From Mesoterricola sediminis (lineage in GTDB: Bacteria > Acidobacteriota > Holophagae > Holophagales > Holophagaceae), in assembly GCF_030295425.1 (NCBI RefSeq), contig NZ_AP027081.1, positions 2,420,965 through 2,484,964 on the forward strand: a stretch of 64,000 nt of DNA, given 5' to 3'. Below the pieces are notes generated by a model. The model was not told the origin of the DNA. It ran no database searches and saw only the letters and a list, made by a program, of their open reading frames with translations. Every line of letters begins with the position of its first letter. Positions within the stretch are counted from its first letter, which is position 1. Shown here one piece after another: positions 1-64,000 of the stretch. The position numbers and the translations under genes were made by a program.

Positions 1-233
1 TCGTAGTCCTCCATGCGCCGGTCCAAGGGGAACTTGGCCATCTGGATCCGCATCCGGGCCCGCTTCTGGTCCTTGCTTTCGATTTCCTCCCTGATCACCA
101 AGTCGAGAAAGTCCAGGAAACTCATCTCGTTCTGGGCCCCGCGGTCCAGGAGGGTGTCCAGGCGCTCCCGGGTGCTGACCAGCTTCAGCCGGGTCAGGTG
201 ACGCTCCAGACGTTCGAGCCGGGGATCTACCAT
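1..233 (-). CDS. istB: IS21-family transposition helper IstB, N-terminal part (runs off the window)
   Basis: IstB is the AAA+ ATPase that partners the IstA transposase in IS21-type elements. Only the first 77 or so residues are inside the window. They show the usual helical N-terminal region, with a leucine- and arginine-rich start (MVDPRLERLERHLTRLKL) and the family-like stretch around MSFLDFLDLVIREE; the Walker motifs would lie outside. The ATG at 233-231 overlaps the last Trp codon of istA, the translationally coupled arrangement typical of IS21. Called from this context and the N-terminal pattern. Confidence 0.85.
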   Translation of the reverse strand, partial: MVDPRLERLERHLTRLKLVSTRERLDTLLDRGAQNEMSFLDFLDLVIREEIESKDQKRARMRIQMAKFPLDRRMEDY

Positions 234-1480
234 GCCTCACCTCCCACGATGGCGGCGTAGTGGGAGAGTGGCCGCCGGATCTCGCTGGGTTTGCCCACCC
301 GGGCGATGCCGTTGGTGAAGCTGACGGCGTGACCAGGATCCTCGATGACTTGGCGGCGTCCTGGATGGACCGGATGCTCCGCGATCACCTGGTCCTGGCA
401 GAACACCTGGATGGTGTCGGCCTCGACGGTCACCTCCAGGGTGGCCCCGATGAACTGGGGCGGGACGCTGTAGCGGTTGGTATCCACATCGATCCGGCCA
501 TCCGCAGCCACCGTCCGGGACAGGTGGCGCACCAGGAGGTAGCTGGGATGGTTCCCAATCGGGCGCAAGGCCGCCTTCTCCGCCGGAAATCGATCTATCG
601 GCCTCTCGCCGATGGTCCCGTGGATTCGGGTGTCGGCCACGTTGAGCATCCACCAGACCAGATGCTCATCCAGGGCCTCATCGGATTCCCAGCCCTCGCG
701 CCCAAGGGCATTCCCCTTGGCATAGCCGACGCTCCGTTCCACCTTGCCTTTCGTTTTCGCCCGGAACGGCTGGCAGGCCCTGGGCACCGTCCCCCAGTGA
801 CGGCAGAAGGCGTCGAATTCCGGATGGAAGACGGGGATACCTCCCTTGCGCCTGTCCACCAGGGGCTTGGCATTGTCGGTCAGGAGGATCTCCGGGACGC
901 CCTCGAAGTGCTGGAAGGCCCGTTCGATGCCCATGATCCAATCCCGCTGGCGGAGGCTCCCGGAGATCTCGATATAGCACCGCCGGCTGTAGCCGAGGGT
1001 CGCCACGAACACGTAGCGCTTCTGCCGGACTCCGCCGATCTGCAGCCACTTCTCCCCGAAGTCCACCTGCATCTGCTTGCCTGGCGGGGTCTCGAACCGG
1101 ACCGTGGCCTGCTCAGCCCTCTCGTAGCTCTGCCGGAAGGGGCGGAGGGCCCTCTCGACGGTCCGCAGGCTCACGGAGACTCCGATGGCCTCCAGTTCCT
1201 GGCGAAGGACATCGGCATTCCGGACCCCTGCGTTGAACTGGTTCTGGATCCAGAAGTAATACCTGTCCAGGAGGCCGGCCCGGGAGCCGTTTCCATAGCT
1301 TCTGTCCGGCCCTCCACGAAGCCAGTCCCGGACCGTATTCCGAGAGAGGCCGACCTCCCGGGCGATCTTTCGGATCGACCAGCCCAAGTTCTGCAAAGCA
1401 AATATTTGGGCCACTGCACCGTCTCCGAGCATTCTGGCCTCCGGCTTATGGAGACCAGCGTCCCGCGGTTCGAACTCCAT
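227..1480 (-). CDS. istA: IS21-family transposase IstA
   Basis: DDE-type transposase of 417 residues, a little short for the 400-500 residue family. Residues about 20-55 hold a helix-turn-helix (IRKIAREVGLSRNTVRDWL). The integrase core follows, with the first Asp in MQVDFGEKW, the second in LLTDNAKPLV and the catalytic Glu in KGKVERSVGYAKG. The C-terminal part contains the beta-rich region that ends in SHYAAIVGGEAW. A strong AGGAGG ribosome-binding site lies just before the ATG, and the 3' end overlaps istB. The reading frame is intact, so the element could be active if istB and the far terminus are intact beyond the window. Confidence 0.93.
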   Translation of the reverse strand: MEFEPRDAGLHKPEARMLGDGAVAQIFALQNLGWSIRKIAREVGLSRNTVRDWLRGGPDRSYGNGSRAGLLDRYYFWIQNQFNAGVRNADVLRQELEAIGVSVSLRTVERALRPFRQSYERAEQATVRFETPPGKQMQVDFGEKWLQIGGVRQKRYVFVATLGYSRRCYIEISGSLRQRDWIMGIERAFQHFEGVPEILLTDNAKPLVDRRKGGIPVFHPEFDAFCRHWGTVPRACQPFRAKTKGKVERSVGYAKGNALGREGWESDEALDEHLVWWMLNVADTRIHGTIGERPIDRFPAEKAALRPIGNHPSYLLVRHLSRTVAADGRIDVDTNRYSVPPQFIGATLEVTVEADTIQVFCQDQVIAEHPVHPGRRQVIEDPGHAVSFTNGIARVGKPSEIRRPLSHYAAIVGGEAW

Positions 1481-1500
1481 GCCCTCCTCCTTTCGGGGGG

Positions 1501-1532
1501 GTGGGTCAGAATTCGTGTCGCAAGTGGGTCAG
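1501..1532. repeat. IS21 terminal repeats upstream of istA
   Basis: The nine-base unit GTGGGTCAG occurs at 1501-1509 and again at 1524-1532, 23 bases apart, immediately upstream of istA. IS21-family ends usually carry several short repeated transposase-binding sites of this sort. The exact outer end of the element is not certain; it should lie close to 1532-1545. Confidence 0.6.
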
Positions 1533-1821
1533 TTTCGGATGTCGCCCGATAGGACGGCCAAACTCCACCTTCATTCCCTCGATCTCGAACACCGCACCAC
1601 TCCTGGCTCTGCACCCATTGGGTGATCGCAGGTGGCGACGAATTCCCAGAAATGACGCGGGTTTCAGGCGGGAAATTGGTTGGCGGCGCTTAGGTCAGGT
1701 TCAAGGCGGCGCAGCCCAAGGAGCCGCAGGCGACGCAGCCGTGCCGCAGCGCAGCGCAGGTGCGGGCCTTGAGGAAGGCGAGCCGGACGGCGCTCCTGAT
1801 GGAGTGGGTCGGCGCGCCAAT
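1533..1821. other. Gene-free stretch between IS21 end and low-GC patch
   Basis: No convincing gene is seen. The segment is GC-rich up to about 1820 and then the base composition drops sharply. A short cysteine-rich minus-strand open stretch around 1690-1790 might be the tail of a lost gene, but it has no start and no recognisable family. Confidence 0.4.
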
Positions 1822-2226
1822 TCAACTGTGGGATCCTGTTGGCTCTTCCTTGATTATACCAACAAAAGCATTTAGGCTTTGTCGCATCGAGCTACGCATC
1901 GCAAATTCTGGGAATAAAGCGGGAAATAGATACCACGGTATTTTTACGTCGGTATCATAAGTTATTCGTACTTTGCTATCGATTTTTTCAATTCTATAAC
2001 AACCTGATTCTTGCAAAAAAGCGAATGGCCTTGCCGTCCAACTCCTTCTATATGAATTACTTTCCCAGCATCCAGGATGAAATTCTAATTCGCGCCATCC
2101 AATCGTGTCAAACAGACCCATCTTCCTAGAAAATAGTGACAATGTCTTAGAATAATCAACTGCATCTAGAGCTTTTATAGCTCCATCTAGCGATACTGCT
2201 ACGTCCAGCACTTCTTGTATTTTCAT
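1822..2226 (-). CDS. Hypothetical protein in low-GC patch, possible immunity protein
   Basis: A 134-residue acidic-to-neutral protein without signal peptide or membrane segment, starting MKIQEVLDVAVSLDGAIKAL. I do not recognise the family. Its codons are much richer in A and T than those of the chromosomal genes on either side, as for the next three frames upstream on the same strand. It is the last gene of that minus-strand group and directly follows an Rhs-tip-like frame; in polymorphic-toxin loci this is the position of the immunity gene, so that role is an inference from position only. Confidence 0.55.
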   Translation of the reverse strand: MKIQEVLDVAVSLDGAIKALDAVDYSKTLSLFSRKMGLFDTIGWRELEFHPGCWESNSYRRSWTARPFAFLQESGCYRIEKIDSKVRITYDTDVKIPWYLFPALFPEFAMRSSMRQSLNAFVGIIKEEPTGSHS

Positions 2227-2245
2227 ATGAGACTATCCTCTTTTT

Positions 2246-2791
2246 CTACATATTTCCAGCAATCCTAATGAATTTTCCAGGATCATGTTGATAAGTTGCA
2301 GAATTGAGGTAAGTGGTAACCGCTTTACCAACAGCCTTCGCAGTTGTAGCAAGATTTCCAAGGTGCTTTGTACCTGTTATGGTTGCGCTAACCTGAGGTG
2401 AATATACTCCAGCATTCACAATCCGAGGTTTGGAGGGGGCCATAACTGCGCCTCCGCCTCCCACAACCCCTCCAGAAACTTCAGTAGCGCGCCCTTTTAC
2501 AGTCGATACTATTTTTTGTTCCGACGGCTTATCCGATTGAGTAAGCCACCCGCCAGTTAAACTTGCGCTGATGGGAGCAGGTCCGGCAACACCAAGCCCA
2601 ATCCCAAGAAATCCATAAACATTGAAATCGCGATCAATCGAAAGCCCAACAACGCCGAAGGCACCCTCGCCAACGCCGATCGTAAACGTGAATAAATCTG
2701 GCGTTCTGGGCCCTGTGGTTGGCGGAGGAGCGGCAGTTACTTCAGGGGCAGCGGGAGCCGCCGAAGCCTCACCTCCGTTTTCTGTTTGCGA
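2246..2791 (-). pseudogene. Rhs/polymorphic-toxin-like C-terminal fragment without a clear start
   Basis: The minus-strand frame is open from 2791 (after a TAG at 2794-2792) to the stop near 2246, about 180 codons, but the only usual start codon in it is a GTG at 2464-2462, which would leave 72 residues. The upstream part is a Pro/Ala/Thr linker followed by a glycine-rich stretch containing GLSIDRDFNVYGFLGIGLG, which resembles tip regions found at the end of some Rhs/YD-repeat proteins. The most likely reading is a detached or decayed C-terminal module. Low GC, like its neighbours. Confidence 0.45.
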
Positions 2792-2805
2792 CTATGTCAA
2801 AGATC

Positions 2806-3510
2806 TCAGGGCAACACCCCCACCACTGACCCAATCTTGGGGAATCCTTCAAAATGCACCCTTCCAGTCAATAGCCGAAGAAACCCCTTCCGAATTTCAT
2901 CATTTTTAAACGCTCCAGTTTTGGCGATATCAGGAAATGCCCCAAGAACCTCGAACTTGGGGACATTGTTGATAATTGTCGCCCCCAATGGTACCCCTTT
3001 AGCGGATTTCAACACCAACCACCGCGTCGAATGATCTATTTCAATAATTCTGCCAGAAGCTTTTGCTAGACCTTGGCGACCATCCCTACGAAGTTCAATT
3101 TCATCCTTCGATTTCCATACCGCCGAGTATGTCGAAGTCTTCCATTCTCCGCCCGTTCCCAGCATCTCCGCCCATGCGTCTGACGCTGCGTCATAGAATG
3201 CAATCAGCCCAAAAATCGGACTGTCGAACTGTAGAGGGGAGGACAGGAGGTCGCTATAGACGCAATACCGGCTATCCTCCTCATTCACAATTAATAGTGG
3301 GGCAAACCCTTCCCGAGGCGCTTCTTCGGCAACCAAATCATGCGAGGCAATCTTCCTTTCCGAGAGCAGCAAGTCCATTCCGGTTGCAAATTGTTTTTTC
3401 CCGATTTGGCAGCCAGAAAGCACTGGAAACATCTTGCTCTGCATTACTGTATCACTCAGTGTCCCTGACCACATAAACGCTCCGAAAAGAAGTGCAAAAA
3501 TTATTCGCAT
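2806..3510 (-). CDS. Secreted hypothetical protein
   Basis: A 234-residue protein with a clear N-terminal signal peptide (MRIIFALLFGAFMWSG, probable cleavage soon after). A Cys at about position 34 and another near residue 82 could form a disulfide. No family recognised. The ATG lies one base after the TGA of the upstream gene, and GGGAGG about 8 bases before the ATG is a good ribosome-binding site, so the two are probably co-transcribed. Lower GC than the genome around it, in keeping with a horizontally acquired patch. It is also possible that this protein is a periplasmic partner or protector for the toxin-like fragments next to it. Confidence 0.6.
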   Translation of the reverse strand: MRIIFALLFGAFMWSGTLSDTVMQSKMFPVLSGCQIGKKQFATGMDLLLSERKIASHDLVAEEAPREGFAPLLIVNEEDSRYCVYSDLLSSPLQFDSPIFGLIAFYDAASDAWAEMLGTGGEWKTSTYSAVWKSKDEIELRRDGRQGLAKASGRIIEIDHSTRWLVLKSAKGVPLGATIINNVPKFEVLGAFPDIAKTGAFKNDEIRKGFLRLLTGRVHFEGFPKIGSVVGVLP

Positions 3511-3511
3511 C

Positions 3512-4273
3512 TCACTGACCTCCCGATCCAGGAACGATAAAGAAGGTGCCGTTTACTCCGGGCGCTAGGGTTGGTGCAACACGGTTGTATGAGGCGACAA
3601 ATCGATTTGCAATCTGTTCCGCGGTCCCGCCCCCTCTCATTGCGGCAGCGACCGATAACCCAACCTGTGCAAGGTCAACACGCCCAGATGTCACCACGCC
3701 AATTCCCGAAAACCTAGAACCGGATGAACTAACAGCTTCTGCGGAATGGCAAAAACCTAGAATCGCGACATTGGCTTGAATGGTTGAAGGTAGCGTTCCA
3801 AGTTGATTTGCGCCGTTCACCATGGGACCAACCATTGGGCCGGTTGTCGTACCCCCAGAGGGATCGACATTCGATGCGCCATGACCGATCATCGCCACGA
3901 CATTCCCTGGTTGCCCCAATGTCCCGTCAATGTCCGCCTGGGTGGCATACCCTTTGGGGTTGGTCGCACCATTCGAGACGCCAAGCGCCTGGGCAGCCTT
4001 TGCCGCTGCGTTATCAGTATTATCGATCATCCCCTGCGTAACAGTCGCACTGGGCTTATTGGGCAGATTGTATAGGAGCTTATTTGTCTGCGACAACGCA
4101 GCACCCCACCGCGTTTCCCAGCCGCGGGGCGCTGATTGCCTTGTACCACATCGCTTTTCAAAGACCGATGGGTCATGGTACCACCTGAGACCCCCTGACG
4201 CGCTTTTCCTGGCGCGCCGGGGTCGGCAGCCTGGGTAAGCGGCTAAAGAAGGAACAGCGAGAGGGGGAGGCAC
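3512..4273 (-). CDS. Possible caspase-like (CHAT-type) protein, N-terminus uncertain
   Basis: The frame gives 253 residues, but the first 60 or so are Arg/Pro-rich, GC-rich and look unlike the rest, so the true start may be inside or the gene may be 5'-truncated by a rearrangement near 4100-4200. From SQTNKLLYNL on, the protein looks real. It contains a His in VVAMIGHGAS and a Cys in VAILGFCHSAEA about 45 residues later; the GHG then hydrophobic-xxCxS spacing is reminiscent of the caspase-like His-Cys dyad of CHAT or C13/C14-type peptidases. This is a motif resemblance, not a family assignment. It is followed immediately by a secreted protein gene. Confidence 0.45.
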   Translation of the reverse strand: MPPPLAVPSLAAYPGCRPRRARKSASGGLRWYHDPSVFEKRCGTRQSAPRGWETRWGAALSQTNKLLYNLPNKPSATVTQGMIDNTDNAAAKAAQALGVSNGATNPKGYATQADIDGTLGQPGNVVAMIGHGASNVDPSGGTTTGPMVGPMVNGANQLGTLPSTIQANVAILGFCHSAEAVSSSGSRFSGIGVVTSGRVDLAQVGLSVAAAMRGGGTAEQIANRFVASYNRVAPTLAPGVNGTFFIVPGSGGQ

Positions 4274-4294
4274 CCCCTTAGGGTAGCCTCCCCC
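4263..4294. terminator. Hairpin between two minus-strand genes
   Basis: Perfect 9-base arms GGGGGAGGC (4263-4271) and GCCTCCCCC (4286-4294) with a 14-base loop. It lies just downstream of the small membrane protein gene and marks the boundary of the low-GC patch. There is no clear T-run, so termination is plausible but not proven. Confidence 0.45.
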
Positions 4295-4309
4295 AGCCCG
4301 TTCCGGCCC

Positions 4310-4474
4310 TCAGCGGTAGACTTCCCGCCGGTTCCCGACCTCCTGGTGGGCACCCACCCGTTCGACCTCGGGTGGCGGCGTTAGGAGCCAGGCGCCCAGC
4401 GCGCCGATGAGGATCAGCAGCCAAGCCAGGGGCGTGAGGCCGCCGGCGCCGGGTTTCCTGTCCGCGAGGGTCAT
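4310..4474 (-). CDS. Small single-pass membrane protein
   Basis: A 54-residue frame beginning MTLADRKPGAGG, followed by one hydrophobic helix (LTPLAWLLILIGALGAWLL) and a charged tail ending RREVYR. Codon use is strongly GC3-biased like the chromosomal genes, which supports it being real, and a hairpin follows its stop. The ribosome-binding site is weak. Function unknown; short one-helix proteins of this kind are often missed by gene callers. Confidence 0.5.
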   Translation of the reverse strand: MTLADRKPGAGGLTPLAWLLILIGALGAWLLTPPPEVERVGAHQEVGNRREVYR

Positions 4475-4647
4475 GGAAGCACCTGGGGAGATGATCTCCA
4501 GGATCGGTCCCCGGTGTGACGGCCGTGGGGCGGACGTGTGACGCGGCGGTGAAGGTTCTGGGGACCCCGGGGCCGGGAGTCGGGGGGCGTCGCCACGTCC
4601 ATCCTGGATGAATGCCCAAGGCGGGCCCCCCTGCCCTATCGACCGTT

Positions 4648-4665
4648 CAACCCTTCGTCGGGTTG
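4648..4665 (-). terminator. Candidate hairpin after the chemoreceptor gene
   Basis: CAACCC (4648-4653) and GGGTTG (4660-4665) form a 6-bp stem with a TTCGTC loop about 20 bases beyond the chemoreceptor stop. There is no T-run on the minus strand. Confidence 0.3.
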
Positions 4666-4681
4666 AGGGGCCTTTCGGCGC

Positions 4682-6283
4682 TCATGCCAACCGGAAGTGT
4701 TGCACCTTCTGCCGGAGGGATTCGGAAACCCGGTGCAGGTCCTGGGCGGTGCGGGTGACCTCCACCGTCGAGGCCGACAGCTGGGTGGCCGCCGAGGCCA
4801 CGGCCACGGCCTGCTGGGAGGCGTTCTCCACCTGGCGGGCCACGTCGGTCCCCGCGGAGGCCTGTTCCACCGTGGCGGCGGCCACGGCCCGGGTCTGGTC
4901 GGCGAATCCGCTGAGGCGGGTGCGGATGCCTTCCAGGGTGGTGACGGTGTCCGCGACGGTGGTCTCCCCCTGGGCCACGGCGCTCCGGGCCGAGGCGATG
5001 AGGTTCGCCGCTTCCTTGGCAGAGCTCCCGCTTCGCTCGGCCAGCTTGCGCACCTCCTCGGCCACCACGGAGAAGCCCCGGCCGTGCTCGCCGGCCTTGG
5101 CCGCCTCGATGGCGGCGTTGAGGCTGAGGAGGTTGGTCTGGTTGGCCATGTCCTGGATGACGCCGACCACCGAGGCGATGCGCTCGGCGGCGGAGGCGAT
5201 GTCCGTCATGGCGGCGCGGGTGGCGGCGCCGGCCTCCTCGCCGCGGTCCGTGGCGGCCAGGGCCTCCCGCAGCAGGGCCAGGGAGCCCTGGGCGTCCCCG
5301 TTCACGGCGTCGATGGAGGTGGACAGCTCGTTGACGGAGGCGGACATGCGCTCGCTCCCGTCCCGCAGCACATCGGAGGCCCGGGCGATGTCCGCGCTGG
5401 TGGCGGCGAGCTGGTCGGAGGAGGAGGCCAGTTGCACCGCCTCGCCCGCCACCGTCTCCGCCTCCAGGTTGACCTCCCCCAGGACGGTCCGCAGGCGCGC
5501 CACCATGGCGTCCAGGCGCTGGCCCAGGACCCCGAACTCATCGCTCCGGTCCAGGCCGCCGGGACGCACGGTGAGGTCCCCTTCGGCCACGGCGCCCAGG
5601 GTCCGCCCGAAGTCGGCCAGGGGCTCGGAGATCCCCCGGGCGAGGGCCAGGGCCAGGCAGGCCGCGCCGACCAGCCCGGCGATGGCGAAGCCCACCCCCA
5701 GGATCATGGCCCGCTGGAAGGCGGCCTGGCCCTGGGCCAGGGCCGATGCGGCCTGGTCGGCCATTTCCTTCACCAGCTGGGCCCCCAGGGGGCCCATGCG
5801 CTGGTCGATGGCGTCGATGTGCTCCCGCAGGGCCTGCCGGGCCTTGTCGACCTGCCCCTTGCGGGAGGCGGGAATCACCAGCTCCCGGCGGACCTTGACC
5901 TGCTCCATGGCCATGGCGAAGTAGGCCGGCGCCACCTGCCTGAGCACGTCCGAGGAGAGGCTCGCGGAAAAGCGGTTGGCGGCCGCCTCCAGTTTCGCGT
6001 CCATGGCGTTCATGTCCGCCTCCACCCGATCGGCTTCAGCCGGGCTGGCCGCGCGCAGGTGGTTGTTGGCCAGGACGAGGGCCCGCAAAAGGGAGGTGCG
6101 CGCCACGGTCAGGTCCCCGGTGGGCAGCAGGTACTGGTGGTAGATCTGGTCGCAGCGGCGCTGCGCCTGCCAGGCGTTCCAGAAGGCCACGGCCAGCAGG
6201 ACGGACATGAGCAGGGAGATGCCCCCCACGCTGAGCAGGATCTTGCGGCGGACCGGGAGATGCCGGAGGTCGAAGGCGGACAT
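4682..6283 (-). CDS. Methyl-accepting chemotaxis protein with four-helix-bundle sensor
   Basis: Transmembrane chemoreceptor, 533 residues from the chosen ATG at 6283, which has GGAG six bases upstream; ATGs at 6295 and 6412 are possible but would add an Arg/Gly-rich tail that looks non-coding. Order: short cytoplasmic start, membrane helix ([20 protein letters not shown]), periplasmic helical sensor about residues 35-185, second membrane helix ([20 protein letters not shown]), HAMP linker, then the signalling domain with the conserved hairpin around [20 protein letters not shown]. No CheB/CheR pentapeptide at the C-terminus. It relays an unknown stimulus to CheA/CheW. No chemotaxis genes are adjacent. 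Confidence 0.92.
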
Positions 6284-6510
6284 GGGTGGCTCCATGGACG
6301 ACGGGGCGGACCCGGAGCCGGACCTTCGGCCCGCCCGAGCGGCCCCCTGGGTCCCCCAGGCCCCGATCGGGAAAATCCAAAACCGACCTTTGGCCACGGC
6401 GGACAGGTTCAAGGGATGCCCCAGGATGCCCCCGCCCCCCGCCGGGGTCCAATGGTACTTGCCGCCCCCACTGATTCCTTGAAGTTATCAATCCGTGCCC
6501 AGAAACCCCA

Positions 6511-7797
6511 TCAGGCCCCCAGGACCTCGGTCAGGGCGGCCGCCGACACCGGCAGCGGCTCCGAGCGCAGGGGCTGGTCCGCCAGGCGCGCCAGGGCTTC
6601 CGGCAGGGGCACGCGGATCCCCAGGTGGGCCTCCAACACCTCCAGGAATTTGGCGGGGTGGGCCGTTCCCAGGAAGATCCCGGGCTCGCCGGGCCGCAGG
6701 TGGTCCCGGAGGACGGCGGCGGCCACGGCGGCGTGGGGATCGGCCAGGTACCCCGCCGCATGGAGGGCGCGCAGGGAAGCGACCGTACCCGCGTCGTCCA
6801 GGCTGCCCCAGCGCAGGCCCGCCCGGAGGGCGTCCAGATCGTCCCCCACCAGGGCCCGCACCCGCTCCCAGTTGCTGGGGGCCCCCACGTCCATGGCGTT
6901 GGAAAGGGTGGCCAGGGAGGGACGCGGCCGGTAGGCCCCCGAGTCCAGGTGATCGGGTACCGTGCGGTTGGCGTTGGTGGCGGCCACGAGGGCCCGAAGG
7001 GGCAGGCCGAGCTTCCGGGCCAGCATTCCCGCGTACAGGTTCCCGAAATTGCCCGAGGGCACGGCCACCACCGGGGGGGCCGCGACCCCGGCGCGGCGCA
7101 GGGCCGCCACCGCCTCGAAGTAGTAGAGGGTCTGGGCCAGCACCCGGGCGATGTTGATGCTGTTGGCGGAGGTGAGGCCCACCCGCCGGGCGAGGTCCCC
7201 GTCGGCGAAGGCGGCCTTGGCCAGGGCCTGGCAGTCGTCGAAGCTGCCCGCCACCGCCAGGGCCCGCACATTGCCGCCCAGGGTGGCGAACTGGCGCTCC
7301 TGCAGGGGGGAGACCCGCCCGGCCGGATAGAGCACCACCACCCGGAAGCCCTCCAGGCCATGGAAGGCGCTGGCGACGGCCGCCCCCGTGTCCCCGGAGG
7401 TGGCGGTGAGCACCAGGCGGGGCCGGTCCTCGCGCCGGGCCTCCAGTTGCAGCATGCGGGCCAGGAACCGGGCCCCGACGTCCTTGAAGGCCAGGGTCGG
7501 GCCGTGGAACAGCTCCAGGGCGTGGAGACCGGGGGCCACGGGCACCAGGGGCACCGGGAAGTCCAGGGCGCCGGCCGTGGCCGCCGCCAGGTCCTCCGCG
7601 TCGTATTCATCCCCCAGGAAGCGGCGGACGAGCTCCACCGACCGGTCCCGCCAGCCCAGGTCCAGGAGGGCCTCCACGTCCGGGAAGGGGGTCAGGTCCA
7701 CGGGGGCGTAGAGGCCGCCGTCGGGGGCGGTCCCCGCCTGGACGGCCTGGCTGAAGGTCGCGGTGGCGCGCGGATCGCGGGTGCTGGCGAGTTTCAT
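6511..7797 (-). CDS. thrC: Threonine synthase
   Basis: PLP enzyme converting O-phosphohomoserine to threonine, last step of the pathway. 428 residues, close to the usual length of the longer ThrC class. The N-terminal region has the SQAVQAGTAPDGGLYAP pattern of ThrC, the PLP-binding Lys is in HGPTLAFKDVGARF, and the phosphate-binding glycine/serine region is in TATSGDTGAAVASAF. The ATG at 7797 overlaps the TGA of thrB (ATGA), so translation is coupled. Last gene of the thrABC operon; no clear terminator is seen between it and the chemoreceptor gene. Confidence 0.96.
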   Translation of the reverse strand: MKLASTRDPRATATFSQAVQAGTAPDGGLYAPVDLTPFPDVEALLDLGWRDRSVELVRRFLGDEYDAEDLAAATAGALDFPVPLVPVAPGLHALELFHGPTLAFKDVGARFLARMLQLEARREDRPRLVLTATSGDTGAAVASAFHGLEGFRVVVLYPAGRVSPLQERQFATLGGNVRALAVAGSFDDCQALAKAAFADGDLARRVGLTSANSINIARVLAQTLYYFEAVAALRRAGVAAPPVVAVPSGNFGNLYAGMLARKLGLPLRALVAATNANRTVPDHLDSGAYRPRPSLATLSNAMDVGAPSNWERVRALVGDDLDALRAGLRWGSLDDAGTVASLRALHAAGYLADPHAAVAAAVLRDHLRPGEPGIFLGTAHPAKFLEVLEAHLGIRVPLPEALARLADQPLRSEPLPVSAAALTEVLGA

Positions 7798-8750
7798 GGC
7801 CGTCCCTCCCCCGCCAGGGCGCGGGCGCCCCGCGTGTCGAGGGCGCAGACCCAGGCCTGGCTTTCGATGCCGGCTGCGGTGAAGGCCCCCTGCACCGCGT
7901 CGGCCACCGCGCGGGCCCGGGCGTCCGGGACCACGGCGAAGACGGAGGGACCCGAACCCGACAGGCTGAAGCCCAGGGCCCCGGCCGCGAACGCGGCGGC
8001 CCGGGCGGCCTCGAAGCCCGGCACCAGGGGGGCCCGGTGGGGCTCGGCCAGGGGATCCCGCAGGCAGCGGGCCAGGAGGGCCCGGTCCCCGGCGTGGAGG
8101 GCGTGGACGAACCCGGCCAGGTTGCCGGCGAAGCCCACCGTGGCGGCCAGAGGCACGGCCGCGGGCAGGACGGCCCGGCTTTCGGCCGTGGACAGGGCCA
8201 GGTCCGGGTGGACGACGGCGAAGAGCAGGTCCCGGGGCCAGGGCAGGTCCCGGGCCGCGGCCCCGCCGTCCCGGCCCGGCACCACGAGGCGCAGGCCGCC
8301 GAGAAGGGAGGGGGCGACGTTGTCCAGGTGGGGGGCGCCGCTGGTGGCCCCTTCGGCCTGGCCCGCCAGGTCCAGGAGTTCGCCTGGCGCCAGGGGCGAT
8401 CCGGCCAGGTCCTGGAAGGCGGCCAGGGCCGCCACGATGGAGCTGGCACTGGAGCCCAGGCCACTCTTCACGGGAAGGCGCTTCTCCAGGACGAGGCGCA
8501 GGGGGCCGGGTCCCCCGGTCCGCGCCCGGAACAGGGCCAGGGCCCGGAGCGCCAGGTTGGGGCGCGCGTCCCCGGCGAGGGCGTCCGCGAAGGGGCCCTC
8601 CACCAGGAAGGTGTCGGCCGCGGCGGGGGAGGCGCGCAGCACGTCCCCCAGGAGGGTGCCGTCCAGGGGCGCCAGGGCGGCCCCGAGCAGGTCGAAGCCC
8701 GCGGCCACGTTGCCGATGCTCGCAGGGGCGAAGTAGGCGCGCATGCTCAT
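7794..8750 (-). CDS. thrB: Homoserine kinase
   Basis: GHMP-family kinase that phosphorylates homoserine; 318 residues, usual length. The N-terminal GHMP motif starts [17 protein letters not shown], the ATP-binding glycine/serine loop is [18 protein letters not shown], and the C-terminal GHMP motif is [14 protein letters not shown]. The ATG at 8750 overlaps the thrA stop as ATGA, and its own stop overlaps thrC the same way, so the three genes form one strictly coupled operon. A second ATG two codons later is an alternative start. Confidence 0.96.
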
Positions 8751-11164
8751 CGGACCAGCCTCAGCACGTCGGAGAGGACGCCGGCGGCCGTCACCGCCCC
8801 GCCCGCGCCGTAGCCCCGCACCACCATGGGGTGGGGGCTGTAGCGTTCGGTGAGGAAGGCGTAGGCGTTCTCGCCCCCCTTGACTCCGGCCAGGGCATGG
8901 CCCGCGTCCACGGCGGTGAGCCCCACCCGCGCCCCCTCGGGCGTGATGGACCCCAGGTAGCGCAGGATGCCGCCCTCCGCCGCGCGGCGCGCGAAGGCCG
9001 CGTCCAGCTCCGGCAGCCGCGCCATGAAGGCGTCCACGCTGCCCGAGGCGTCGAAGTCCGCGGGCAGCAGGCCCTCCACCGCCACGTCGGCCAGTTCCAG
9101 CTCCAGCCCGATCTCCCGGGCCAGGATGAGGAGCTTCCGGGCCACGTCCATGCCGCTCAGGTCGTCCCGGGGGTCGGGCTCGGTGAAGCCCTGGGCCCGG
9201 GCCTGGGCCACGGCCCGGCTCAGGGGCACGCCTTCGCCCAGGAGGCCGAGGATGTAGGAGAGGGAGCCGGAGAGCACTCCCTCGAAGCGGAGAACCCGGT
9301 CCCCGGTCTTCACGAGGTTCTGGAGGGTGTCGATGACCGGAAGGCCCGCGCCCACGTTGGTCTCGTAGAGGAACTTGCGGGCGTGGCGCCGGCAGAGGTC
9401 CCGCAGCCCCCGGTAGAAGGCGGCGCCGGAGCTGTTGGCCTTCTTGTTGGCCGCGACCAGGTGCAGGCCCGCCTCCAGGATCTCCGGGTAGCGCGCGGCG
9501 AGCGCCTCGCTCGTGGTGCAGTCCACGAAGACCGGGACCACGGGGCGCTCGGCGCGCACCTCCGCGAGCACCGCGTCCAGGCTGGTGGGGACGCCCCCCG
9601 CCGCCAGGTCCTCCCGCCAGGTCTCCAGGGAGGGGTCGCCGAGCATCCGCCGGCCGTTGGCGACGCGGCGGACCCGCAGGTCGATGCCCTCCTCGCGGAA
9701 CTTGGGCTGCTGCTGCCGGATCTGGTCCAGGAGCCAACCGCCCACGTTCCCTGCCCCGAACAGGTAGAGGTCGAGGGTGCCCCGGGTCCCGAAGAACCGG
9801 CGGTGCACGTGGGGCATCACCCGGCGCGCGTCCTCCTCCCGGACGACGGCGGAGATGATGCGCTCGCTGCTGCCCTGGGCGATGGCGGCCACGTTGCAGT
9901 CGACCTCCCCCAGGGCGTCGAAGAAGGTCCCGGCGAGTCCGGGGCGGGTGCGCATGCCGTCGCCGACCACGCTGAGGATGGAGAGGCCCTCCTGGCGCTC
10001 CACCGCCTCCACGATGCCCGCGGCGCGCTCGGCCCGGAAGGCCTCCTCCAGGATGCGCACGCCCTGGTCCCCGTCCTCGCGGCGCAGCCCGAGGCAGATG
10101 GAGAGCTCCGACGAGCACTGGCTGATGAAGACCACGGACAGGTCCCGCCGCGCCAGGGCGCTGAAGGCGCGGGAGGCCATGCCCGGCACCCCGGCCATGC
10201 CGGGGCCCGTCACGTTGAGCAGGACGATGGAGGGCAGGAAGGAGACGCCCCGGACCCCGCCCGGCGGGGCCGCCACGCCGTCCCGCACGAGGGTGCCGGG
10301 GTGGCCGGGCTCGAGGGTGCTGAGCACGCGGATGGGGATGCCCCGATCCCGCACCGGGGCGATGGTCTTGGGGTGGAGGACCTTGGAGCCGAAGAAGGCC
10401 AGCTCCATGGCCTCCTCGAAGCTGACCTCCGGCAGGGAGAAGGCCTCGGGCACGAGGCGGGGGTCGGCGCTGAAGACCCCCGCCACGTCGGTCCAGATCT
10501 CGACCAGGTCCGCGTCCAAGGCCGCCCCGGCCAGGGCCGCCGTGTAGTCGGAGCCGCCCCGGCCCAGGCAGAGGGTGCGCCCCTGCGCGTCCCCCCCGAA
10601 GAACCCCGGCAGCACCAGCAGCCGCTCCGCGCCCTCCCGCAGGGGCTGCAGCCGGTCGCGGATGTCCTGGACGCGGGGCCGGGCCTCCATGGGATCCCCC
10701 TCCAGGACGATGAACCGGCGGGGATCCAGGAGGCGCGGGCCGAGGCCGGCGGCGTCCAGGAGCGCCGCGAGCACGGCGCAGGAGGCCCGCTCCCCCAGGC
10801 AGGCGAGGTTCGCGGTGACCGTGGGGGACCGCTCGCCCACCAGGGCCACCCCCTGCAGGATGCGGCCCGCCTCGTCGCCCAGTCCGGCCAGGTCCCGGCG
10901 CAGGGCCGGGGCCTCCCCCAGTTCGGGGCGGAGCTCCTCCACCAGGTCCAGGTGGCGCTGGAGGAAGGTTCCGGCCGCGGCCTCCCCCCCCGCCAGCAGC
11001 AGGTCGGTGACCCCCGCGAGGGCCGAGGCCACGAGGCAGACGCGACGGGCCGGCAGGGCCGCGGCGACCAGGCCCGCCACGGTCCGCATGCGCGCGGCGT
11101 CCCGGACGCTGGTGCCTCCGAACTTCATGACGTGGAGGCGGTCGTGGCGGTTGGACTGGGTCAT
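8747..11164 (-). CDS. thrA: Bifunctional aspartokinase / homoserine dehydrogenase
   Basis: Carries the first and third steps from aspartate to homoserine. 805 residues, typical of fused ThrA. The kinase domain starts at [12 protein letters not shown] (residues about 12-290) with [11 protein letters not shown] as the catalytic region; two ACT-type regulatory domains follow (about 310-465, with [13 protein letters not shown]), and the dehydrogenase starts at [14 protein letters not shown] with [11 protein letters not shown] and the catalytic region near [10 protein letters not shown]. The ACT domains imply feedback control, presumably by threonine. The ATG is preceded by GAGG and sits 20 bases after the attenuator hairpin. 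Confidence 0.96.
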
Positions 11165-11184
11165 GGGAACCTCGGGCCTGGACG

Positions 11185-11213
11185 AAAAAGCCCCGCGGCC
11201 GGAGCTGCGGGGC
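11185..11213 (-). terminator. Attenuator hairpin of the thr operon
   Basis: On the minus strand GCCCCGC (11213-11207) and GCGGGGC (11196-11190) form a perfect 7-bp stem with a 10-base loop, followed at once by TTTTT (11189-11185). This is an intrinsic terminator placed between the leader peptide and thrA, 20 bases before the thrA start. Confidence 0.85.
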
Positions 11214-11253
11214 GGTATCTGGGGGAAGCGCTGATCCTTAGGAGACCGCCCGC
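11207..11253 (-). promoter_or_regulatory. Antiterminator pairing of the thr attenuator
   Basis: GCGGGCGGT at 11253-11245, inside the last codons of the leader peptide, can pair with ACCGCCCCGC at 11216-11207 with one bulged C. The second segment contains the 5' arm of the terminator, so the two structures exclude each other. A ribosome waiting at the leader stop codon (11240-11238) would cover the first segment and allow termination; one stalled at the Thr codons further upstream would leave it free. Confidence 0.7.
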
Positions 11254-11360
11254 GCGCCGATGGGCCGACCGGTGGTGGTCGTGATCAGCATGCCCATGCC
11301 CATGCCCTGCCGGCCCGTCCAGGACGGGGCGATGCGGGGGACGGCGGGCCGGGGGCTCAT
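11238..11360 (-). CDS. thrL: thr operon leader peptide
   Basis: A 40-codon frame starting [12 protein letters not shown] and ending with [22 protein letters not shown]. The control region has four consecutive Thr codons (11282-11271), preceded by Ile, Leu and three Met codons alternating with Gly. This is the composition expected of a sensor for threonine-family aminoacyl-tRNAs, compare the Thr/Ile-rich thrL of enterobacteria. The start at 11360 has GGTGGAG close upstream; a shorter version starting at one of the Met codons (11303) is also possible. It is followed by the antiterminator/terminator pair. Assignment rests on composition plus position. Confidence 0.75.
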
Positions 11361-11366
11361 GGCTCC

Positions 11367-11395
11367 ACCATCGCGGATTTCCCCCCCCCGGTCAA
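11367..11395 (-). promoter_or_regulatory. Candidate thr operon promoter
   Basis: TTGACC (11395-11390) followed after 17 bases by GATGGT (11372-11367). The -35 is good and the -10 poor. If correct, transcription would start near the first leader ATG, which would favour the shorter leader start. Confidence 0.3.
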
Positions 11396-11455
11396 CCCGC
11401 GGCCTCGCCTGGCGGCTCCCCATTGCGATTTCGAATGCCCCCATTCAGCCCGGGG

Positions 11456-11484
11456 TTGACAGGCGGCGCCCCGGGGGCGAAGCA
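11456..11484 (+). promoter_or_regulatory. Candidate promoter for the iron-sulfur protein gene
   Basis: A consensus -35 TTGACA (11456-11461) with a 17-base spacer leads to a poor -10 (GAAGCA, 11479-11484) that touches the first ATG. If used, translation might start at the later ATG (11514). It is divergent from the candidate thr promoter about 60 bases away. Confidence 0.3.
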
Positions 11485-12806
11485 TGAAAACATCCACTTC
11501 CAGCAGCGCGGCCATGTCCCACATCGCCCTCAAGGATAGCTACCTCGCCCTTTCGGAGCGCCTGAACCGCTTCCCCCAGGGCGCCCCGCCGTCGGAGCTG
11601 CTCTTCCGGATCCTGGAGACGCTCTTCAGCCCCGAGGAGGCGGCCCTCGTGGCCCAGCTGCCCATCCGCCCCTTCTCGGCGGCCGCCGCGGCCCGGATCT
11701 GGAAGCGGCCCGTGGCGGAGGCCGAGGGCGTCCTGGAGGCCCTGGCCTCCCGCGGCATGCTCCTGGACATGGAATCGGAAGGGCGCCGGACCTTCGTGCT
11801 GCCGCCGCCCATGGCGGGCTTCTTCGAATTCTCCATGATGCGCGTCGGCAACGGCTACGACCAGAAGCTGCTGGCGGAGCTGTTCCACGCCTACCTCAAC
11901 GAGGAGGAGGACTTCGTCCGCAACCTCTTCGCCGGCGGCGAGACCCAGCTGGGACGCGTGTTCGTCGACGAGGGCCCCCTGGCCCGGGAACCCGGCCTGG
12001 AGGTGCTGGACTACGAGCGCGCCTCGGAGGTGGTGAAGGGCGCCGCCCACATGGGCGTGGGCACCTGCTACTGCCGCCACAAGATGAGCCACCTCGGCAA
12101 GGCCTGCGACGCCCCCATGGACATCTGCATGACCTTCGGGGGCACGGCCCAGTCCCTGGTGAAGCACGGCATCGCCCGGCGCGTGGACGCGGCCGAAGGC
12201 CTCGACCTGCTCCAGCAGGCCCGGGAGCGGGGCCTGGTCCAGTTCGGCGAGAACGTGCGCAGCAAGGTCGCCTTCATCTGCAACTGCTGCGGCTGCTGCT
12301 GCGAGGCCCTCCTCGCCGCCAAGCGCTTCGCGTGGCTGCACCCGGTGGCCACCACGAACGTCATCCCCGAGGTGGACGGCGCGGCCTGCGACGGCTGCGG
12401 CAAGTGCGTCACCGCCTGCCCCGTGGAGGCCATGGGCCTCGTTTCCGCCGGAGACCCCCACCGCCGCGGCCGGCGCAAGGCCCGGCTGGACCCCGACCTC
12501 TGCCTGGGCTGCGGCGTCTGCGCCCGCGCCTGCGCCCGGGGCCGGATCCGCCTCCGTCCCCGCCCCGTCCGGGTCCTCACCCCCGCGACCACCGCCCACC
12601 GCGCCGTGGTGATGGCCATCGAGCGCGGCGGCCTCCAGCACCTCATCTTCGACAACCGCGCCCAGTGGAATCACCGCGCCATGGCCGCGATCCTCGGCGC
12701 CATCCTGGCCCTGCCCCCCGTGAAGCGCGCCCTGGCGAGCCGCCAGATGAAGTCCATCTACCTGGACCGCCTCCTGGCCTCCCATCCGCCGGCGCGCCGG
12801 GACTGA
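11484..12806 (+). CDS. Di-cluster 4Fe-4S protein with winged-helix-like N-terminus
   Basis: 440 residues. Residues about 25-100 look like a winged-helix region (ILETLFSPEEAALVAQLP then VAEAEGVLEALASRGML). A cysteine-rich middle has GTCYCRHKMSHLGKACDAP and the unusual CNCCGCCCEAL. Two ferredoxin motifs follow: CDGCGKCVTACP and CLGCGVCARAC, each fitting one 4Fe-4S cluster. The C-terminus is basic and helical. Such proteins occur in anaerobes next to redox enzymes, but none is adjacent here, so the role (electron carrier or redox-linked regulator) is open. A second in-frame ATG at 11514 could be the true start. Divergent from the thr leader. Confidence 0.8.
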   Translation: MKTSTSSSAAMSHIALKDSYLALSERLNRFPQGAPPSELLFRILETLFSPEEAALVAQLPIRPFSAAAAARIWKRPVAEAEGVLEALASRGMLLDMESEGRRTFVLPPPMAGFFEFSMMRVGNGYDQKLLAELFHAYLNEEEDFVRNLFAGGETQLGRVFVDEGPLAREPGLEVLDYERASEVVKGAAHMGVGTCYCRHKMSHLGKACDAPMDICMTFGGTAQSLVKHGIARRVDAAEGLDLLQQARERGLVQFGENVRSKVAFICNCCGCCCEALLAAKRFAWLHPVATTNVIPEVDGAACDGCGKCVTACPVEAMGLVSAGDPHRRGRRKARLDPDLCLGCGVCARACARGRIRLRPRPVRVLTPATTAHRAVVMAIERGGLQHLIFDNRAQWNHRAMAAILGAILALPPVKRALASRQMKSIYLDRLLASHPPARRD

Positions 12807-12990
12807 CCGCCACGGCTGGCGCCCCTGCAGGTGGGGCCTAGGAGGCCATCCGGAGGGTCTCCGCCCAGCGCGCGAGTTCAGGAGCCCGGCCAAAGAAGCG
12901 TCCGTGTCCCGGACCCCGCGGCGCGGACGTCCGGGACCCGTTCGATCACGCGGAACGGCAAGGGGAGGACCCGGTGTCCGGATTCATGAC

Positions 12991-13050
12991 TTACCCTGGT
13001 CAGCACGAAGGCTTGGAACAAGGGGGTTCCGGTGATTCGATCAACCGGCC
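12991..13050 (+). repeat. 60-bp dispersed palindromic repeat, copy A
   Basis: Begins TTACCCTGGTCAGCACGAAGG and ends directly at the stop codon of the chemoreceptor gene on the minus strand. The middle forms a hairpin (TGGAAC/GTTCCG, one G-U pair). It matches the copy at 21754-21813 at about 45 of 60 positions, including an uninterrupted 17 bases. A third copy is at 20422-20481 in the opposite orientation. Relative to the gene upstream, all three copies have the same orientation. Confidence 0.75.
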
Positions 13051-14640
13051 CTAGACCTTGAACCCCGCGACCACGTGGCGCAGGCCTTCGGCCACGGAGG
13101 CGAGGTCGTCGGAGGTCTTGGTGATCTCGGAGACGGTTGCGCTCAGCTCCTGGGTGGCGGAGGCGTTCTGGGCCAGGCGATCGGTGGTCTGGCTCATGCG
13201 CTCGGCGACGTCCCGGCTGGTCTCGGCCTGGGACTGGCTGAGGGCGCCGATCTCCTGGATGCTGGCGGCGATGGTGTCGATGCGGGCGCGGATGGCCTCC
13301 AGGTTCTGGAGGGTGGTGCGCACGCCCTGTTCCCCGCCGGCCACGGCCTCCTGGGACCGCTCGTTGAGGTGGGCGATCTCCTGGGCCGCGCTGCGGGACC
13401 GCTCGGCGAGCTTGCGGACCTCCTCGGCCACCACCGCGAAACCCTTGCCCAGGTTGCCGGCCTTGGCGGCCTCGATGGCGGCGTTGAGGGAGAGCAGGTT
13501 GGTCTGGCGCGCGATCTCCTGGATCACCTGGACGGCCCGCAGGACCTGCCCGGCGGCGTCGCGGATCTCCTCCATGCCCCGGGACGCGGCCTGGCCGGCC
13601 TCGGCGCCGCGGGAGGTGTCGTCCACCGCCTCCCGGCTCTGGCCGGCGGTGGCCTGGGTCCGCTGCCGCATGGCCTCGACGTTGCCGTTCAGCTCCTCCA
13701 TGGCCCGGGAGACCTGGAGGCCCGCGTCCCGCAGGCCCTCGCTGACCCGGGCGATGTCGTGGACGGCCCGGGCCATTTCCTGGGACGTGGCGGCCAGTTC
13801 GGCGCTGCCGGAGGCCACCCGGTCGGAGAAGGCGGCGATGTCCGTCACCGTGTCGCGCATCTTGTGGTTGTATGCGTTGAACGCCTCGGCGGCCTCGCCG
13901 ATCTCGTCCCGGCTCTCCACGGCGATGGCCTTGGAGAGGTCGCTGTCCCGCAGGCCCTGCACGAGCTGCCGGATGGGGCGGACCATGGCCTGGGCCCGCC
14001 GCTGGCTGAACCACGCCGCGAGGGCCGCGACCAGCAGCGTCGCGCCCAGGACCACATAGGAGATGCGCCACATGAGCACGTCGATGTCGTCGAGGTAGAC
14101 GCCCGCCCCGATGACCCAGTCCCACTCGCGCACGCGCTTGGCGTAGGCGGACTTGGGGAAGAGGCCCTCCTTGCCGATCTTGGCGAAGGGGTAGTCGTAG
14201 TAGGTCCCGGCCGGATCCTCGGAGCCCGCGCGCAGGGCGCGCACGATCGTGAGGGTCGCGGGGGGGAGCTGCTCGGGGGCCTTGTTCTCGAACTGGGGCG
14301 CCGAGGGGAGCACGAGGATCACGTGGCTGGGCCCGTGGATGAAGAGGTAGTTGCTGCCCTCGAACCGGGCCGCGCGGACCAGGTCCTTGGCGCGGCGCTG
14401 GGCCTCGTCCAGGGGGAGGCGGCCCTCCTGGGCCTCCCGGGCGAGGGCGGTCACCTGGGACTGGACGGTCTCCACCACGTTGCGGAGGCCCTCCTTCTTG
14501 GCGCGGAGGAGGTCCGTGCGCACCTTGGGCAGGATGAAGCCCGCGACGACGAGCACGAACAGCACGACGGGGATCATGGCGGTGGTGAAGACCTTCCCCG
14601 CCAGGGAACGGAGGTAGGAACGGCTTGCTTCCATGGCCAT
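13051..14640 (-). CDS. Methyl-accepting chemotaxis protein with cache sensor
   Basis: 529-residue chemoreceptor. Membrane helix near residues 18-40 ([17 protein letters not shown]), then a periplasmic single-cache (sCache_2-type) domain about 45-190, recognisable from [16 protein letters not shown] and [21 protein letters not shown] plus [16 protein letters not shown] second helix ([15 protein letters not shown]), HAMP linker and signalling domain follow, with the hairpin at [20 protein letters not shown]. Caches of this type bind small organic acids in characterised receptors; the ligand here is unknown. Start supported by AGGAGAG seven bases before the ATG. The stop codon abuts a dispersed repeat. 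Confidence 0.93.
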
Positions 14641-14718
14641 GGCGCTCTCCTGTCGGGGTTGGACCGGAGTTTACACGCTTGTGACCTGTTTCCAGCGGAA
14701 AAAGGGCGCCTAGGGGGA

Positions 14719-15585
14719 TCAGGCCCGGCGATGCCGCCGAACCCGCCGTTTGACCACCGGTTCCGGCCCCTCGACCCAACGGCGGATGCGGTCGGCGTCG
14801 TCGAACCGGGAATGGGGGCCGTTGGCGTCCAGGAGGACGATGAGGAGCGGGCGGTGCCCGACCTGGGCCTGCATCACGAGGCACTGGCCCGATTCCTCGA
14901 TGAAGCCGGTCTTGGAGAGCCCGATGCGCCAGCGGGAGCTCTGGAGGAGGGCGTTGGTGTTGTGGAAGCGGATGGGGCCCCGGCGGCCGGCCACCTCGGC
15001 CTGCTCCCGGGTGCTGCAGGCCCGGATGACGGGGTAGTGGGCCGCGGCGTCGACGATGCGGGCCATCTCCTTGGCGGAGGCCACGTTGCCCGAGGACAGG
15101 CCGGCGGGGTCGATGAACCGGGCGCTGCCCAGGCCCAGGGCCCGGGCCTTGGCGTTCATGGCCGCCACGAAGACGCCCATGCCGCCCGGGAAGGTGCGGC
15201 CGAGGGCGTGGGCCGCCCGGTTTTCGCTGGCCATGAGGGCCAGGGTGAGGGCCTCCTGGCGGGTGAGGGGGGTGCCCACGGGGAGCCGGCTCCGGCTGTG
15301 CCGGAGGGTGTCCTTGTCCTCCTCCAGGATGGTGAGGGGGGCCTGCAGGTCCACCTTGGCGTCCAGGAGGACCATGGCCGTGACCAGCTTGGTCAAGGAG
15401 GCCACGGGGACCACGTCGTCGGCGCGCTTGGCCAGGAGGGCCTCGCCGGTCCGCTGGTCCTGCACGATCACCGAGGCCGCCCGCAACCGGGGGCCCGGGG
15501 CCGCCTGGACCAGGGTCAGGCCGGTCAGGGCCAGCGCGGCGACCAGCCGCGAGAAATGCATGGAAAAGCTGCGAATATGGAGCAT
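14719..15585 (-). CDS. Serine-type D-Ala-D-Ala peptidase (S11, PBP7-like)
   Basis: Periplasmic penicillin-binding-type peptidase, probably trimming peptidoglycan peptides. 288 residues from the ATG at 15585, which has GGAAGG close upstream; the ATG at 15561 is an alternative directly before the signal sequence (FSRLVAALALTGLTLVQA). The three active-site motifs are present: SxxK as SLTK, SxN as SEN (ASENRAAHAL), and KTG in LSKTGFIEE. The length and the absence of an extra C-terminal domain fit the endopeptidase branch (PbpG) rather than DacA. The C-terminus is strongly basic (KRRVRRHRRA). Divergent from the membrane protein gene at 15784. Confidence 0.9.
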   Translation of the reverse strand: MLHIRSFSMHFSRLVAALALTGLTLVQAAPGPRLRAASVIVQDQRTGEALLAKRADDVVPVASLTKLVTAMVLLDAKVDLQAPLTILEEDKDTLRHSRSRLPVGTPLTRQEALTLALMASENRAAHALGRTFPGGMGVFVAAMNAKARALGLGSARFIDPAGLSSGNVASAKEMARIVDAAAHYPVIRACSTREQAEVAGRRGPIRFHNTNALLQSSRWRIGLSKTGFIEESGQCLVMQAQVGHRPLLIVLLDANGPHSRFDDADRIRRWVEGPEPVVKRRVRRHRRA

Positions 15586-15783
15586 TGACCTTCCGGGCGG
15601 GGGGAGACGACTTGTTAAAACTGTGCCACGAACCCGGACAAACACAAACCTCCGGATGCGGTTCTCCAGGCAACCGACCCCGCGACCTCCCGACCCGTTG
15701 AGGCGGTCGGGTCGTCGGCGTCCGGTTGGCAGCGCGGTTCAAATCCCGGATACTGGCGCATCCCCTTTCCTGGAACCCGCGCC

Positions 15784-16665
15784 ATGGCCCTCCGCCCTGT
15801 CTCCCGTCTGACCAACGTCCTCCTCTGGGCCCTGGCCGCCCTCGTCATGCTCAGCGCCATCGTGTACCAGCGGCGGACCGGCCCCACCCACCCCAAGCGG
15901 GGCACCTTCACCGTGGGCGGGGCCACCCTGCCCTATCGCTTGCTGCGGAGCGGCGACAGTTTCCAGGACGCGCGCATTGCCGTGCCGGACCCGGGCGGAC
16001 GCACCGCCGGCACGCTGCTCTACCGGCGGTTCAAGACGGCCGATCCCTTCACGACCCTGCCCCTCCGGGCGGAGACCCGGGACGGCCGCCGGGAGCTGGC
16101 CGCGTACCTGCCTGCCCAGCCCGCCGCCGGCAAGCTGGAGTACCTGATCCGCCTCGAGGGGCCCACGGGCACCCTGGGCCTGCCCACGGACGGCGAGGCC
16201 GTCGTCATCCGCTTCAAGGACCGGGTGCCCACCCCCCTGCTCATCGCCCATGTGGCTCTCATGTTCGTGGGGGTGCTCATCGGGGTCCGCGCGGGCCTGG
16301 CCGCCCTCCACGGCTGCGCCGACATGGCCGCCCACGCCTGGGCCACCCTCCTGTGCCTGACCGCCGGCGGCCTGGTCCTGGGCCCCTTCGTCCAGAAGTA
16401 CGCCTTCGGCGCCTTCTGGACGGGCTTCCCCTTCGGCGGGGACCTCACCGACAACAAGACGCTCCTCATGTGGGGCGCCTGGGTCCTGGCCTGCGCCGTC
16501 CTGCGCCTGGGCCGGGCGGGCCTTGCGCGCATGGCCGTGACCCTGGCCTTCCTGGGCATGCTCGTGGTGTACGTCATCCCCCACAGCGCCCGGGGCAGCG
16601 AGCTGGACTACGCCAAGCTCGATCAGGGGGTGGCGGCCGCCGAGGCCATCCGCACCGGCCGGTAG
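15784..16665 (+). CDS. Integral membrane protein of unknown function
   Basis: 293 residues. One membrane helix at residues 12-28 (VLLWALAALVMLSAIVY), an extracytoplasmic beta-rich region of about 110 residues (TFTVGGATLPYRLLRSGDS to VIRFKDRVP), and then four helices (LLIAHVALMFVGVLIGV; WATLLCLTAGGLVLGPF; LLMWGAWVLACAVL; MAVTLAFLGMLVVYVIP). I do not recognise the family. The architecture, a small outside domain carried between membrane helices, would fit a sensor or assembly factor. A clean GC3-biased frame; the upstream 198 bases carry no other gene. Confidence 0.7.
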   Translation: MALRPVSRLTNVLLWALAALVMLSAIVYQRRTGPTHPKRGTFTVGGATLPYRLLRSGDSFQDARIAVPDPGGRTAGTLLYRRFKTADPFTTLPLRAETRDGRRELAAYLPAQPAAGKLEYLIRLEGPTGTLGLPTDGEAVVIRFKDRVPTPLLIAHVALMFVGVLIGVRAGLAALHGCADMAAHAWATLLCLTAGGLVLGPFVQKYAFGAFWTGFPFGGDLTDNKTLLMWGAWVLACAVLRLGRAGLARMAVTLAFLGMLVVYVIPHSARGSELDYAKLDQGVAAAEAIRTGR

Positions 16666-16718
16666 GGCTCCGTACAGGCCAGGTCCCCGCGGGCGCCGCG
16701 GGGACCTGGGAGCCGGGT

Positions 16719-17939
16719 TCAGAAGGAGGCGACGCCGGTGGGGGCCCCGATGCCGGTGGCCCAGTCGTAGCCCGCGGCGGCGGCGAAGCCGTTGCTGCCG
16801 GACAGGATGTCCCGGTAGGGATCCGTCGTGGAGGTGAACTGGCTGTAGAGGTGGGCCAGGAAGGCGGAAGTGCTGGTCCACTTGGTGGCGCCGTTGCTCT
16901 CCGCCGCGTTCAGCATGCCCGCCATGCAGGGGGAGCTGACGCTGGTGCCGCCGAAGACCATCCAGCCGGAGTAGCCCTGGTAGCTGGTGCTGTCATAGAC
17001 GGCCACGCCGGTGGCGGGGTCGGCGTCCGAACTGATGTCGGGGGTGGTGCGCCGGGCGCCCACGCCCTTGATCCCGGTCTGGAAGGCGGGCAGGGGCACG
17101 TAGGCGCTGACGCCGCCGCCGCCGCTGGACCAGGCGGACTCGGTGGTGATCGTATAGCCGCCCGCGTCGGTGGCGACGCTGGTGCCGCCCACGGACACGA
17201 CGTAGGCGGACGCGGAGGGGTAGATGACCTGGGCGCCCGTGTCGCCGGCCGATGCGAAGAAGATCACGGACTTGTTCGTGAAGTGGCTGTCATTGGCCGT
17301 TTCGCCGGAGGTCTCGCTCCCCCCCCAGCTCATGGACACCTGGTCGCCGGGGGCGGCCAGGCTCACGGCCTTGTCCACCGCCGCGTACATGTCCGAGAAA
17401 CTGGCGGAGGCCGCCTCCACGAGGACGATCTTGGCGCCGGGGGCCATGGCGTGGGCCCACTCGATGTCCAGGGCGGCCTCCTGGGCCCAGCCGCCGTTGG
17501 CCCGGGGCTTCTTGCCGGCGGCGTAGACCACCTGGAACACCTTGTTGGCGCTGGCGGTGGCGGAGGTGCTGGTCTCGGCGGGGAGGCCGAAGTAGTTGGA
17601 GAAGACGTTGAAGTCGGCCAGGGCCGTGGGGTAGTCGTAGGCGTCGACGATGAAGATCGTGCCGGAACCGGCGGGGAGCCCCGTCCCCTTGGTGGCGGGC
17701 ACGCCGTAGAAGGTCCGCAGCTGGGCCGGCGTCATGCCGCCCTTGGGCCCCAGGCCCGCGGAGGGCTCGATGAGGATGCGGTGGTTGGTGTGGACGCGCT
17801 GGCCGGCGTCCCCCGCCTGTTCGAGGCTCGTGCCCGGGATGTACACCTTGCCCACATGCTTGCCTTCCTCCTGGGCCTGCAGGAAGCAGCCAGCGAGGCC
17901 GAGGGTGAGGAGGGTGTAGGTCAGCTTTGACGTCCGCAT
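16719..17939 (-). CDS. Sedolisin-type serine-carboxyl peptidase (S53)
   Basis: Secreted or lipid-anchored acid protease. 406 residues from the ATG at 17939 with GGAGG six bases upstream. The signal peptide ends in a lipobox-like LAGC (Cys18). The catalytic Glu and Asp lie in QEAALDIEWAH (Glu154, Asp158), the oxyanion region in FFASAGDTGAQ, the nucleophile Ser in FGGTSVSSPCMAG, and the C-terminal calcium site in RDILSGSNG and YDWATGIGAP. The prosegment is very short (about 60 residues) compared with kumamolisin-type enzymes, so activation must differ or a separate inhibitor is absent. A stand-alone gene. Confidence 0.92.
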   Translation of the reverse strand: MRTSKLTYTLLTLGLAGCFLQAQEEGKHVGKVYIPGTSLEQAGDAGQRVHTNHRILIEPSAGLGPKGGMTPAQLRTFYGVPATKGTGLPAGSGTIFIVDAYDYPTALADFNVFSNYFGLPAETSTSATASANKVFQVVYAAGKKPRANGGWAQEAALDIEWAHAMAPGAKIVLVEAASASFSDMYAAVDKAVSLAAPGDQVSMSWGGSETSGETANDSHFTNKSVIFFASAGDTGAQVIYPSASAYVVSVGGTSVATDAGGYTITTESAWSSGGGGVSAYVPLPAFQTGIKGVGARRTTPDISSDADPATGVAVYDSTSYQGYSGWMVFGGTSVSSPCMAGMLNAAESNGATKWTSTSAFLAHLYSQFTSTTDPYRDILSGSNGFAAAAGYDWATGIGAPTGVASF

Positions 17940-18188
17940 GGGCGCCTCCAGGCAGGGGTGGGGGGGAATGCCCGAACCCCCCGCGTCCGGGGGGGCGCGA
18001 GGGGTTCTCAGGGGGCATGGGAATGAACGACGCGTATGATTTCGCACCTGGTCGCCCGGGCGTCAAGACAAAATTGAGACCCAGTCGCTGTAAAAACTCC
18101 TTTATCTTCCTCCGGGGGACCGGACCGGCCCGGGGCATGCGCCCGCCAGGCCCTGTGGCATCCTGGTTCCACCCCTCCAGGAGCGATC

Positions 18189-19223
18189 ATGGTCCCCCGC
18201 CGCACCCGAGCCATTGAAACCCAGGGCCTCGTGGACTCCGACCGCCTCCGGGACGCCGTGGAAGCGATCCGAGAAGCAGGCGCCGAGGGCCTCACCCGGG
18301 ACCGACTCCGGCAGCAGCTGGGGGTGCGCAGCGTCCGCACCGTGGACCGGGCCATCGGCCTCCTGGAGGCCCAGGGGGCCCGGCTGGACCGGATCCGCCG
18401 CGGCACGCCGCCGATCATCCATTTCGTCCTCCGCAAGGGCCCCACCTGGGACGAGCACGTGTCCAGCGAGGCCCGTCTGGCCCTGCGCATCGCCGGCCTC
18501 TCCCTCACCCAGACCGGCACCCACCTGTGGCAGGACAAGCTGGACGCCCTCGAGCACCTGGCCAGCCAACGCATGTCCAACCGGGACCGGCGCCTCTTCG
18601 AGCACCTCAAGCGGGCGGTGCGGGTGCAGGGGGCGGTGGACGACCCCATCGAGACCCCCAACCTGCTGGAGCCCATCCTCACCGCCCTGGACGGCGCCAA
18701 GGAGATGCAGATCGAGTACCAGGCCGCGGGCGCGGGGACCCCGACGCCCTACCAGGTGGTGCCCTACGCCCTCACCCACGACCTCTTTTCCGGCGGCACC
18801 TTCCTCCTCGTGTGGGAACCCCGCCGGCGCCTGCCCCTCCACCTCCGCCTGAACCGGATCTGCGCCGCCAAGCCCACCTCCCGGGCGGGGACCTACCCCG
18901 CCGACCTCATGGCCCAGGCCGCCGACTACCAGATCGGCGGCTGGACCAGCGCCAATCCCCCCTTCCAGGTGGAGGCGGTGATCCGGGGGGCCAACTGGGT
19001 GCAGGCCTTCAAGGAGGCGCCCCCCGCCCTGCCCCGGTTCGAGGCCCGGCCCGGCCCCGCGGAGGACGCGGTCCTGGTGCGCTTCTGGGCCACCCATCCC
19101 AAGGGCGTGCTCCGGTGGCTCCTCCAGTTCGGCGCCATGGCGGAGGTGCTCCACCCGGTGGAGATCCGCGAGGCGGTGGCCGGCCAGCTCCGGGAGGCCC
19201 TCGCCCGGTACGACGCCGTGTGA
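18189..19223 (+). CDS. WYL-domain transcriptional regulator
   Basis: 344 residues. An N-terminal helix-turn-helix (residues about 15-70, GLTRDRLRQQLGVRSVRTVDRAIGLL), a helical linker, a WYL-type domain about 165-235 (MQIEYQAAGAGTPTPYQVVPYAL and LLVWEPRRRLPLHLRLNRI), and a C-terminal WCX-like extension. WYL proteins are usually ligand-responsive transcription factors, some binding nucleotides or oligonucleotides. No defence genes lie next to it; the downstream neighbour is the cysteine-tailed CMD-like gene, so any regulatory link is speculative. Confidence 0.88.
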   Translation: MVPRRTRAIETQGLVDSDRLRDAVEAIREAGAEGLTRDRLRQQLGVRSVRTVDRAIGLLEAQGARLDRIRRGTPPIIHFVLRKGPTWDEHVSSEARLALRIAGLSLTQTGTHLWQDKLDALEHLASQRMSNRDRRLFEHLKRAVRVQGAVDDPIETPNLLEPILTALDGAKEMQIEYQAAGAGTPTPYQVVPYALTHDLFSGGTFLLVWEPRRRLPLHLRLNRICAAKPTSRAGTYPADLMAQAADYQIGGWTSANPPFQVEAVIRGANWVQAFKEAPPALPRFEARPGPAEDAVLVRFWATHPKGVLRWLLQFGAMAEVLHPVEIREAVAGQLREALARYDAV

Positions 19224-19315
19224 TCTGGGCCTCAAACCGGCCGGGGCCCCTTCCCAGGGGGCGCGGGTTCCCCCACCATCGAACGAGGGCCGCCAACCTG
19301 CCCGCCGGAGCACCT

Positions 19316-19660
19316 GTGAGACCTGACACCACCCCCGAACTGGTCACCGAAGCCGTCGCCGAACTCATCGCGCTGGGCGCCGCCATCGCCTCCAACAACC
19401 AGGAGGCCTTCCAGCGCCACAACTTCCGCCTCCACCGGCTGGGGGTGGCCCGGGAGGACCGCATCCAGGCCGTGAACATCGCCCTGCAGGTGAAGATGGC
19501 GCCCCACCGGAACCTGGTGGAAATGGCCGAAGCCTACCTGATGGGCGGCGAGGAGCCCACCGAAGGCGGCTGCGGGGGCGGCTGCGGCTGTTCCGGCGAG
19601 GAGGAGGGCTGCTGCGACGAAGGCGGGTGCGGCGAGGGCGGCTGCGGCTGCGGCGCCTGA
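19316..19660 (+). CDS. CMD/AhpD-like small protein with cysteine-rich tail
   Basis: 114 residues from a GTG at 19316 with GGAG five bases upstream. Residues 8-80 look like the helical core of carboxymuconolactone-decarboxylase/AhpD-type proteins (AVAELIALGAAIASNN and HRLGVAREDRIQAVNIAL), but the two redox cysteines expected near 28 and 31 are Asn and Ala, while His35 is kept. The last 30 residues contain eight cysteines in Gly-rich CGxC-type spacing (GCGGGCGCSG and GGCGEGGCGCG), suggesting metal binding. Followed 56 bases later by a MOSC gene. A metal chaperone or storage role is an inference; the peroxidase function is unlikely. Confidence 0.65.
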   Translation: MRPDTTPELVTEAVAELIALGAAIASNNQEAFQRHNFRLHRLGVAREDRIQAVNIALQVKMAPHRNLVEMAEAYLMGGEEPTEGGCGGGCGCSGEEEGCCDEGGCGEGGCGCGA

Positions 19661-19716
19661 TCCCGCCCCTTGAGCCGGCCCCGCTGACCGGCCACAATGC
19701 CGGCGGGGAGGCCGCG

Positions 19717-20352
19717 ATGACGATGATCCTGACGGAGATCCGGGTGGGGGGGGTGCAGGCGCGGGTGGACGCCCAGGGCCGGACCTGGCGCAGCGCCATC
19801 GCCAAGGTCCCCGCCCCGGGCCCCGTGCGCCTCGGCGCCCTGGGCCTGGCGGGGGACGCGGTGGGCAACCGCACGGTGCACGGCGGCCCGGACCAGGCCG
19901 TCCTCGCCTATGCCGCCGCCCACTACGCCCGCTGGCAGGCCGAGGGCGTGGCCGTCGAGCCCGGCGCCTTCGGGGAGAACTTCCTGCTGGACGGGTTGGA
20001 GGACGAGGAGGCCTGCATCGGGGACCTTTTCGCGGTGGGGCAGGCGCGGGTGCAGGTGAGCCATCCCCGGCAGCCCTGCGCGACCCTGGCCCGGCACCTG
20101 GACCGGCCCGACATCGTGGAGCGGGTCTGGACCCTGCGGCGCGGCGGCTGGTACCTGCGGGTGCTCCAGGAGGGCCTCGTGGAGGCGGGCCAGCCCCTGC
20201 GCCTCCTGGCCCGCCCCAATCCCGGCGCCACCGTCGCCCGGGTGCTCTCCGCCCAGCGCAATGCCGCCAGCGACCCCGCCGAGGCCCTCGCCCTGGCCGG
20301 CCTGGAAGGCCTCTCCGCCCCCTGGGCCGAACGGCTCGCCCATCCCCGGTAG
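19717..20352 (+). CDS. MOSC-domain protein (YiiM-like)
   Basis: 211 residues with GGGGAGG before the ATG. The family is recognisable from NRTVHGGPDQAVLAYAAAHYARW, the GAFGENFLLDGL stretch and SHPRQPCATLARHL, which contains the single conserved Cys of MOSC domains. YiiM-type proteins use molybdenum cofactor to reduce N-hydroxylated compounds. No molybdenum cofactor genes are nearby. A dispersed repeat lies 70 bases after the stop. Confidence 0.88.
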   Translation: MTMILTEIRVGGVQARVDAQGRTWRSAIAKVPAPGPVRLGALGLAGDAVGNRTVHGGPDQAVLAYAAAHYARWQAEGVAVEPGAFGENFLLDGLEDEEACIGDLFAVGQARVQVSHPRQPCATLARHLDRPDIVERVWTLRRGGWYLRVLQEGLVEAGQPLRLLARPNPGATVARVLSAQRNAASDPAEALALAGLEGLSAPWAERLAHPR

Positions 20353-20421
20353 ACGCCTGCGCCGCCGGGAGCCCTGCGTGGGATGAGCCGCTGGGTGCCT
20401 CCGCACCCCGAGTCAAGCCCG

Positions 20422-20481
20422 TTCAGGCAGCGCGAACCACCGGAACCACCTTGTTCCGATCCTTCGTGCTGGCAAGGGTAA
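20422..20481 (-). repeat. 60-bp dispersed palindromic repeat, copy C
   Basis: On the minus strand it starts TTACCCTTGCCAGCACGAAGG and carries the perfect hairpin CGGAAC-AAGGTG-GTTCCG. The distal dozen bases diverge from copies A and B. It lies downstream of the MOSC gene in the same relative orientation as the other copies, and its end touches the inverted repeat of the IS5-like remnant. Confidence 0.7.
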
Positions 20482-20535
20482 GAAGTGGTAACAAAGCCCC
20501 TTGTACATCAAGGAATGCGTGCACAGTGTACTTGG

Positions 20536-21278
20536 ATGGCCCGTGAAATCTTGCCCTCTGAACTCTGGAAACGCATCGCTCCGCTGCTGCCTCCGCCCGC
20601 GCCGAAGCCGAAGGAGATGGGCTGCGGCAGTGGCATGACATGCTGGCGCCGTCTCCAGGCGTGGCATGACCTCGGCGTGTGGGACGACCTCCTTCGAATC
20701 CTGCTCGAGGAGTTGAACGACGCAGGCCGGATCGATTGGGAGCGCGGCGCCCTGGATGCTTCAAGCATCAGGGCAAAAAGGGGGGCCAAACGATCGGCCC
20801 GAACCCCACGGATCGAGGGAAGAACGGGACCAGGCACCACCTGATCACCGATGCCAATGGAATCCCGATGGCGGTGCTGGTGGGGCCTGCGAACCAGCAT
20901 GACTCGGTTCCATTCGAGAAGCTGATCGATGCCGCGCCAGGGCTTCGCCATGGTCGTGGGCGCCCCCGGCGGCGTTTCAGGAAACTGCACGCCGACAAGG
21001 CCTATGACTTCCGCCGCTGCCGGATGGCCTGCAGAGTCAGGGGCATGCTCTCCCGCATTGCGCGGCGCGGGGTGGAAACCGCAGAGAAGCTTGGCAAGCA
21101 TCGTTGGGTAGTCGAGCGGACCTTCGCATGGTTCAAGCCCTTCAGGCGCCTCATGGTCCGCTACGAAAGGCGGGCCGAGATCCACCTGGCCTTCCTCAAG
21201 GTTGCAGCCAGCCGCATCTGCTTCTCTGCCCTGGGATGGTCGTGCGCTGGAAGTTGCCCCCAGCCCCATCCCCGTTGA
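20536..21278 (+). pseudogene. IS5-family transposase, internally deleted and frame-disrupted
   Basis: Begins MAREILPSELWKRIAPLLPP as in IS5/IS427-type transposases, but the roughly 30 residues normally found between the Pro-rich segment and EMGCGSGMTCWRRL are missing. The frame continues to DASSIRAK and is then lost; the rest (KKGGQTIGPNPTDRGKNG, RGRPRRRFRKLHADKAYD, WVVERTFAWFKPFRRL) is in the -1 frame. The switch falls in GCAAAAAGGGGGGCC near 20774-20788; one extra A would restore the family sequence. It could be a programmed frameshift site in principle, but with the deletion the copy is probably dead. Confidence 0.8.
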
Positions 21279-21410
21279 TCCCAGCCATCGGCGTTCATCC
21301 CTGTTACGCAGGGCCAGTGATTGCATGGGTAGGCGCGCCCATGACCCGCATGCGCCGACCCATCCGTGCCTCGGCCCTGCGTAACAGGGATGAACGCCGA
21401 TGGCTGGGAT
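21278..21410. repeat. Long palindromic element, 38-bp perfect arms
   Basis: Arms 21278-21315 and 21373-21410 are exact reverse complements; the 57-base spacer has a second inverted pair (ATGGGT...GGCGCG against CGC.GACCCAT). The arms contain GATGAACGCCGATGG and end in GGCCCTGCG. The element at 59925-60077 has the same design and related arm and core sequences, so this is a repeat family rather than a chance hairpin. Confidence 0.8.
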
Positions 21411-21753
21411 GGAGGAGATGAAGCACGGTAATCACCGGCGGCAAACGTCGGTTTTGTTACCCTTCTAAGTAAAGAACCCCTCCGGCGGTGCGGGACCGGT
21501 TCCTGGAGGCCGGCGAGTGTTCCCGAAACCGAGGGTTACCGAGGCGGCTGAGGCCAGGCCCGTCCAAGGCTGGGGGCGCAGGGCACCCACAGGCGTGCAT
21601 GCGGAAGGCCCGGAGCCCCCAGCCGAGCGATGCGCAGCATCGCGGCCCGCGGCAGCGGGCCAGGGCCTGGGCGGCATGGGGCGGCGCGGTGGATCGCGAA
21701 GCTGGCTCAGCGAAACTCGGCCTCTCGGCGCACCCGGCGTACGGGTTCTGTAC
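21411..21753. other. Gene-free stretch between palindrome and copy B of the 60-bp repeat
   Basis: After the IS5-like right repeat the sequence is GC-rich with several short inverted segments (for example CGGCCCGCGGCAGCGGGCC-like arms near 21640-21665). No coding frame has family features and no known structured RNA was recognised. Confidence 0.35.
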
Positions 21754-21813
21754 TTACCCTTGCCGTTACGAAGGAACGGGACACGATCGTTCCGGTGATT
21801 CGATCGACCTGCC
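21754..21813 (+). repeat. 60-bp dispersed palindromic repeat, copy B
   Basis: Starts TTACCCTTGCCGTTACGAAGG and ends exactly at the stop codon of the response regulator gene on the minus strand, as copy A does at its gene. The stem is CGGGAC/GTTCCG with one G-U pair, so the hairpin survives the base changes relative to the other copies. Confidence 0.75.
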
Positions 21814-22170
21814 CTAGGCGACCACGTCCTGGAGCACCTGGCGGATCTGGCCGAGGGTGAAGGGCTTGGGGATGACGCTGGCCTTGGGGTCGCGGGCGAT
21901 GGCCTCCTCCACGGTGGCGTCGACGTTGCCGGTGGCGAGGAGGACGGGGAGGCCGGGCTTGAGGGCCCGGAGGCGGGCCAGGGTCTCCACGCCGCCCATG
22001 TCGGGCATCGTCACGTCCAGGATCACCACGTCGGGATCGGGGCCGGCCTCGAGGCGGGCCAGGGCCTTGGCCCCGCGGTCCGCGGTCTCCACGGCGTGGC
22101 CGAGCACCTCCAGCAGGCTGGGGACGGAGGCAAGGATGAGTTCATCGTCGTCCACGAGGAGGATGTTCAT
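21814..22170 (-). CDS. Single-domain response regulator
   Basis: 118 residues, a receiver domain only. The acidic pocket is in LLVDDDELI, the phospho-acceptor Asp in VVILDVTMPDMGG, the Thr-equivalent in LLATGN and the conserved Lys in VIPKPFTLGQI. Without an output domain it probably acts in phosphorelay or by protein contact. The hybrid kinase at 48504-51074 has a very similar receiver and also ends in a KPF motif, but no kinase is adjacent here. The stop codon abuts repeat copy B. Confidence 0.9.
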   Translation of the reverse strand: MNILLVDDDELILASVPSLLEVLGHAVETADRGAKALARLEAGPDPDVVILDVTMPDMGGVETLARLRALKPGLPVLLATGNVDATVEEAIARDPKASVIPKPFTLGQIRQVLQDVVA

Positions 22171-22299
22171 GGGGGCTCCGAGGCCAGGGGGGTTCGCGCC
22201 GGCGCATCGTCGGCCCGTGGGGGGCCATTATCCCAGAAATCCCCGCGGCTGGTTATCCTGGAGGACCGCTTCCGCGGAACCTTCACCGGAGTCACCCTG

Positions 22300-23013
22300 A
22301 TGCGCCGATCCCCCGTTCTTTTCGCGGCTTCCGCCGCCCTCCTTTTCGCCGCCGTCGCCTGCGACCGCTCCAAGCCCGCGCCTCCGGTCCAGGCCCCCGC
22401 CGGCCCCGGCGCCCTCACCGGCACCGTCCAGGAGGTCATTCCCGCGGCGCCTTACACCTACCTGCGCCTCAAGGCCCCCCAGGGCGACGTCTGGGCCGCC
22501 ATCCCGGCCGCGGACGTGAAGCCCGGCCAGACGGTGACCCTCCAGGTCCAGATGCGCATGGACCGCTTCGAGTCCCCCAGCCTCAAGCGCACCTTCGAGA
22601 ACCTGCACATGGGCACCCTGGCCGGCGCGGGCGGCGAAGGCGGGGGCATGGCCGCCCCGGCCCCGGCTCCGGCCCCCGCGGGTCCCGACGAGAAGGTGGC
22701 CAAGGCCTCCGGCGCCGACGCGCGCACCGTGGCCGAGATCGTCCAGGGCAAGGCCGGCCTCAAGGAGAAGACCGTCACCGTCCGCGGCAAGGTGGTCAAG
22801 TACAACGAGGGCATCATGGGCCGCAACTGGCTCCACCTGCGCGACGGCAGCGGCTCCGCCGCGGCCAAGGACAACGACATCACCGTGACCACCCAGGACA
22901 CCTGCAAGGTCGGCGACCTCGTCACCGCCAAGGGCGTGGTGCGCCTCGCCAAGGACTTCGGCGCGGGCTACACCTATGAGGTGATCATCGAAGAAGCCAA
23001 GCTGACCAAGTAG
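22300..23013 (+). CDS. Exported OB-fold-like protein, probable lipoprotein
   Basis: 237 residues. A signal peptide with a lipobox-like end (LLFAAVAC, Cys21), a small N-terminal beta domain (TGTVQEVIPAAPYTYLRLKAPQGDVWAAIP), a Pro/Ala linker (residues about 115-135), and a second OB-like domain (EKTVTVRGKVVKYNEGIMGRN and LRDGSGSAAAKDNDITVTT, then DLVTAKGVVRLAKDFGAGY). Small exported proteins with this second domain are common near c-type cytochromes and respiratory genes in other bacteria, but no such genes are adjacent. Function unknown. A strong hairpin follows the stop. Confidence 0.7.
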   Translation: MRRSPVLFAASAALLFAAVACDRSKPAPPVQAPAGPGALTGTVQEVIPAAPYTYLRLKAPQGDVWAAIPAADVKPGQTVTLQVQMRMDRFESPSLKRTFENLHMGTLAGAGGEGGGMAAPAPAPAPAGPDEKVAKASGADARTVAEIVQGKAGLKEKTVTVRGKVVKYNEGIMGRNWLHLRDGSGSAAAKDNDITVTTQDTCKVGDLVTAKGVVRLAKDFGAGYTYEVIIEEAKLTK

Positions 23014-23017
23014 TCCG

Positions 23018-23054
23018 CCGGGGGGGGAGGCCCCGGCAGGGACCTCCCCCCCGG
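23018..23054 (+). terminator. Terminator-like hairpin
   Basis: CCGGGGGGGGAGG (23018-23030) pairs with CCTCCCCCCCGG (23043-23054), about 12 bp with one bulged G and a 12-base loop, five bases after the lipoprotein stop. There is no immediate T-run. Confidence 0.6.
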
Positions 23055-23141
23055 CTTCGGTCCCGGAATTTTCCGAGGCCCGCAATGCCAGCTTGGCAGG
23101 AGGACCCCTTGGCGTCATGCTGGGGGCCCCCAGGTGATGCC

Positions 23142-24062
23142 ATGCCCCCCCGCTCCATGGTGTGCATCCTCAGCCTCCTGCTCGGCACCGGCTGTTCCCT
23201 CCGGAAGGCCGCCCTGGACCGCGTCGGGGACGCGCTGGCCCAGGGGGGCGGCACCTTCGCGTCGGATCCGGATCCGGACCTCGTCCGGGACGCCACCCCC
23301 TTCGCCCTCAAGACCGTGGAGTCCCTCCTGGACGCCCGGCCCCGGCACCCGGGCCTGCTGCTGGCGGCGGCCTCGGGCTTCGCCCAGTACGCCCGCGCCT
23401 TCGTCCAGGACGAGGCGGACTACGCGGAGGCGGGGGATCCGGCCCGGGCGGCCCACCTGCGCCGGCGGGCCAAGGCTCTCCACCTGCGCGCCCGGGCCTA
23501 CGGCCTGCGCGGCCTGGACGTGGCCCTGCCCGGGTTTTCCGCCGGCCTGGCCACGGATCCGGACCGGACCCTGGCCCGGGCCGCGCGGGCCCAGGTACCG
23601 CTGCTCTACTGGACCGCCGCCGCCTGGGCCTCGGCCTTCAGCCTGGATGTGTCGGACGCGGCCCTCGCCAGCGACCAGGCGCGCATCGAGGGGCTCCTGG
23701 ACCGGGCCCTGGCCCTGGACCCCACCTGGAACGGGGGCGCCCTCCACGCCTTCCGGGGCGCCTGGGAGGCCGCGCACCTGCAGGCCGGCGGTTCGGCGGC
23801 AAACGCCCGGCGTTCCTTCCAGGAGGCGCTCCGCCTTTCCGGCGGCCTCGACGCCGCCACCCACGTGGCCCTGGCCGAATCCCTCGACCTGGAGGCCCAG
23901 GACCGGCGCGCCTTCGAAGGCCACCTGCGGGAGGCCCTGGCCGTGGACCCGGACCGGGACCCCGCCCGCCGCGTGGCGATCCTCGTGGCCCAGAAACGGG
24001 CCCGCTGGCTCTTGACCCGGATGAACGACCTCTTCCTCGACGCCCCGGAGACGCCCCCATGA
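23142..24062 (+). CDS. tatT: TRAP-associated TPR lipoprotein TatT
   Basis: 306 residues from the ATG at 23142 (AGGTGA upstream). A short hydrophobic start ends in a Cys (SLLLGTGCSL) and is followed by an all-helical TPR-like protein. Features such as ALLLAAASGFAQYARAFVQDEADYAE and the internal ARIEGLLDRALALDPTWNGGALHAF fit the TatT family of TRAP-associated TPR proteins (the T component described in treponemes). It probably sits in the periplasm with the substrate-binding protein. Its TGA overlaps the ATG of dctP, as expected for partner subunits. Confidence 0.85.
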   Translation: MPPRSMVCILSLLLGTGCSLRKAALDRVGDALAQGGGTFASDPDPDLVRDATPFALKTVESLLDARPRHPGLLLAAASGFAQYARAFVQDEADYAEAGDPARAAHLRRRAKALHLRARAYGLRGLDVALPGFSAGLATDPDRTLARAARAQVPLLYWTAAAWASAFSLDVSDAALASDQARIEGLLDRALALDPTWNGGALHAFRGAWEAAHLQAGGSAANARRSFQEALRLSGGLDAATHVALAESLDLEAQDRRAFEGHLREALAVDPDRDPARRVAILVAQKRARWLLTRMNDLFLDAPETPP

Positions 24063-25051
24063 TCCGATCCGCCCTCGGGTTCCTCTGCCTCGCCCTGGCC
24101 CTGGGCGCCCAGCCCGTGCCCCTCAAGATCGCGACCCTCGTGCCCCAGAACTCCAGCTGGTTCCGCATCCTCAAGGAGATGGGGGACACCTGGGAGCGGG
24201 CCTCCGGGGGCCGGGTGAAGGTCACCTTCTACCCTGGCGGCCGCATGGGGGACGACGGCGACGTGATCCGGAAGATGCGCCTGGGGCAGCTCCAGGGCGC
24301 CGTCCTGGCCTCCCCCGGCCTGGCGGAGATCGACCGCTCCGTCTACGCCCTCAGCATCCCCCTGGCCTTCGACGGCCCCGGCGAGGTCTACGGCGTCCTG
24401 GACCGCATGCGGCCCGGCCTGGAGCGGGCCTTCGCGGCCAAGGGCTTCGTCATCCTCAACTGGGCCGACGGCGGCTGGGTGCGGTTCTTCTCCCGCCACC
24501 CGGTGGCCTCGCCCCAGGACCTGAGGCGCCAGAAGCTCTTCCAGTGGCAGGGCGACGCCCACACCCTGGAGATCTGGAAATCGGCGGGCTTCAACGCGGT
24601 GCCGGCGCCGGCCCCCGAGCTGACCACGGGGCTCCAGACAGGGCTCCTGGACGCCTTCCTCACGTCGCCCCAGGTGGTGCTCCTCATGCGGTACCACGAG
24701 AAGGCGCCCCACATGACGGACCTCCGCTGGGCCATGATTCTGGCCGCCACCGTGGTGCGCCGGGAGGCCTGGGACCGCATCCCCGCCGACGTCCGGCCCG
24801 CCCTCCTCAAGGCCGCGCAGGAGGCCGCGGAGCGCCTGCGGCGCGACATGGCCGCCAGCGAGGCCTCGGACCTGGAGGCCCTGAAGCGGGCCGGGCTCAA
24901 GGTGGTCCCCGTGGACGCCGCCGCCCGCGGGCAGTGGGAGGCCATGCTCCGGGGGGCCCACGACCGGATCCGGGGCGACTACGTGCCGGCCCCGGCCTAC
25001 GACGAGGCCCTCGCGGCCCGGGACGCCCTCCGGAAGGAACGGCGCCGGTGA
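24059..25051 (+). CDS. dctP: TRAP transporter substrate-binding protein (DctP/TatP)
   Basis: 330 residues with a signal peptide (MIRSALGFLCLALALGAQP). The DctP fold is shown by KIATLVPQNSSWFRILKEMGDTW, FYPGGRMGDDGDVIRKMRLGQ, the middle GWVRFFSRHPVASPQDLRRQK and PELTTGLQTGLLDAFLTSP. Its ligand is unknown; in TatT-associated systems hydrophobic ligands have been suggested. Overlaps the upstream TatT gene (ATGA) and the downstream membrane gene (GTGA), so all three products are coupled. Confidence 0.93.
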   Translation: MIRSALGFLCLALALGAQPVPLKIATLVPQNSSWFRILKEMGDTWERASGGRVKVTFYPGGRMGDDGDVIRKMRLGQLQGAVLASPGLAEIDRSVYALSIPLAFDGPGEVYGVLDRMRPGLERAFAAKGFVILNWADGGWVRFFSRHPVASPQDLRRQKLFQWQGDAHTLEIWKSAGFNAVPAPAPELTTGLQTGLLDAFLTSPQVVLLMRYHEKAPHMTDLRWAMILAATVVRREAWDRIPADVRPALLKAAQEAAERLRRDMAASEASDLEALKRAGLKVVPVDAAARGQWEAMLRGAHDRIRGDYVPAPAYDEALAARDALRKERRR

Positions 25052-26865
25052 GCGGTCTCCCGGACCTCTTCCGCCGGGCGGTGGGGACGGTGCTCGTCGC
25101 CAGCTTCGCCCTCCTGATGGGGCTGCCCCTCGCGGACGCCCTGGGACGGGCCGGGGGCTTCCACCTGCCCGGCAGCGCGGAACTCGTCCAGGTCCTCACC
25201 CTCTGGCTCACCTTCGCGGGTGGCCTCGCCGCCGCGGCCGCCCGGCAACACCTCACCCTGTCCACCGCCGCCTGGATCGGGGACGGTCTGCCGGGACGGG
25301 CCGCCCGCTGGTTGGCCTCGGCCCTCTCCGCGGGCGTGGCGGCCGTGCTGGCCTGGGCCGCCTGGCAGGTGGTCCAGGCCAACCGGGCCGAGGGCCGCAT
25401 CCTGGAGATCGGCCTCCCCGCCTGGACCCTGGACCTGATGATGCCCCTGGCCCTGGCGGCCATGGCCTTGGTCTTCGCCTGGCACGCCGCCCGTGGCTGG
25501 CGGGGGCGTCTGGCGGGGCTCCTGGCCATCCCCCTGGCCTTCGCCCCAGCCCTAATGACCTCCGGCCAGGCTGCGGTGGCGTACGTCCTCGCCGGCCTCG
25601 CCGCCCTCTCCCTGCTGGCGGGCACCCCGATCTTCGTGGCCATGGCGGGGGTCGCCCTCGCCCTCTTCTTCGCCCAGGGCGCCCCGGTGGCCGCCGTCCC
25701 CGCGGAGGTGTACCGGCTCGTGGCCTCCCCCACCCTGCCGGCCATCCCGCTCCTGGCGGGCGCGGGCTACGTGCTGGCGGAGAGCGGCGCCTCGGCGCGC
25801 CTGGTCCGGTGCTTCCGGGCCTGGGTGGGCTTCCTGCCGGGGGGCATGGCGGTCATGGCCGCCGCCGTCTGCGCGGTCTTCACCACCTTCACCGGGGGCT
25901 CGGGCGTGACCATCGTCGCCCTGGGCGGGCTCCTCTACCCCATGCTCCGGGAGGACGGCTACGGGGAGGGCTTCTCCCTGGGGCTGGTGACCGCCTCCGG
26001 CTCCCTGGGCCTGCTCCTGCCCCCGAGCCTGCCGGTCATCCTCTACGCCCTCGTGGCCAGCGGCCGGGACCAGGCGGTGTCGGCGGACCGGCTCTTCCTG
26101 GCCGGCCTCGCGCCGGGGCTCCTCCTCCTCGCCCTCACCGCCGCGTACGGCATCCTGGCGGGCCGGCGGATCCGGCCCCCCACCCCCTTCCACCTCCGGG
26201 AGGCCCTGGCCGCCACCTGGGCGGCCAAATGGGAGCTCCTGCTGCCGGTCCTGATCCTGGGCCTCTTCACAAGCGGCCGCACCACCATGCTCGAGACGGC
26301 CGCCTGCGCCCTGGCCTATGCCATCGCCGCCGAGTGCTTCCTGGCCCGGGACATCCACCCCATCCGGCAGCTGCCCGGGGTCCTCCTCAAGGCCTCCGCC
26401 CTCATGGGCGCCGTCCTGATGCTCCTGAGCGTGGCCATGGGCCTCACCGCCTGGCTCGTGGACGCCCAGGTCCCCGACGCCCTCCTGGCCTGGACCCAGG
26501 CCCACGTGCACTCCCGCCTGCTCTTCCTCCTGGCCCTCAATGTCCTCCTCCTGGTCCTGGGCAGCGTCCTGGAGATCTACAGCGCCATCGTCGTCCTCGC
26601 CCCCATCGTGGCGCCCCTGGGGGCCACCTTCGGCATCCACCCCGTCCACCTGGGGGTGATCTTCCTGGCCAACCTGGAACTGGGCTTCCTGCTGCCTCCG
26701 GCGGGCCTGAACCTCTTCCTGGCCTCCAGCCGCTTCGGGACGCCCCTGCCCCGGCTCTACCGCCATGTCCTCCCCTTCCTGGTCATCCTCGGCGGAGGCC
26801 TCCTCCTGATCACCTACGCCCCGGCGCTGTCCCTGGCCCTCCCGCGCTGGCTGGGCAAAGGCTAG
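25048..26865 (+). CDS. Fused TRAP transporter membrane subunits DctQM
   Basis: 605 residues from the GTG at 25048, which overlaps the dctP stop. Residues about 1-160 form the four-helix small subunit DctQ (LVQVLTLWLTFAGGLAAAAARQHLTLS has the typical Q-subunit pattern). The DctM large subunit follows, with GTPIFVAMAGVALALFFAQG, AVFTTFTGGSGVTIVALGGLLYPML, GLVTASGSLGLLLPPSLPVILYA and the matching second half ending in LANLELGFLLPPAGLNLFLA. QM fusions are known in several groups. Completes a sodium- or proton-driven secondary transporter. Confidence 0.93.
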   Translation: MSGLPDLFRRAVGTVLVASFALLMGLPLADALGRAGGFHLPGSAELVQVLTLWLTFAGGLAAAAARQHLTLSTAAWIGDGLPGRAARWLASALSAGVAAVLAWAAWQVVQANRAEGRILEIGLPAWTLDLMMPLALAAMALVFAWHAARGWRGRLAGLLAIPLAFAPALMTSGQAAVAYVLAGLAALSLLAGTPIFVAMAGVALALFFAQGAPVAAVPAEVYRLVASPTLPAIPLLAGAGYVLAESGASARLVRCFRAWVGFLPGGMAVMAAAVCAVFTTFTGGSGVTIVALGGLLYPMLREDGYGEGFSLGLVTASGSLGLLLPPSLPVILYALVASGRDQAVSADRLFLAGLAPGLLLLALTAAYGILAGRRIRPPTPFHLREALAATWAAKWELLLPVLILGLFTSGRTTMLETAACALAYAIAAECFLARDIHPIRQLPGVLLKASALMGAVLMLLSVAMGLTAWLVDAQVPDALLAWTQAHVHSRLLFLLALNVLLLVLGSVLEIYSAIVVLAPIVAPLGATFGIHPVHLGVIFLANLELGFLLPPAGLNLFLASSRFGTPLPRLYRHVLPFLVILGGGLLLITYAPALSLALPRWLGKG

Positions 26866-26904
26866 GGGCCTTCAATTGCGCGGCCAGGGTCCTAAGATGG
26901 ACGG

Positions 26905-27540
26905 ATGCGCGCCGTGCTCTTCGATCTGGATGGAACCCTCGTCGACTCCCGGGAGGACCTCGCCCTGGGCGTGAACCTCACCCGCCGGGACCTGGGCCTG
27001 CCGCCCCTGGACCCCGCCATTGTGGCGGGCTATGTGGGCGACGGGGTGCGGGCCCTCCTCACCCGGGCCCTGCCGGAGTGCCCGGAGCGCCTCGAGGAGG
27101 CCCTGGCCCTCAACCACGGCCACTACGCGGCGCACCTGCTGGACCGCACCCGCCTCTACCCCGGGGCGGCGGAGGCCCTCGCGGCCCTGGAGGCGGCGGG
27201 CTTCCGCCTGGGGGTGGTGACCAACAAGCCCCGCGCGTTCACCCTGCCCATCCTGGAGGGCCTGGGCGTCGCCGCGCGCTTCGGGGCCGTCGTGGCCGGC
27301 GGGGACGCCCCCGCCCTCAAGCCGGACCCCCGCCCCCTCGTCCAGGCCCTGGCGGCCCTGGACGCGGACCCCGCCCGGTCCTGGATGGTGGGCGACCACT
27401 GCACGGACCTGGAGGCCGGCCGGCGAGCCGGTCTCCGCCGGTGCCTTTGCCGGTTCGGTTTTGGGGATCCCCGCGCCGAGGCCTGGGATCTGGCCATCGA
27501 GCGCCTGGCGGAGCTGCCTGCCCGCCTCTCGGAGGCCTGA
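26905..27540 (+). CDS. gph: Phosphoglycolate phosphatase, HAD family
   Basis: 211 residues, usual length. The nucleophile motif is LFDLDGTLVDSREDL, motif II VVTNKPRAF, motif III ALKPDPRPL and motif IV SWMVGDHCTDLEAGRRAG. The helical cap between motifs I and II fits Gph-type enzymes that dephosphorylate 2-phosphoglycolate from DNA repair or oxygenation. Other small HAD substrates cannot be excluded from sequence alone. It follows the TRAP operon by 40 bases and may share its transcript. Confidence 0.82.
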   Translation: MRAVLFDLDGTLVDSREDLALGVNLTRRDLGLPPLDPAIVAGYVGDGVRALLTRALPECPERLEEALALNHGHYAAHLLDRTRLYPGAAEALAALEAAGFRLGVVTNKPRAFTLPILEGLGVAARFGAVVAGGDAPALKPDPRPLVQALAALDADPARSWMVGDHCTDLEAGRRAGLRRCLCRFGFGDPRAEAWDLAIERLAELPARLSEA

Positions 27541-27569
27541 GGGCCAGGTTCCCCCTTGCGCGGCGGCCC

Positions 27570-27610
27570 GGAAGGATGACAAATTAACAAAATATTAATA
27601 AGATCCTTCC
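27570..27610. promoter_or_regulatory. Inverted repeat ending at the kinase start codon
   Basis: GGAAGGAT (27570-27577) and ATCCTTCC (27603-27610) flank a 25-base AT-rich segment (AAATTAACAAAATATTAATA) that could contain the promoter. The right arm touches the ATG of the sensor kinase and replaces a normal ribosome-binding site. It could be an operator or an RNA hairpin that hides the start. Confidence 0.4.
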
Positions 27611-29272
27611 ATGCAGCCCCCCGAAGGCCCCCGCGTCACGGATGAGGACGCCCTCCAGGCCGCCCACCAGGACGGAGTGGCCCTCCTGGCCCTGCTCCAG
27701 GGCATGGACGAGGGGTTCGCCCTGCAGGAGCTGGTCCTGGACGATCGGGGCGCGGCGGTGGACACCCGGTTCCTGGAGGTGAACCTGGCTTTCGAGCGCC
27801 TGACGGGCCTCCGCCGGGCCCAGGTGATGGGCCGTCTGGCCTCGGAGGTGGCCAGCGCCTCCCCCCTGTGGGGGGTCGTCCACGCCGCCGTGGGCCTGAC
27901 CCGGGCCGCCACGGAAACGGAAGCCTACTGCCCGCGGGCGGGCCGGCCCTTCCGGATCCGGGCCCACAGCCCGGTCCCCGGCCAGATCGCCGTCTTTTTC
28001 CGGGATATCACCGAACCCCGGGCCGCCCAGGCCCGGCTCAGCGCCCAGGAGCGCATGCAGGGCACCATCAGCGGGCTCTTCCGAAGCGCCCTGGACGCCC
28101 CGACCGAAGCCGAGCTGGCCTCGACCTTCCTGGACGCGGCCTGCCGCTTGACCGGCAGCCCCGTGGGCTTCGTGGGGATCATCAACCCCCTGGGCAACCT
28201 CCAGGCCCTGGCGGTCATCCACGACCTCATGCCCACCGGGGCGCGGGCCCAGGCCGAGGTGCTGGCCCGCATGGCCGACATCCCCCTCACGGGCTTCTGG
28301 GCCGACGTGGTGCGGGAGCGGCGCAGCCTGCACCGGACGGCCCCGGACACCCTCCCCGGCCATCCCTTCCCCCTCGAACGCCAGCTGGGGACCCCCCTCG
28401 TCCAGGGCCACACCATCCTCGGGTTCATCGGGCTGGCCAACAAGCGGGACCCCTACGCCGACGAGGAGCTGGAGCGCATGGAGACCCTGGCCTCCATCTT
28501 CGTGTCGGCCCTCACCCACAAGCGCATGGAGCTCTCCCTCCACGACGCCAACGCCGACCTGGAATTCCGCCGCGTGGAGATGCAGGCGGCCATCGACGAG
28601 CTCGACGCCTTCTCCTACACCGTCTCCCACGACCTCCGGGCCCCGCTCCGCCACATCATCGGCTTCACGGAACTCCTCCGGAAGGAGATGCACGCGCCCC
28701 CGGAAAGCCGCGCCGCCCACTTCCTGGAGACCATCACGGCCTCCGGGCGGCACATGGGCAGCCTCATCGACGCCCTCCTCGTCTTCAGCCAGTCGGGGCG
28801 GGTGCCCATCCAGAAGCAGCGCGTGGACCTGGCCCTGATGGTGCCCGAGGTGGTCCGCGCCCTCGAACTGGAGGCCGGGGACCGCAAGATCGCCTGGGAC
28901 ATCACCAACCTCCCCGTGGTCGAGGCCGACCCGGTGCTCATCCGCAGCGTCCTCGCCAACCTGGTGTCCAACGCCATCAAGTTCACCCGGGAGCGGCCGG
29001 ATCCCGCGGTGCGCATCGGCTGCGAGAGCCGGGACCGGGAGACCATCCTCTTCGTCGCCGACAACGGCGCCGGGTTCAATCCCCGCAACGCCCAGCGGCT
29101 CTTCGGCGTGTTCCAGCGCCTCCACCCCGCCTCCCGCTTCGAGGGCACCGGCATCGGCCTCGCCAACGTGCGCCGGATCATCCTCCGCCACGGGGGGCGC
29201 GTGTGGGCCACCGGGGAGGAAGGGGCCGGCGCCACCTTCTACTTCACCCTCCCCTGCCGCCCGGAGGCCTGA
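27611..29272 (+). CDS. Soluble PAS-GAF sensor histidine kinase
   Basis: 553 residues and no membrane helix. PAS about 30-140 (ending IAVFFRDITEPRAAQARL), GAF about 150-310 (GFVGIINPLGNLQALAVI and RQLGTPLVQGHTILGFIGLANKRDPY), coiled linker, HisKA with the phospho-accepting His in FSYTVSHDLRAPLRHIIGF, and a HATPase domain with LVSNAIKFT, VADNGAGFNP and GTGIGLANVRRII. The DLRAPLRHI form is that of phytochrome-like kinases, but a chromophore Cys was not identified. A response regulator follows with a one-base overlap, so the pair works together. Confidence 0.92.
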   Translation: MQPPEGPRVTDEDALQAAHQDGVALLALLQGMDEGFALQELVLDDRGAAVDTRFLEVNLAFERLTGLRRAQVMGRLASEVASASPLWGVVHAAVGLTRAATETEAYCPRAGRPFRIRAHSPVPGQIAVFFRDITEPRAAQARLSAQERMQGTISGLFRSALDAPTEAELASTFLDAACRLTGSPVGFVGIINPLGNLQALAVIHDLMPTGARAQAEVLARMADIPLTGFWADVVRERRSLHRTAPDTLPGHPFPLERQLGTPLVQGHTILGFIGLANKRDPYADEELERMETLASIFVSALTHKRMELSLHDANADLEFRRVEMQAAIDELDAFSYTVSHDLRAPLRHIIGFTELLRKEMHAPPESRAAHFLETITASGRHMGSLIDALLVFSQSGRVPIQKQRVDLALMVPEVVRALELEAGDRKIAWDITNLPVVEADPVLIRSVLANLVSNAIKFTRERPDPAVRIGCESRDRETILFVADNGAGFNPRNAQRLFGVFQRLHPASRFEGTGIGLANVRRIILRHGGRVWATGEEGAGATFYFTLPCRPEA

Positions 29273-29727
29273 TGTCCGCCCGCGCCTCGCACCGGATGCT
29301 TCTCGCCGACGACGACCCCCGGGACGTGGAGCTGGTCCAGCTCGCCCTGGCCCAGGGCGGCCTCGCTGTCCGCGCCGACGTGGTCAAGGACGGCGAGGGG
29401 GTCCTCGCCTACCTGTACCGCCGGGGCCCCTGGCGTGAGCGGGAGGGCGGCGAGCCGGCCCTGCTCCTCCTGGACCTCAAGATGCCCGGCATGGACGGCG
29501 TCGACGTGATCCGGGCCCTCCGGGCCGACGCCGCCCAGCGATCCCTGCCGGTGGTCGTCTTCACGTCCTCGCACCACGAGAAGGACATCCTGGCCTGCCA
29601 GGAGGCCGGCGCCAACGCCTACGTGGTCAAGCCCGTGGACTTCCCCGACTTCGTGGAGACCGTCCAGACCCTCGCCCACTTCTGGCTCACCTCGAACCGG
29701 ACCGTCTCCGCCCGTCAGCCCGGATAG
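29272..29727 (+). CDS. Response regulator, Rcp1-like
   Basis: 151 residues, a receiver domain without output. Motifs: MLLADDDPRDVELVQLAL, the phospho-acceptor in LLLLDLKMPGMDG, VVVFTSSHHEKDI and the Lys in AYVVKPVDFPDF. The insertion around YRRGPWREREGG and the VDFPDF end are typical of the Rcp1-type regulators that partner phytochrome-like kinases. TGATG overlap with the kinase gene upstream supports them as cognate partners. Confidence 0.93.
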   Translation: MSARASHRMLLADDDPRDVELVQLALAQGGLAVRADVVKDGEGVLAYLYRRGPWREREGGEPALLLLDLKMPGMDGVDVIRALRADAAQRSLPVVVFTSSHHEKDILACQEAGANAYVVKPVDFPDFVETVQTLAHFWLTSNRTVSARQPG

Positions 29728-29766
29728 GCCCCGCCGGGCTATCATGGGGGGTCTTCCGGACCGCCC

Positions 29767-31581
29767 ATGAACCTCCGCCACCTGCTTCCCGTTTCCCTCT
29801 TCGTGCTGCTGGCCGCCTCCGTGGGCGTCGGCCTGCACCTCACCCAGGAGGCCGGGAGCGCGCCCAAACCCGCCCGGAAAGCGGCCCCCGCCGTCCGGGA
29901 GGAAGGCTCGGTCGACCAGCGGCCCGTGAAGACGGCGCGCCGGCTGACCCTGCTGGTGGCCACCCCCGAGGAGAAGCCCCTCGCCCACGACGCCCAGCGC
30001 ATCGCCGACCACGAAGTGGACCTGGCCTTCGCGGACGCCCTTCGCCGGGCCGCGAACTTGCCCGTTCCCTCCACCCCGGAGATCCGGGACCTCCAGGGCC
30101 GCAAGGACACCCAGGAGGCCGCCGTCGCCGAAGGCCAGCGCGTCGTGGCCCGCCTCACCAAGGCCCTGGCCGGCGCCGGCCTGGACCAGCGGGACGACGT
30201 GGAGGACCAGCTGGACGTGGCCAAGGCCCAGCTCGAGCTGGACAAGGACGAGCTGGAGGCCACCGCGGACGCCCTGGAGAAGCTGGGCGCGGACCCCAGC
30301 GCCCGCATCCGCCGCCTGAAGGCCAGCTTTGCCGAAGTCGAAAAGGAACCCGCGGAAGAAGGCGCGGACGCGGGCGCCCGCTTCCAGCCGGGGAGCCTGC
30401 TCCACCACCTGAGCCGGTGGTCCGCCCTGCGGCGGAAGGCCGACCTGCTGGCCGCCGCCCGGGAGGAGGCCCTCGCCAAGGCCGAGGAGCTCTCGGCCCG
30501 TCAGAAGGACCTGGCCCAGACCGTGGCCCAGGAGCAGGAGGACCGGGAGTCCATCAAAGCCCAGGCCAAGGGCTTCGCCCGGGGCGCCAAGGAAGCCACC
30601 CTGGCGGCCGGCACCTCCCGGGAGACGGCCCGGGCGACCCTCCTCACCCTCAAGCACTTCACCGAGGACCAGCGCTCCCTGGCCGAGCTGGGCAAGCGCA
30701 TCCAGGACCAGCGCCAGCTGGCGGACACGTACCGGGACTGGCGGACCCTCGTGGGCGACCAGGCGCGCGCCACCCTCCACCTCATCATCCGCCTGCTGGG
30801 CTGGATTCTGGCCGTGGTCGTGCTCGTTTGGTTCGCCGATCGGATTTTCGAGGCCGTGTTCTCGGCCATGGTGGCCGGGCGCAAGCGGGTGAGCCGGAAC
30901 CTCAAGGTGGTGAAGTTCGGGGCCGTGGTGATCGGCCTCGTGGCCATCGCCTTCATCGTCCTGGGCACGCCCAGCCAGCTCACCACGCTCTTCGGCCTGG
31001 CCGGCGCCGGCCTCACCGTGGCCCTGAAGGACTTCATCATCAGCTTCTTCGGCTGGTTCATCCTGGTGGGCCCCAAGGGCATCCACGTGGGCGACTGGGT
31101 CGAGATCAAGGGCGTGGGCGGCGAGGTCATCGAGATCGGCCTCATGCGCACCCTGCTCCTGGAGACCGGCAACTGGAACGACGCGGGCCACCCCACGGGG
31201 CGCGTGGTGAGCTTCGTGAACAGCTTCGCCCTCGAGGGCCACTTCTTCAACTTCTCCTCCGCCGGCCAGTGGATGTGGGACGAGCTCAACGTCACCGCCC
31301 CCGCGGGCCGGGATCCCTATCCCTTCGTCGAGGCCATCCGCGCCCTCGTGGAGGCCCGCACCGCCCCCAACGCCGCCCTCGCCTTCAAGGAGTGGGAGCT
31401 CTCCCACCGGGGCGCCGCCTCCAACCGCCTGAAGCTGGAGCCGGGCATCAGCGTCGTCCCGGCCCCCGAGGGCGTCCAGGTGCGGGTCCGCTACATCACC
31501 CGCGCCCAGGAGCGCAACGAGCTCCGCCGGGAGCTGAACGAGGCCGTGGTGGCCCTGCTCCACGGCAAGCACGAGGCCTGA
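29767..31581 (+). CDS. MscS-type mechanosensitive channel with long coiled-coil N-terminus
   Basis: 604 residues. A signal or first helix (LLPVSLFVLLAASVGVG), then about 300 residues of mainly charged helices (repeated KAQLELDKDELEAT-type heptads) probably in the periplasm. Membrane helices lie near 340-360 and 385-405, followed by the pore helix (LFGLAGAGLTVALKDFIISFFGWF) and the MscS beta domain (VGDWVEIKGVGGEVIEIGLMRTLLLET). The Gly/Ala-rich pore and the beta domain identify the family. The large coiled-coil extension resembles the multi-domain MscS/MscK class. Possible role in osmotic release. Confidence 0.88.
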   Translation: MNLRHLLPVSLFVLLAASVGVGLHLTQEAGSAPKPARKAAPAVREEGSVDQRPVKTARRLTLLVATPEEKPLAHDAQRIADHEVDLAFADALRRAANLPVPSTPEIRDLQGRKDTQEAAVAEGQRVVARLTKALAGAGLDQRDDVEDQLDVAKAQLELDKDELEATADALEKLGADPSARIRRLKASFAEVEKEPAEEGADAGARFQPGSLLHHLSRWSALRRKADLLAAAREEALAKAEELSARQKDLAQTVAQEQEDRESIKAQAKGFARGAKEATLAAGTSRETARATLLTLKHFTEDQRSLAELGKRIQDQRQLADTYRDWRTLVGDQARATLHLIIRLLGWILAVVVLVWFADRIFEAVFSAMVAGRKRVSRNLKVVKFGAVVIGLVAIAFIVLGTPSQLTTLFGLAGAGLTVALKDFIISFFGWFILVGPKGIHVGDWVEIKGVGGEVIEIGLMRTLLLETGNWNDAGHPTGRVVSFVNSFALEGHFFNFSSAGQWMWDELNVTAPAGRDPYPFVEAIRALVEARTAPNAALAFKEWELSHRGAASNRLKLEPGISVVPAPEGVQVRVRYITRAQERNELRRELNEAVVALLHGKHEA

Positions 31582-31713
31582 AGCCCCACGGCGGGCGGCC
31601 GGGTCAATGGTCACAGTTGCCCCCGGCGGGCTTGCCAGCCCTCCGCCTGGGCAGCACCTTGGTCCCCGTGGGCGGGGCTCCTGGACGGGGCCCGCCCGCG
31701 TCACGGAGCCTAC

Positions 31714-32922
31714 ATGCGCACATCCCTCTCTGGAGGCGGGGCCGAAGCCCGCCTCCGCGGCCTCTGCCTGAGCCTGGCCCTGCTGGCCCCCGCGGCGGCG
31801 GCCCCCCTCGCGAAGCCCTCCCCGGTGAAGGCCGCCCCGGCGCCGCCGGCCCGGTTCGTCCTCCTGAACCGGAGCCGGGGCGAGGCCGCGTCGACCCCCA
31901 TCTTCGTGACGGTCACGGCCGTGGACGAACAGGGGCGCTTCCTGCGCCTGGCGCCCTCGGGGCGCTTCGTGCCCTGCGGGGCCGCCGACAACACCATCCC
32001 CAGGGGCGGCGCCCTCTGGGCCCCCTACTCCATCCCCCTGGCCCGGCTCCGGAGCTTCGACGTGGACCGGGCCCGGGAACTGCGGGGCGCCCGCCTCTAC
32101 CTCAGCGTCGGCCAGCCCCTGTGGCTCCGGGTGGATGAGGCCACGGGCGGCCTCGTCCAGCCCGACGTGACCAACCCCTCCGACCCCAACGCCGACACCA
32201 CATTCGACTGGATGGAATTCGCCCTCGACGGCAGCGGCTTCCACGGCAACACCACGTGCGTGGACCAGTTCGGCCTGCCCATCACCCTGGAGGTGGTGGA
32301 GGGCTCCGGCGCCACGGCGGGACCCGTCGGCCTCGCCCGCCGGCGCAGCGACATCCTGGACGCCTGGCGGGAGAAGCTGCCCGCCGCCTTCGCGGACCTG
32401 GAGGACCGGGGCCTCCGGATCATGGCCCCGGGCCACGTGACGAAGGGTCCCCTGACCACGTACCTGGACCGGTACATCCGGGACATGTGGGACCGGTACC
32501 GCCGGGAGCCCCTGGTGCTGACCCCCGACGAAGGCACTTTCACCGGCCGCGTGGATGAGCTGGGGCGCCTCGTCTTCCGCCGGGAGGGGGATCCCTGCGC
32601 CTACGTGATCCGCCGCATGCCCACCACGCGGGAGGCCTGGCGCTGCGACGGCCCCCTCACGGAAGGCAACGCGACGGAGCGGGTCCTCGGGGCCCTCCTC
32701 GGCGCCATGATCAACCGCCACACCCTGGAGCGCCCCCTGAACTGGCGCGAGGACGGCGACGACTACGACGCCTCCCCCGCCAACAGCTACGCCGCCTTCT
32801 GGCATGCCGAGGGGATCGGCGGCAAGGCCTACGGCTTCGCCTACGACGACGTCAACGACCGCTCCACCCTCGTGAACGCGGCGGACCCCAGGATCGTGCG
32901 CATCGCCTTCAGGATCGACTGA
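31714..32922 (+). CDS. Secreted GH64-like beta-1,3-glucanase
   Basis: 402 residues with a signal peptide (LRGLCLSLALLAPAAAAPLA). The GH64/thaumatin-like pattern is in FVTVTAVDEQGRFLRL, YSIPLARLRSFDVDR, TFDWMEFALDGSGFHGN and TTCVDQFGLPITLEV, where the Glu of DWMEF and the Asp of CVDQFG match the positions expected for the catalytic pair in laminaripentaose-producing enzymes. C-terminal half with NRHTLERPLNWR and the final KAYGFAYDDVNDRSTLV fits the family too. It would attack beta-1,3-glucans of fungal or plant origin. Called from pattern memory, not from a search. Confidence 0.72.
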   Translation: MRTSLSGGGAEARLRGLCLSLALLAPAAAAPLAKPSPVKAAPAPPARFVLLNRSRGEAASTPIFVTVTAVDEQGRFLRLAPSGRFVPCGAADNTIPRGGALWAPYSIPLARLRSFDVDRARELRGARLYLSVGQPLWLRVDEATGGLVQPDVTNPSDPNADTTFDWMEFALDGSGFHGNTTCVDQFGLPITLEVVEGSGATAGPVGLARRRSDILDAWREKLPAAFADLEDRGLRIMAPGHVTKGPLTTYLDRYIRDMWDRYRREPLVLTPDEGTFTGRVDELGRLVFRREGDPCAYVIRRMPTTREAWRCDGPLTEGNATERVLGALLGAMINRHTLERPLNWREDGDDYDASPANSYAAFWHAEGIGGKAYGFAYDDVNDRSTLVNAADPRIVRIAFRID

Positions 32923-32937
32923 TGCCCGACTGGCGGA

Positions 32938-34416
32938 TCATCCTTCGGTGCCCCCTTCCGGCGCGGCGGCGGCGCCCGGGCTGGTGGGGTCGTGGGGCAG
33001 GCTTCCCCGCGGGCTGCGCAGGTACACGAACGGCGTCGCATGCAGGAAGTTCGACACGCGGCTCGTATAGACGTCGGCGTACCGCTCCACCTGCCTGGCC
33101 AGGTGGCTCTTGTCGTTGCCCGCGCGGGTGAGGAGGCCCCAGCGGCCGTTGGTGAGCTCCGCGGCCGCCCTGGCCATGGGGGCGATCTCGGCGTCCAGCG
33201 GGAGCAGCCGCCCGCGGAGCTCCTGCATCCGGGCCTCCAGCTCGTGGACCGTCTCCGGCCCCCGGGGGCCGTACCCGGCCCGCAGGCGCTGGAGGGCCAG
33301 CCGGGTCCGGCTGAACTGGGCCTCGAGGCGCTCCTTCTCCTCCATCTTCTCCTTGATGACGCGCTCGGCGCCCGCGAAGGCCTCGAGGGCCTCCACCTCC
33401 TCCTCCAGCTCCCGGAGGACCAGGGCGGTCCGCCAGCGGAGGGTGGCCTTGCTGACGTGGACGTCCCCGAACATGTGGTCGCCCACGTAGAGGATCTCGT
33501 CGCCGCTGATCCCCAGGTCCTTCTCCACCTGGGCGGCGCTGCCGCCCATGTAGGCCACCCCCGGCTGCAGGGGGCCGTTCACGGGCCGGAGCAGGCCGTC
33601 CTCCGTGACCACCTGGAAGAACGGCGCGCGGGACGTGAAGAACTCCGGCTTGCGGGCCCCCACGATCACCAGGTCGAAGAGGTCGCGCCACGTCGTGCCC
33701 GGCTCCAGGAACCGGTCGAAGGAATAGGCCATCATGGCCGACGTGAAGGTCCAGTCGGAGTTGGTGATCAGCAGGAGCTTCTTGCCGGCGTGGCGCTGGT
33801 CCTGGAGGGTCAGGGCCGTCTCGGGGTCCAGGATCACGCACTGCTCGGGATCGCGGGCGATCTCCGCCTTGAGGCGCCCCTCCAGGTGCTGGGCGTCCAC
33901 CGCCTCCCGGACCCGCTCGTACAGGTCGCGGTAGCCCAGGACGCCGGGCAGGAGCCTCTGGTCCAGGAGGTCCACGAGCTGGGCGTAGAGGCAGCCCTCC
34001 GAAAGGGAGAAGAGGGTGTTCAGGAAGACCCACCGGGCCTCGGAGAGGTCCACCTGGGTGGCCGCGTAGACCACCCGCTGGTCCTGGAACGGCAGCGCCT
34101 CCGTGCCGTGCTGGGCCCGGCGCACCAGGCCGAACCGGTTGGCCTTGACGACGTTCCCGAGCTGGGTGTCGATGACGAGGCCCCGGGCCACCATGTCCCG
34201 CTCGAACCGGAGATCCCCCACGGGCCAGCCCTGCTCCAGGAACCGCTCCCGGGCGTACTCGTACACCTGGCGCTCGAAAGCCTCCACCCGGTAGGTGACC
34301 AGGGTGTAGTCCATGTCGTACCCGATGGCGTGGAGGGACCTGAAATTCAGGGTCCTGTTGCAGAAGACGCCACGGCTGCGTAGGGGCTGGTAGGAAGGAT
34401 CCGCTGATGCGTGCAT
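32938..34416 (-). CDS. HAD-IG family 5'-nucleotidase-like hydrolase
   Basis: 492 residues, as in the cytosolic NT5C2-type family. The HAD nucleophile motif is AIGYDMDYTLVTY, motif II LLLITNSDWTFT, the Lys of motif III is in VGARKPEFF and motif IV is EILYVGDHMFGDVHVSK. A coiled region (VEALEAFAGAERVIKEKMEEKERLE) and the FLHATPFVYLRSPRGSLPHD end are also typical. Expected activity is hydrolysis of purine nucleoside monophosphates. The ribosome-binding site is distant (GGGAGG 14 bases upstream), so the exact start is not sure. Divergent from the phosphatase gene at 34529. Confidence 0.85.
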   Translation of the reverse strand: MHASADPSYQPLRSRGVFCNRTLNFRSLHAIGYDMDYTLVTYRVEAFERQVYEYARERFLEQGWPVGDLRFERDMVARGLVIDTQLGNVVKANRFGLVRRAQHGTEALPFQDQRVVYAATQVDLSEARWVFLNTLFSLSEGCLYAQLVDLLDQRLLPGVLGYRDLYERVREAVDAQHLEGRLKAEIARDPEQCVILDPETALTLQDQRHAGKKLLLITNSDWTFTSAMMAYSFDRFLEPGTTWRDLFDLVIVGARKPEFFTSRAPFFQVVTEDGLLRPVNGPLQPGVAYMGGSAAQVEKDLGISGDEILYVGDHMFGDVHVSKATLRWRTALVLRELEEEVEALEAFAGAERVIKEKMEEKERLEAQFSRTRLALQRLRAGYGPRGPETVHELEARMQELRGRLLPLDAEIAPMARAAAELTNGRWGLLTRAGNDKSHLARQVERYADVYTSRVSNFLHATPFVYLRSPRGSLPHDPTSPGAAAAPEGGTEG

Positions 34417-34528
34417 GGATCCAGGATACCTCCCGGAGCCGCGTCACGCCGGTTTTACTCGCGCGACGGCCGCGCGCCCCGGCATAGTTGAAAAGTGGGC
34501 TCCGCCCGCGAAAGTCCCTGGAGACACC

Positions 34529-36139
34529 ATGCGCACCGCTCCGATCCTGGGCGCCCTGCTCGCCCTCGCCCTGCACGCCGCGCCGCCCCGGCCGCCGCTC
34601 GTGGTCGTGATCTCCGTCGACCAGTTCTCCGCCGAACTCGCCTCGCGCAGGTCCCGCGACCTCCCCGGGGGCCTGGGCCGTCTCTGGCGCGAAGGGACCG
34701 TGTTCACCAACGCCTGGCAGGACCACGGCTACACGGAGACCGGCCCGGGCCATTCCGTCATCCTCACGGGCCGCCACCCCATGCACACCGGCATCACGGA
34801 GAACACCTGGCTGGACCGGAGCCAGGGCAAGGCCACCTACTGCGTCCGCGACGACGGGGCCCCCCTCGTGGAGGGCAAGGGCCCCGGGGCCAGCCCGGCC
34901 TCCCTGGCCGGGACCACCCTCGGAGAGTGGATGGCCGCGTCCCTCGAGGACAGCCGCAGCTTCGCCGTCGCCGGCAAGGACCGGGCCGCGGTGCTCATGG
35001 CCGGGCACCGGGCCCGGGGCGTCTACTGGTTCGTGGCGGGCACCGGCTTCACCACGTCGCGGGCCTACGCCCAGCAGCTCCCGGCCTGGCTCCAGACCCA
35101 CAACGCCGGCCTGATGGCGGGCCTCCAGGCCAGGCCCCTGGTCTGGGAGCCGGCCCCGGGCCGCCCCGCCCTGCCCTCCGAGACCTGGACCGTGGCCGGC
35201 AAGCGCGTGGACCTGGGCCTGCCCCGCGTCCTCCGCGCCGCCGAGGCGCCCCTGGACCCCGCCTTCTGGGACCGCTTCCGCGCCTCCCCCTATTTCGACG
35301 AGGCCATCCTGGGGACCGCGCGGGTGCTGCTCCGGGAGGAGCGCCTCGGCCGGGGCCCCGGAACCGATCTCCTCGCCGTCAGCCTTTCGGCCACCGACTA
35401 CATCGGCCACCGGTTCGGCAACGCCGGCCCGGAAATGGAGGACCAGCTGGTCAGGCTCGATCGTTCGCTTGGCATCTTCCTGGAGGCCCTGCGCGAGGAC
35501 GTGCCCGACGCCTGGGTGATCCTCACCGCCGACCACGGCGGCCGGGACTTCCCGGAGCGCATGGCGGCCCGGGGCGTCCCGGCGCAGCGCTTCCACGCGG
35601 ACGCCTGGGCCCGGACCTTCAACCAGGAACTCCAGCGGCGCCTGGGCGGCGCCCGGCCCTGGTTCCTGCCCTCCTCGGGCCAGCAGCTCTACCTCGATCC
35701 CCTCGCCCTCGCCCAGTCCGGGCGGGCCCGGGCGGAGGTCCTCCAGGAGGCCGTCCGCCTCGCCCGGTCCCTGCCCGAGGTGGAAGGGGCCTTCACCGCC
35801 GATGAGCTGGCCCTGGAGCGGCCCGATCCCGCCCAGGCGCCGGCCGACCGTTCCCTGAAGGCCCGCATCGCCCTCAGCTTCGTGCCCACGCGGTCCGGGG
35901 ATCTCCTCCTGGCCTTCAAGGCGCCGTATGTGATCCACGATCCCGGCCACCTGGCCGAGCACGGCTCCCCCCAGGATCCGGACCGGCGGGTCCCCCTCCT
36001 CTTCTATGGCCCCTGGCGGCCGGGCATCCGTACCGAGCCCGTGCGGATCATCGACCTGGCGCCCACCGTGGCCCAGGAGCTGGGCATCGCCCCCCTGGAG
36101 CCCGTGGATGGGCGGCCCCTGCGACTGGACGCGAAATGA
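34529..36139 (+). CDS. Alkaline phosphatase-family enzyme (PafA-like)
   Basis: 536 residues from the ATG at 34529 with GGAG six bases upstream. A signal peptide (ILGALLALALHAAP), metal site start VVVISVDQFSAELASR, nucleophile region DHGYTETGPGHSVILTGRHPM (Thr as nucleophile, as in PafA), and later metal ligands in SLSATDYIGHRFG, VILTADHGGRDF and LFYGPWRPGIRTEPVRIIDLAP. The DYIGHxFG pattern is a signature of PafA-type phosphomonoesterases, periplasmic enzymes not repressed by phosphate. Substrate range unknown. Confidence 0.88.
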   Translation: MRTAPILGALLALALHAAPPRPPLVVVISVDQFSAELASRRSRDLPGGLGRLWREGTVFTNAWQDHGYTETGPGHSVILTGRHPMHTGITENTWLDRSQGKATYCVRDDGAPLVEGKGPGASPASLAGTTLGEWMAASLEDSRSFAVAGKDRAAVLMAGHRARGVYWFVAGTGFTTSRAYAQQLPAWLQTHNAGLMAGLQARPLVWEPAPGRPALPSETWTVAGKRVDLGLPRVLRAAEAPLDPAFWDRFRASPYFDEAILGTARVLLREERLGRGPGTDLLAVSLSATDYIGHRFGNAGPEMEDQLVRLDRSLGIFLEALREDVPDAWVILTADHGGRDFPERMAARGVPAQRFHADAWARTFNQELQRRLGGARPWFLPSSGQQLYLDPLALAQSGRARAEVLQEAVRLARSLPEVEGAFTADELALERPDPAQAPADRSLKARIALSFVPTRSGDLLLAFKAPYVIHDPGHLAEHGSPQDPDRRVPLLFYGPWRPGIRTEPVRIIDLAPTVAQELGIAPLEPVDGRPLRLDAK

Positions 36140-36310
36140 GCCCGAAAAGCTCATATTGAATATTTGTTACCATCCGAGGAAAAAATATTTCGATCCTTTC
36201 AACCTTCGAAAAACGAGTGTGTTATCGTCTTTGACACACCAACCGATCCACATTCCACGCCGGGTTCCCCGACGGGTCCCGGAGTCGTTTAAGTTCGCCA
36301 AGGAGTCCAG

Positions 36311-39300
36311 ATGTCCACAAGGAAGCCCTGCTTGATCCTGCTTTCCTCCCTGGCCTGCGCAGTGGTGGCCACCGCCCAGACCAGTACCACCTCCGGCGCG
36401 CTCCGGGGCAACGTGAAGTCCAAGAAGGGCTCCGCTGTCCAGGGCGCCTCGGTCTCCATCCGCAACCTGGATACCGGTTTCACCCGCACCATCAGCACCG
36501 ATGGTCGCGGCGACTACCAGTTCCCCTTCCTCCCGGTGGGGTCGTACGAGCTGATCGTCACCTCCCCCGGCCTCAAGACCGCCAAGGACAGCAACGTCCG
36601 GGTGGGCCTGGGCCAGACGGCGACCCAGAACTTCAGCCTGGATTCCGCCGAGGCCTCCGCCGTGGTCGAGGTCGTCGGCGTCACCAGCAACGTCGACACG
36701 GCCCAGATCAACACCCAGACGGCCATCAACCAGGAGATCATCGACGCGGTGCCCCTGGTCAGCCGCAACTTCACCGACCTCGTCCAGCTGACCCCGGGCG
36801 CGGCCACCAACTCCGAGGGCTACCGGACCACCGTCGAAGGCGCCCGCGGCATCCAGAACAACCTCCAGATCGACGGCGCAAGCTACAACTCCAAGTTCAA
36901 CTCCGAGCAGCGCGGCGGCACCCGCATCCCCTTCACCTTCGGCGCGGACTCCATCAAGGAGCTCCAGGTCATCACCAACTCCTTCGACGCCCAGTACGGC
37001 GACGCGGTGGGCGCCGTGGTGAACGCCGTCACCAAGTCCGGCACCAACGAGTTCGGCGGCATGGCCTTCGTCATGTTCAAGCCCAATTCCATGGTGGCGC
37101 GCGTCAAGCCCGTGCCCTGGGATCCCAAGAACAGCATCAATTCCCTCGAGGCCCGCACCCGCGACTACCAGCAGGCCCAGGGCGGCTTCAACTTCGGCGG
37201 CCCGATCATCAAGGACAAGCTGCACTTCTTCATCAACGTGGAAGGCACCCGCCTCCGCGAGGGCAGCGTCCCCGCCTTCGGCGTCGACTCCTCCGCCACC
37301 TCCGGCAACGCCATCACCGACTTCAACAAGTTCTTCGGCACGGGCGGCATGGGCGCCCTCCTGACGACGGCCCCCGGCACCACCCTCGCCCAGGAGGCCG
37401 GCCGGCCCTGGACCGACGAGCAGAAGAACCTGGTCTTCATGGGCCGCCTGGACTGGACCATCAACGAGGCCCACCGCGCCACCCTGCGCATCAACTCCCA
37501 GAACTACAAGGGCCTGAACGACATCTACCCCGGCACCCGCCGCTACGACGTCGCCTGGTCGGGCCAGTCCACCATGGAGTACACCAGCCTCTCCACGGTG
37601 CTGGAGGTCAACTCCATCCTGCCCCACAACATCCTCAACGAGTTCCGCGTCCAGTACGCGACGGAGGACCGCCCCACCACCCCGAACTCGACGACCTGCG
37701 CCCCCGTGCGCATCGCCCAGATCGGCGGCTCCTACAGCATCAACGCGGGCCAGTACTACATCGACCCCCGCAACACGAAGGAATTCACCACCCAGATCAT
37801 CGACAACGTCACCTACATGACGGGCGACTGGACCTTCAAGGCCGGCGTGGACCTGCAGCGGATCCACATGAAGAACCGCTACCTGCCCAGCCAGAACGGC
37901 AACTGGAGCTTCACGACCTACGCCGCCGCCAACAACTGGTTCGCCGGCACCCTGAGCGGCACCGGCGTCTCCTACACCCAGGGCTGGTCCCCCCTCGACG
38001 GCGTCAGCGACTTCACCGAGGACTACTTCGCCGGCTACATGCAGGCCCAGTACACCGGCCTCCTGGACAAGCGCCTGATGCTCAGCCTGGGCTTCCGCGC
38101 CACCAACGAGCACTGGAGCGACAACCCCAACCCCAATCCCAAGCTCCAGGGCCTGGATCACCAGCCTGACGACCACTCCGTCGATCCCCGCTTCGGCTTC
38201 AGCTTCGACGTCTTCGGGGACGCCCGCACCGTGATCCGCGGCGGCTACGGCCACTTCAGCATCAGCAACCCCGGCCAGACCGCCTCCGGCGCCATCATGT
38301 ACAACGGCCTCAACCTGCTGTCGTACTCGGTGTCCTCCAGCAACTCCAACTACCTGCCCTACTTCCTGGGCACGGGCATCCTCTCCCCCTCCAGCCGCTG
38401 GAGCGGTTCCCTCTCCCAGCCCGGCTCCCTCACGGCCCTCAGCCGCGCCGAACTGGGCACCCTGCCCCAGGACGCGGTCACCGTCGCCGTCATCGACCCC
38501 AACGCCAAGATGACCCAGGCCCGGGCCATGTCCCTGGGCGTGGAACAGGACCTCGGCAACGGCTACACCGTGGGCCTGAAGGCCACCTACAAGAAGTTCT
38601 ACAACCTCCAGTACGCCGTGAACATCAACCTGGCCCAGTACGCGGACGGCAGCACCTCCACGCTCAGCGGCGCCATCTACAACGACGGCTACGCCTCCAC
38701 CTGGAACCACTGGTCCAACAAGACCTCGGACCGTCCCTACACCGCCGTCGTGCGCGGCCGCCAGCTCGACCTCTCCGGCTTCGGCGACGTCATCCTCTCC
38801 AAGTACGACGGCGAGGGCCGCTACAAGAGCCTCGTCCTCGAGGTCTCCAAGAAGTCCAGCGAAGGCTGGGGCTTCCAGGGCAGCCTGACCTTCTCCAAGG
38901 CCGAGGACAACAACTCCAACGAGCGCGCCACCCTGACCTCCACCGGCAGTTCGGGTCCCCTCACCGAGAACCCCGGCGATCCCCTGAGCTCCTACACCCT
39001 CAGCGACAACGACCACCGCTTCCGCGCAGTCCTGGCCTGGTGGGCCCCCAAGGTCTGGGGCATCAAGTTCTCCGGCACGACGTCCTTCACCACCGGCCGC
39101 CCCTACACGGCCTACTGGTACAACGACATCAACGGCGACGGCAAGTACATCGACACCGTCAACGGCCGCAACACCTTCCGCCAGCCCAGCGCCAAGACCT
39201 TCGATCTCCGCATCGAGCGCGGCTTCCGGATCACCAAGCGCTTCAGCGTGGACGCCATCATCGGCGTGTTCAACGTCTTCAACTGGGCCAACCAGTACAC

Positions 39301-39436
39301 CTCGCAGACCACGTACGCCACGTCCCCGCAGACCGTGGATTCTGCCACCGACAGCTACCGCCCGAACTTCGGGAAGATCGACCGCGCGGACAAGAACTCC
39401 CGCGAGGTCCAGTTCACCCTCAAGACCCGGTTCTAG
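36311..39436 (+). CDS. TonB-dependent receptor, Oar-like
   Basis: 1041 residues, an outer-membrane beta-barrel. A signal peptide (LILLSSLACAVVATAQ), an N-terminal carboxypeptidase-regulatory-like domain about 25-110 (ALRGNVKSKKGSAVQGASVSI and YQFPFLPVGSYELIV), a plug with VPLVSRNFTDLVQLTPGAA and VNAVTKSGTNEFGG, then the barrel ending in the aromatic VQFTLKTRF. This architecture is the hallmark of acidobacterial Oar-like receptors. AAGGAG is placed well before the ATG, and the AT-rich 170 bases upstream hold a TTGACA at 36231, possibly a -35. The next gene, a secreted NHL protein, is 57 bases away and is likely a partner. The substrate is unknown. Confidence 0.93.
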   Translation: MSTRKPCLILLSSLACAVVATAQTSTTSGALRGNVKSKKGSAVQGASVSIRNLDTGFTRTISTDGRGDYQFPFLPVGSYELIVTSPGLKTAKDSNVRVGLGQTATQNFSLDSAEASAVVEVVGVTSNVDTAQINTQTAINQEIIDAVPLVSRNFTDLVQLTPGAATNSEGYRTTVEGARGIQNNLQIDGASYNSKFNSEQRGGTRIPFTFGADSIKELQVITNSFDAQYGDAVGAVVNAVTKSGTNEFGGMAFVMFKPNSMVARVKPVPWDPKNSINSLEARTRDYQQAQGGFNFGGPIIKDKLHFFINVEGTRLREGSVPAFGVDSSATSGNAITDFNKFFGTGGMGALLTTAPGTTLAQEAGRPWTDEQKNLVFMGRLDWTINEAHRATLRINSQNYKGLNDIYPGTRRYDVAWSGQSTMEYTSLSTVLEVNSILPHNILNEFRVQYATEDRPTTPNSTTCAPVRIAQIGGSYSINAGQYYIDPRNTKEFTTQIIDNVTYMTGDWTFKAGVDLQRIHMKNRYLPSQNGNWSFTTYAAANNWFAGTLSGTGVSYTQGWSPLDGVSDFTEDYFAGYMQAQYTGLLDKRLMLSLGFRATNEHWSDNPNPNPKLQGLDHQPDDHSVDPRFGFSFDVFGDARTVIRGGYGHFSISNPGQTASGAIMYNGLNLLSYSVSSSNSNYLPYFLGTGILSPSSRWSGSLSQPGSLTALSRAELGTLPQDAVTVAVIDPNAKMTQARAMSLGVEQDLGNGYTVGLKATYKKFYNLQYAVNINLAQYADGSTSTLSGAIYNDGYASTWNHWSNKTSDRPYTAVVRGRQLDLSGFGDVILSKYDGEGRYKSLVLEVSKKSSEGWGFQGSLTFSKAEDNNSNERATLTSTGSSGPLTENPGDPLSSYTLSDNDHRFRAVLAWWAPKVWGIKFSGTTSFTTGRPYTAYWYNDINGDGKYIDTVNGRNTFRQPSAKTFDLRIERGFRITKRFSVDAIIGVFNVFNWANQYTSQTTYATSPQTVDSATDSYRPNFGKIDRADKNSREVQFTLKTRF

Positions 39437-39493
39437 GCGGGCCTGACGACCATGCGCGACACGAATCCATTCCATGCGATGACCGGAGGAATC

Positions 39494-42400
39494 ATGCGAA
39501 TCTCCACGCCCCTCAAGGGCCTGCCCCTGGCCCTGGCGGCTGGCCTCACCCTGGCCCTGCCCCTGGCGACCCTGGGCTGCACCAATCCCACCAAGGACCA
39601 GCCGGGCACCCCCGCCCCGGCCGTCTCGGGCTTCTACGTCACCAGCAACGCCAACGCCAAGAAGACCGACACCACCAACGACATCTACGTCACCACCGGC
39701 GACACCGTCTACGCCCGGGCCACCTTCGCCACGACGAACGGCTCGGCCGTCATCTCCCCGGGCAACATCCAGGTGACCTCCAACAGCCCGGTCACCCTGG
39801 GCGCCGTCACCGCGCCGACCACGTACACCCTCACCGTGACGAGCGGCAATGGCCAGACGGCCACCGCCACCGCCAAGGTGACCCCCGTGGCCCTGCCCAC
39901 GGCTCCCGTGACGGCCCCGGCCTCCGTGACCCGCGACACCACCGGCCTCACCGCCAGCGTCCCCGCCGTCGCCGGCTCCACCTACCAGTGGTCCATCACC
40001 AACGGCACCATCACCGCCGGCGCCGCGGCCAACCAGGTGACCTTCACCTCCGGCTCCGCGGGCACCGCGGGCGCCGCCGGCTCCATGACGGTCACCTGCA
40101 AGGTGACCAGCGCCGCCAAGGTCTCGACGACGGGTTCGGCCACGATCCCGGTCCTGGCGGTCGTGCCCTCGGGCCTGACCTACGCCGCCAGCCCCGTCGA
40201 AGGCTACGTGAACGTGCCCCTCACCATCGCCCCGCCCACCTTCGCCGGGGACGCGGTGCAGGCCTTCTCCGTGGCCCCGGCCCTGCCGGACGGCCTCACC
40301 CTGAACGCCCTGACGGGCGCCATCACCGGCAAGCCCACCACCGTCACCGCCCCCAAGACCTACGTCATCACCGCCACGAACAGCGGCGGCACGGCCACGG
40401 CCAACCTGCTCCTGGGCATCCAGCCCCAGCCCAGCATCTCCCTCACCGCCAGCCCCTCCACCATCGGGCCCAACGGCGGCGCCATCCTCTCCTGGGCCGT
40501 GGACAGCTCCGTGGCCAGCTTCACCATCGACCAGGGCGTCCAGACCACGCCCTTCGTGGTCACGACCGTCCACAGCGGCACCTACAACGTGGCGCCCACG
40601 GCGACCACCACGTACACCATGACCGCGAACCTGGTCGCCGGCGGCACCGTCCAGATGCCCGCCACCGTGACCCTGGACACCGCGCCCCTGGCCATCACGA
40701 GCTTCACCTCCGAGAAGGCCAACACCACGTTCGGCGCCAGCGACAAGCTGAGCTGGGTCCTGACCGGCACCCCCAACACCCTGACCGTCAACGGCCAGAG
40801 CGTGCTGGGCAACACCAACACCAGCGTCATCCCGGTGCGCCGCCAGACCTTCACCCTGAACGCCGTCAACGGCGCCGCCAACGTCAGCCAGTCCGTGGTC
40901 GTGCCCGCCATGGGCCTCGACACGGTGGCCGGCAGCATCAACGGCCCCGGCATGAGCGACAGCGCCACGGCCTCCCTGGCCCAGTTCAACGGCCCCCGCC
41001 AGATCGCGGCCGACGCGGCCGGCAACATCTTCATCGCCGACGCCAGCAGCCACACCGTGCGCCGCTACGACGCGACCACCGGCGCGGTCACCACGATCGC
41101 CGGCATCCCCGGCTTCGCCGGCAACCTCGACGGCACCACGGGCAACTCCCAGCTGAGCAACCCCCGCGGGATCGCCGTCAGCGCCGACGGCACCGCCGTC
41201 TACGTCCTGGACTTCGGCAACACCGCCATCCGCAAGATCGCCCTCAGCGGCGGCGTCTGGACCTCCTCCACCATCGCCCCCACCGGCACCCTCGCGGGCA
41301 ACGGCTACGGCCAGGCGACCCTGGATCCCACCGGCGCCTTCCTGGTCTTCGTCGACTACAACCAGCACGCCGTCAAGGTCCTCCGCCTCAGCGACAACAG
41401 CCTCATGGTCTACGCGGGTTCCACCACCGGCACCTCCGGCTACGGCCACATCGACCTGACCACGGCCGGGCCCCTCACCAACGCCCGCTTCGACAACCCC
41501 GAAGGCATCGCCTTCAACAAGGCCGGGAACTGGATCTACATCACCGAGGCCTACAAGACCACCAGCTACATCCGGGCCATCCAGTGGACCGCCCCCGCCG
41601 CCACCGGCGCGATGGCGACCCCCAGCGGCCTCTGCTACACCCTCGCGGGCGCGGGCGCCCAGGGCTACCAGGACGGCACCGGCGCCTCGGCCTACTTCTA
41701 CGGCGCGGCCTCCATGTGCGTGGACGCCAACGACGTCATCTGGGTCGCCGACTCCAGCAACGCCGTGATCCGCCAGATCACCGTCCCCTCCATCGGCATG
41801 AACACCGGGGTGGTCACCACCTTCGCCGGCACCACGCCCACGGGCACCGTCACGGCCCCCGTGGCGGTCACCGGCAATGTGGACGGCGCCCTGACCGCCG
41901 CCAAGTTCAACAACCCCCAGGGCATCCTCGCGATCGGGACCGACCTCTACGTGTCCGAGGTGAACAACAGCACGATCCGCAAGATCAACGCCTCCGGCGT
42001 CACCACGCCCATCGGCATGGCCACCCAGCCCGGCAACGTGGACGACACGGGCACCGCCGCCCGCTTCAGCGCGCCCATGGGCGTCGCGGCCTTCGGCGGT
42101 TACGCCTACGTGGCCGACAACGGCAACGCCTCCCTGCGCAAGGTCCGGATCAGTGACGGCCAGGCCACCACGCTCGCCACCGGCTTCAGCGCCATCCGCG
42201 GCGTGGCCGCCGACAAGAACGGCCGCATCTACGTGGCCGACGCCACCGCGAAGACGATCACCGAGGTCGCCGCCGACGGCACCAAGACCACGATCCTGGC
42301 CACCGGCCTCACGGCGCCCCAGAACCTGGCCGTGAGCCCCGCCGATCCCAGCCTGCTCTACGTGGTTGACGGCGGCGCCATCTTCGAGGTCACCGTCCAG

Positions 42401-43000
42401 CGCGGCACCGACGGCACCTTCAGCCAGGCGACCATCACCAAGACCATCGGCAGCCAGAGCCAGAGCGGCTTCGTGGACAGCACCACCCTCACCACCACCC
42501 GGTTCCGCACCAGCGGCTCCGGCTCCGTGGCCGGCCTCGTGGTCGACCAGGCCGGTAACATCTACGTGGCCGACAACGCCAACTACGCGATCCGCAAGAT
42601 CGCGGCCGGCACCTACGCCACCACCACCCTCGCCGGCATCACCGGCACGGCCACCTACGGCTTCCTGGACGCCACCGGCACCTCGGCCAAGTTCAACTAC
42701 CTGACCGGCCTGGCCGGCCAGTGGGACGCCAACGGCGCCCTCGTGGGCCTCTGGATCTCCGATCGCGGCAACCACGCCATCCGCCGCTTCGACATGGGCA
42801 CCGGCGCCGTGACCACGGTCATCGGCCTGGCCAACAACAACGCCGCCGCCCGCATCGGCGCCGCCCCCGGCACCATCGGCACCGGGTCCAACGGCAGCCT
42901 CTACCAGCCCCTGGGCGTCGCCACCGACAGCAACGGCGACCTCTTCATCGTGACCAACAACGGCCTCATGCAGGCCACCCTGATCGGCTCCGCCCAGTAG
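39494..43000 (+). CDS. Giant secreted NHL-repeat protein with Ig-like domains
   Basis: 1168 residues from the ATG at 39494 (GGAGG upstream). The signal peptide ends near a Cys (LPLATLGCTNP), so a lipoprotein is possible though the lipobox is imperfect. Residues about 35-460 are Thr/Ala-rich Ig-like or putative polysaccharide-binding modules (QPSISLTASPSTIGPNGGA is typical). The rest is a chain of NHL-type blades, each with patterns such as GPRQIAADAAGNIFIADASS and LVVDQAGNIYVADNANYAI. NHL propellers bind ligands or proteins. Next to a TonB receptor it may capture substrate at the surface. Ends in a strong terminator. Confidence 0.85.
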   Translation: MRISTPLKGLPLALAAGLTLALPLATLGCTNPTKDQPGTPAPAVSGFYVTSNANAKKTDTTNDIYVTTGDTVYARATFATTNGSAVISPGNIQVTSNSPVTLGAVTAPTTYTLTVTSGNGQTATATAKVTPVALPTAPVTAPASVTRDTTGLTASVPAVAGSTYQWSITNGTITAGAAANQVTFTSGSAGTAGAAGSMTVTCKVTSAAKVSTTGSATIPVLAVVPSGLTYAASPVEGYVNVPLTIAPPTFAGDAVQAFSVAPALPDGLTLNALTGAITGKPTTVTAPKTYVITATNSGGTATANLLLGIQPQPSISLTASPSTIGPNGGAILSWAVDSSVASFTIDQGVQTTPFVVTTVHSGTYNVAPTATTTYTMTANLVAGGTVQMPATVTLDTAPLAITSFTSEKANTTFGASDKLSWVLTGTPNTLTVNGQSVLGNTNTSVIPVRRQTFTLNAVNGAANVSQSVVVPAMGLDTVAGSINGPGMSDSATASLAQFNGPRQIAADAAGNIFIADASSHTVRRYDATTGAVTTIAGIPGFAGNLDGTTGNSQLSNPRGIAVSADGTAVYVLDFGNTAIRKIALSGGVWTSSTIAPTGTLAGNGYGQATLDPTGAFLVFVDYNQHAVKVLRLSDNSLMVYAGSTTGTSGYGHIDLTTAGPLTNARFDNPEGIAFNKAGNWIYITEAYKTTSYIRAIQWTAPAATGAMATPSGLCYTLAGAGAQGYQDGTGASAYFYGAASMCVDANDVIWVADSSNAVIRQITVPSIGMNTGVVTTFAGTTPTGTVTAPVAVTGNVDGALTAAKFNNPQGILAIGTDLYVSEVNNSTIRKINASGVTTPIGMATQPGNVDDTGTAARFSAPMGVAAFGGYAYVADNGNASLRKVRISDGQATTLATGFSAIRGVAADKNGRIYVADATAKTITEVAADGTKTTILATGLTAPQNLAVSPADPSLLYVVDGGAIFEVTVQRGTDGTFSQATITKTIGSQSQSGFVDSTTLTTTRFRTSGSGSVAGLVVDQAGNIYVADNANYAIRKIAAGTYATTTLAGITGTATYGFLDATGTSAKFNYLTGLAGQWDANGALVGLWISDRGNHAIRRFDMGTGAVTTVIGLANNNAAARIGAAPGTIGTGSNGSLYQPLGVATDSNGDLFIVTNNGLMQATLIGSAQ

Positions 43001-43022
43001 GACGGTCCCCCAGGCCCTGACC

Positions 43023-43055
43023 GAGCGCCCCGGGCAACCGGGGCGCTCGCTTTTT
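43023..43055 (+). terminator. Intrinsic terminator
   Basis: GAGCGCCCCGG (43023-43033), GCAA loop, CCGGGGCGCTC (43038-43048), then GC and TTTTT (43051-43055). An 11-bp perfect stem with a T-run, directly after the NHL protein gene. Confidence 0.95.
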
Positions 43056-43104
43056 GCCCCGGCCCACTCCGGCCGGCGGCGCCCCCGGGACAGGCGCGTA
43101 CAGC

Positions 43105-43150
43105 GGAAGACGGATCGATGCATGCTGCCGCATCCATCGATCCGTCTTCC
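43105..43150. repeat. 16-bp perfect inverted repeat
   Basis: GGAAGACGGATCGATG (43105-43120) and its exact complement at 43135-43150 with a 14-base spacer. It lies just beyond the stop of the nucleotidase gene on the minus strand and back to back with the plus-strand terminator, so it probably ends minus-strand transcription, although no T-run is present. Confidence 0.6.
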
Positions 43151-43165
43151 CGGGTCCTGCGCCGA

Positions 43166-44080
43166 TCAGGCCAGGACTTGCAGGGCCATGCCGCTGGAGG
43201 CGACCTTGACGCCCTTCCGGACCGCGTAGTCCATGCGGCCGAGGTTCACGCCGCTGTGGCCCACCTGGAAGATCTCCGTCTCGCCGGCGGCGTTCTGGAT
43301 CTTCAGGGGGGCGTCCATGAAGGTGTGGGTGTGGCCGCCGATGATCACATCGATGCCGGGCACCGCGACGGCGAGGCGCTTGTCGTCGATGCTGGCCGAC
43401 TTGACGTCGAAGCCCAGGTGGCTGAGGACCACCACCAGGTCGACCCGCTCCTTCTCGCGGAGGTGGGCCACCACGGGCTTCAGGGCCTCAGCGGGCTCCC
43501 GCCAGTCGACGCCGGCGTGGTTCTTGGCGGAGACCAGGCCCTTGAAGTCGATGCAGCAGCCGGTGATGCCCACCTTCACGCCGGGGAACTCCTTGATGAT
43601 CCAGGGCTTCAGGCGCGCAGCCAGCTTGGGGGCGCCCTTGGCGTCGAAGTTGCAGTTCACGAAGTCGAACTTGGCGTCCTCCATGGCCGCCACCAGGCCC
43701 TCGACGCCGTTGTCGAAGTCGTGGTTGCCCAGGGTCCCGGCGTCGTACCCGCAGAGGCTCATGAGCTTGTAGTCGAGGTGGCCCTTGTACTGGTTGAAGA
43801 AGGGGGTGCCCTGGAACACGTCCCCCGCGTCCAGCAGGAGGACGTTGGGGGTGGTGCGGCGGACCTGCCTCACCAGGGTGGCCCGGCGGGCCATGCCGCC
43901 CCGGCCCTCCAGGTTCTTCTCGCTGCCGGGGCCGTAGGGCTCGATGCGGGAGTGGGTGTCGTTGGTGTGGAGGAGGGTGACGCGGCCGGTGGCGGAGGCG
44001 TCCTGCGCGCGGAGCGGCAGGCCCGCGGCGGCGGTGGCGGTGGCGGCCCCGAGGGCCTGGATGAAGGTGCGGCGTTCCAT
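43166..44080 (-). CDS. 5'-nucleotidase-type metallophosphoesterase domain, stand-alone
   Basis: 304 residues, only the catalytic half of a UshA-type 5'-nucleotidase. The start MERRTFIQALGAATATAAAG is a twin-arginine-like signal. The metal-binding motifs are complete: LLHTNDTHSRIEP, LLDAGDVFQGTPF, GTLGNHDFDNG, VVVLSHLGFDV and IIGGHTHTFMD. The C-terminal substrate-binding domain is missing here and is instead encoded by the gene just upstream (seven-base gap). Together they would hydrolyse periplasmic nucleotides or related phosphoesters. AGAGG precedes the ATG. Confidence 0.9.
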   Translation of the reverse strand: MERRTFIQALGAATATAAAGLPLRAQDASATGRVTLLHTNDTHSRIEPYGPGSEKNLEGRGGMARRATLVRQVRRTTPNVLLLDAGDVFQGTPFFNQYKGHLDYKLMSLCGYDAGTLGNHDFDNGVEGLVAAMEDAKFDFVNCNFDAKGAPKLAARLKPWIIKEFPGVKVGITGCCIDFKGLVSAKNHAGVDWREPAEALKPVVAHLREKERVDLVVVLSHLGFDVKSASIDDKRLAVAVPGIDVIIGGHTHTFMDAPLKIQNAAGETEIFQVGHSGVNLGRMDYAVRKGVKVASSGMALQVLA

Positions 44081-44087
44081 GGGGCCT

Positions 44088-44906
44088 CTAGAGATTCAGG
44101 GACTGGGAGCGGATGGCCTCGACGACCTCGGCGGAGAGGGTGTAGCGGTTGACCCGGGGGGCCACGACGTCCTTCCCGGCCTTCCCCTTCGCCTCGCAGG
44201 TGTCGATGATGAGCTGGCGCAGGGGCACGCCGGTGAGCTGGACGTTGCGGCCGTTCTTGAGGGTCGGGACGCCGTCGCCGTTGGCCAGCAGGTAGTCGGT
44301 GGTCGCCGCCAGGTAGGTCGCGGCGGGATCGATGGCGGTGCCGTCGCTCCAGGTGATCTTCACGTCCGGATGCTTCGGGTCGCCGGTCACGGAGGCCAGG
44401 ATGCCCGAGCAGGGCTCGCCGCCGCGGCGCTTGATGCCCTCCTTGACGATCTGCATGATCTCCTGGCCCGTGTATTCGGCGATGACGAGCTCGTTCTCGA
44501 AGGGCATCACCTCGTAGATGTCCTGGACGCGCAGGTCGCCCGCGGGCAGGTTCCGGCGGAGGCCGCCGGAGTTGGTGAAGCCGAAGCGGATTTCGCGGCC
44601 GGAGGCCTTGGCGGCGCCCTCCCGCATGATGTCGGCCAGGAAGTAGCCCAGGGGGAAGAGGCCGACGGCCTTGCGGTCCCGGGGGCGGCCGATCTCCTCG
44701 GGCAGGTGCGCGATGACCCGCCCGAAGGACTTGTGGATCTCATCGGAATAGGGCGCCAGCACCTTGGCCAGCTCCGGATCGTCCGGAACGGTGGCGTTGA
44801 CGGGCGTGGGCGTGGCGGTGTCCAGGCGCGGCGGCGCGAGCGGGGTCTGGGCGACCAAGGCCAGGCCAACCGCCCAGCTTCCAAGGAACGTTCGGAGATT
44901 CTTCAC
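44088..44906 (-). CDS. 5'-nucleotidase C-terminal domain protein, stand-alone
   Basis: 272 residues from the GTG at 44906 with GAGGAC seven bases upstream; an upstream ATG at 44948 is possible but would precede the signal peptide (NLRTFLGSWAVGLALVAQTP) by 15 residues. The domain is recognised from ADIMREGAAKASGREIRFGF, FTNSGGLRRNLPAGDLRVQDIYEVMPF and ATTDYLLANGDGVPTL, which is the substrate-pocket half of UshA-type enzymes. It has its own signal peptide and comes first in the operon, followed by the catalytic half. Confidence 0.87.
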   Translation of the reverse strand: MKNLRTFLGSWAVGLALVAQTPLAPPRLDTATPTPVNATVPDDPELAKVLAPYSDEIHKSFGRVIAHLPEEIGRPRDRKAVGLFPLGYFLADIMREGAAKASGREIRFGFTNSGGLRRNLPAGDLRVQDIYEVMPFENELVIAEYTGQEIMQIVKEGIKRRGGEPCSGILASVTGDPKHPDVKITWSDGTAIDPAATYLAATTDYLLANGDGVPTLKNGRNVQLTGVPLRQLIIDTCEAKGKAGKDVVAPRVNRYTLSAEVVEAIRSQSLNL

Positions 44907-45012
44907 GGCATGTCCTCTGTCAACACTGATTTCGGATCGCTGGTCCATCCGACAGTATGGCAGAGCCCACCCTCATGGAAAGAGGTAGGGGCGGCCCGGG
45001 CCTTTCAGCGGG

Positions 45013-46203
45013 TCAGGAGACGGGCGGCTGGAGGCGTTCCCGCCCCAGGGTGTAGCGTTCCAGGCGCGCGGGATCGAGGGTGACGCCGGTGCCCGGGCCC
45101 CCGGGCAGCGCGATCCAGCCGCCGGGGCCCAGCACGACGGGGGGATCGGCGATGTCCTCGCGGAAATAGCGGCGCGTCTCGGAGGTGTCGCCGGGCAGGG
45201 TGAAGCCGGGCAGGGTCTGGAGGTGGAGGTTGAGGGCCCGGCCCAGGCCGGTCTCGTCCATGCCGCCCGACCACACGGGCACGCCCCGCGCCGCGCAGAG
45301 GGCGGCGATGCGGGCCGATTCAACCAGGCCGCCGACCCGCCCCTGCTTGATGTTGAGGATGCGGCAGGCGTCCAGGTGCAGGGCCGCTTCCGCGTCGTCC
45401 AGGCTGTGGATGGACTCGTCCAGGCACAGGGGGGTCTTCAGGCGGGGTTGCAGGCGAGCGTGCTGCACGATGTCGTGGTAGCCCAGGGGCTGTTCGATCA
45501 TGGTCAGGGCGAAGGCGTCCAGCTCGGCGAGGTGGTCCGCGTCCGCCAGGCTGTAGTCGCCGTTGGCGTCCGCCATGAGGGGGAGGTCGGGGAACCGCTC
45601 GCGCACGGCGGCCACCCAGGCCACGTCCTGCCCCCGCTGGATCTTCAGCTTGACCCGGTGGTACCCCTGCTCGACCGCCTCTTCCACCTTGGCCAGGAGG
45701 TCCGGGAGGGTGGGCCGGAGGCCGATGCTGATGCCCGACGGGATGGGCCGCGCCGGCTGGCCCAGCAGGGCGTGGAGGGGCAGGCCCTTGCGGCGGGCGA
45801 TGAGATCGAGGAAAGCGTTCTCGACCGTGGCCTTGGCCATCTCGTTGCCCCGCACGCGCCGCCAGCTCAGCAGCAGCTCCCCCAGGGTGCGCCCGGGCCG
45901 GGCCTCGGGCAGGAGGAAGGCCTGGATGAGGTGCCGGGCGGTGACCGTCGTCTCGCCCGCGTAGTAGGGGTCGGGATCGGCGACGCACTCGCCCCAGCCG
46001 ACCGCCCCGTCCTGCTCCAGGCGCAGGAGGAGGGCCTCCTTCACCGCCCAGGAGGCCACGCTGGTGCCGAAGGGCTCCACGAACGGGACGCTCACGAGGA
46101 CCGCATCCACCCGGTCCAGGGGCCCCAGGGGCTCCTCCAGGAGGGACTGAAAATTTTTGCTCAGCCCCAAGCAAAGAGTTTCAATGTCCGCGCTTTGTGC
46201 CAT
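45013..46203 (-). CDS. menC: o-Succinylbenzoate synthase / N-succinylamino acid racemase-type enolase
   Basis: 396 residues of the enolase superfamily. Capping domain with VPFVEPFGTSVASW and GWGECVADPDPYYAGET; barrel with the KxK pair in HRVKLKIQRGQD, metal ligands in LMADANGDYS, MIEQPLGYHD and LCLDESIHS, and the second Lys in ILNIKQGRVGG. This is the MenC2 type that makes o-succinylbenzoate for menaquinone or racemises N-succinyl amino acids; no other men gene is nearby to decide. The N-terminus is about 25 residues longer than usual and the ribosome-binding site is weak, so a later start is possible. Confidence 0.85.
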   Translation of the reverse strand: MAQSADIETLCLGLSKNFQSLLEEPLGPLDRVDAVLVSVPFVEPFGTSVASWAVKEALLLRLEQDGAVGWGECVADPDPYYAGETTVTARHLIQAFLLPEARPGRTLGELLLSWRRVRGNEMAKATVENAFLDLIARRKGLPLHALLGQPARPIPSGISIGLRPTLPDLLAKVEEAVEQGYHRVKLKIQRGQDVAWVAAVRERFPDLPLMADANGDYSLADADHLAELDAFALTMIEQPLGYHDIVQHARLQPRLKTPLCLDESIHSLDDAEAALHLDACRILNIKQGRVGGLVESARIAALCAARGVPVWSGGMDETGLGRALNLHLQTLPGFTLPGDTSETRRYFREDIADPPVVLGPGGWIALPGGPGTGVTLDPARLERYTLGRERLQPPVS

Positions 46204-46272
46204 GATGAAGTCTATACCCGTTCATCCCTTGCCGCGGCCATGGGGCCGCGTATTTCGTACATAGGACACCGA

Positions 46273-47262
46273 ATGACCGCCACGTTCCTGGACACCCTCC
46301 TTCTCTTCTCCCTCCCGGCCTCGGGCAAGTCCGAGATGCGCCGGTACCTGGGCAGCCTCACCCCCGAACAGTGCCGCGAAGACTTCGGCATGGGCCCCAC
46401 CCTCCAGCTCGACGACTACCCGTACGTGCACCTGATGCACCGCATCGACGACGAGCTCCTGGCCCGCGGCTACGGCTACAAGTTCTACTGGGGCCCCAAC
46501 CGTCCCTTCCAGGACGACTGGACCTGGGCGATGCTCATCGAGCTGCTCAACGAGGATTACGCCAACCTGCGCAAGGGCGCCCACGTGGAGGCCGCCAGCG
46601 CCGCCCAGCTCCTCTTCGACCGCATGGACGCGGCCCGGGTCAAGGCCGGCATGCTGGAGACCCTCGGCGACATCCCCTGGCGGGTGCGCAAGGCCATCGG
46701 CGAGGCCCTGGAGCAGGAGTGCCGCGCCGAGCTCGACGCCCTGAACCGCCAGAACGCCCTCGGGACCGAAGGCAAGACCATCGTCATCGAGGCCGCCCGC
46801 GGCGGCGCCAATGGCTCGGCCTTCCCCCTCTGCCCCCCCCACGGCTACGCCGCCGCCTTCCAGCACCTCAGCCCCGAAATCCTGGACCGCTCCAGCCTCA
46901 TGTACATCTGGGTCGAGCCCTGGCAGAGCCGCCAGAAGAACATCGAGCGTGGCCTTCCCGACGGCCAGGGCAGCATCCTGAACCACAGCGTCCCCATGGA
47001 GGTGATGCTGGGCCAGTACGGCTGCGACGACATGGCCTACCTGCTCGAGCAGAGCGACCGGCCCGGCACCATCCGCGTCGACCGCATCGTGGAGGAGGGC
47101 GGCCGCTACGTCACCCGCACCTGGCACATCCCCGCCGCCCGTTTCGACAACCGCAAGGACCTGACGACCTTCGTCCGGGCCCCCCGGGAAGCCTGGAAGG
47201 CCGAGGACGTGGCCGCCATCCACGGGGGCCTGAAGGAGACCTTCCGCCAGTTCGGACGCTAG
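46273..47262 (+). CDS. P-loop protein of unknown function
   Basis: 329 residues. The N-terminus LLLFSLPASGKSEMRRYLG carries a Walker A-like loop (PASGKS), as in small kinases; a possible second acidic site is LQLDDYPYVHLMHRIDDE. Later VIEAARGGANGSAFPLCPPHGY and YIWVEPWQSRQKNIERGLPDG are striking, highly ordered patterns but I do not know the family. It has no signal peptide or membrane segment. A membrane protein gene follows after four bases, so the two form an operon. A nucleotide kinase-like or regulatory ATPase role is an inference. Confidence 0.65.
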   Translation: MTATFLDTLLLFSLPASGKSEMRRYLGSLTPEQCREDFGMGPTLQLDDYPYVHLMHRIDDELLARGYGYKFYWGPNRPFQDDWTWAMLIELLNEDYANLRKGAHVEAASAAQLLFDRMDAARVKAGMLETLGDIPWRVRKAIGEALEQECRAELDALNRQNALGTEGKTIVIEAARGGANGSAFPLCPPHGYAAAFQHLSPEILDRSSLMYIWVEPWQSRQKNIERGLPDGQGSILNHSVPMEVMLGQYGCDDMAYLLEQSDRPGTIRVDRIVEEGGRYVTRTWHIPAARFDNRKDLTTFVRAPREAWKAEDVAAIHGGLKETFRQFGR

Positions 47263-47266
47263 TCCC

Positions 47267-48364
47267 ATGTGGAAGACAGCCGAAGGCAGCACCGAACGCC
47301 TCCTGCAGCTCTGCACGGGGTACTTCCTCCTCTATATCGTCACCGGCCTGGTGGTGAAGGCCTTCACGGGGTCCCCCGTGACCCCCCTGGGCACCCCCCG
47401 CATGAACGACATCGCCTTCCTGGGCTACAACACCCTGGGGGCGAACCTGACCTGCCTGATCCCGGCCGTCGTCCTGGGCTGGTGGCGCATGAAGTCCGTG
47501 CGCCCCATCCGGGTCGGGGGCGTGGAGGTCCCCTCGGAGCTCCTCTACATCATCCCCAGCGGCATCTGCACGGCGGTGGTGATCCCGACCACGACGCTGA
47601 TGTACACCCTGCCCATCTCCGTGATGGTCGCCATGGTGATCATGCGCGCCTCCGTCATCGTCATCGGCCGGGCCGTGGACGGCATCCAGATCGCCCAGGG
47701 CATCCTCCAGCGGCGGATCTACTGGGAGGAGAACGCCGCGGTGGTCTTCGCGGTGCTGGCGGCCTGCATCGAGCTCTTCGGGCCGCACACGGGGGGCTTC
47801 GCCTTCCTGCGGAACCGGGCCGCGGTCGTGATCTTCTCCAGCTACATCACGTCGTACGCCATCCGCATCTACATCATGAACTACTACAAGAACACCCGGC
47901 CCAAGGGCGCGCCCCTGGACAACCGGGCCTTCTTCGCCGTGGAGCAGATCGCGGCGTCCGTCGCCATGGTGCTCATGGCCCTGGCGGTCTTCCACGGCCC
48001 CAAGGTCTTCCCCTCCTGGGCGGACGTGCGCCAGGTGTCCGATTTCATCGGCTCCATCCAGACCCCGGCCCCCGGCTGGCTCTGGGCCTCCCTCTCCGGC
48101 ATCTCCTTCGGCCTGGTGGCCTTCTTCTCCGTCTTCATCTTCATGTTCAAGGGACGGACGGCCACCTTCACGGGCCTCATCAATCGCCTGACCAGCCTGG
48201 TCGCCGGCACTGCCGCCACCCTCCTGGGCCACTGGTTCTTCGGGAGCCGGTTCCCCAGCCTCCAGAACTGGATCAGCCTGGGCTTCGTGCTCGTGGCCGT
48301 CTTCTTCCTGGCCCGGGCCGAGAAGCGCCGAGCCGCCGAGCTGAAGCGGGAAAAGGAGATCTGA
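47267..48364 (+). CDS. Multi-pass membrane protein paired with the P-loop protein
   Basis: 365 residues with about ten hydrophobic helices (for example LLQLCTGYFLLYIVTGLVV, ELLYIIPSGICTAVVIP, LWASLSGISFGLVAFFSVFIF and the final ISLGFVLVAVFFLA). The layout recalls the ten-helix EamA/DMT-type transporters, but the sequence motifs are not clear enough to assign it. Conserved-looking cytoplasmic loops RRIYWEENAAVV and NYYKNTRPKGAPLDNR. It is coupled to the preceding P-loop gene and ends in a strong terminator, so these two genes are one transcription unit. Confidence 0.65.
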   Translation: MWKTAEGSTERLLQLCTGYFLLYIVTGLVVKAFTGSPVTPLGTPRMNDIAFLGYNTLGANLTCLIPAVVLGWWRMKSVRPIRVGGVEVPSELLYIIPSGICTAVVIPTTTLMYTLPISVMVAMVIMRASVIVIGRAVDGIQIAQGILQRRIYWEENAAVVFAVLAACIELFGPHTGGFAFLRNRAAVVIFSSYITSYAIRIYIMNYYKNTRPKGAPLDNRAFFAVEQIAASVAMVLMALAVFHGPKVFPSWADVRQVSDFIGSIQTPAPGWLWASLSGISFGLVAFFSVFIFMFKGRTATFTGLINRLTSLVAGTAATLLGHWFFGSRFPSLQNWISLGFVLVAVFFLARAEKRRAAELKREKEI

Positions 48365-48392
48365 GCCGGGAGCGGCCCGGTCCCGGTCCAGG

Positions 48393-48420
48393 AAGGCGCC
48401 TCGGGTTTCCGAGGCGCCTT
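48393..48420 (+). terminator. Intrinsic terminator-like hairpin
   Basis: AAGGCGCCTCGG (48393-48404), GTTT loop, CCGAGGCGCCTT (48409-48420), a perfect 12-bp stem about 30 bases after the membrane protein stop. Confidence 0.85.
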
Positions 48421-48503
48421 TGCGTTGCGGAGCGGATGTCCGGCCGCTCCGGGTGGATCCGGAGGTTCGGGCAGGGGCGGCGGATCCCCGTTCGGCGCAG
48501 GCG

Positions 48504-51074
48504 TCAGCCCGCGGCGGCGGCCAGGGCCCGCTGGAGGACGGGGCCGTTGAAGGGCTTGGGGAGCAGGACCACGCCGGGGTGCTCCCCGACGAGCTCCCGG
48601 GCGATGCGGTCCGCCTTGCCCGTGATCAGGACGATGGGGAGGCCGGGCCGCGCCTGGCGCATGCGCGCGAGGGTGGCCGGGCCGCCCAGGCCGGGCATGT
48701 TGAGGTCCAGCAGGACGGCATCCCAGGCGCCCCCCGCCTCCAGGCGCGCCAGGGCCTCCTCGCCCCGGGAGGTGCAGACGCAGGCATGGCCGAGGCCTTC
48801 CAGGAGCTCCTCCAGGCCGCGCCGCACGAGCTCGTCGTCGTCCACCACCAGGAGCGACAGGGGGCGCCAGGCCGCGGCCGGCGGTTCCGCGGCCGCCGCG
48901 GCCGCCGCCTCCGGCGGGGGAAAGCGCAGGGTGACGCAGGTGCCGTGGCCGGGCTCGCTCCGGATCTCCACCTCGCCCTGGTGGGCGCGCATGACCCCGT
49001 AGACCATGGAGAGGCCCAGGCCGGTGCCCCGCCCCACCTCCTTGGTGGTGAAGAAGGGGTCCATGGCCCGGCTGAGGACGTCGGCGTCCATGCCGCAGCC
49101 GGTGTCCGTGACCCGGGCCTCGACCCCGCCCCCGGGCAGGCTCGCGGTCTCCAGCCGGAGGGTCCCCTCCCCGCCCATGGCGTCCACGGCGTTCACGCAC
49201 AGGTTCATGACGGCGTGGGACAGGGTGCCCGCGTCGCCCAGGATCGGCGCCAGGCCCGGCTCGAGGCGCAGGTCCAGGCGGACCCGCGCGAGGGTGGTCC
49301 GCTCCAGGAGCTGGGCCACTTCCTTCAGCACCGTGTTGAGGTCCAGCTCGGTCCGCTCCATGGGGGCCTGGCGGGCGAAGTTGAGGAGGCTCTTGACCAT
49401 CTGCCCGCCCCGTTCCGCGGCCAGGGCGATGGTGCCGAAGGCCTTCCGGTCCCGGCTGTCCTCGGGGAGCTGCTCCTCGTGGGCGCTCGCCATCATGAGG
49501 ATGGCGCCCAGGACGTTGTTCATGTCGTGGGCGATCCCGCCCGCCAGGCCGCCCAGGCTTTCGAGGCGCTGGCTCCCCGCGACCTGCCGCTCGAGGCGGC
49601 GCCGCTCCGCCTCCAGGCGCAGCCGCTGCCCGATGTCGCGCCCCACCCCCAGGACGCCGAGGAGTTCGCCGCCGGGGCCCATGATGGGCGTCCGCACCGT
49701 CTCCAGGGTCACCACCCGGCCGTCGGGGAAGGTCAGGGTCTCCTCGGCGGTCACGGGACCGCGCGCCACCACGGCCTGGAGATCGTTGGCCCGGAAGGCC
49801 TCGGCGGTGCCGGCGGGCAGGAGCGCCTCGTCCGTGCAGCCCAGGATGTCGCCCTCGGGACGCCCGACGAGGTCCTCGAACCTCAGGTTGCAGCCCCGGT
49901 AGCGGCCCAGGGCGTCCTTGTGCCAGACCAGGTCCGGGATGGTGTTGAGCAGGGTCCGGAGGTGCGCCGCGTGGCGCTCCTGGGCCGCCTCCGCCCGGGA
50001 CCGCTCGCCGACCTCCTCCACGAGCCGCGCCTTGGCCGCCTCCAGGTCCAGGGTCCGGGCCTCCACCCGGGCCTCCAGGTCCGTGAGGGCCGCGGCCAGG
50101 TCCCTGTCCAGGAGAACCTGGCGCCAGAGGAGGGGCACGAGGATCCCCGCCAGGGCCAGGGCCTGGATCCCCGAATCGGCGGGGTGCCGCAGGTGGTGCG
50201 CGAGCACCTGGACGCAGGCCAGCACGAAGGCCGCGTACGGCAGCTGGTTCCAGGCCAGGGCGGGCCGCTCCCGCGGCGTCGGCGGAGGCTCCACCGGGAC
50301 GTTGGACCAGGCCGACAGGAAGGCCATGGAGGCGCTGGCCACCGTCACGAAGACCAGCGGCCCCTGGGCCCAGGCCTGGCCCTGGAACCGGTGGGCGTAG
50401 AGGACCGCCGCGAAGCCGCCGCCCCCCACCGCGTGCAGGATGTACCAGCCCAGGGGCCCCCGCCAGCGCGCGGGCCGGTCCGAGAGCAGGTAGAGGGAGA
50501 TGCCCCCGAAGAGGCAGATGCGCAGGCTCGTGGTCAGGAACACGGTCCGCGCGAAGGGGGCTTGCCCCGCGAGCGCGGCCCAATCCACGGCCGACCAGAG
50601 GATGACCAGGATGGAGCTGCAGAAGATGGAGGCGCCGAGCCCGCTCTGGAGGGCCCGGCCGAGGGTCCTCCGCCGCCACGGCCAGGTGGCGAGGGCCAGC
50701 GCGCCGCAGACCTGGTAGAAGGCCGTCACCGAGAACCAGAGGGGCTGCTTGTGCTCCGCCGCCCAGCCCAGGCTGGGGATGAGGAGGACGAGGACGCCCT
50801 GGAGGGCCATGCCCAGGCACGAGGCGGCGGTCCAGCGCCAGCCCGCGGCCTCGGCCGCGCTGCGCCGGGCCCGGTCCAGGGACGCGGCGGCCCCCGCGAG
50901 GGCGACGCCGAGGACCAGCGCGGCCGCGATCCGGATGCCCCCCACCCGCGGAAGGGCCGCGGCCGCCGCCGCGCCGCCGCCCGCGAGCAGGGCCACGGCC
51001 GCCAGGGGCAGCGCGAGCGGCCTCGGGGCGGGGGCTTCGAAAGAGACTGAGTCCATGGGCGTCCCAACCAGCAT
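48504..51074 (-). CDS. Hybrid sensor histidine kinase with membrane domain, PAS and receiver
   Basis: 856 residues. Seven or eight N-terminal membrane helices (residues about 18-340), a coiled linker, PAS about 365-490 (LLNTIPDLVWHKDALGRYRGCN), a HisKA domain with SLGGLAGGIAHDMNNVLGAIL, HATPase with MNLCVNAVDAMGG and GTGLGLSMVYGVMRAHQG, and a C-terminal receiver with LLVVDDDELVRRGL, VLLDLNMPGLGG and the Lys in LLPKPFNG. The membrane part resembles a seven-helix ligand sensor rather than a transporter. The start may be the ATG at 51056. It may feed the single receiver protein at 21814 or an unlinked partner. Confidence 0.92.
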   Translation of the reverse strand: MLVGTPMDSVSFEAPAPRPLALPLAAVALLAGGGAAAAAALPRVGGIRIAAALVLGVALAGAAASLDRARRSAAEAAGWRWTAASCLGMALQGVLVLLIPSLGWAAEHKQPLWFSVTAFYQVCGALALATWPWRRRTLGRALQSGLGASIFCSSILVILWSAVDWAALAGQAPFARTVFLTTSLRICLFGGISLYLLSDRPARWRGPLGWYILHAVGGGGFAAVLYAHRFQGQAWAQGPLVFVTVASASMAFLSAWSNVPVEPPPTPRERPALAWNQLPYAAFVLACVQVLAHHLRHPADSGIQALALAGILVPLLWRQVLLDRDLAAALTDLEARVEARTLDLEAAKARLVEEVGERSRAEAAQERHAAHLRTLLNTIPDLVWHKDALGRYRGCNLRFEDLVGRPEGDILGCTDEALLPAGTAEAFRANDLQAVVARGPVTAEETLTFPDGRVVTLETVRTPIMGPGGELLGVLGVGRDIGQRLRLEAERRRLERQVAGSQRLESLGGLAGGIAHDMNNVLGAILMMASAHEEQLPEDSRDRKAFGTIALAAERGGQMVKSLLNFARQAPMERTELDLNTVLKEVAQLLERTTLARVRLDLRLEPGLAPILGDAGTLSHAVMNLCVNAVDAMGGEGTLRLETASLPGGGVEARVTDTGCGMDADVLSRAMDPFFTTKEVGRGTGLGLSMVYGVMRAHQGEVEIRSEPGHGTCVTLRFPPPEAAAAAAAEPPAAAWRPLSLLVVDDDELVRRGLEELLEGLGHACVCTSRGEEALARLEAGGAWDAVLLDLNMPGLGGPATLARMRQARPGLPIVLITGKADRIARELVGEHPGVVLLPKPFNGPVLQRALAAAAG

Positions 51075-51154
51075 ACCCGCCCTGGCCCGGAGCGCCAGGA
51101 CCTTGCGGACTTGGCGAACTCAACGGTCCGCGCGGCGCGCGGGCCCCGGCCCCG

Positions 51155-52501
51155 TCAGTGGGCGGCGCCGGACTGGGGGCGGGCCCGCCAGATGGTGGTC
51201 ATGATGGCCGCGCCGATGAGGCTGAAAGGGATGATGCAGCCCGCCCACACCCAGGCGTGGGCCGGCGCGTGGCCCGGCGCGGCGGAGCCGTCCCAGCCCC
51301 AGGTGCGCAGCACCCAGCCCAGGCCGAAGCCGGTCAGGCCGGAGCCGATGTACTGGATGCCGTCCAGGGCCCCCGCCACGGTGGCCGCGGCCTTGCGGCC
51401 GCCGAAGTCCATGGAGGCGGTGCCGCTGAGCATGCCGTGGACGCCGAAGATGAACATGGCCGCCAGGCCCAGCAGGACGATGGCCCAGATCTGGCCGCCG
51501 TGGGTCCCGCGGCCCAGGGCCATCCCGAGCAGGCAGAGCATGACGACCTGCACCAGGTAGAAGATGAACGCGACGGGGGGCCGGCGGCTCTGGAAGAGCT
51601 TGTCGCTCATCCAGCCGCAGAGGAGGCCGCCGAAGATGCCGCCCAGCATGAAGGAGACCCCGGTGGCCCCGAAGAGGGTGGCCCGCTTGGAGAGGTGGTA
51701 CACCTCGTCCAGGTACTCCGTGAAGTAGAGCATCACGCCCTGGCGCACGAAGCCCGTGCAGAACTCGGCGAAGATGAGGGCCACGATGACCGGGTTGCCG
51801 ATCACCTTGCCCAGCAGCTCCTTCATGGGGAGGGGCTTGTCCTCGGCCAGATGGGCGCCGCTGCCGTCGCCGGTGTCGAAGTCCGGGTGCCCGGCGTGGC
51901 TGGGCCGGTTCCGCACCAGCAGGTAGTCCACGAAGGCCATGAGGCCCATGGCGCCCACGGGCACGAACCAGATCACGGTCCAGCTGCTGAACCGCGCCAG
52001 GAGCCAGGCTCCCACCGTCGTCGCCAGGAAGTACCCGGAGCTGATCATCACCCCGAAGATGCCGCCGAACACCCCGCGCTCCCGCACGTGGAACCAGGTG
52101 CTGTTCACCTTGACCACGGACAGGGCGCCGAAGCTCTGGAAGTACATGTTGAGGCTCCAGAGGAGGCTCATGGATACGAGGAGGCGGGCCGTCCAGCCGT
52201 TCAGGAAGAGGAAACCCACCGCCAGGTTGACGAGGGCCGCGCCCACGGCGCCCATGAGGATGGCCTTCCGGCCCCCGATGCGATCGGCCAAGGGCCCGTT
52301 GATGGCGACGGCCAGGCCGTACGTCCAGAAGCCGGCGGTGGCGATGATGCCCATCTGGGCCTTGTCGAGGTGGTACCAGGCCCCGATGTCGTTCTTGACG
52401 ACATTGAAGTTGTACCGGCCCATGTACATGGTTGCGTAGGTCAAGCCAAGGGGGAACCAGTTCAGGAAGCGCCTGAACCGGTACGAGGGGGTGTGTTCCA
52501 T
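51155..52501 (-). CDS. MFS organophosphate:phosphate antiporter, GlpT/UhpT type
   Basis: 448 residues with twelve membrane helices. Family features are the start FLNWFPLGLTYATMYMGRYNFNVV with the Tyr/Gly/Arg-rich first helix, FWTYGLAVAINGPLADRIGGRKAI and the loop after helix 4 (SFGALSVVKVNSTWFHVRERGVFGG). GlpT and UhpT exchange glycerol 3-phosphate or hexose phosphates for phosphate; the arginine residues that bind phosphate in GlpT appear to be matched by Arg28 and a later Arg in helix 7 (CTGFVRQGVMLYF). Substrate not determinable. AAGGAG lies 12 bases before the ATG. Confidence 0.85.
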   Translation of the reverse strand: MEHTPSYRFRRFLNWFPLGLTYATMYMGRYNFNVVKNDIGAWYHLDKAQMGIIATAGFWTYGLAVAINGPLADRIGGRKAILMGAVGAALVNLAVGFLFLNGWTARLLVSMSLLWSLNMYFQSFGALSVVKVNSTWFHVRERGVFGGIFGVMISSGYFLATTVGAWLLARFSSWTVIWFVPVGAMGLMAFVDYLLVRNRPSHAGHPDFDTGDGSGAHLAEDKPLPMKELLGKVIGNPVIVALIFAEFCTGFVRQGVMLYFTEYLDEVYHLSKRATLFGATGVSFMLGGIFGGLLCGWMSDKLFQSRRPPVAFIFYLVQVVMLCLLGMALGRGTHGGQIWAIVLLGLAAMFIFGVHGMLSGTASMDFGGRKAAATVAGALDGIQYIGSGLTGFGLGWVLRTWGWDGSAAPGHAPAHAWVWAGCIIPFSLIGAAIMTTIWRARPQSGAAH

Positions 52502-52665
52502 GCCATGCTCCGACTCCTTAGCTTAGCGAGCGGCTGGAACATTCATGTAAACAATCCCCCGTCCAGAAGGCCCGGCCCCCTCCGCGTTCGCAGCGGATCC
52601 ACAGCGATTCCAGGTTCCTTTTTTCCAGATGGCCGCGTTGCGCGGGTTGGCTTCGCACCCTCCCC

Positions 52666-54477
52666 TCACCGGCGGAAGATGAGTCCTTCGGCCTTGCGCA
52701 GCTTCCCCTCGAAGCGGAGGAAATCGGCCCAGCCCACCACCTGCACGAAGCCGGTGGCCTCCGGCGGGAAGGGGCAGACCGCCTGCAGGTGGCACTGGAA
52801 GGCCCGCCGCCGGCGGCCCAGGGGGTCCAGCCAGGCGCCCCGCATCCGCACCACGAGCAGCAGGACGGGGCGTTCGGTGGCGTAGTACACGGCCTTGCAC
52901 ACCAGGTGGGCCTCGCCGACGCGGGGATCGGCCTGGCACACCCGCAGGATCTCCCGCAACTCCGGCGGCGCGAAGGGATGGGGTTCCAGGGGATCCCCCA
53001 GGGAGGCGCCCTCCCGCTCGCGCCGGATGCGCTCCACCAGCAGGGCGGCCCGGAGCCCACGGTCGGCCTCCCGGTCCGCACCGTCCTCGTCGCCCCGCTT
53101 CCGGAGCTGGTGGGCCAGCAGTTCGTGGCAGGCCGGCGCGAGGAGGGGGTCCAGGCGGAGCACCTCCTCGGCCTCCACGGCCGCATGGTGATCCCGGCCG
53201 CGCTGGAGGGCCCTGCGGGCGGCCAGGAAGGGACCCAGTCCGTCCAGGGGCCGGGAGGCCCGGTACATGCCCAGCAGGTGATCGAATTCGTGCCAGGGCG
53301 CATGGTCGAAGGCTTCGCACAGGTACGCGGGCGCATCGGGGTGATCCGGGAAGGTGCCGCGCAGGTGCGCGGTTCGCGCCGCGAAGCGGTCGGCGGCCGC
53401 GGCCCGTTCCTGTTCCTGGAGGGCGAGGGCCTCGGCGATGCGCGCCCGCCAAGCCGCCTCCACCTCCTGCGCCAGCGCCGTGCCCGCCAGCAGCTCGAGG
53501 AAGGCCGGCGACGCCGGCGGCAGGGGCGCCTGGGGTTCCACCCCCAGGACCTGGAGCCTCAGGCGCAGGAGCGGAGGCGATTCCCGCTGGTACCCGTCCA
53601 GGGCCAGCTCGAGGAGACGGCCCGCCCCTTCGGGCAGCCGGCGGAGCCGTTCCAGGGCGTCCAGGTGGAGGTCCTCCGGCAGGCCCTCCCCCGTTTCCAG
53701 CCGCAGATCCCACCGGTCGAAGACCCGGCGCTTGACCAGGGGCTGGAGGATGGCGAGCCTGCAAAGGGCCCGGCCCCAGGTGGCGGCGCCGTGCGCATCG
53801 GCGACGGTCCGGTCCGCCTGGACGAAGGACTGGGCGAGGAAGGGCTGGAAGGCGAGCAGGGCCCGCCGCGAGAACCAACGGACGACGACGAAGGCCCAGG
53901 GCTGCCAGCCCCCGGCCTGGGCCCGGTCCGTCTCCCGGCGCAGCACGCGGTACCAGAACGAGGCCAGGCGCTTGATCTGGAGGTTGAGCCAGCCGTTGAG
54001 ATCGGACCAGAAGATGGTCTCCCAGGCCACCAGTGCCTGGAATTCCCGCAGGCTGAGGGCCAGCATGGGGAAGACCCCCACGTGCCAGTGGTAGCGGCAC
54101 CATCCGAAAATGCCGCCGGCGGGCACCCCGGTCAGTTCCGCGGTGTAGGCGTCCGGAGCCAGGAGGACCCGGGGCTGCCGCGGCCCTTGCCAGGCCTGCC
54201 GGGCCTGGGCCAGGACGGCGAAGAGGCCGGGGGCCTCCTCCTCCGTGATCCCGCGCCCCGGGGGCCGGCGGAAGGTGGCGACGCAGGCGGCCAGGGCGGT
54301 CGACCCAAGGACCAGGAAGCTCACGCCCACAGGCCAAGCGATGAGCCGGAGCCATCCCGGGACCCGAACCAGGAGGGCCGAACCGACACCCAGGAGAAGG
54401 GCCATGCCCGCCAGGGGCGCCAGGGCCCCCAGGGTGAACAGGAGGGCGGAACGGAAGCGATCTTCAATCCAGCTCAA
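52666..54477 (-). CDS. M48-like membrane protein lacking the zinc motif
   Basis: 603 residues from a TTG start at 54477 with AGAGG eight bases upstream. Two N-terminal helices (LFTLGALAPLAGMALLLGV, LRLIAWPVGVSFLVLGSTAL) are followed by the M48 pattern RVLLAPDAYTAELTGVPAGGIFGW, then LSLREFQALVAWETIFWSDLNGWL. In active members the latter reads HExxH; here it is W152-E-T-I-F156, and the later ExD site is Q220-A-D. The rest is a long, helical, Ala/Arg/Leu-rich region with TPR-like repeats (residues about 380-560). A catalytically dead member with a possible scaffold role is the likely reading. Confidence 0.75.
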   Translation of the reverse strand: MSWIEDRFRSALLFTLGALAPLAGMALLLGVGSALLVRVPGWLRLIAWPVGVSFLVLGSTALAACVATFRRPPGRGITEEEAPGLFAVLAQARQAWQGPRQPRVLLAPDAYTAELTGVPAGGIFGWCRYHWHVGVFPMLALSLREFQALVAWETIFWSDLNGWLNLQIKRLASFWYRVLRRETDRAQAGGWQPWAFVVVRWFSRRALLAFQPFLAQSFVQADRTVADAHGAATWGRALCRLAILQPLVKRRVFDRWDLRLETGEGLPEDLHLDALERLRRLPEGAGRLLELALDGYQRESPPLLRLRLQVLGVEPQAPLPPASPAFLELLAGTALAQEVEAAWRARIAEALALQEQERAAAADRFAARTAHLRGTFPDHPDAPAYLCEAFDHAPWHEFDHLLGMYRASRPLDGLGPFLAARRALQRGRDHHAAVEAEEVLRLDPLLAPACHELLAHQLRKRGDEDGADREADRGLRAALLVERIRREREGASLGDPLEPHPFAPPELREILRVCQADPRVGEAHLVCKAVYYATERPVLLLVVRMRGAWLDPLGRRRRAFQCHLQAVCPFPPEATGFVQVVGWADFLRFEGKLRKAEGLIFRR

Positions 54478-54698
54478 TTGATTAACCTCTTATATCAGAA
54501 TGAGCCAGCGTGCTCCCTTCGCAAGCGGAAAGTCCCGAGTTAAACCTTTCAACGATCCACGGGTCCATGAAGGGCAGATTGCATAACGGAGACCTCCTGC
54601 CCCGCGCCCACCCCGCCCGTCCCGCACCGACCCCGCCCTGCCCGGCCTCCGCGCCGGGGGTCCGGCCCGTGTTTGGGGATGAACGGTTTAGGGCACGC

Positions 54699-54727
54699 TT
54701 GGACCCCGTGTAACTTCTGTGTTAACT
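54699..54727 (+). promoter_or_regulatory. Candidate promoter of the sphingolipid cluster
   Basis: TTGGAC (54699-54704) followed after 17 bases by TTAACT (54722-54727), 24 bases before the chosen start of the first gene. The -35 agrees with the consensus at five of six positions, the -10 at three. Confidence 0.35.
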
Positions 54728-54750
54728 TGATGAAAATTCGAGGTGGGATG

Positions 54751-56004
54751 ATGACTTCCAAGCCCCATGGATCCGGGATGGCCCTAGGCCAGCCGGACGC
54801 CAATGTCCGGCCCAGTATCCTGGACAAGTGCACGGCCTTCCGGATTCCGGACGAACTCAAGGCCGGCGGGCTCTACCCCTACCACCGGATCATCGAGACG
54901 GGGCAGGACACCGAAGTGCAGGTGAATGGCCGCAAGATGCTGATGCTCGGCTCCAATTCCTACCTGGAGCTCACGACCCACCCCCGCATCAAGGAACGGG
55001 CCGCCGAGGCGGTCCGCCAGTACGGCACGGGCTGCGCCGGCAGCCGCTTCCTGAACGGCACCCTGCCCATCCACGTGGAGCTGGAGCGCAAGCTCGCCGA
55101 CCTCGTGGGCAAGGAGGCCGCCCTCGTCTTCCCCACCGGGTTCCAGACCAACACCGGCGTGATCTCCAGCCTGGTCCACAAGGGCGAGTACATCATCGGG
55201 GACAAGTACATCCACGCCTGCATCATGGACGGGTGCCAGCTCAGCCACGGCCAGCTGCTCCGCTACGACCACAACAACATGGCCGACCTGGAGGAGAAGC
55301 TCTCCCGCCTCCCCGAGGGCGCCGGCAAGCTCATCGTCACGGACGGCGTCTTCTCGATGGAAGGTGACATCTGCAACCTTCCCGGCATCACGGAGCTCGC
55401 GGCCCGCTACGGCGCCCAGGTGATGGTGGACGACGCCCACGGCATCGGCGTCCTCGGCCCCCAGGGCCGCGGGACCGCGGCCCACTTCGGCCTCACGGAC
55501 GAGGTGGACCTCATCATGGGCACCTTCTCCAAGTCCCTCGCGGCCATCGGCGGCTTCATCGCGGGCACGGAGCGGACCATCAACTACCTGATGCACATGG
55601 CCCGCCCCTACATGTTCTCCGCCTCCGCCTCCCCCGCCAGCGTCGCCGCGGTGCTCGCGGCCCTGGAGGTCATGGAGGAGGAGTCCTGGCGCATCGAGCG
55701 CCTCTGGGAGAACACCCGCTTCCTCAAGCAGGGCTTCGACGAGCTCGGCTTCGACACGGGCGACAGCGAGACGCCGGTCATCCCCATCCTGGTGGGCGAG
55801 TTCGAGACCTGCCTGAAGATGTGGCACTTCCTCCAGGAGGAGGGGATCTTCGTGAACCCCGTCGTGCCTCCCGGCGTGCCTCCCGGTCGCAGCCTCATCC
55901 GCATCTCGGTCACCGCCGGCCACACCCGGGAACAGCTCGCCTGGGCCCTGGAGGTCTTCCGGAAGGCCGGGCGCCACTTCGGCCTCATCGAGCTCGGCGC
56001 GTGA
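54751..56004 (+). CDS. spt: Serine palmitoyltransferase
   Basis: 417 residues from the ATG at 54751, with GAGG seven bases upstream; an ATG one codon earlier is possible. PLP enzyme of the alpha-oxoamine synthase family: YGTGCAGSRFLNGTLPIH, the Asp/His pair in VMVDDAHGIGVLGPQG and the PLP Lys in IMGTFSKSLAAIGGFIAG. This family also contains the biotin enzyme BioF and 2-amino-3-ketobutyrate ligase; the choice of serine palmitoyltransferase rests on the next genes, which match the known bacterial ceramide pathway. Product would be 3-oxosphinganine from serine and an acyl thioester. Its stop overlaps the next gene. Confidence 0.9.
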   Translation: MTSKPHGSGMALGQPDANVRPSILDKCTAFRIPDELKAGGLYPYHRIIETGQDTEVQVNGRKMLMLGSNSYLELTTHPRIKERAAEAVRQYGTGCAGSRFLNGTLPIHVELERKLADLVGKEAALVFPTGFQTNTGVISSLVHKGEYIIGDKYIHACIMDGCQLSHGQLLRYDHNNMADLEEKLSRLPEGAGKLIVTDGVFSMEGDICNLPGITELAARYGAQVMVDDAHGIGVLGPQGRGTAAHFGLTDEVDLIMGTFSKSLAAIGGFIAGTERTINYLMHMARPYMFSASASPASVAAVLAALEVMEEESWRIERLWENTRFLKQGFDELGFDTGDSETPVIPILVGEFETCLKMWHFLQEEGIFVNPVVPPGVPPGRSLIRISVTAGHTREQLAWALEVFRKAGRHFGLIELGA

Positions 56005-57137
56005 GTTCGGCCGTCCAGGTCAGGCCCGCCGCGGGCCCGGCGGACATCGATGCCTTCATCCGGTTCCCCTACCGGCTCCACCGGGACCAGCCCCACTGGG
56101 TCCCCCCGCTCCTCATGGAGCGCCGGGACTTCATGAACCCGCTCAAGAACCCGCTGTACGAGTACGCCTCCGTCCAGCCCTTCCTCGCCGAGCGGGACGG
56201 GCGCGTCGTGGGCACGGTGGCCGCCGTGGCCAACGCGCGGTACGGCCAGTTCCACCCCGACGAGACCCACGTGGGGTTCTTCGGCCTGTTCGAGTGCGAG
56301 GACGACCCGGGGACGGCCCAGGCCCTCCTGGACGCGGCCTGCGCCTGGCTCGGGGAGCGCGGGTTCACCGTGGCCCGGGGTCCCGTGAATCTCACCACCA
56401 ACGACATCCTGGGCGTCCTCATCGACGGGTTCGGCGAGGACAACGCCATCATGATGCCCTACAACCCCGCCTACTACGGCCCGCTCCTCGAGAACGCCGG
56501 CTGCGCGAAGGCCAAGGACGTCTACGCCTACTACCTGGCCCGCAAGGACGCGGGGCCCCGCCTGGGGCGCATCGCCGCCAGGCTGGAGCGGGAGGGCGCC
56601 CTCCGGATCCGTCCCATCGACATGAAGCGCTGGCGGCAGGAGCTCGACTTCGTGCGGGACACCTACAACAAGGCCTGGTCGCGCAACTGGGGCTTCGTGC
56701 CCTGGACGGACCGGGAACTGGCCTTCATCGCCACCGAGCTCAAGCCCCTCGTCGATCCCCGCTTCGCCTTCGTCGGCGAAGTCGCGGGCGAGCCTGCCGG
56801 GTTCATCGTCAGCGTGCCCGACGCCAACGAGGCCCTGAAGCTCGCCAAGGGCCGCCTCCTGCCGACGGGTCTCCTGAAGATCCTGTGGAAGCTCAAGGTC
56901 CAGGGCTGCCGGAACCTCCGGACCATGATCATGGGCGTCCTGCCCGAGCACCGGAACCGGGGGCTGGACCTCCTGCTGATCCACCACACGGTCCAGAACG
57001 CCATGCCGACCCAGTACCAGGGCTCCGAGCTGGGCTGGATCCTGGAGGACAACCACGCCCTCATCAGCCCCCTCGAGCAGCTGAAGGCGAAGCGGACCAA
57101 GACCTACCGGGTCTACGACAGGCCCTGCCGGAGCTAG
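56001..57137 (+). CDS. bcerS: Bacterial ceramide synthase-type N-acyltransferase
   Basis: 378 residues from the GTG at 56001 that overlaps the spt stop (GTGA). A GNAT-fold double domain with the features of the bacterial ceramide synthase family described in Caulobacter: FIRFPYRLHRDQPHWVPPLLMERRDFM, ARGPVNLTTNDILGVLIDGFG, MMPYNPAYYGPLLENAGCAKAKDVYAYY and the C-terminal TMIMGVLPEHRNRGLDLLL acyl-CoA site. It would N-acylate 3-oxosphinganine. Gene order and overlap support the role strongly, although the family has also been annotated as a generic N-acetyltransferase. Confidence 0.87.
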   Translation: MSSAVQVRPAAGPADIDAFIRFPYRLHRDQPHWVPPLLMERRDFMNPLKNPLYEYASVQPFLAERDGRVVGTVAAVANARYGQFHPDETHVGFFGLFECEDDPGTAQALLDAACAWLGERGFTVARGPVNLTTNDILGVLIDGFGEDNAIMMPYNPAYYGPLLENAGCAKAKDVYAYYLARKDAGPRLGRIAARLEREGALRIRPIDMKRWRQELDFVRDTYNKAWSRNWGFVPWTDRELAFIATELKPLVDPRFAFVGEVAGEPAGFIVSVPDANEALKLAKGRLLPTGLLKILWKLKVQGCRNLRTMIMGVLPEHRNRGLDLLLIHHTVQNAMPTQYQGSELGWILEDNHALISPLEQLKAKRTKTYRVYDRPCRS

Positions 57138-57139
57138 GC

Positions 57140-58108
57140 ATGGAGATCCTGGTCACCGGCGGCCACGGCTTCATCGGCTCCCACCTGTGCGAGCGGCTCG
57201 CCGCCCAGGGCCACACCGTGCGCCTCCTGGCGCGGCCCGGCGCCGACCTGGGCCGGGTCGCCCGCCTCGGCCTGCGGGTGGTCCCCGGCGACCTCGCCGA
57301 CGGCACCGGCCTCCGGGAGGCCGCCGCCGGCGTCCAGCAGGTCTTCCACCTGGCGGGCGCCCTCAAGGGCTTCGGCCCCGCCGACCTGCTCCGGGTCAAC
57401 CGGGACGGGACCCGCCGGCTCCTGGACGCCTGCCCCCCGGACCTGGGGCGGTTTGTGCTGGTCTCCTCCCTGGCCGCCGCGGGCCCCAGCCCCGGCGGCC
57501 CCAGCCCCCGGCCCGGGGAGGCGCCCGAGGCGCCCCTCACCTGGTACGGCGCCAGCAAGCTCGAAGGCGAAAGGGCCGTCCTGGCCTCGGGCCTGCCCAG
57601 CGTCATCGTGCGCCCCCCCGTGGTCTTCGGCCCGGGCGACCGGGACGTGTTCACCTACTTCCGCATCGCCCAGCGCGGCCTGCTGCCGGTGCCCGGCGAC
57701 CGGGAGCGCCATTATTCGATCATCTATGCGCCGGACCTGGCCGAAGGCATCCTGGCCGCCGCCGGGGCCCCCCTGCCGTCGGGCACGGTGCTGCCCCTCG
57801 TCAATCCCCGGCCCGTCACCTGGACGGACCTGGGCCGCCACATCGCCGCCGCCCTCGGGCGGAAGGGCCGCGTCCTGCCCCTCCCCCCGGCCCTCCTCTG
57901 GCTGGCGGGACAAGCCGCCTTCCTGGTGGACCGGATCCGCGGCGAGGCGGGGATCTTCAGCCCCCAGAAGGTCGTGGAAATGCTCGCCCCCGGCTGGGTC
58001 GCCAGCGGAGAGCCGGCCCGGACCCTCCTGGGCTGGGTCCCGCCCACCCCCCTGGACACCGCCCTGGCCCACACCGTCCGGTGGTACCGTGACCACGGCT
58101 GGCTCTGA
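57140..58108 (+). CDS. cerR: NAD-dependent epimerase-type reductase, probable ceramide reductase CerR
   Basis: 322 residues of the extended short-chain dehydrogenase type. The Rossmann start is ILVTGGHGFIGSHLCERLA, the catalytic Ser region VLVSSLAAAGPSPGG, and the Tyr-Lys pair is in LTWYGASKLEGERAVL. The C-terminal KRGLLPVPGDRERHYS-like region and WTDLGRHIAAALG match the epimerase family. The bacterial ceramide pathway uses such an enzyme to reduce 3-oxoceramide. It begins two bases after the acyltransferase stop and overlaps the next gene. Confidence 0.85.
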   Translation: MEILVTGGHGFIGSHLCERLAAQGHTVRLLARPGADLGRVARLGLRVVPGDLADGTGLREAAAGVQQVFHLAGALKGFGPADLLRVNRDGTRRLLDACPPDLGRFVLVSSLAAAGPSPGGPSPRPGEAPEAPLTWYGASKLEGERAVLASGLPSVIVRPPVVFGPGDRDVFTYFRIAQRGLLPVPGDRERHYSIIYAPDLAEGILAAAGAPLPSGTVLPLVNPRPVTWTDLGRHIAAALGRKGRVLPLPPALLWLAGQAAFLVDRIRGEAGIFSPQKVVEMLAPGWVASGEPARTLLGWVPPTPLDTALAHTVRWYRDHGWL

Positions 58109-58985
58109 GCGCCCCTTCGGCCTGGACGGGCCCCTCGGCGTCTGGCGCCCCATGGAGCGCTGGATCGTGGGCTACGCCCTGGTCACCCTGCCCTTCCTCG
58201 CCTGGGGCGCCCTGCGGGGAAACCCCGCCTGCCTGCGCGAACTGGGGGTGAGCGCCGCCGCCGCCGGCGGCTGCCTGCTCCTGGCCTGGCTCACCCGGAC
58301 CACGCGGCGCGCCCTCCCCCTCGTGCTCCGCCTCTTCTCGGCGCCCATCGCCTACTGGTTCTTCTACCACCAGATCGAGACGATCTGGCCCCTGCTGTGG
58401 CACGCCCCCCTGGACGACCTGCTGGTCCGCGCCGACCAGGCCCTGTTCGGGTGCCAGCCCTCGTACGCCTTCCGGGCGGCCGTCCCCAGCCGGGCCCTTT
58501 CCGAACTGCTGTGCTTCGCCTACCTGGCCTACTACTTCTTCAGCCCCATCGTGGGTTTCGGCGCCCTCCTGACCCGCGGCTACCGCACCGCGGAGCGGAT
58601 CCTGGCCTCGGCCACGGGCACCTTCCTCCTCTGCTACGCCTTCTTCTGGCTCGTGCCGACGGTGGGCCCCCACTTCTGGTTCCCGCCCCACCTGGGCCCG
58701 CGCCTCTACGACGGCTGGATCTCCAACCACGCCCTCTTCTTCTTCACCGGCGGCGGCGAGATCCGGGGCGGCGCCTTCCCCAGCAGCCACATCGCCGTGG
58801 CCACCCTCTTCACCCTCTGGGCGCGGCGGGAGGTGCCCTTCCTCTTCCCCTTCCTGGCCACGGTGACGGCCCTGATGCTGCCCGCCGTCATCTACCTCCA
58901 CGCCCATTACGTCCTGGACGTGCCCTTCGGCCTCGCGGCCGGCGTCCTGGCCTACCTCCTCAGCCGCCGCTGGCTGCGCGCCTGA
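58089..58985 (+). CDS. PAP2-type, Aur1-like membrane enzyme
   Basis: 298 residues from the GTG at 58089, which overlaps the end of cerR by 20 bases; the ATG at 58152 is an alternative and would remove 21 residues. Six or so membrane helices. The PAP2 signature is retained in GGAFPSSHIAVATLF (motif 2) and YLHAHYVLDVPFGLAAGVLA (motif 3). The first motif is not the classical KxxxxxxRP, as in the inositol-phosphotransferase branch (Aur1/Ipt1). Placed in a ceramide cluster, it could move a phospho-headgroup onto ceramide or dephosphorylate a long-chain base; the choice is open. Confidence 0.78.
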   Translation: MTTAGSERPFGLDGPLGVWRPMERWIVGYALVTLPFLAWGALRGNPACLRELGVSAAAAGGCLLLAWLTRTTRRALPLVLRLFSAPIAYWFFYHQIETIWPLLWHAPLDDLLVRADQALFGCQPSYAFRAAVPSRALSELLCFAYLAYYFFSPIVGFGALLTRGYRTAERILASATGTFLLCYAFFWLVPTVGPHFWFPPHLGPRLYDGWISNHALFFFTGGGEIRGGAFPSSHIAVATLFTLWARREVPFLFPFLATVTALMLPAVIYLHAHYVLDVPFGLAAGVLAYLLSRRWLRA

Positions 58986-59022
58986 ACCCTTCGCCGGCGG
59001 CCTCCCCTCCCTGGGGCCTTCC

Positions 59023-59754
59023 ATGAAACGCGTCCTGACGTTCGCCCTGATCACCCTCCTGGTCCTCGTCGCCCTGGTCGTCGGGGGGGCCTGGCTGGCC
59101 CGCAAAGGGATGTCCCCCCTCGTGGACGGCCAGACCCTCGCCGGCGGGCGGGTCCTCGTCGCCGTGGACCCCACGAGCCCCATGCCCGTGGCCGCCTACC
59201 TGCTGCGCCTGGACGACGGGAAGGTCGCCCTGGTGGACGCGGGCATGGACCCCCAGGCCCGGGCCGTCCGCGGGGCCCTCGCGCGCCTCGGGGCCTCCGA
59301 GGCCGACGTGGTGGCCGTCTTCCTGACCCACGTCCACGGGGACCACGCCGGGGGCCTCCCCGCCTTTCCCCGCGCGGTCCGCTACCGCATGGACGTCCCC
59401 GGGGCCCCGGCGCCGGCGGGTTCCACCGCCCGCCGCCTGGGCGATGGCGAGACCGTCACCCTGGGCGGGAACCCCGTCCAGGCCTTCGCCGTCCCCGGCC
59501 ACACCCCGGAGAGCGGCGCCTTCCTCGCCTTCGGGGTGCTCTTCCTGGGCGACGCCGCGGCGGGCCAGTACAACGGCCGGATCGGCGGCCCGCCTCCCTT
59601 CGTCTCGACGGACCGCAAGCGGGGCCAGGCCTCCCTCAGGGCCCTGGCCGCCCGGCTCAAGGCCGCGGGCGCGCAGGTGGACGCCCTCGCCTTCGGCCAC
59701 CAGGGCCCCCTGAAGGGCCTGGACCCCCTGCTGGCCTGGGCGCACATCTCCTGA
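59023..59754 (+). CDS. Membrane-anchored metallo-beta-lactamase-fold hydrolase
   Basis: 243 residues with an N-terminal hydrophobic helix (VLTFALITLLVLVALVVGGAW). The zinc motif is FLTHVHGDHAGGLPAF (HxHxDH), followed by VPGHTPESGAFLAFG, FLGDAAAGQY and the C-terminal His in ALAFGHQGPLKG. The fold covers lipid and lactone hydrolases; here the position after the ceramide genes suggests a role in the same lipid pathway or its turnover. The ribosome-binding site is weak and the gap to the upstream gene is 37 bases, so membership of the operon is likely but not certain. Confidence 0.8.
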   Translation: MKRVLTFALITLLVLVALVVGGAWLARKGMSPLVDGQTLAGGRVLVAVDPTSPMPVAAYLLRLDDGKVALVDAGMDPQARAVRGALARLGASEADVVAVFLTHVHGDHAGGLPAFPRAVRYRMDVPGAPAPAGSTARRLGDGETVTLGGNPVQAFAVPGHTPESGAFLAFGVLFLGDAAAGQYNGRIGGPPPFVSTDRKRGQASLRALAARLKAAGAQVDALAFGHQGPLKGLDPLLAWAHIS

Positions 59755-59924
59755 ACCCGGATCCAGGAGTCGAGGACCTGAAAGGGAAGTTGCACCGTTC
59801 GTAAGATCCGATTTTCCTAGTGTTGTCGAGACAGATCTGTCCTCCGCCTGTCCCCATCTCCCCCCTGGTGGGAGCCCTTCAGCCGAGTCCTGGCTTTCGA
59901 ATGAAGCAGCCTGCTGAAGCCAAA

Positions 59925-60077
59925 TCCCCGTTCATCCTGCCCATCTGCGTTCATCCCCGTTTCCGCAGGGCCAGGAAAGGCGTGGGTCGGCGCGTGCAGG
60001 TCAGGCGTGCACCTGCCCGACCCATGGCTGGCCCTGCGGAAACGGGGATGAACGCAGATGGGCAGGATGAACGGGGA
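59925..60077. repeat. Long palindromic element, 50-bp perfect arms
   Basis: Arms 59925-59974 and 60028-60077 are exact reverse complements of 50 bases, with a 53-base spacer that has its own inverted pairs (GGGTCGG/CCGACCC and GCAGGT/ACCTGC). The arms contain CGGGGATGAACGCAGATGG and GGCCCTGCGGAAA, related to the element at 21278-21410 (GGATGAACGCCGATGG, GGCCCTGCG). The surrounding 433 bases (59755-60187) hold no gene. Confidence 0.8.
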
Positions 60078-60168
60078 TGGCCCTGATCCAACCTTCACCC
60101 TGGCCTCAGCCGGGATGCCTGTTCGAGTCGAGCCCTATACATTGCAGCATCCAGGATCAGGGCCATCC
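60075..60168. repeat. 15-bp inverted repeat overlapping the long palindrome
   Basis: GGATGGCCCTGATCC (60075-60089) and GGATCAGGGCCATCC (60154-60168) are exact complements with a 64-base spacer. The right copy is followed by CGCGTTCATCG, which resembles part of the long-palindrome arm. The two overlapping structures suggest a composite repeat. Confidence 0.65.
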
Positions 60169-60187
60169 GCGTTCATCGCGCCCCGGC

Positions 60188-62731
60188 TCAGTCCCGCCCG
60201 ACCGACATCACCCGGGCGAAGGCGTCCACGATCTTCGGGTCGAACTGTTTCCCTGACATGCGCCGGAGCTCGGCCAGGGCCTCCTCGTGGGTCTTCGCCT
60301 TGCGGTAGGGCCGGGTGGAGGTCATGGCGTCGTAGGCGTCGGCCACGGTGATGATGCGGCTGTAGTAGGGGATCTCCTCCCCCTTGAGGCCCTTCGGATA
60401 GCCGGTGCCGTCCCAGCTCTCGTGGTGGTACTTCACGTACTCAGCCACCTGGCCCAGGAACTTCAGGGGCCCCAGGATCGTGTTGCTGTAGGTCGGGTGC
60501 TTGCGGATGATCTCCATCTCCGCGGGGGTGAGCGGGTTCTCGCTCAGCAGCACCGCGTCGCGCACGCCGATCTTCCCGATGTCGTGGAGGAGGGCGGAAT
60601 TGAAGATGACGCTGCACTCGGCGTCGGGCAGGCCCAGCCCCCGGGCCGTGGCCAGGCTGAGTTCCGCCACCCGCTCGGAATGGCCGCGGGTGTAGTCGTC
60701 CCGCGCCTCGATGGCCTTCGCCAGGCTGCGCAAGGTCTCGTAGTACGTCCGCTGCGTGTCCTCGAAGAGGCGGGCGTTCTCGATGGCGATGCTGGCCTGG
60801 CTCGCCAGGGTCTCCAGCATCTTGCGCTCGGTCTCGTCCATCTCGTCCCCGGCGGACCGGAAGAGCTCGAAGACGCCGATGGTCTTGTCGCCGATCCGGA
60901 GGGGCAGGTCCAGCTTCTGGAAGGGCGCGCCGGGGTCCACCACCTTGCCCGAAGCGGCCTTCACCTTGAATTCCTTGGTCTCCTCGTCGATGAGCTTGAT
61001 GGCCCCCGCCGAGGCGTTGACGATGCCGCCGGTGGTCCGGAGGATGACCTCCAGGGTGCGGTTCAGGTCCAGGCTCGACGTGATGGCCTGGCCCGCCTCG
61101 TGGATGGCCGTGAGCTGCCGCACCTGGATGCCCAGGTGATGGTTCGCCTCCTGGATGGCCTTGGCGTAGCTCTCCAGCTCCCAGTTCAGGCGGCCCATCT
61201 CCTCCATGTTCTCGACCATCCGCGCGTTGGCGTCCTCCAGGCCCTGGATGAGCCGCGCGTTGTGGAGGGCCACGGCCACCTGGTCCCCGAAGGCGCCCAG
61301 GAGCTCCAGGTCCTCCGGCCCGAAGGCGTAGGGATCCGGGCTTTCCGTGTCCAGCACGCCGATGAGCTCCCCGAAGACCCGCAGGGGCACCGCCATCTCG
61401 GTGCGGCCGCCGGTGACCCCTTCCAGGTAGCCCGGGTGCTCCCGGACGTCCTCGACCCAGGCGGGCACGCCCGTCTCCGCGACCTTGCCCGTGACGCCCT
61501 CCCCGACCGGGATCCGCTTGCCGATGATGTCGCCGTAGCCGACCGCGGAATGGACCACGAGGTCGCGGGTGATGGTGTCAACCATCAGGAGCGCCACCCG
61601 CTCCAGGCCCAGGGCCTCCACGGCGGCGCTGAGGATCTCGTCCAGGCGGTCCTCCAGGTCCCGCCGCGCGTTGAGGGCGTGGCCGGCCCGCTGGATCTCC
61701 CGGAGCCTGCGGGCCTGGGCGCGGATCCGGTCCACGTGCCGGGCCTGCCGGAGCGCGCTGGCCACCTGGGCCGCGAAGGCGGTGAAGATCTCCAGATCGA
61801 GGTCCCCGAAGGCGCCCGGCGTCGCGCTCACCGCGTCCAGGACGCCGATGACGGCCCCGTCCAGGAGCATGGGCACGGCCATCTCGCAGCGCTCTCCGGC
61901 GCCGCCCGCGTCGATGTGGCGGGGATCGGCGTCCACGTCGGCCACGATCTCGCCCCGGCCCGCCATGAAGACCGCGCCCGCGATGCCCTGCCCCGGCGCC
62001 AGCCGCAGGCCCTCCGCGTCCTCGCGGCCGCGGGCCCGCCGGACCACGAGGGTGCGGCGCTCCTCGAGGAGGATGGCGACGCTGTCGAAGCCCAGCGCGT
62101 CCTTGGCCAGGTCCAGGATCCGGTCCAGCAGCCCGTCGCCGCCCTCGGATTCGTTGAGGGCGAGGCGGGCCCGGTGCAGGAGTTCCATCCGCCGGGCGCG
62201 CTCCTGGCTCCGGAGCGTCGCGTCCAGGTGGCGCAGGGCCCAGGCGGCGTGCTCCGCGAAGGCCGTGAAGAGCGCCATGTCGCCCGCGTCGAAGGCCTCG
62301 AACCGGCTCTCGATGTCCAGCACGCCCGTCACCCGGCCCTCCACCACCAGGGGAACGGCCATCTCCGACACGGCCCCGGCCACCGCCGGGATGTACCCGG
62401 CCTCCCGGCGCACATCCTCCACCAGCCGGGGCTCCCCGAGGGCGGCCATGCCGGCGATCCCCTCGCCCACCCGGCCCTGGTAGGCGGCCACCGCCGCCGG
62501 GTCGTAGCCGCGGGAGGCGGTGATGCGGAGGGTCCGGCCCCCGGGCGCCACCTCCAGGAGGGCGGCCGTGTCCCGGCCGAAGACCTCCTCCACCACGTCG
62601 AGGATGCGCTCTTCCAGCTCCGGCAGGGTCCCCGCGCCGATGAGGCGGCGCAGGGCGCGGTTCAGGATCGCGAGTTTCTCTGCCAATTGGGGCATGCATT
62701 CACCGGGGAGGACGTCTTTGTATTTCTGCAT
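60188..62731 (-). CDS. Four-GAF HD-GYP phosphodiesterase
   Basis: 847 residues from the ATG at 62731 with AAGG six bases upstream. Four GAF-type domains in a row: three similar ones each containing an EMAVP...GVLD core (near 105, 255 and 410), and a fourth ending FELFRSAGDEMDETERKMLE. A C-terminal HD-GYP domain carries HSERVAELS, the HD pair in ALLHDIGKIGVRD and HHESWDGTGYPKGLKGEEIP. HD-GYP enzymes degrade cyclic di-GMP. The stacked GAFs may sense small ligands or self-associate. Divergent from the Dnmt2-like gene. Confidence 0.9.
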   Translation of the reverse strand: MQKYKDVLPGECMPQLAEKLAILNRALRRLIGAGTLPELEERILDVVEEVFGRDTAALLEVAPGGRTLRITASRGYDPAAVAAYQGRVGEGIAGMAALGEPRLVEDVRREAGYIPAVAGAVSEMAVPLVVEGRVTGVLDIESRFEAFDAGDMALFTAFAEHAAWALRHLDATLRSQERARRMELLHRARLALNESEGGDGLLDRILDLAKDALGFDSVAILLEERRTLVVRRARGREDAEGLRLAPGQGIAGAVFMAGRGEIVADVDADPRHIDAGGAGERCEMAVPMLLDGAVIGVLDAVSATPGAFGDLDLEIFTAFAAQVASALRQARHVDRIRAQARRLREIQRAGHALNARRDLEDRLDEILSAAVEALGLERVALLMVDTITRDLVVHSAVGYGDIIGKRIPVGEGVTGKVAETGVPAWVEDVREHPGYLEGVTGGRTEMAVPLRVFGELIGVLDTESPDPYAFGPEDLELLGAFGDQVAVALHNARLIQGLEDANARMVENMEEMGRLNWELESYAKAIQEANHHLGIQVRQLTAIHEAGQAITSSLDLNRTLEVILRTTGGIVNASAGAIKLIDEETKEFKVKAASGKVVDPGAPFQKLDLPLRIGDKTIGVFELFRSAGDEMDETERKMLETLASQASIAIENARLFEDTQRTYYETLRSLAKAIEARDDYTRGHSERVAELSLATARGLGLPDAECSVIFNSALLHDIGKIGVRDAVLLSENPLTPAEMEIIRKHPTYSNTILGPLKFLGQVAEYVKYHHESWDGTGYPKGLKGEEIPYYSRIITVADAYDAMTSTRPYRKAKTHEEALAELRRMSGKQFDPKIVDAFARVMSVGRD

Positions 62732-62806
62732 AGGGACCTTCAAGAAATCCTATCGGTCCTGCGATTCGGGGTCCTTGTCCCGGTACCATGGTCCCAGGAG
62801 GTTGGG

Positions 62807-63688
62807 GTGTCGATCCAGGTGGTGGAGTTCTTTGCCGGGGTGGGCGGCTGGAGAGCCGCCCTGGGCGAAGGTGTAACCATCCGGATGGCTTATGATATCA
62901 GTCCCCACGCCCTGGACACCTATGCTGTGAATCACGGGCACCGCCCCCGGGCGCGGGAATTGGCCTCCCTGCCCCGGGCGGAGCTGGCGGCCCTGGGCGC
63001 GGACACCTGGGTCATGAGCCCGCCCTGCCAACCCTTCTGCCGCATGGGCCACCACCGGGACCTGGCGGACCCCCGGTCCCGGGCCTTCCTCCACCTCGTG
63101 GACCTGCTGCGGGAGGCGCCGCCCCGCCGGCTCCTCCTCGAATCCGTGGAGGGGTTCTGGGGCTCGGAGGCCCACGCCCTCCTGACGGCCCGGCTCGAGG
63201 GGGCCGGCCTCCACCACCGGGCCTACACCCTGTGCCCCACCCGCTTCGGCATCCCCAACCAGCGGCCCCGGGCCTTCCTGGCCGCCTCCCTGGATCCCCT
63301 CCCCGACGCCCTCCCCCCGGCCATCCCCCCGGGTCCCCTGGCGCCCTACCTGGACGCGGAGGAGGATCCGTCCCTGTACCTGCCGGCCGAGGTCCTGGAC
63401 CGGCATGGCCCCGGCCTGGACCTCGTGCGGCCCTGGGACACCCGCTCGGCCTGTTTCATCGGCGGCTATTACCGGCGCTTCGTGGGCGGCGGCTCGTACC
63501 TGGTGACCCCCCGGGGGGTCCGGCGCTTCTCGGTGCCGGAAGTCGCCCGTCTCCTGGGCTGGACCTCCCCGCTCCGCTTCCCCGCCTCCGTCCCTTTGGA
63601 GGCCCGCTACAAGCTCCTGGGCAACGGCCTCAGCCTCACCGTCGCCCGTTGGGTCGCACAGCAGGTCCTGCCCGCGGCGGGCGGCTAG
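62807..63688 (+). CDS. Dnmt2-like cytosine-C5 methyltransferase
   Basis: 293 residues from the GTG at 62807, which has a perfect AGGAGG five bases upstream. Motif I is VVEFFAGVGGWRAAL, motif IV has the catalytic Cys in VMSPPCQPFCRMGHHRD, motif VI RRLLLESVEGFW, motif VIII RFGIPNQRPRAFLAAS and motif X YKLLGNGLSLTVARWVAQ. The PPCQPF context with DPRSRAFLHLVDLL, the FGIPN pattern and ACFIGGYYRRFVGGGSYLV match the Dnmt2/TRDMT1 family, which methylates tRNA. No restriction enzyme gene is adjacent, which fits an RNA rather than a restriction role. The stop lies in CTAG, where an IS begins. Confidence 0.85.
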   Translation: MSIQVVEFFAGVGGWRAALGEGVTIRMAYDISPHALDTYAVNHGHRPRARELASLPRAELAALGADTWVMSPPCQPFCRMGHHRDLADPRSRAFLHLVDLLREAPPRRLLLESVEGFWGSEAHALLTARLEGAGLHHRAYTLCPTRFGIPNQRPRAFLAASLDPLPDALPPAIPPGPLAPYLDAEEDPSLYLPAEVLDRHGPGLDLVRPWDTRSACFIGGYYRRFVGGGSYLVTPRGVRRFSVPEVARLLGWTSPLRFPASVPLEARYKLLGNGLSLTVARWVAQQVLPAAGG

Positions 63689-64000
63689 GCTGTGTTCGGA
63701 ATCTATAGATTAGGTAAATAGTTAACTTGTACTCATACGTAAAGGCTCGTACACCACGAATTTTCCTGGGGTAACGATGCCGAGACGTTTCCTGACCGAT
63801 GCCATGTGGGCAAAGCTTGAACCGCTCCTTCCGCCAGAGCGTGGAGGGATGGGGCGATCCCGTCACCCCAACCGTCCCATGGTGGAGGCGATCCTGTGGA
63901 GGCACAGGACTGGGGCGCCGTGGAGGGACCTGCCGGAGGAATTTGGACCTTGGACAAGCGTGTACACGCGATTTGAGGCCTGGACCAAGCGCGGCGTGTG
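63688..64000 (+). mobile_element. IS5-family element, left part
   Basis: The element runs off the window. The putative terminal inverted repeat GGCTGTGTTCGGAATC starts at the last base of the Dnmt2-like stop codon, within CTAG, a known target type for this family. The right end is not visible. Confidence 0.65.
63777..64000 (+). CDS. IS5-family transposase, 5' part
   Basis: About 74 residues are inside the window. The start MPRRFLTDAMWAKLEPLLPP and the EAILWRHRTGAPWRDLPEEFGPW segment are the N-terminal (DUF4096-type) region of IS5/IS427 or IS1031 transposases; the DDE core would lie outside the window. It differs from the decayed copy at 20536-21278, so two IS5-type elements occur here. The segment lacking in that copy (from Pro-rich start to the Trp/Arg region) is present here. 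Confidence 0.85.
   Translation, partial: MPRRFLTDAMWAKLEPLLPPERGGMGRSRHPNRPMVEAILWRHRTGAPWRDLPEEFGPWTSVYTRFEAWTKRGV

Follow-up and report, generated by a model that had tools for sequence, protein, structure and literature searches.

The region upstream of thrA in the window (the whole 64,000-nucleotide stretch of DNA that was analysed) is best explained, as judged from its sequence, by ribosome-mediated transcription attenuation of the thrABC operon, and we consider this mechanism highly probable. Sequence and comparison could establish the leader and the terminator, the two pairings that exclude each other, and the conservation of all these elements. Both the anatomy of the window and its conservation throughout the family Holophagaceae support the original prediction, in which threonine attenuation was ascribed to a leader peptide with Thr codons.

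The window belongs to a genome of 4.52 Mb in a single contig. The named near matches of its thrA are from Holophagaceae (e.g. UBA692), which confirmed the earlier guess that the host is an acidobacterium. A complete thrA-thrB-thrC run follows the leader on the minus strand. The thrA gene (8747..11164) encodes a bifunctional aspartokinase-homoserine dehydrogenase with AA_kinase, ACT, NAD_binding_3, and Homoserine_dh domains, thrB (7794..8750) was assigned as homoserine kinase (GHMP kinase) by domain match and an examination of the start choice, and thrC (6511..7797) encodes threonine synthase with Thr_synth_N and PALP domains. The neighboring gene on the plus strand (11484..12806), which is divergent, showed a match to ferredoxin-type domains.

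For comparison, sequences upstream of thrA were collected from 56 Holophagaceae genomes, which fall into 9 sequence groups. In the window, the leader is an ORF of 40 codons (11238..11360, minus strand) that is probably leaderless and stops 76 nt before the thrA start. Its translation agrees with the predicted peptide, as the sensor stretch contains three Met codons, codons for Leu and Ile, and a row of four Thr codons (ACG ACC ACC ACC). When the 200-nt upstream region was shuffled with its dinucleotides preserved, four Thr codons within eight turned up in 2 of 2000 shuffles. A short leader ORF in which codons for the amino acid made by the operon abound is present in the window and, as homologous leaders, in 55 of the 56 family members.

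Between the leader and the first structural gene lies an intrinsic terminator (11185..11213, minus strand), which reads GCCCCGCAGC-TCCG-GCCGCGGGGC followed by TTTTT, i.e., a 10-bp stem with one mismatch and a T5 tail. The terminator was also recovered in a second scan (1 site against 0.1 expected), the stem was present in 54 of 54 leaders scanned, and the arms CCCCGC and GCGGGG were invariant in alignment A1. The 5′ arm of the terminator is shared with an antiterminator. Its 5′ segment (11235..11259, minus strand) spans the leader stop, from the final codons to the bases just after the stop, and occupies the same position in other genomes; its 3′ segment (11202..11223, minus strand) overlaps the terminator 5′ arm. 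The duplex between 11259-11235 and 11223-11202 has an energy of -25.0 kcal/mol (z -2.5) and was equalled in 2 of 200 shuffles. The duplex and the folds contained the arrangement proposed earlier, namely an antiterminator pairing codons near the leader stop with the terminator 5′ arm, and a hairpin with a T-run before thrA.

When an 85-nt segment of the window, from the Thr codons to the terminator, was folded, the antiterminator formed and the terminator did not. Removal of the bases that would be covered by a ribosome at the stop caused the terminator to form, in keeping with the proposal that such a ribosome would mask the first antiterminator segment, 11259-11235. The total fold energy of this region is ordinary for RNA of such high GC content (z -0.88), so it is on conservation that the case depends. 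In every genome, the pairing segment takes in roughly four to seven codons at the leader end, together with the stop and as many as about ten bases after it. The antiterminator duplex, always located over the last codons and stop, was better than the shuffles at the 5% level or beyond in 48 of 54 genomes, the weak ones being in groups g10, g5, and g8 and one in g4.

In folds for the two ribosome positions, the terminator formed in all 54 cases when the ribosome was placed on the stop, and the antiterminator formed in four of four (the window species and three close relatives) when it was placed on the first Thr codon. The expectation that folding would recover both structures was borne out in these four, but not in many members of genus g3, where, even with a stalled ribosome, the terminator prevailed in the full-length fold of minimum energy. 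The full-length minimum-energy fold was dropped as a stand-alone test because it ignores the order of synthesis, and because of these mixed answers in genus g3. Both antiterminator arms would be made before the terminator 3′ arm, and the order of synthesis would thus favor the antiterminator; the switch in genus g3 would have to depend on kinetic folding doing so. Covariation was uninformative for the terminator and antiterminator, as the shared arm is invariant and the segment at the leader end slips register between genera. A 1:2 pause hairpin was unsupported: in most groups, the segment had no excess pairing to the upstream leader, in a test that is weak in GC-rich RNA. A 1:2 pause, or anti-antiterminator, hairpin is typical of classical attenuators and is not strictly required for the mechanism.

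The original prediction had named relatives devoid of Thr codons and hairpins as the finding that would speak against it. Among the thrA upstream regions compared, 55 of the 56 kept both the leader and a GCCCCGC-type terminator, and nearly all leaders were Thr-rich. Leader lengths vary from 34 to 48 codons in the genomes with a fixed TTGAC spacing (see below), the leaders end 38-115 nt before thrA, and the terminator follows the leader stop by 20-37 nt. That the leader, its stop, the pairing segment, and the terminator all recur throughout the family rules out chance. In one family member alone (L060, genome G054), thrA has no leader; there it is situated directly behind the end of another ORF, which by eye reads as metX-like, and this thrA may be co-transcribed with methionine genes. 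Genomes lacking thrA were set aside as possible counter-examples, because six of the seven Holophagaceae genomes of this kind that were checked also lacked any homoserine dehydrogenase match. The near-complete genomes without thrA and a Homoserine_dh match are G014, G024, G032, G033, G036, and G065, which suggests that they have lost the synthesis of homoserine, threonine, and methionine.

In the proposed mechanism, RNA polymerase would start at approximately 11360, and a ribosome would begin the leader at the 5′ end of the transcript or within a base or two of it. With plentiful charged tRNA-Thr, the ribosome would reach the stop and cover 11259-11235, so that the terminator at 11213-11185 forms and transcription stops before thrA. 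Under a shortage of charged tRNA, the ribosome would stall on the Thr block, some 25-50 nt upstream, and the segment 11259-11235 would be free to pair with the terminator 5′ arm, allowing the polymerase to proceed into thrABC. Sensing of tRNA-Ile, and perhaps of tRNA-Met or tRNA-Asn, would play a lesser part. The transcription start, the translation of the leader, the stalling, and the amino-acid response are parts of the scheme that we infer.

The codon content of the sensor was determined in 51 distinct control regions (codons -22 to -7) and compared with thrA and with the rest of the leader. Thr accounted for 29.5% of the control region and 3.4% of thrA (8.7-fold), and Met, Asn, and Ile were 3.4-fold, 4.7-fold, and 2-fold commoner, respectively, than in thrA, while Asp, Glu, Lys, Ala, and Val were depleted. 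Genus-averaged enrichment over thrA (Poisson) gave p values, dependent on the choice of control window, of 7e-27 for Thr, approximately 5e-4 for Met, 0.017 for Asn, and 0.03 for Ile, with no enrichment of Lys. It is possible, rather than likely, that the leader senses several amino acids (Thr, Ile, Met, and Asn), reading those derived from homoserine and Asp jointly. The genus-averaged enrichment of these four amino acids argues for such a function, as do the leaders of genus g4, which have few Thr codons but contain Ile-Met-Ile-Asn or Ile-Met-Met-Ile. The dependence of the p values on the window weakens the argument, as does the fact that ATG, AAC, and ATT/ATC are one base away from Thr codons. 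In addition, the excess over the rest of the leader was only 1.6-fold for Met and 2.7-fold for Asn, both based on small numbers, and since Met also makes up 4.6% of the rest of the leader, the sensor-specific excess of Met is small.

The earlier claim that Met codons had been added to the sensor was thus upheld only in part, the family-wide enrichment over thrA speaking for it and the comparison within the leader against it. Moreover, the GMGMGM run that provides the three Met codons is private to the window species, with a Met count of 0-3 in its relatives, and the thr leaders of Pasteurellaceae likewise mix Met with Thr and Ile, so that Met in a thr leader is not new. As a separate observation on codon choice (L006-L061), 72% of the Ile codons in the control region were ATT, against 24% elsewhere in the leader and 6% in thrA; GGT and AAT were also strongly preferred in the sensor region and less so in the rest of the leader. 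The preference for ATT would be consistent with slow decoding by wobble or with a requirement for RNA that folds weakly.

The leader is probably translated from a leaderless mRNA, with the transcription start predicted at the leader ATG. A -35-like hexamer, TTGACC (11390..11395, minus strand), is followed after 17 nt by a putative weak -10 hexamer, GATGGT (11367..11372, minus strand), located 6 nt before the leader ATG in a geometry that is fixed across genera. In 51 of 55 Holophagaceae leaders, TTGAC precedes the start codon by 29 or 30 nt (29 nt in 41 leaders and 30 nt in 9, with L053 a further one at 29 nt). A spacer of 17-18 nt together with the -10 hexamer leaves about 6 nt, which places the leader ATG at approximately +1. 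Bacterial leaderless genes are recognised by a -10-like signal approximately 10-12 bp before the start (PMC3160421). Both the fixed TTGAC spacing and the probable leaderless start were overlooked in the original prediction.

It is unlikely that transcription begins further upstream, with the leader preceded by a 5′ UTR and the constant TTGAC distance reflecting shared descent or some other element. Such a start would be consistent with the poor -10 hexamers, with the finding that the promoter scan gave no sigma-70 match at its consensus cut-off, and with the four leaders without TTGAC at this spacing (L055, L058, L059, and L061), of which L055 has too little upstream sequence. However, the distance of 29 or 30 nt is kept in 51 genomes of seven sequence groups despite differing spacers and leader lengths, and anti-SD pairing was weaker before the leader (median -3.4 kcal/mol) than before thrA (-5.8 kcal/mol). 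The trpE leader of the same genus, by contrast, has GGAG and a 5′ UTR. The leaderless start is thus the preferred reading. We regard as doubtful the full combination in which 70S ribosomes translate the leaderless leader, an RNA-polymerase pause hairpin is dispensed with, several aspartate-family tRNAs (Thr, Ile, Met, and Asn) are sensed, and wobble-read NNU codons have been chosen for slow decoding.

That the leader controls thrA by translation coupling, a stalled ribosome opening or closing the thrA start instead of affecting termination, is very unlikely. The short distance of 76 nt between leader stop and thrA start would allow it, and a leaderless leader of the polycysteine type that acts by translation coupling is known in mycobacteria. 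Nevertheless, nearly every relative has a T-tailed terminator stem between leader and thrA at a constant distance from the leader stop, and several genomes keep the spacing between leader and terminator even where the thrA start lies further downstream. There is least of all to be said for an ordinary intergenic terminator or a protein-controlled attenuator with the Thr run as an accident of GC-rich ACC repeats, which would agree with the GC-rich region and its usual fold energy but not with the divergent orientation of the neighboring gene, which leaves no same-strand upstream gene in need of a terminator here, the recurrence of leader frame, stop position, pairing segment, and terminator across 9 genome groups, or the 8.7-fold Thr enrichment in the control region.

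Other apparent leader-peptide attenuators were observed in genus g1, before trpE and, two in tandem, before hisG. A pair of His-rich leader ORFs, e.g. VTFTVIHHRHSH.. and MNLNFRHHAHPPLPG, lies upstream of hisG (L177, L178, L179, and L181, from G000, G067, G070, and G066, respectively). A hairpin follows each of them (CCCCCCGG..CCGGGGGG in one case, GCCCCGG..CCGGGGC plus a T-run in the other); in L178, the first His leader starts at -277 and the second at -124 relative to the hisG match. These form an apparent double His attenuator, confined to genus g1 among the family members checked. A terminator and a Trp leader, e.g. VVLSLNSLTWNWSWWPQGSGVGMGRLIS, were seen upstream of trpE (L190-L194; near 2504682 of G000:C1). 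This leader differs from that of thr in having an apparent 5′ UTR and, in several genomes, GGAG ahead of its GTG start. A Leu-rich short ORF, MFSLNVLNLHLGLLLISGAGED, with TTGACC about 32 nt before it, lies upstream of a leuA-like gene in G000 (L203) and is a possible leucine attenuator, in which no clear T-run terminator was seen.

The results place classical thr leader-peptide attenuation far beyond the enterics, in a phylum without such a report in the literature searched, and the approximately 55 related attenuators constitute a natural comparison set. If the leaderless start is correct, this set tests how ribosomes can load in time when both an SD sequence and a clear pause hairpin are missing, and also whether a mixture of Thr, Ile, Met, and Asn codons acts as a graded multi-amino-acid sensor. 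No relevant report of thr attenuation in Acidobacteria or Myxococcus turned up in the literature searched, which takes in few subscription papers.

The closest thrA genes outside Holophagaceae are those of Myxococcus and relatives, with 57-61% identity. In the Myxococcus-Corallococcus group (L063-L070), the seven genomes with a TTGAC-spaced leader have a poly-Thr leader of comparable length and layout and the terminator GCCCCGCGC. These leaders differ in that their Thr runs are almost pure (up to 10 or 11) and that TTGAC stands at 31-32 nt and not at 29-30 nt; no TTGAC-spaced start was found in L069, which is more divergent. An exchange of operon and leader between Holophagaceae and the Myxococcus group is plausible. 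The acidobacterial family f24 (L172-L174) also has a short Thr-rich leader, e.g. METMTTTTTTIGVDGRCG, and a stop segment able to pair with the next hairpin, but its stem, CCATCATCCGC..GTGATGG, is unrelated, pointing to more than one origin or rebuilding of the device. Most other acidobacterial families with thrA, which served as a negative control, had no convincing leader upstream. The scheme that had been described as best known from enteric bacteria is accordingly not confined to them, the Myxococcus group and f24 having versions of their own.

The system resembles thrL-thrABC of Gammaproteobacteria in its Thr/Ile-coded leader, the stop over the antiterminator segment, the intrinsic terminator, and thrABC downstream, and the thr leaders of Aeromonas, Pseudoalteromonas, and Pasteurellaceae, which we compared directly, follow the same plan. 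In comparison with enteric thrL, the Holophagaceae leader is about twice as long, has a predicted +1 start without an SD sequence, lacks support for the 1:2 hairpin, and has Met and Asn mixed in. An Rfam search of the window gave no family at the gathering score, only weak matches to unrelated sRNAs, and no match to the covariance model of the gammaproteobacterial threonine operon leader. Thus, the Holophagaceae attenuator works like enteric thrL but stands outside its Rfam family. In the Sinorhizobium meliloti trpL (rnTrpL) attenuator, the transcript begins at the ATG of the leader ORF (PMC7298713). RNA beginning with the leader ATG, measured there and predicted here, is what the two systems share, whereas the S. 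meliloti leader is 14 amino acids long, responds to Trp instead of Thr, and belongs to Alphaproteobacteria. The attenuator type is a known one; what is new is the phylum in which it occurs, together with its probable leaderless start and its mixed sensor.

Follow-up and report, generated by a model that had tools for sequence, protein, structure and literature searches.

The window analysed here, a 64,000-nucleotide stretch of the Mesoterricola sediminis genome, contains three copies of a repeat, at 12991-13050, 20422-20481 (reversed) and 21754-21813, each in a single orientation. They lie close to a chemoreceptor gene with an MCP signalling domain (PF00015; 13051..14640, minus strand), a MOSC-domain gene (PF03473; 19627..20352, plus strand) and a response-regulator gene (PF00072; 21814..22170, minus strand). 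The positions given in the initial annotation were borne out, as were the gene names by these domain matches. That two of the copies terminate at a stop codon also held: both finish on the final base of a TAG stop, which in the chemoreceptor and response-regulator genes lies within the CTAG at the tip of the repeat.

The three copies are not independent repeats, as had been supposed: the first is a lone end, and the second and third form the left and right termini of a single element. The lone right end (12969..13051, plus strand), recognised both by the repeat pattern and by an arm match (contig positions 2433933-2434010), has lost its inner arm and the left end, and its outermost base belongs to the chemoreceptor TAG stop (CTA at 13051-13053 on the plus strand). 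The two-ended element (20421..21814, unstranded), the boundaries of which were set by alignment to other ends, begins 68 bp after the end of the MOSC-domain gene. Its left end occupies 20421..20482 on the minus strand, and its right arm and right end, including the third copy, 21500..21814 on the plus strand. The right arm has 84 % identity to the arm of a two-gene element in a relative of the same genus, G005 (DBMS01000078.1, Holophagaceae bacterium UBA692), and the terminal C at 21814 belongs to the TAG stop of the response regulator. The left arm is interrupted by a decayed IS5-type insertion sequence (20482..21465, plus strand; NF033580, transpos_IS5_3), which is split by a frame break and ends approximately in GAAGTGGTAACAAAG and CTTTTGTTACCCTTC. 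The TAA that flanks this insertion on both sides (20479-20481 and 21466-21468) is likely a target duplication. Inside the insertion sequence lies an unrelated palindrome (21278..21410, unstranded) with 59-nt arms that are 86 % complementary, which forms a separate family of its own in the M. sediminis genome.

When the 4.52-Mb genome was searched with a 42-position pattern from the three copies, allowing up to 3 mismatches, 38 places were found (21 forward and 17 reverse), whereas the reversed pattern, used as a control, gave 0 matches in the same genome. The repeat is thus real, chance being excluded by the control, and the genome-wide search proposed in the initial annotation extends it beyond the window. 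The sequence is indeed repeated, but the 60 bp are not a unit of their own: they make up the outermost part of an inverted repeat that is much longer. The inverted-repeat arms of the family are about 150-300 bp long, and a 293-bp arm used as query gave 48 matches. The distance from tip to tip ranges from about 45 bp to 1.8 kb, and 17 elements were listed with both ends, their tips pointing outward.

The relative G005 carries a two-ended copy (L105), both tips of which lie in CTAG. Its inverted arms, at about 1745-2040 and 3650-3959, enclose a transposase gene of the IS630 family (NF033545, E 2.9e-79, score 266.7 against a cut-off of 100 bits; PF13358, E 2.6e-18). The cargo, convergent with the transposase gene, is a GxxExxY gene (PDDEXK_3; TIGR04256, E 9.2e-33, 113.1 bits against a cut-off of 35 bits). 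Arms of approximately 300 bp are far longer than is usual for the IS630 family. The transposase frame in G005 is broken near the C-terminus, and none of the copies seen was both fully intact and autonomous. In the window genome 19 transposase matches were obtained, all of them fragments of at most 63 residues and all within element loci, and a full GxxExxY open reading frame is left in one element. The ends of these elements align with those of L105, and since only scraps of transposase remain, the copies are MITE-like derivatives, internally deleted relics that are mostly non-coding.

The initial annotation had offered as one option a REP-like element that inserts next to genes. An insertion element it is, but not a REP-like one. 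Repeats of the REP/BIME type spread by a RAYT (TnpA-REP) transposase are likewise palindromic, multi-copy and intergenic, but their anatomy is different and the present repeats terminate long elements that have an IS630 partner. Moreover, the search for a RAYT-type transposase that had been suggested returned no PF01797 (Y1) match in the whole genome, although the same search was positive in 5 of 14 control genomes. A resident RAYT is thereby refuted, and the probability of a REP/RAYT origin is negligible. A search for an S23 (PF05635) protein gene, as a test for a 23S rRNA IVS, gave no match in the genome, nor in the control genomes. Integron attC-like sites were set aside, what we take to be their core motif being absent.

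Among known systems, the IS630 family with ISY100 shares with the present elements the family transposase (in the relative's copy), probably also insertion at TA and, as far as described in that source, a reported preference for CTAG (PMC2170065). The present elements differ from it in their arms of ~300 bp with internal sub-repeats, the GxxExxY cargo and the non-coding state of most copies. RUP of Streptococcus pneumoniae, a MITE of IS630-Spn1, is described as similarly non-autonomous, with IS630-like ends and a TA target (PMC2229807, PMC3049150). However, RUP is given as 107 bp in length, while the present elements span about 45 bp to 1.8 kb, are high in GC and sit on CTAG stop codons, in a genome that lacks an intact partner transposase. 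MITEPsy1 of Pseudomonas syringae is also a small element, reported to insert at CTAG or YTAA, but in the same account it has 100 nt and a 4-nt duplication and is thought to derive from ISPsy2 (PMC3189936).

The tips of the family show a marked association with CTAG. This tetranucleotide occurs at a fixed distance from 21 of 40 outer ends (19 of 40 before two of them, the left ends of L036 and L104, were shifted by hand into the CTAG register), and 12 of the remaining 19 are one mismatch from it; among 2080 control flank 4-mers, 0.14 % were CTAG and 5.6 % one mismatch away. CTAG stands at both tips in only four elements (L035, L036, L038 and L105), with near-CTAG at many others. An exact in-frame stop codon coincides with 17 of the 40 ends, namely with 16 of the 21 CTAG ends and 1 of the 19 others (Fisher p 4.7e-6). 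A further 7 ends lie within 23 bp of a stop and 16 have no gene reading in, so that the repeat is not always downstream of genes, contrary to the initial annotation. CTAG itself is scarce in the window, with 19 observed compared to 58.6 expected, and 8 of the 19 are predicted stop codons.

Transposition in the IS630 family reportedly prefers the TA in 5'-CTAG-3', to judge by the title of a 1991 study by Tenzen and Ohtsubo, and insertion at TA is described for the family (PMC2170065, as far as this source goes). Such a preference accounts for both the position of the tips and their common orientation relative to genes. The orientation was seen as claimed, and inverted arms whose tips abut CTAG stops on either side account for it. 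The repeat is very probably the terminal part of derivatives of an IS630-family (Tc1/mariner-like) transposon inserting at CTAG, often at C-TAG stops. Among chemoreceptor homologues that lack the element, those of 2 of 3 relatives end in CTAG, as does the response-regulator homologue in 1 of 2; in G002 (two sites) and G004 (one site) the paired genes lie next to each other with no element between them. At the five places where a base-level pre-insertion site was sought, the relatives had either the two genes with no element or a homologue that ends in TAG. None had the exact joined sequence, and they vary at the stop codon itself. The terminal G of the element is therefore inseparable from the target sequence.

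The coincidence of 17 ends with a stop codon would also suit an RNA element of 3' UTRs that forms or stabilises mRNA 3' ends and persists because of that function, as the initial annotation had proposed. Of the three window ends, one has a better fold than shuffled sequences (z -3.0), and 8 terminator-like sites were found in the region compared to 3.2 expected. However, none of these sites overlaps the stop-adjacent ends, the other two window ends fold like shuffles (z -1.1 and -0.2), and an Rfam search gave no match. The hairpin covariation score over 34 ends was not above that of shuffles. What had been read as a compensatory G-U pair amounts to an A-U/G-U change on one side only, a two-sided change being present in 0 of the 6 hairpin pairs in these ends. 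In addition, the homopolymer run, read from gene to element, is of A and not U, and usually no gene ends at an element's other tip. With no terminator at the stop-adjacent ends, no common fold and no covariation, a role in 3' end formation or mRNA stability is very improbable.

For the transposon derivatives, the following course of events can be proposed. The full element, as in G005, consists of inverted arms of ~300 bp around the IS630 transposase gene and the convergent GxxExxY cargo. The transposase would pair both ends and insert them at the TA within CTAG, probably duplicating the TA, and with G as the first base of the element each junction would read CTAG again. As CTAG is rare in the GC-rich M. 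sediminis genome, where much of it consists of C-TAG stop codons, many insertions would hit a stop, where the protein is left unchanged and the insertion could survive. The CTAG acting as stop would presumably be kept by selection, while that at the opposite end would be free to drift to CTCG, CTGG, CGAG or CCAG. The copies of the window genome may in the past have been mobilised in trans. An apparent 3'-UTR regulatory signal would thus be a target-site effect, an element that requires CTAG mimicking a gene-end element where CTAG survives chiefly as stop codon, which calls for caution in repeat-based RNA discovery generally.

The cargo belongs to the GxxExxY family (TIGR04256 / PF13366), whose proteins are 140-180 aa long. 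Elsewhere in the phylum the gene stands alone between short inverted repeats, with IS630 nearby in 0 of 29 loci. Tight flanking inverted repeats of 8-9-mers were found around 53 of 69 GxxExxY genes sampled across one phylum (Acidobacteriota) compared to 0 of 66 control loci, and we found no report of such a signature around these genes. The same kind of 8-9-mers is present in the arms of the present elements, and the M. sediminis genome has a second family, based on IS5, in which GxxExxY is accompanied by such repeats. These observations would fit tips supplied by a GxxExxY cassette itself, through its own inverted repeats and nuclease, the IS630 transposase being a later passenger. However, the octamer block is located within the arms, away from the CTAG tips, and CTAG/TA is, in the source cited above, the reported IS630 target, which makes this origin of the tips highly doubtful. 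That IS630 transposons generally carry GxxExxY was considered and rejected: the gene was present in the flanks of 1 of 80 retained IS630 loci (of 498 found), that one being the G005 element. It is conceivable, though only tentatively proposed, that GxxExxY, of the PD-(D/E)XK type, is the coding part of undescribed compact palindromic cassettes, in which inverted repeats of 8-9-mers (C-N-C-N-R-A-G-N) flank the gene and the nuclease recognises these repeats, either in DNA or folded into an RNA or cruciform hairpin, and so maintains or spreads the cassette. In this genus two unrelated insertion sequences, IS630 and IS5, might have acquired such a cassette, the window repeat then being the worn tip of one hybrid. 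This lead may matter more than the repeat, as the mirror-image repeat offers a common, unexplained family a candidate substrate that can be tested, and it surrounds GxxExxY genes in 24 of the 29 sampled genera.

The three 60-bp palindromic copies at 12991-13050, 20422-20481 and 21754-21813 were confirmed, and a pattern made from them was found at 38 places in the 4,524,604-bp genome of M. sediminis (21 forward and 17 reverse), compared with 0 for a reversed-pattern control in the same genome. The motif is real, but it is not the stand-alone unit described in the initial annotation. Alignment of the surroundings and a search with a 293-bp arm (48 matches in the genome) placed it at the tip of inverted-repeat arms of approximately 150-300 bp. 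A single element, 20421-21814, has its left tip at 20422-20481 and its right tip at 21754-21813 and is interrupted by an IS5-type sequence; 12991-13050 is a lone right tip. The tip reads roughly CTAG-NNNAGGTN-GATCGAATCACCGGAAC. Copies are arranged in facing pairs whose tips point outward, in tandem with a 186-bp spacing, or singly, and the GATC marks of the two tips of an element lie 45 bp to 1.8 kb apart. Tandem extra ends with the 186-bp spacing are present at loci L031, L037, L038 and L039. About 35 bp within them match the sequence abutting the right tip of L039, a piece which seems to have been captured and carried to other sites.

The family consists of MITE-like elements that derive from a member of the IS630 family, one with long, composite arms and GxxExxY as its cargo gene; their placement is set by the CTAG target. 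A two-gene copy was found on contig C14 of G005, a relative in the same genus (the contig is identical to DBMS01000078.1 of Holophagaceae bacterium UBA692), in the order CTAG, left arm, IS630-family transposase, convergent GxxExxY gene, right arm, CTAG. The transposase matches NF033545 (E 2.9e-79) and PF13358 and has a frame break near its C-terminus; the cargo matches TIGR04256 (GxxExxY, E 9.2e-33). Pieces of both genes with arms are present in the relative G003. The genome of M. sediminis retains the transposase only as 19 fragments, every one at element loci, and a full GxxExxY frame in one element, and its elements are therefore internally deleted derivatives. When 41 genomes were searched with the arm (this one, five congeners and 35 from more distant taxa), matches were found in 5, including its own and 3 of the 5 congeners.

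Target choice was assessed at 40 outer ends from 23 loci, two of them shifted by hand. CTAG was in register at 21 ends, and 12 of the other 19 differed by one change; among control 4-mers farther out in the same flanks (n = 2080), 0.14% were CTAG and 5.6% were within one change. Open reading frames whose third positions were strongly GC-rich ended exactly at 17 tips (16 at CTAG, 1 at CTAA), i.e. at 16 of the 21 CTAG ends versus 1 of the 19 others. The claim that the repeat always lies downstream of genes holds in part: beside these 17, a further 7 ends were at most 23 bp from a stop, but 16 had no gene reading in. CTAG is scarce in the window (19 versus 58.6 expected); stop codons are predicted at 8 of the 19, and two of these 8 are the element sites at the chemoreceptor (13051-14640, minus strand) and the response regulator (21814-22170, minus strand). 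Where relatives lack the element, the homologous chemoreceptor gene has CTAG at its end in G001 and G005 and ATAG in G004; for the regulator this is CTAG in G004 and CTAA in G001. Two gene pairs that an element separates in M. sediminis stand side by side in relatives, with no element between them, one pair in G002 and the other in G002 and G004. Insertion at TA is described for IS630-family elements in PMC2170065, and the TA in CTAG is reportedly the preferred site, to go by the 1991 title of Tenzen and Ohtsubo in its reference list. The CTAG ends, the stop-codon counts and this target preference give a picture of harmless insertion into C-TAG stops. The element would enter the stop codon and leave the protein unharmed, probably with a two-base duplication; selection would keep the stop at one tip, and the far tip would be free to drift. 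Behind one and the same methyltransferase stop (L134, L135; G004, G001), G005 has the IS630 element and G001 an unrelated palindrome, which suggests that this spot takes insertions repeatedly.

A role in 3' end formation or mRNA stability, as initially proposed, was not borne out. The repeat had no Rfam match, no common fold was found among the three window tips, and none of the eight terminator-like sites in 12900-22000 was on a stop-adjacent tip. The supposedly compensatory G-U pair of the small tip hairpin is a one-sided A-U/G-U difference; there were 0 two-sided changes among 34 aligned ends, and shuffles reached the observed covariation score. A REP-like element served by a RAYT-type transposase was also rejected, as a search of the genome gave no Y1 transposase.

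The genome contains 49 PF13366 matches, most of them in a second family. Its members are IS5-type elements about 1.6 kb long, which are more than 98% alike in the majority of copies compared and have a GxxExxY gene, usually truncated, between 45-bp inverted repeats. This high-copy family was seen at L049, L050 and L057-L066, with the same truncation in most copies. In both families the gene lies within inverted repeats containing 8-9-mers such as CGCCGAGT or CGCGGAGG. A palindrome with 59-nt arms lies within the IS5-type insertion (21278-21410); its family occupies about 17 places in the genome, including a second window member at about 59933-60080, and many places in G001.

More surprising than the finding in the window is a repeat signature of the GxxExxY cargo across the phylum, which merits its own test. 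In the literature searched, which mostly did not extend to subscription journals and preprints, GxxExxY is mentioned in two papers, in passing each time, PF13366 in one and TIGR04256 in none, and no description of the flanking repeats was found. Of 297 genomes sampled across the phylum, 104 had a GxxExxY match. The sample, L238-L306 from 51 genomes, was made up of the 29 loci outside the M. sediminis genome and of the 40 rows that followed, taken in list order, the rows of that genome being left out. Inverted repeats within 180 bp on both sides of the gene were found at 53 of the 69 loci and direct repeats at 6, compared with inverted repeats at 0 of 66 for control flanks 700 bp away; pairing the flanks of different loci gave 8 of 69, as a shared motif predicts. 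No IS630 gene was beside the gene at any of 29 loci. Many sites are common to related species and therefore do not demonstrate frequent movement. Tandem pairs of C-N-C-N-R-A-G were mainly forward upstream of the gene (71 versus 7 reverse) and reverse downstream (90 versus 19 forward), with 1 in 48,538 bp farther out. When loci with similar flanks were merged, 33 of the resulting 40 sites had the inverted repeat, representing 24 of the 29 genera and 15 of the 18 families sampled.
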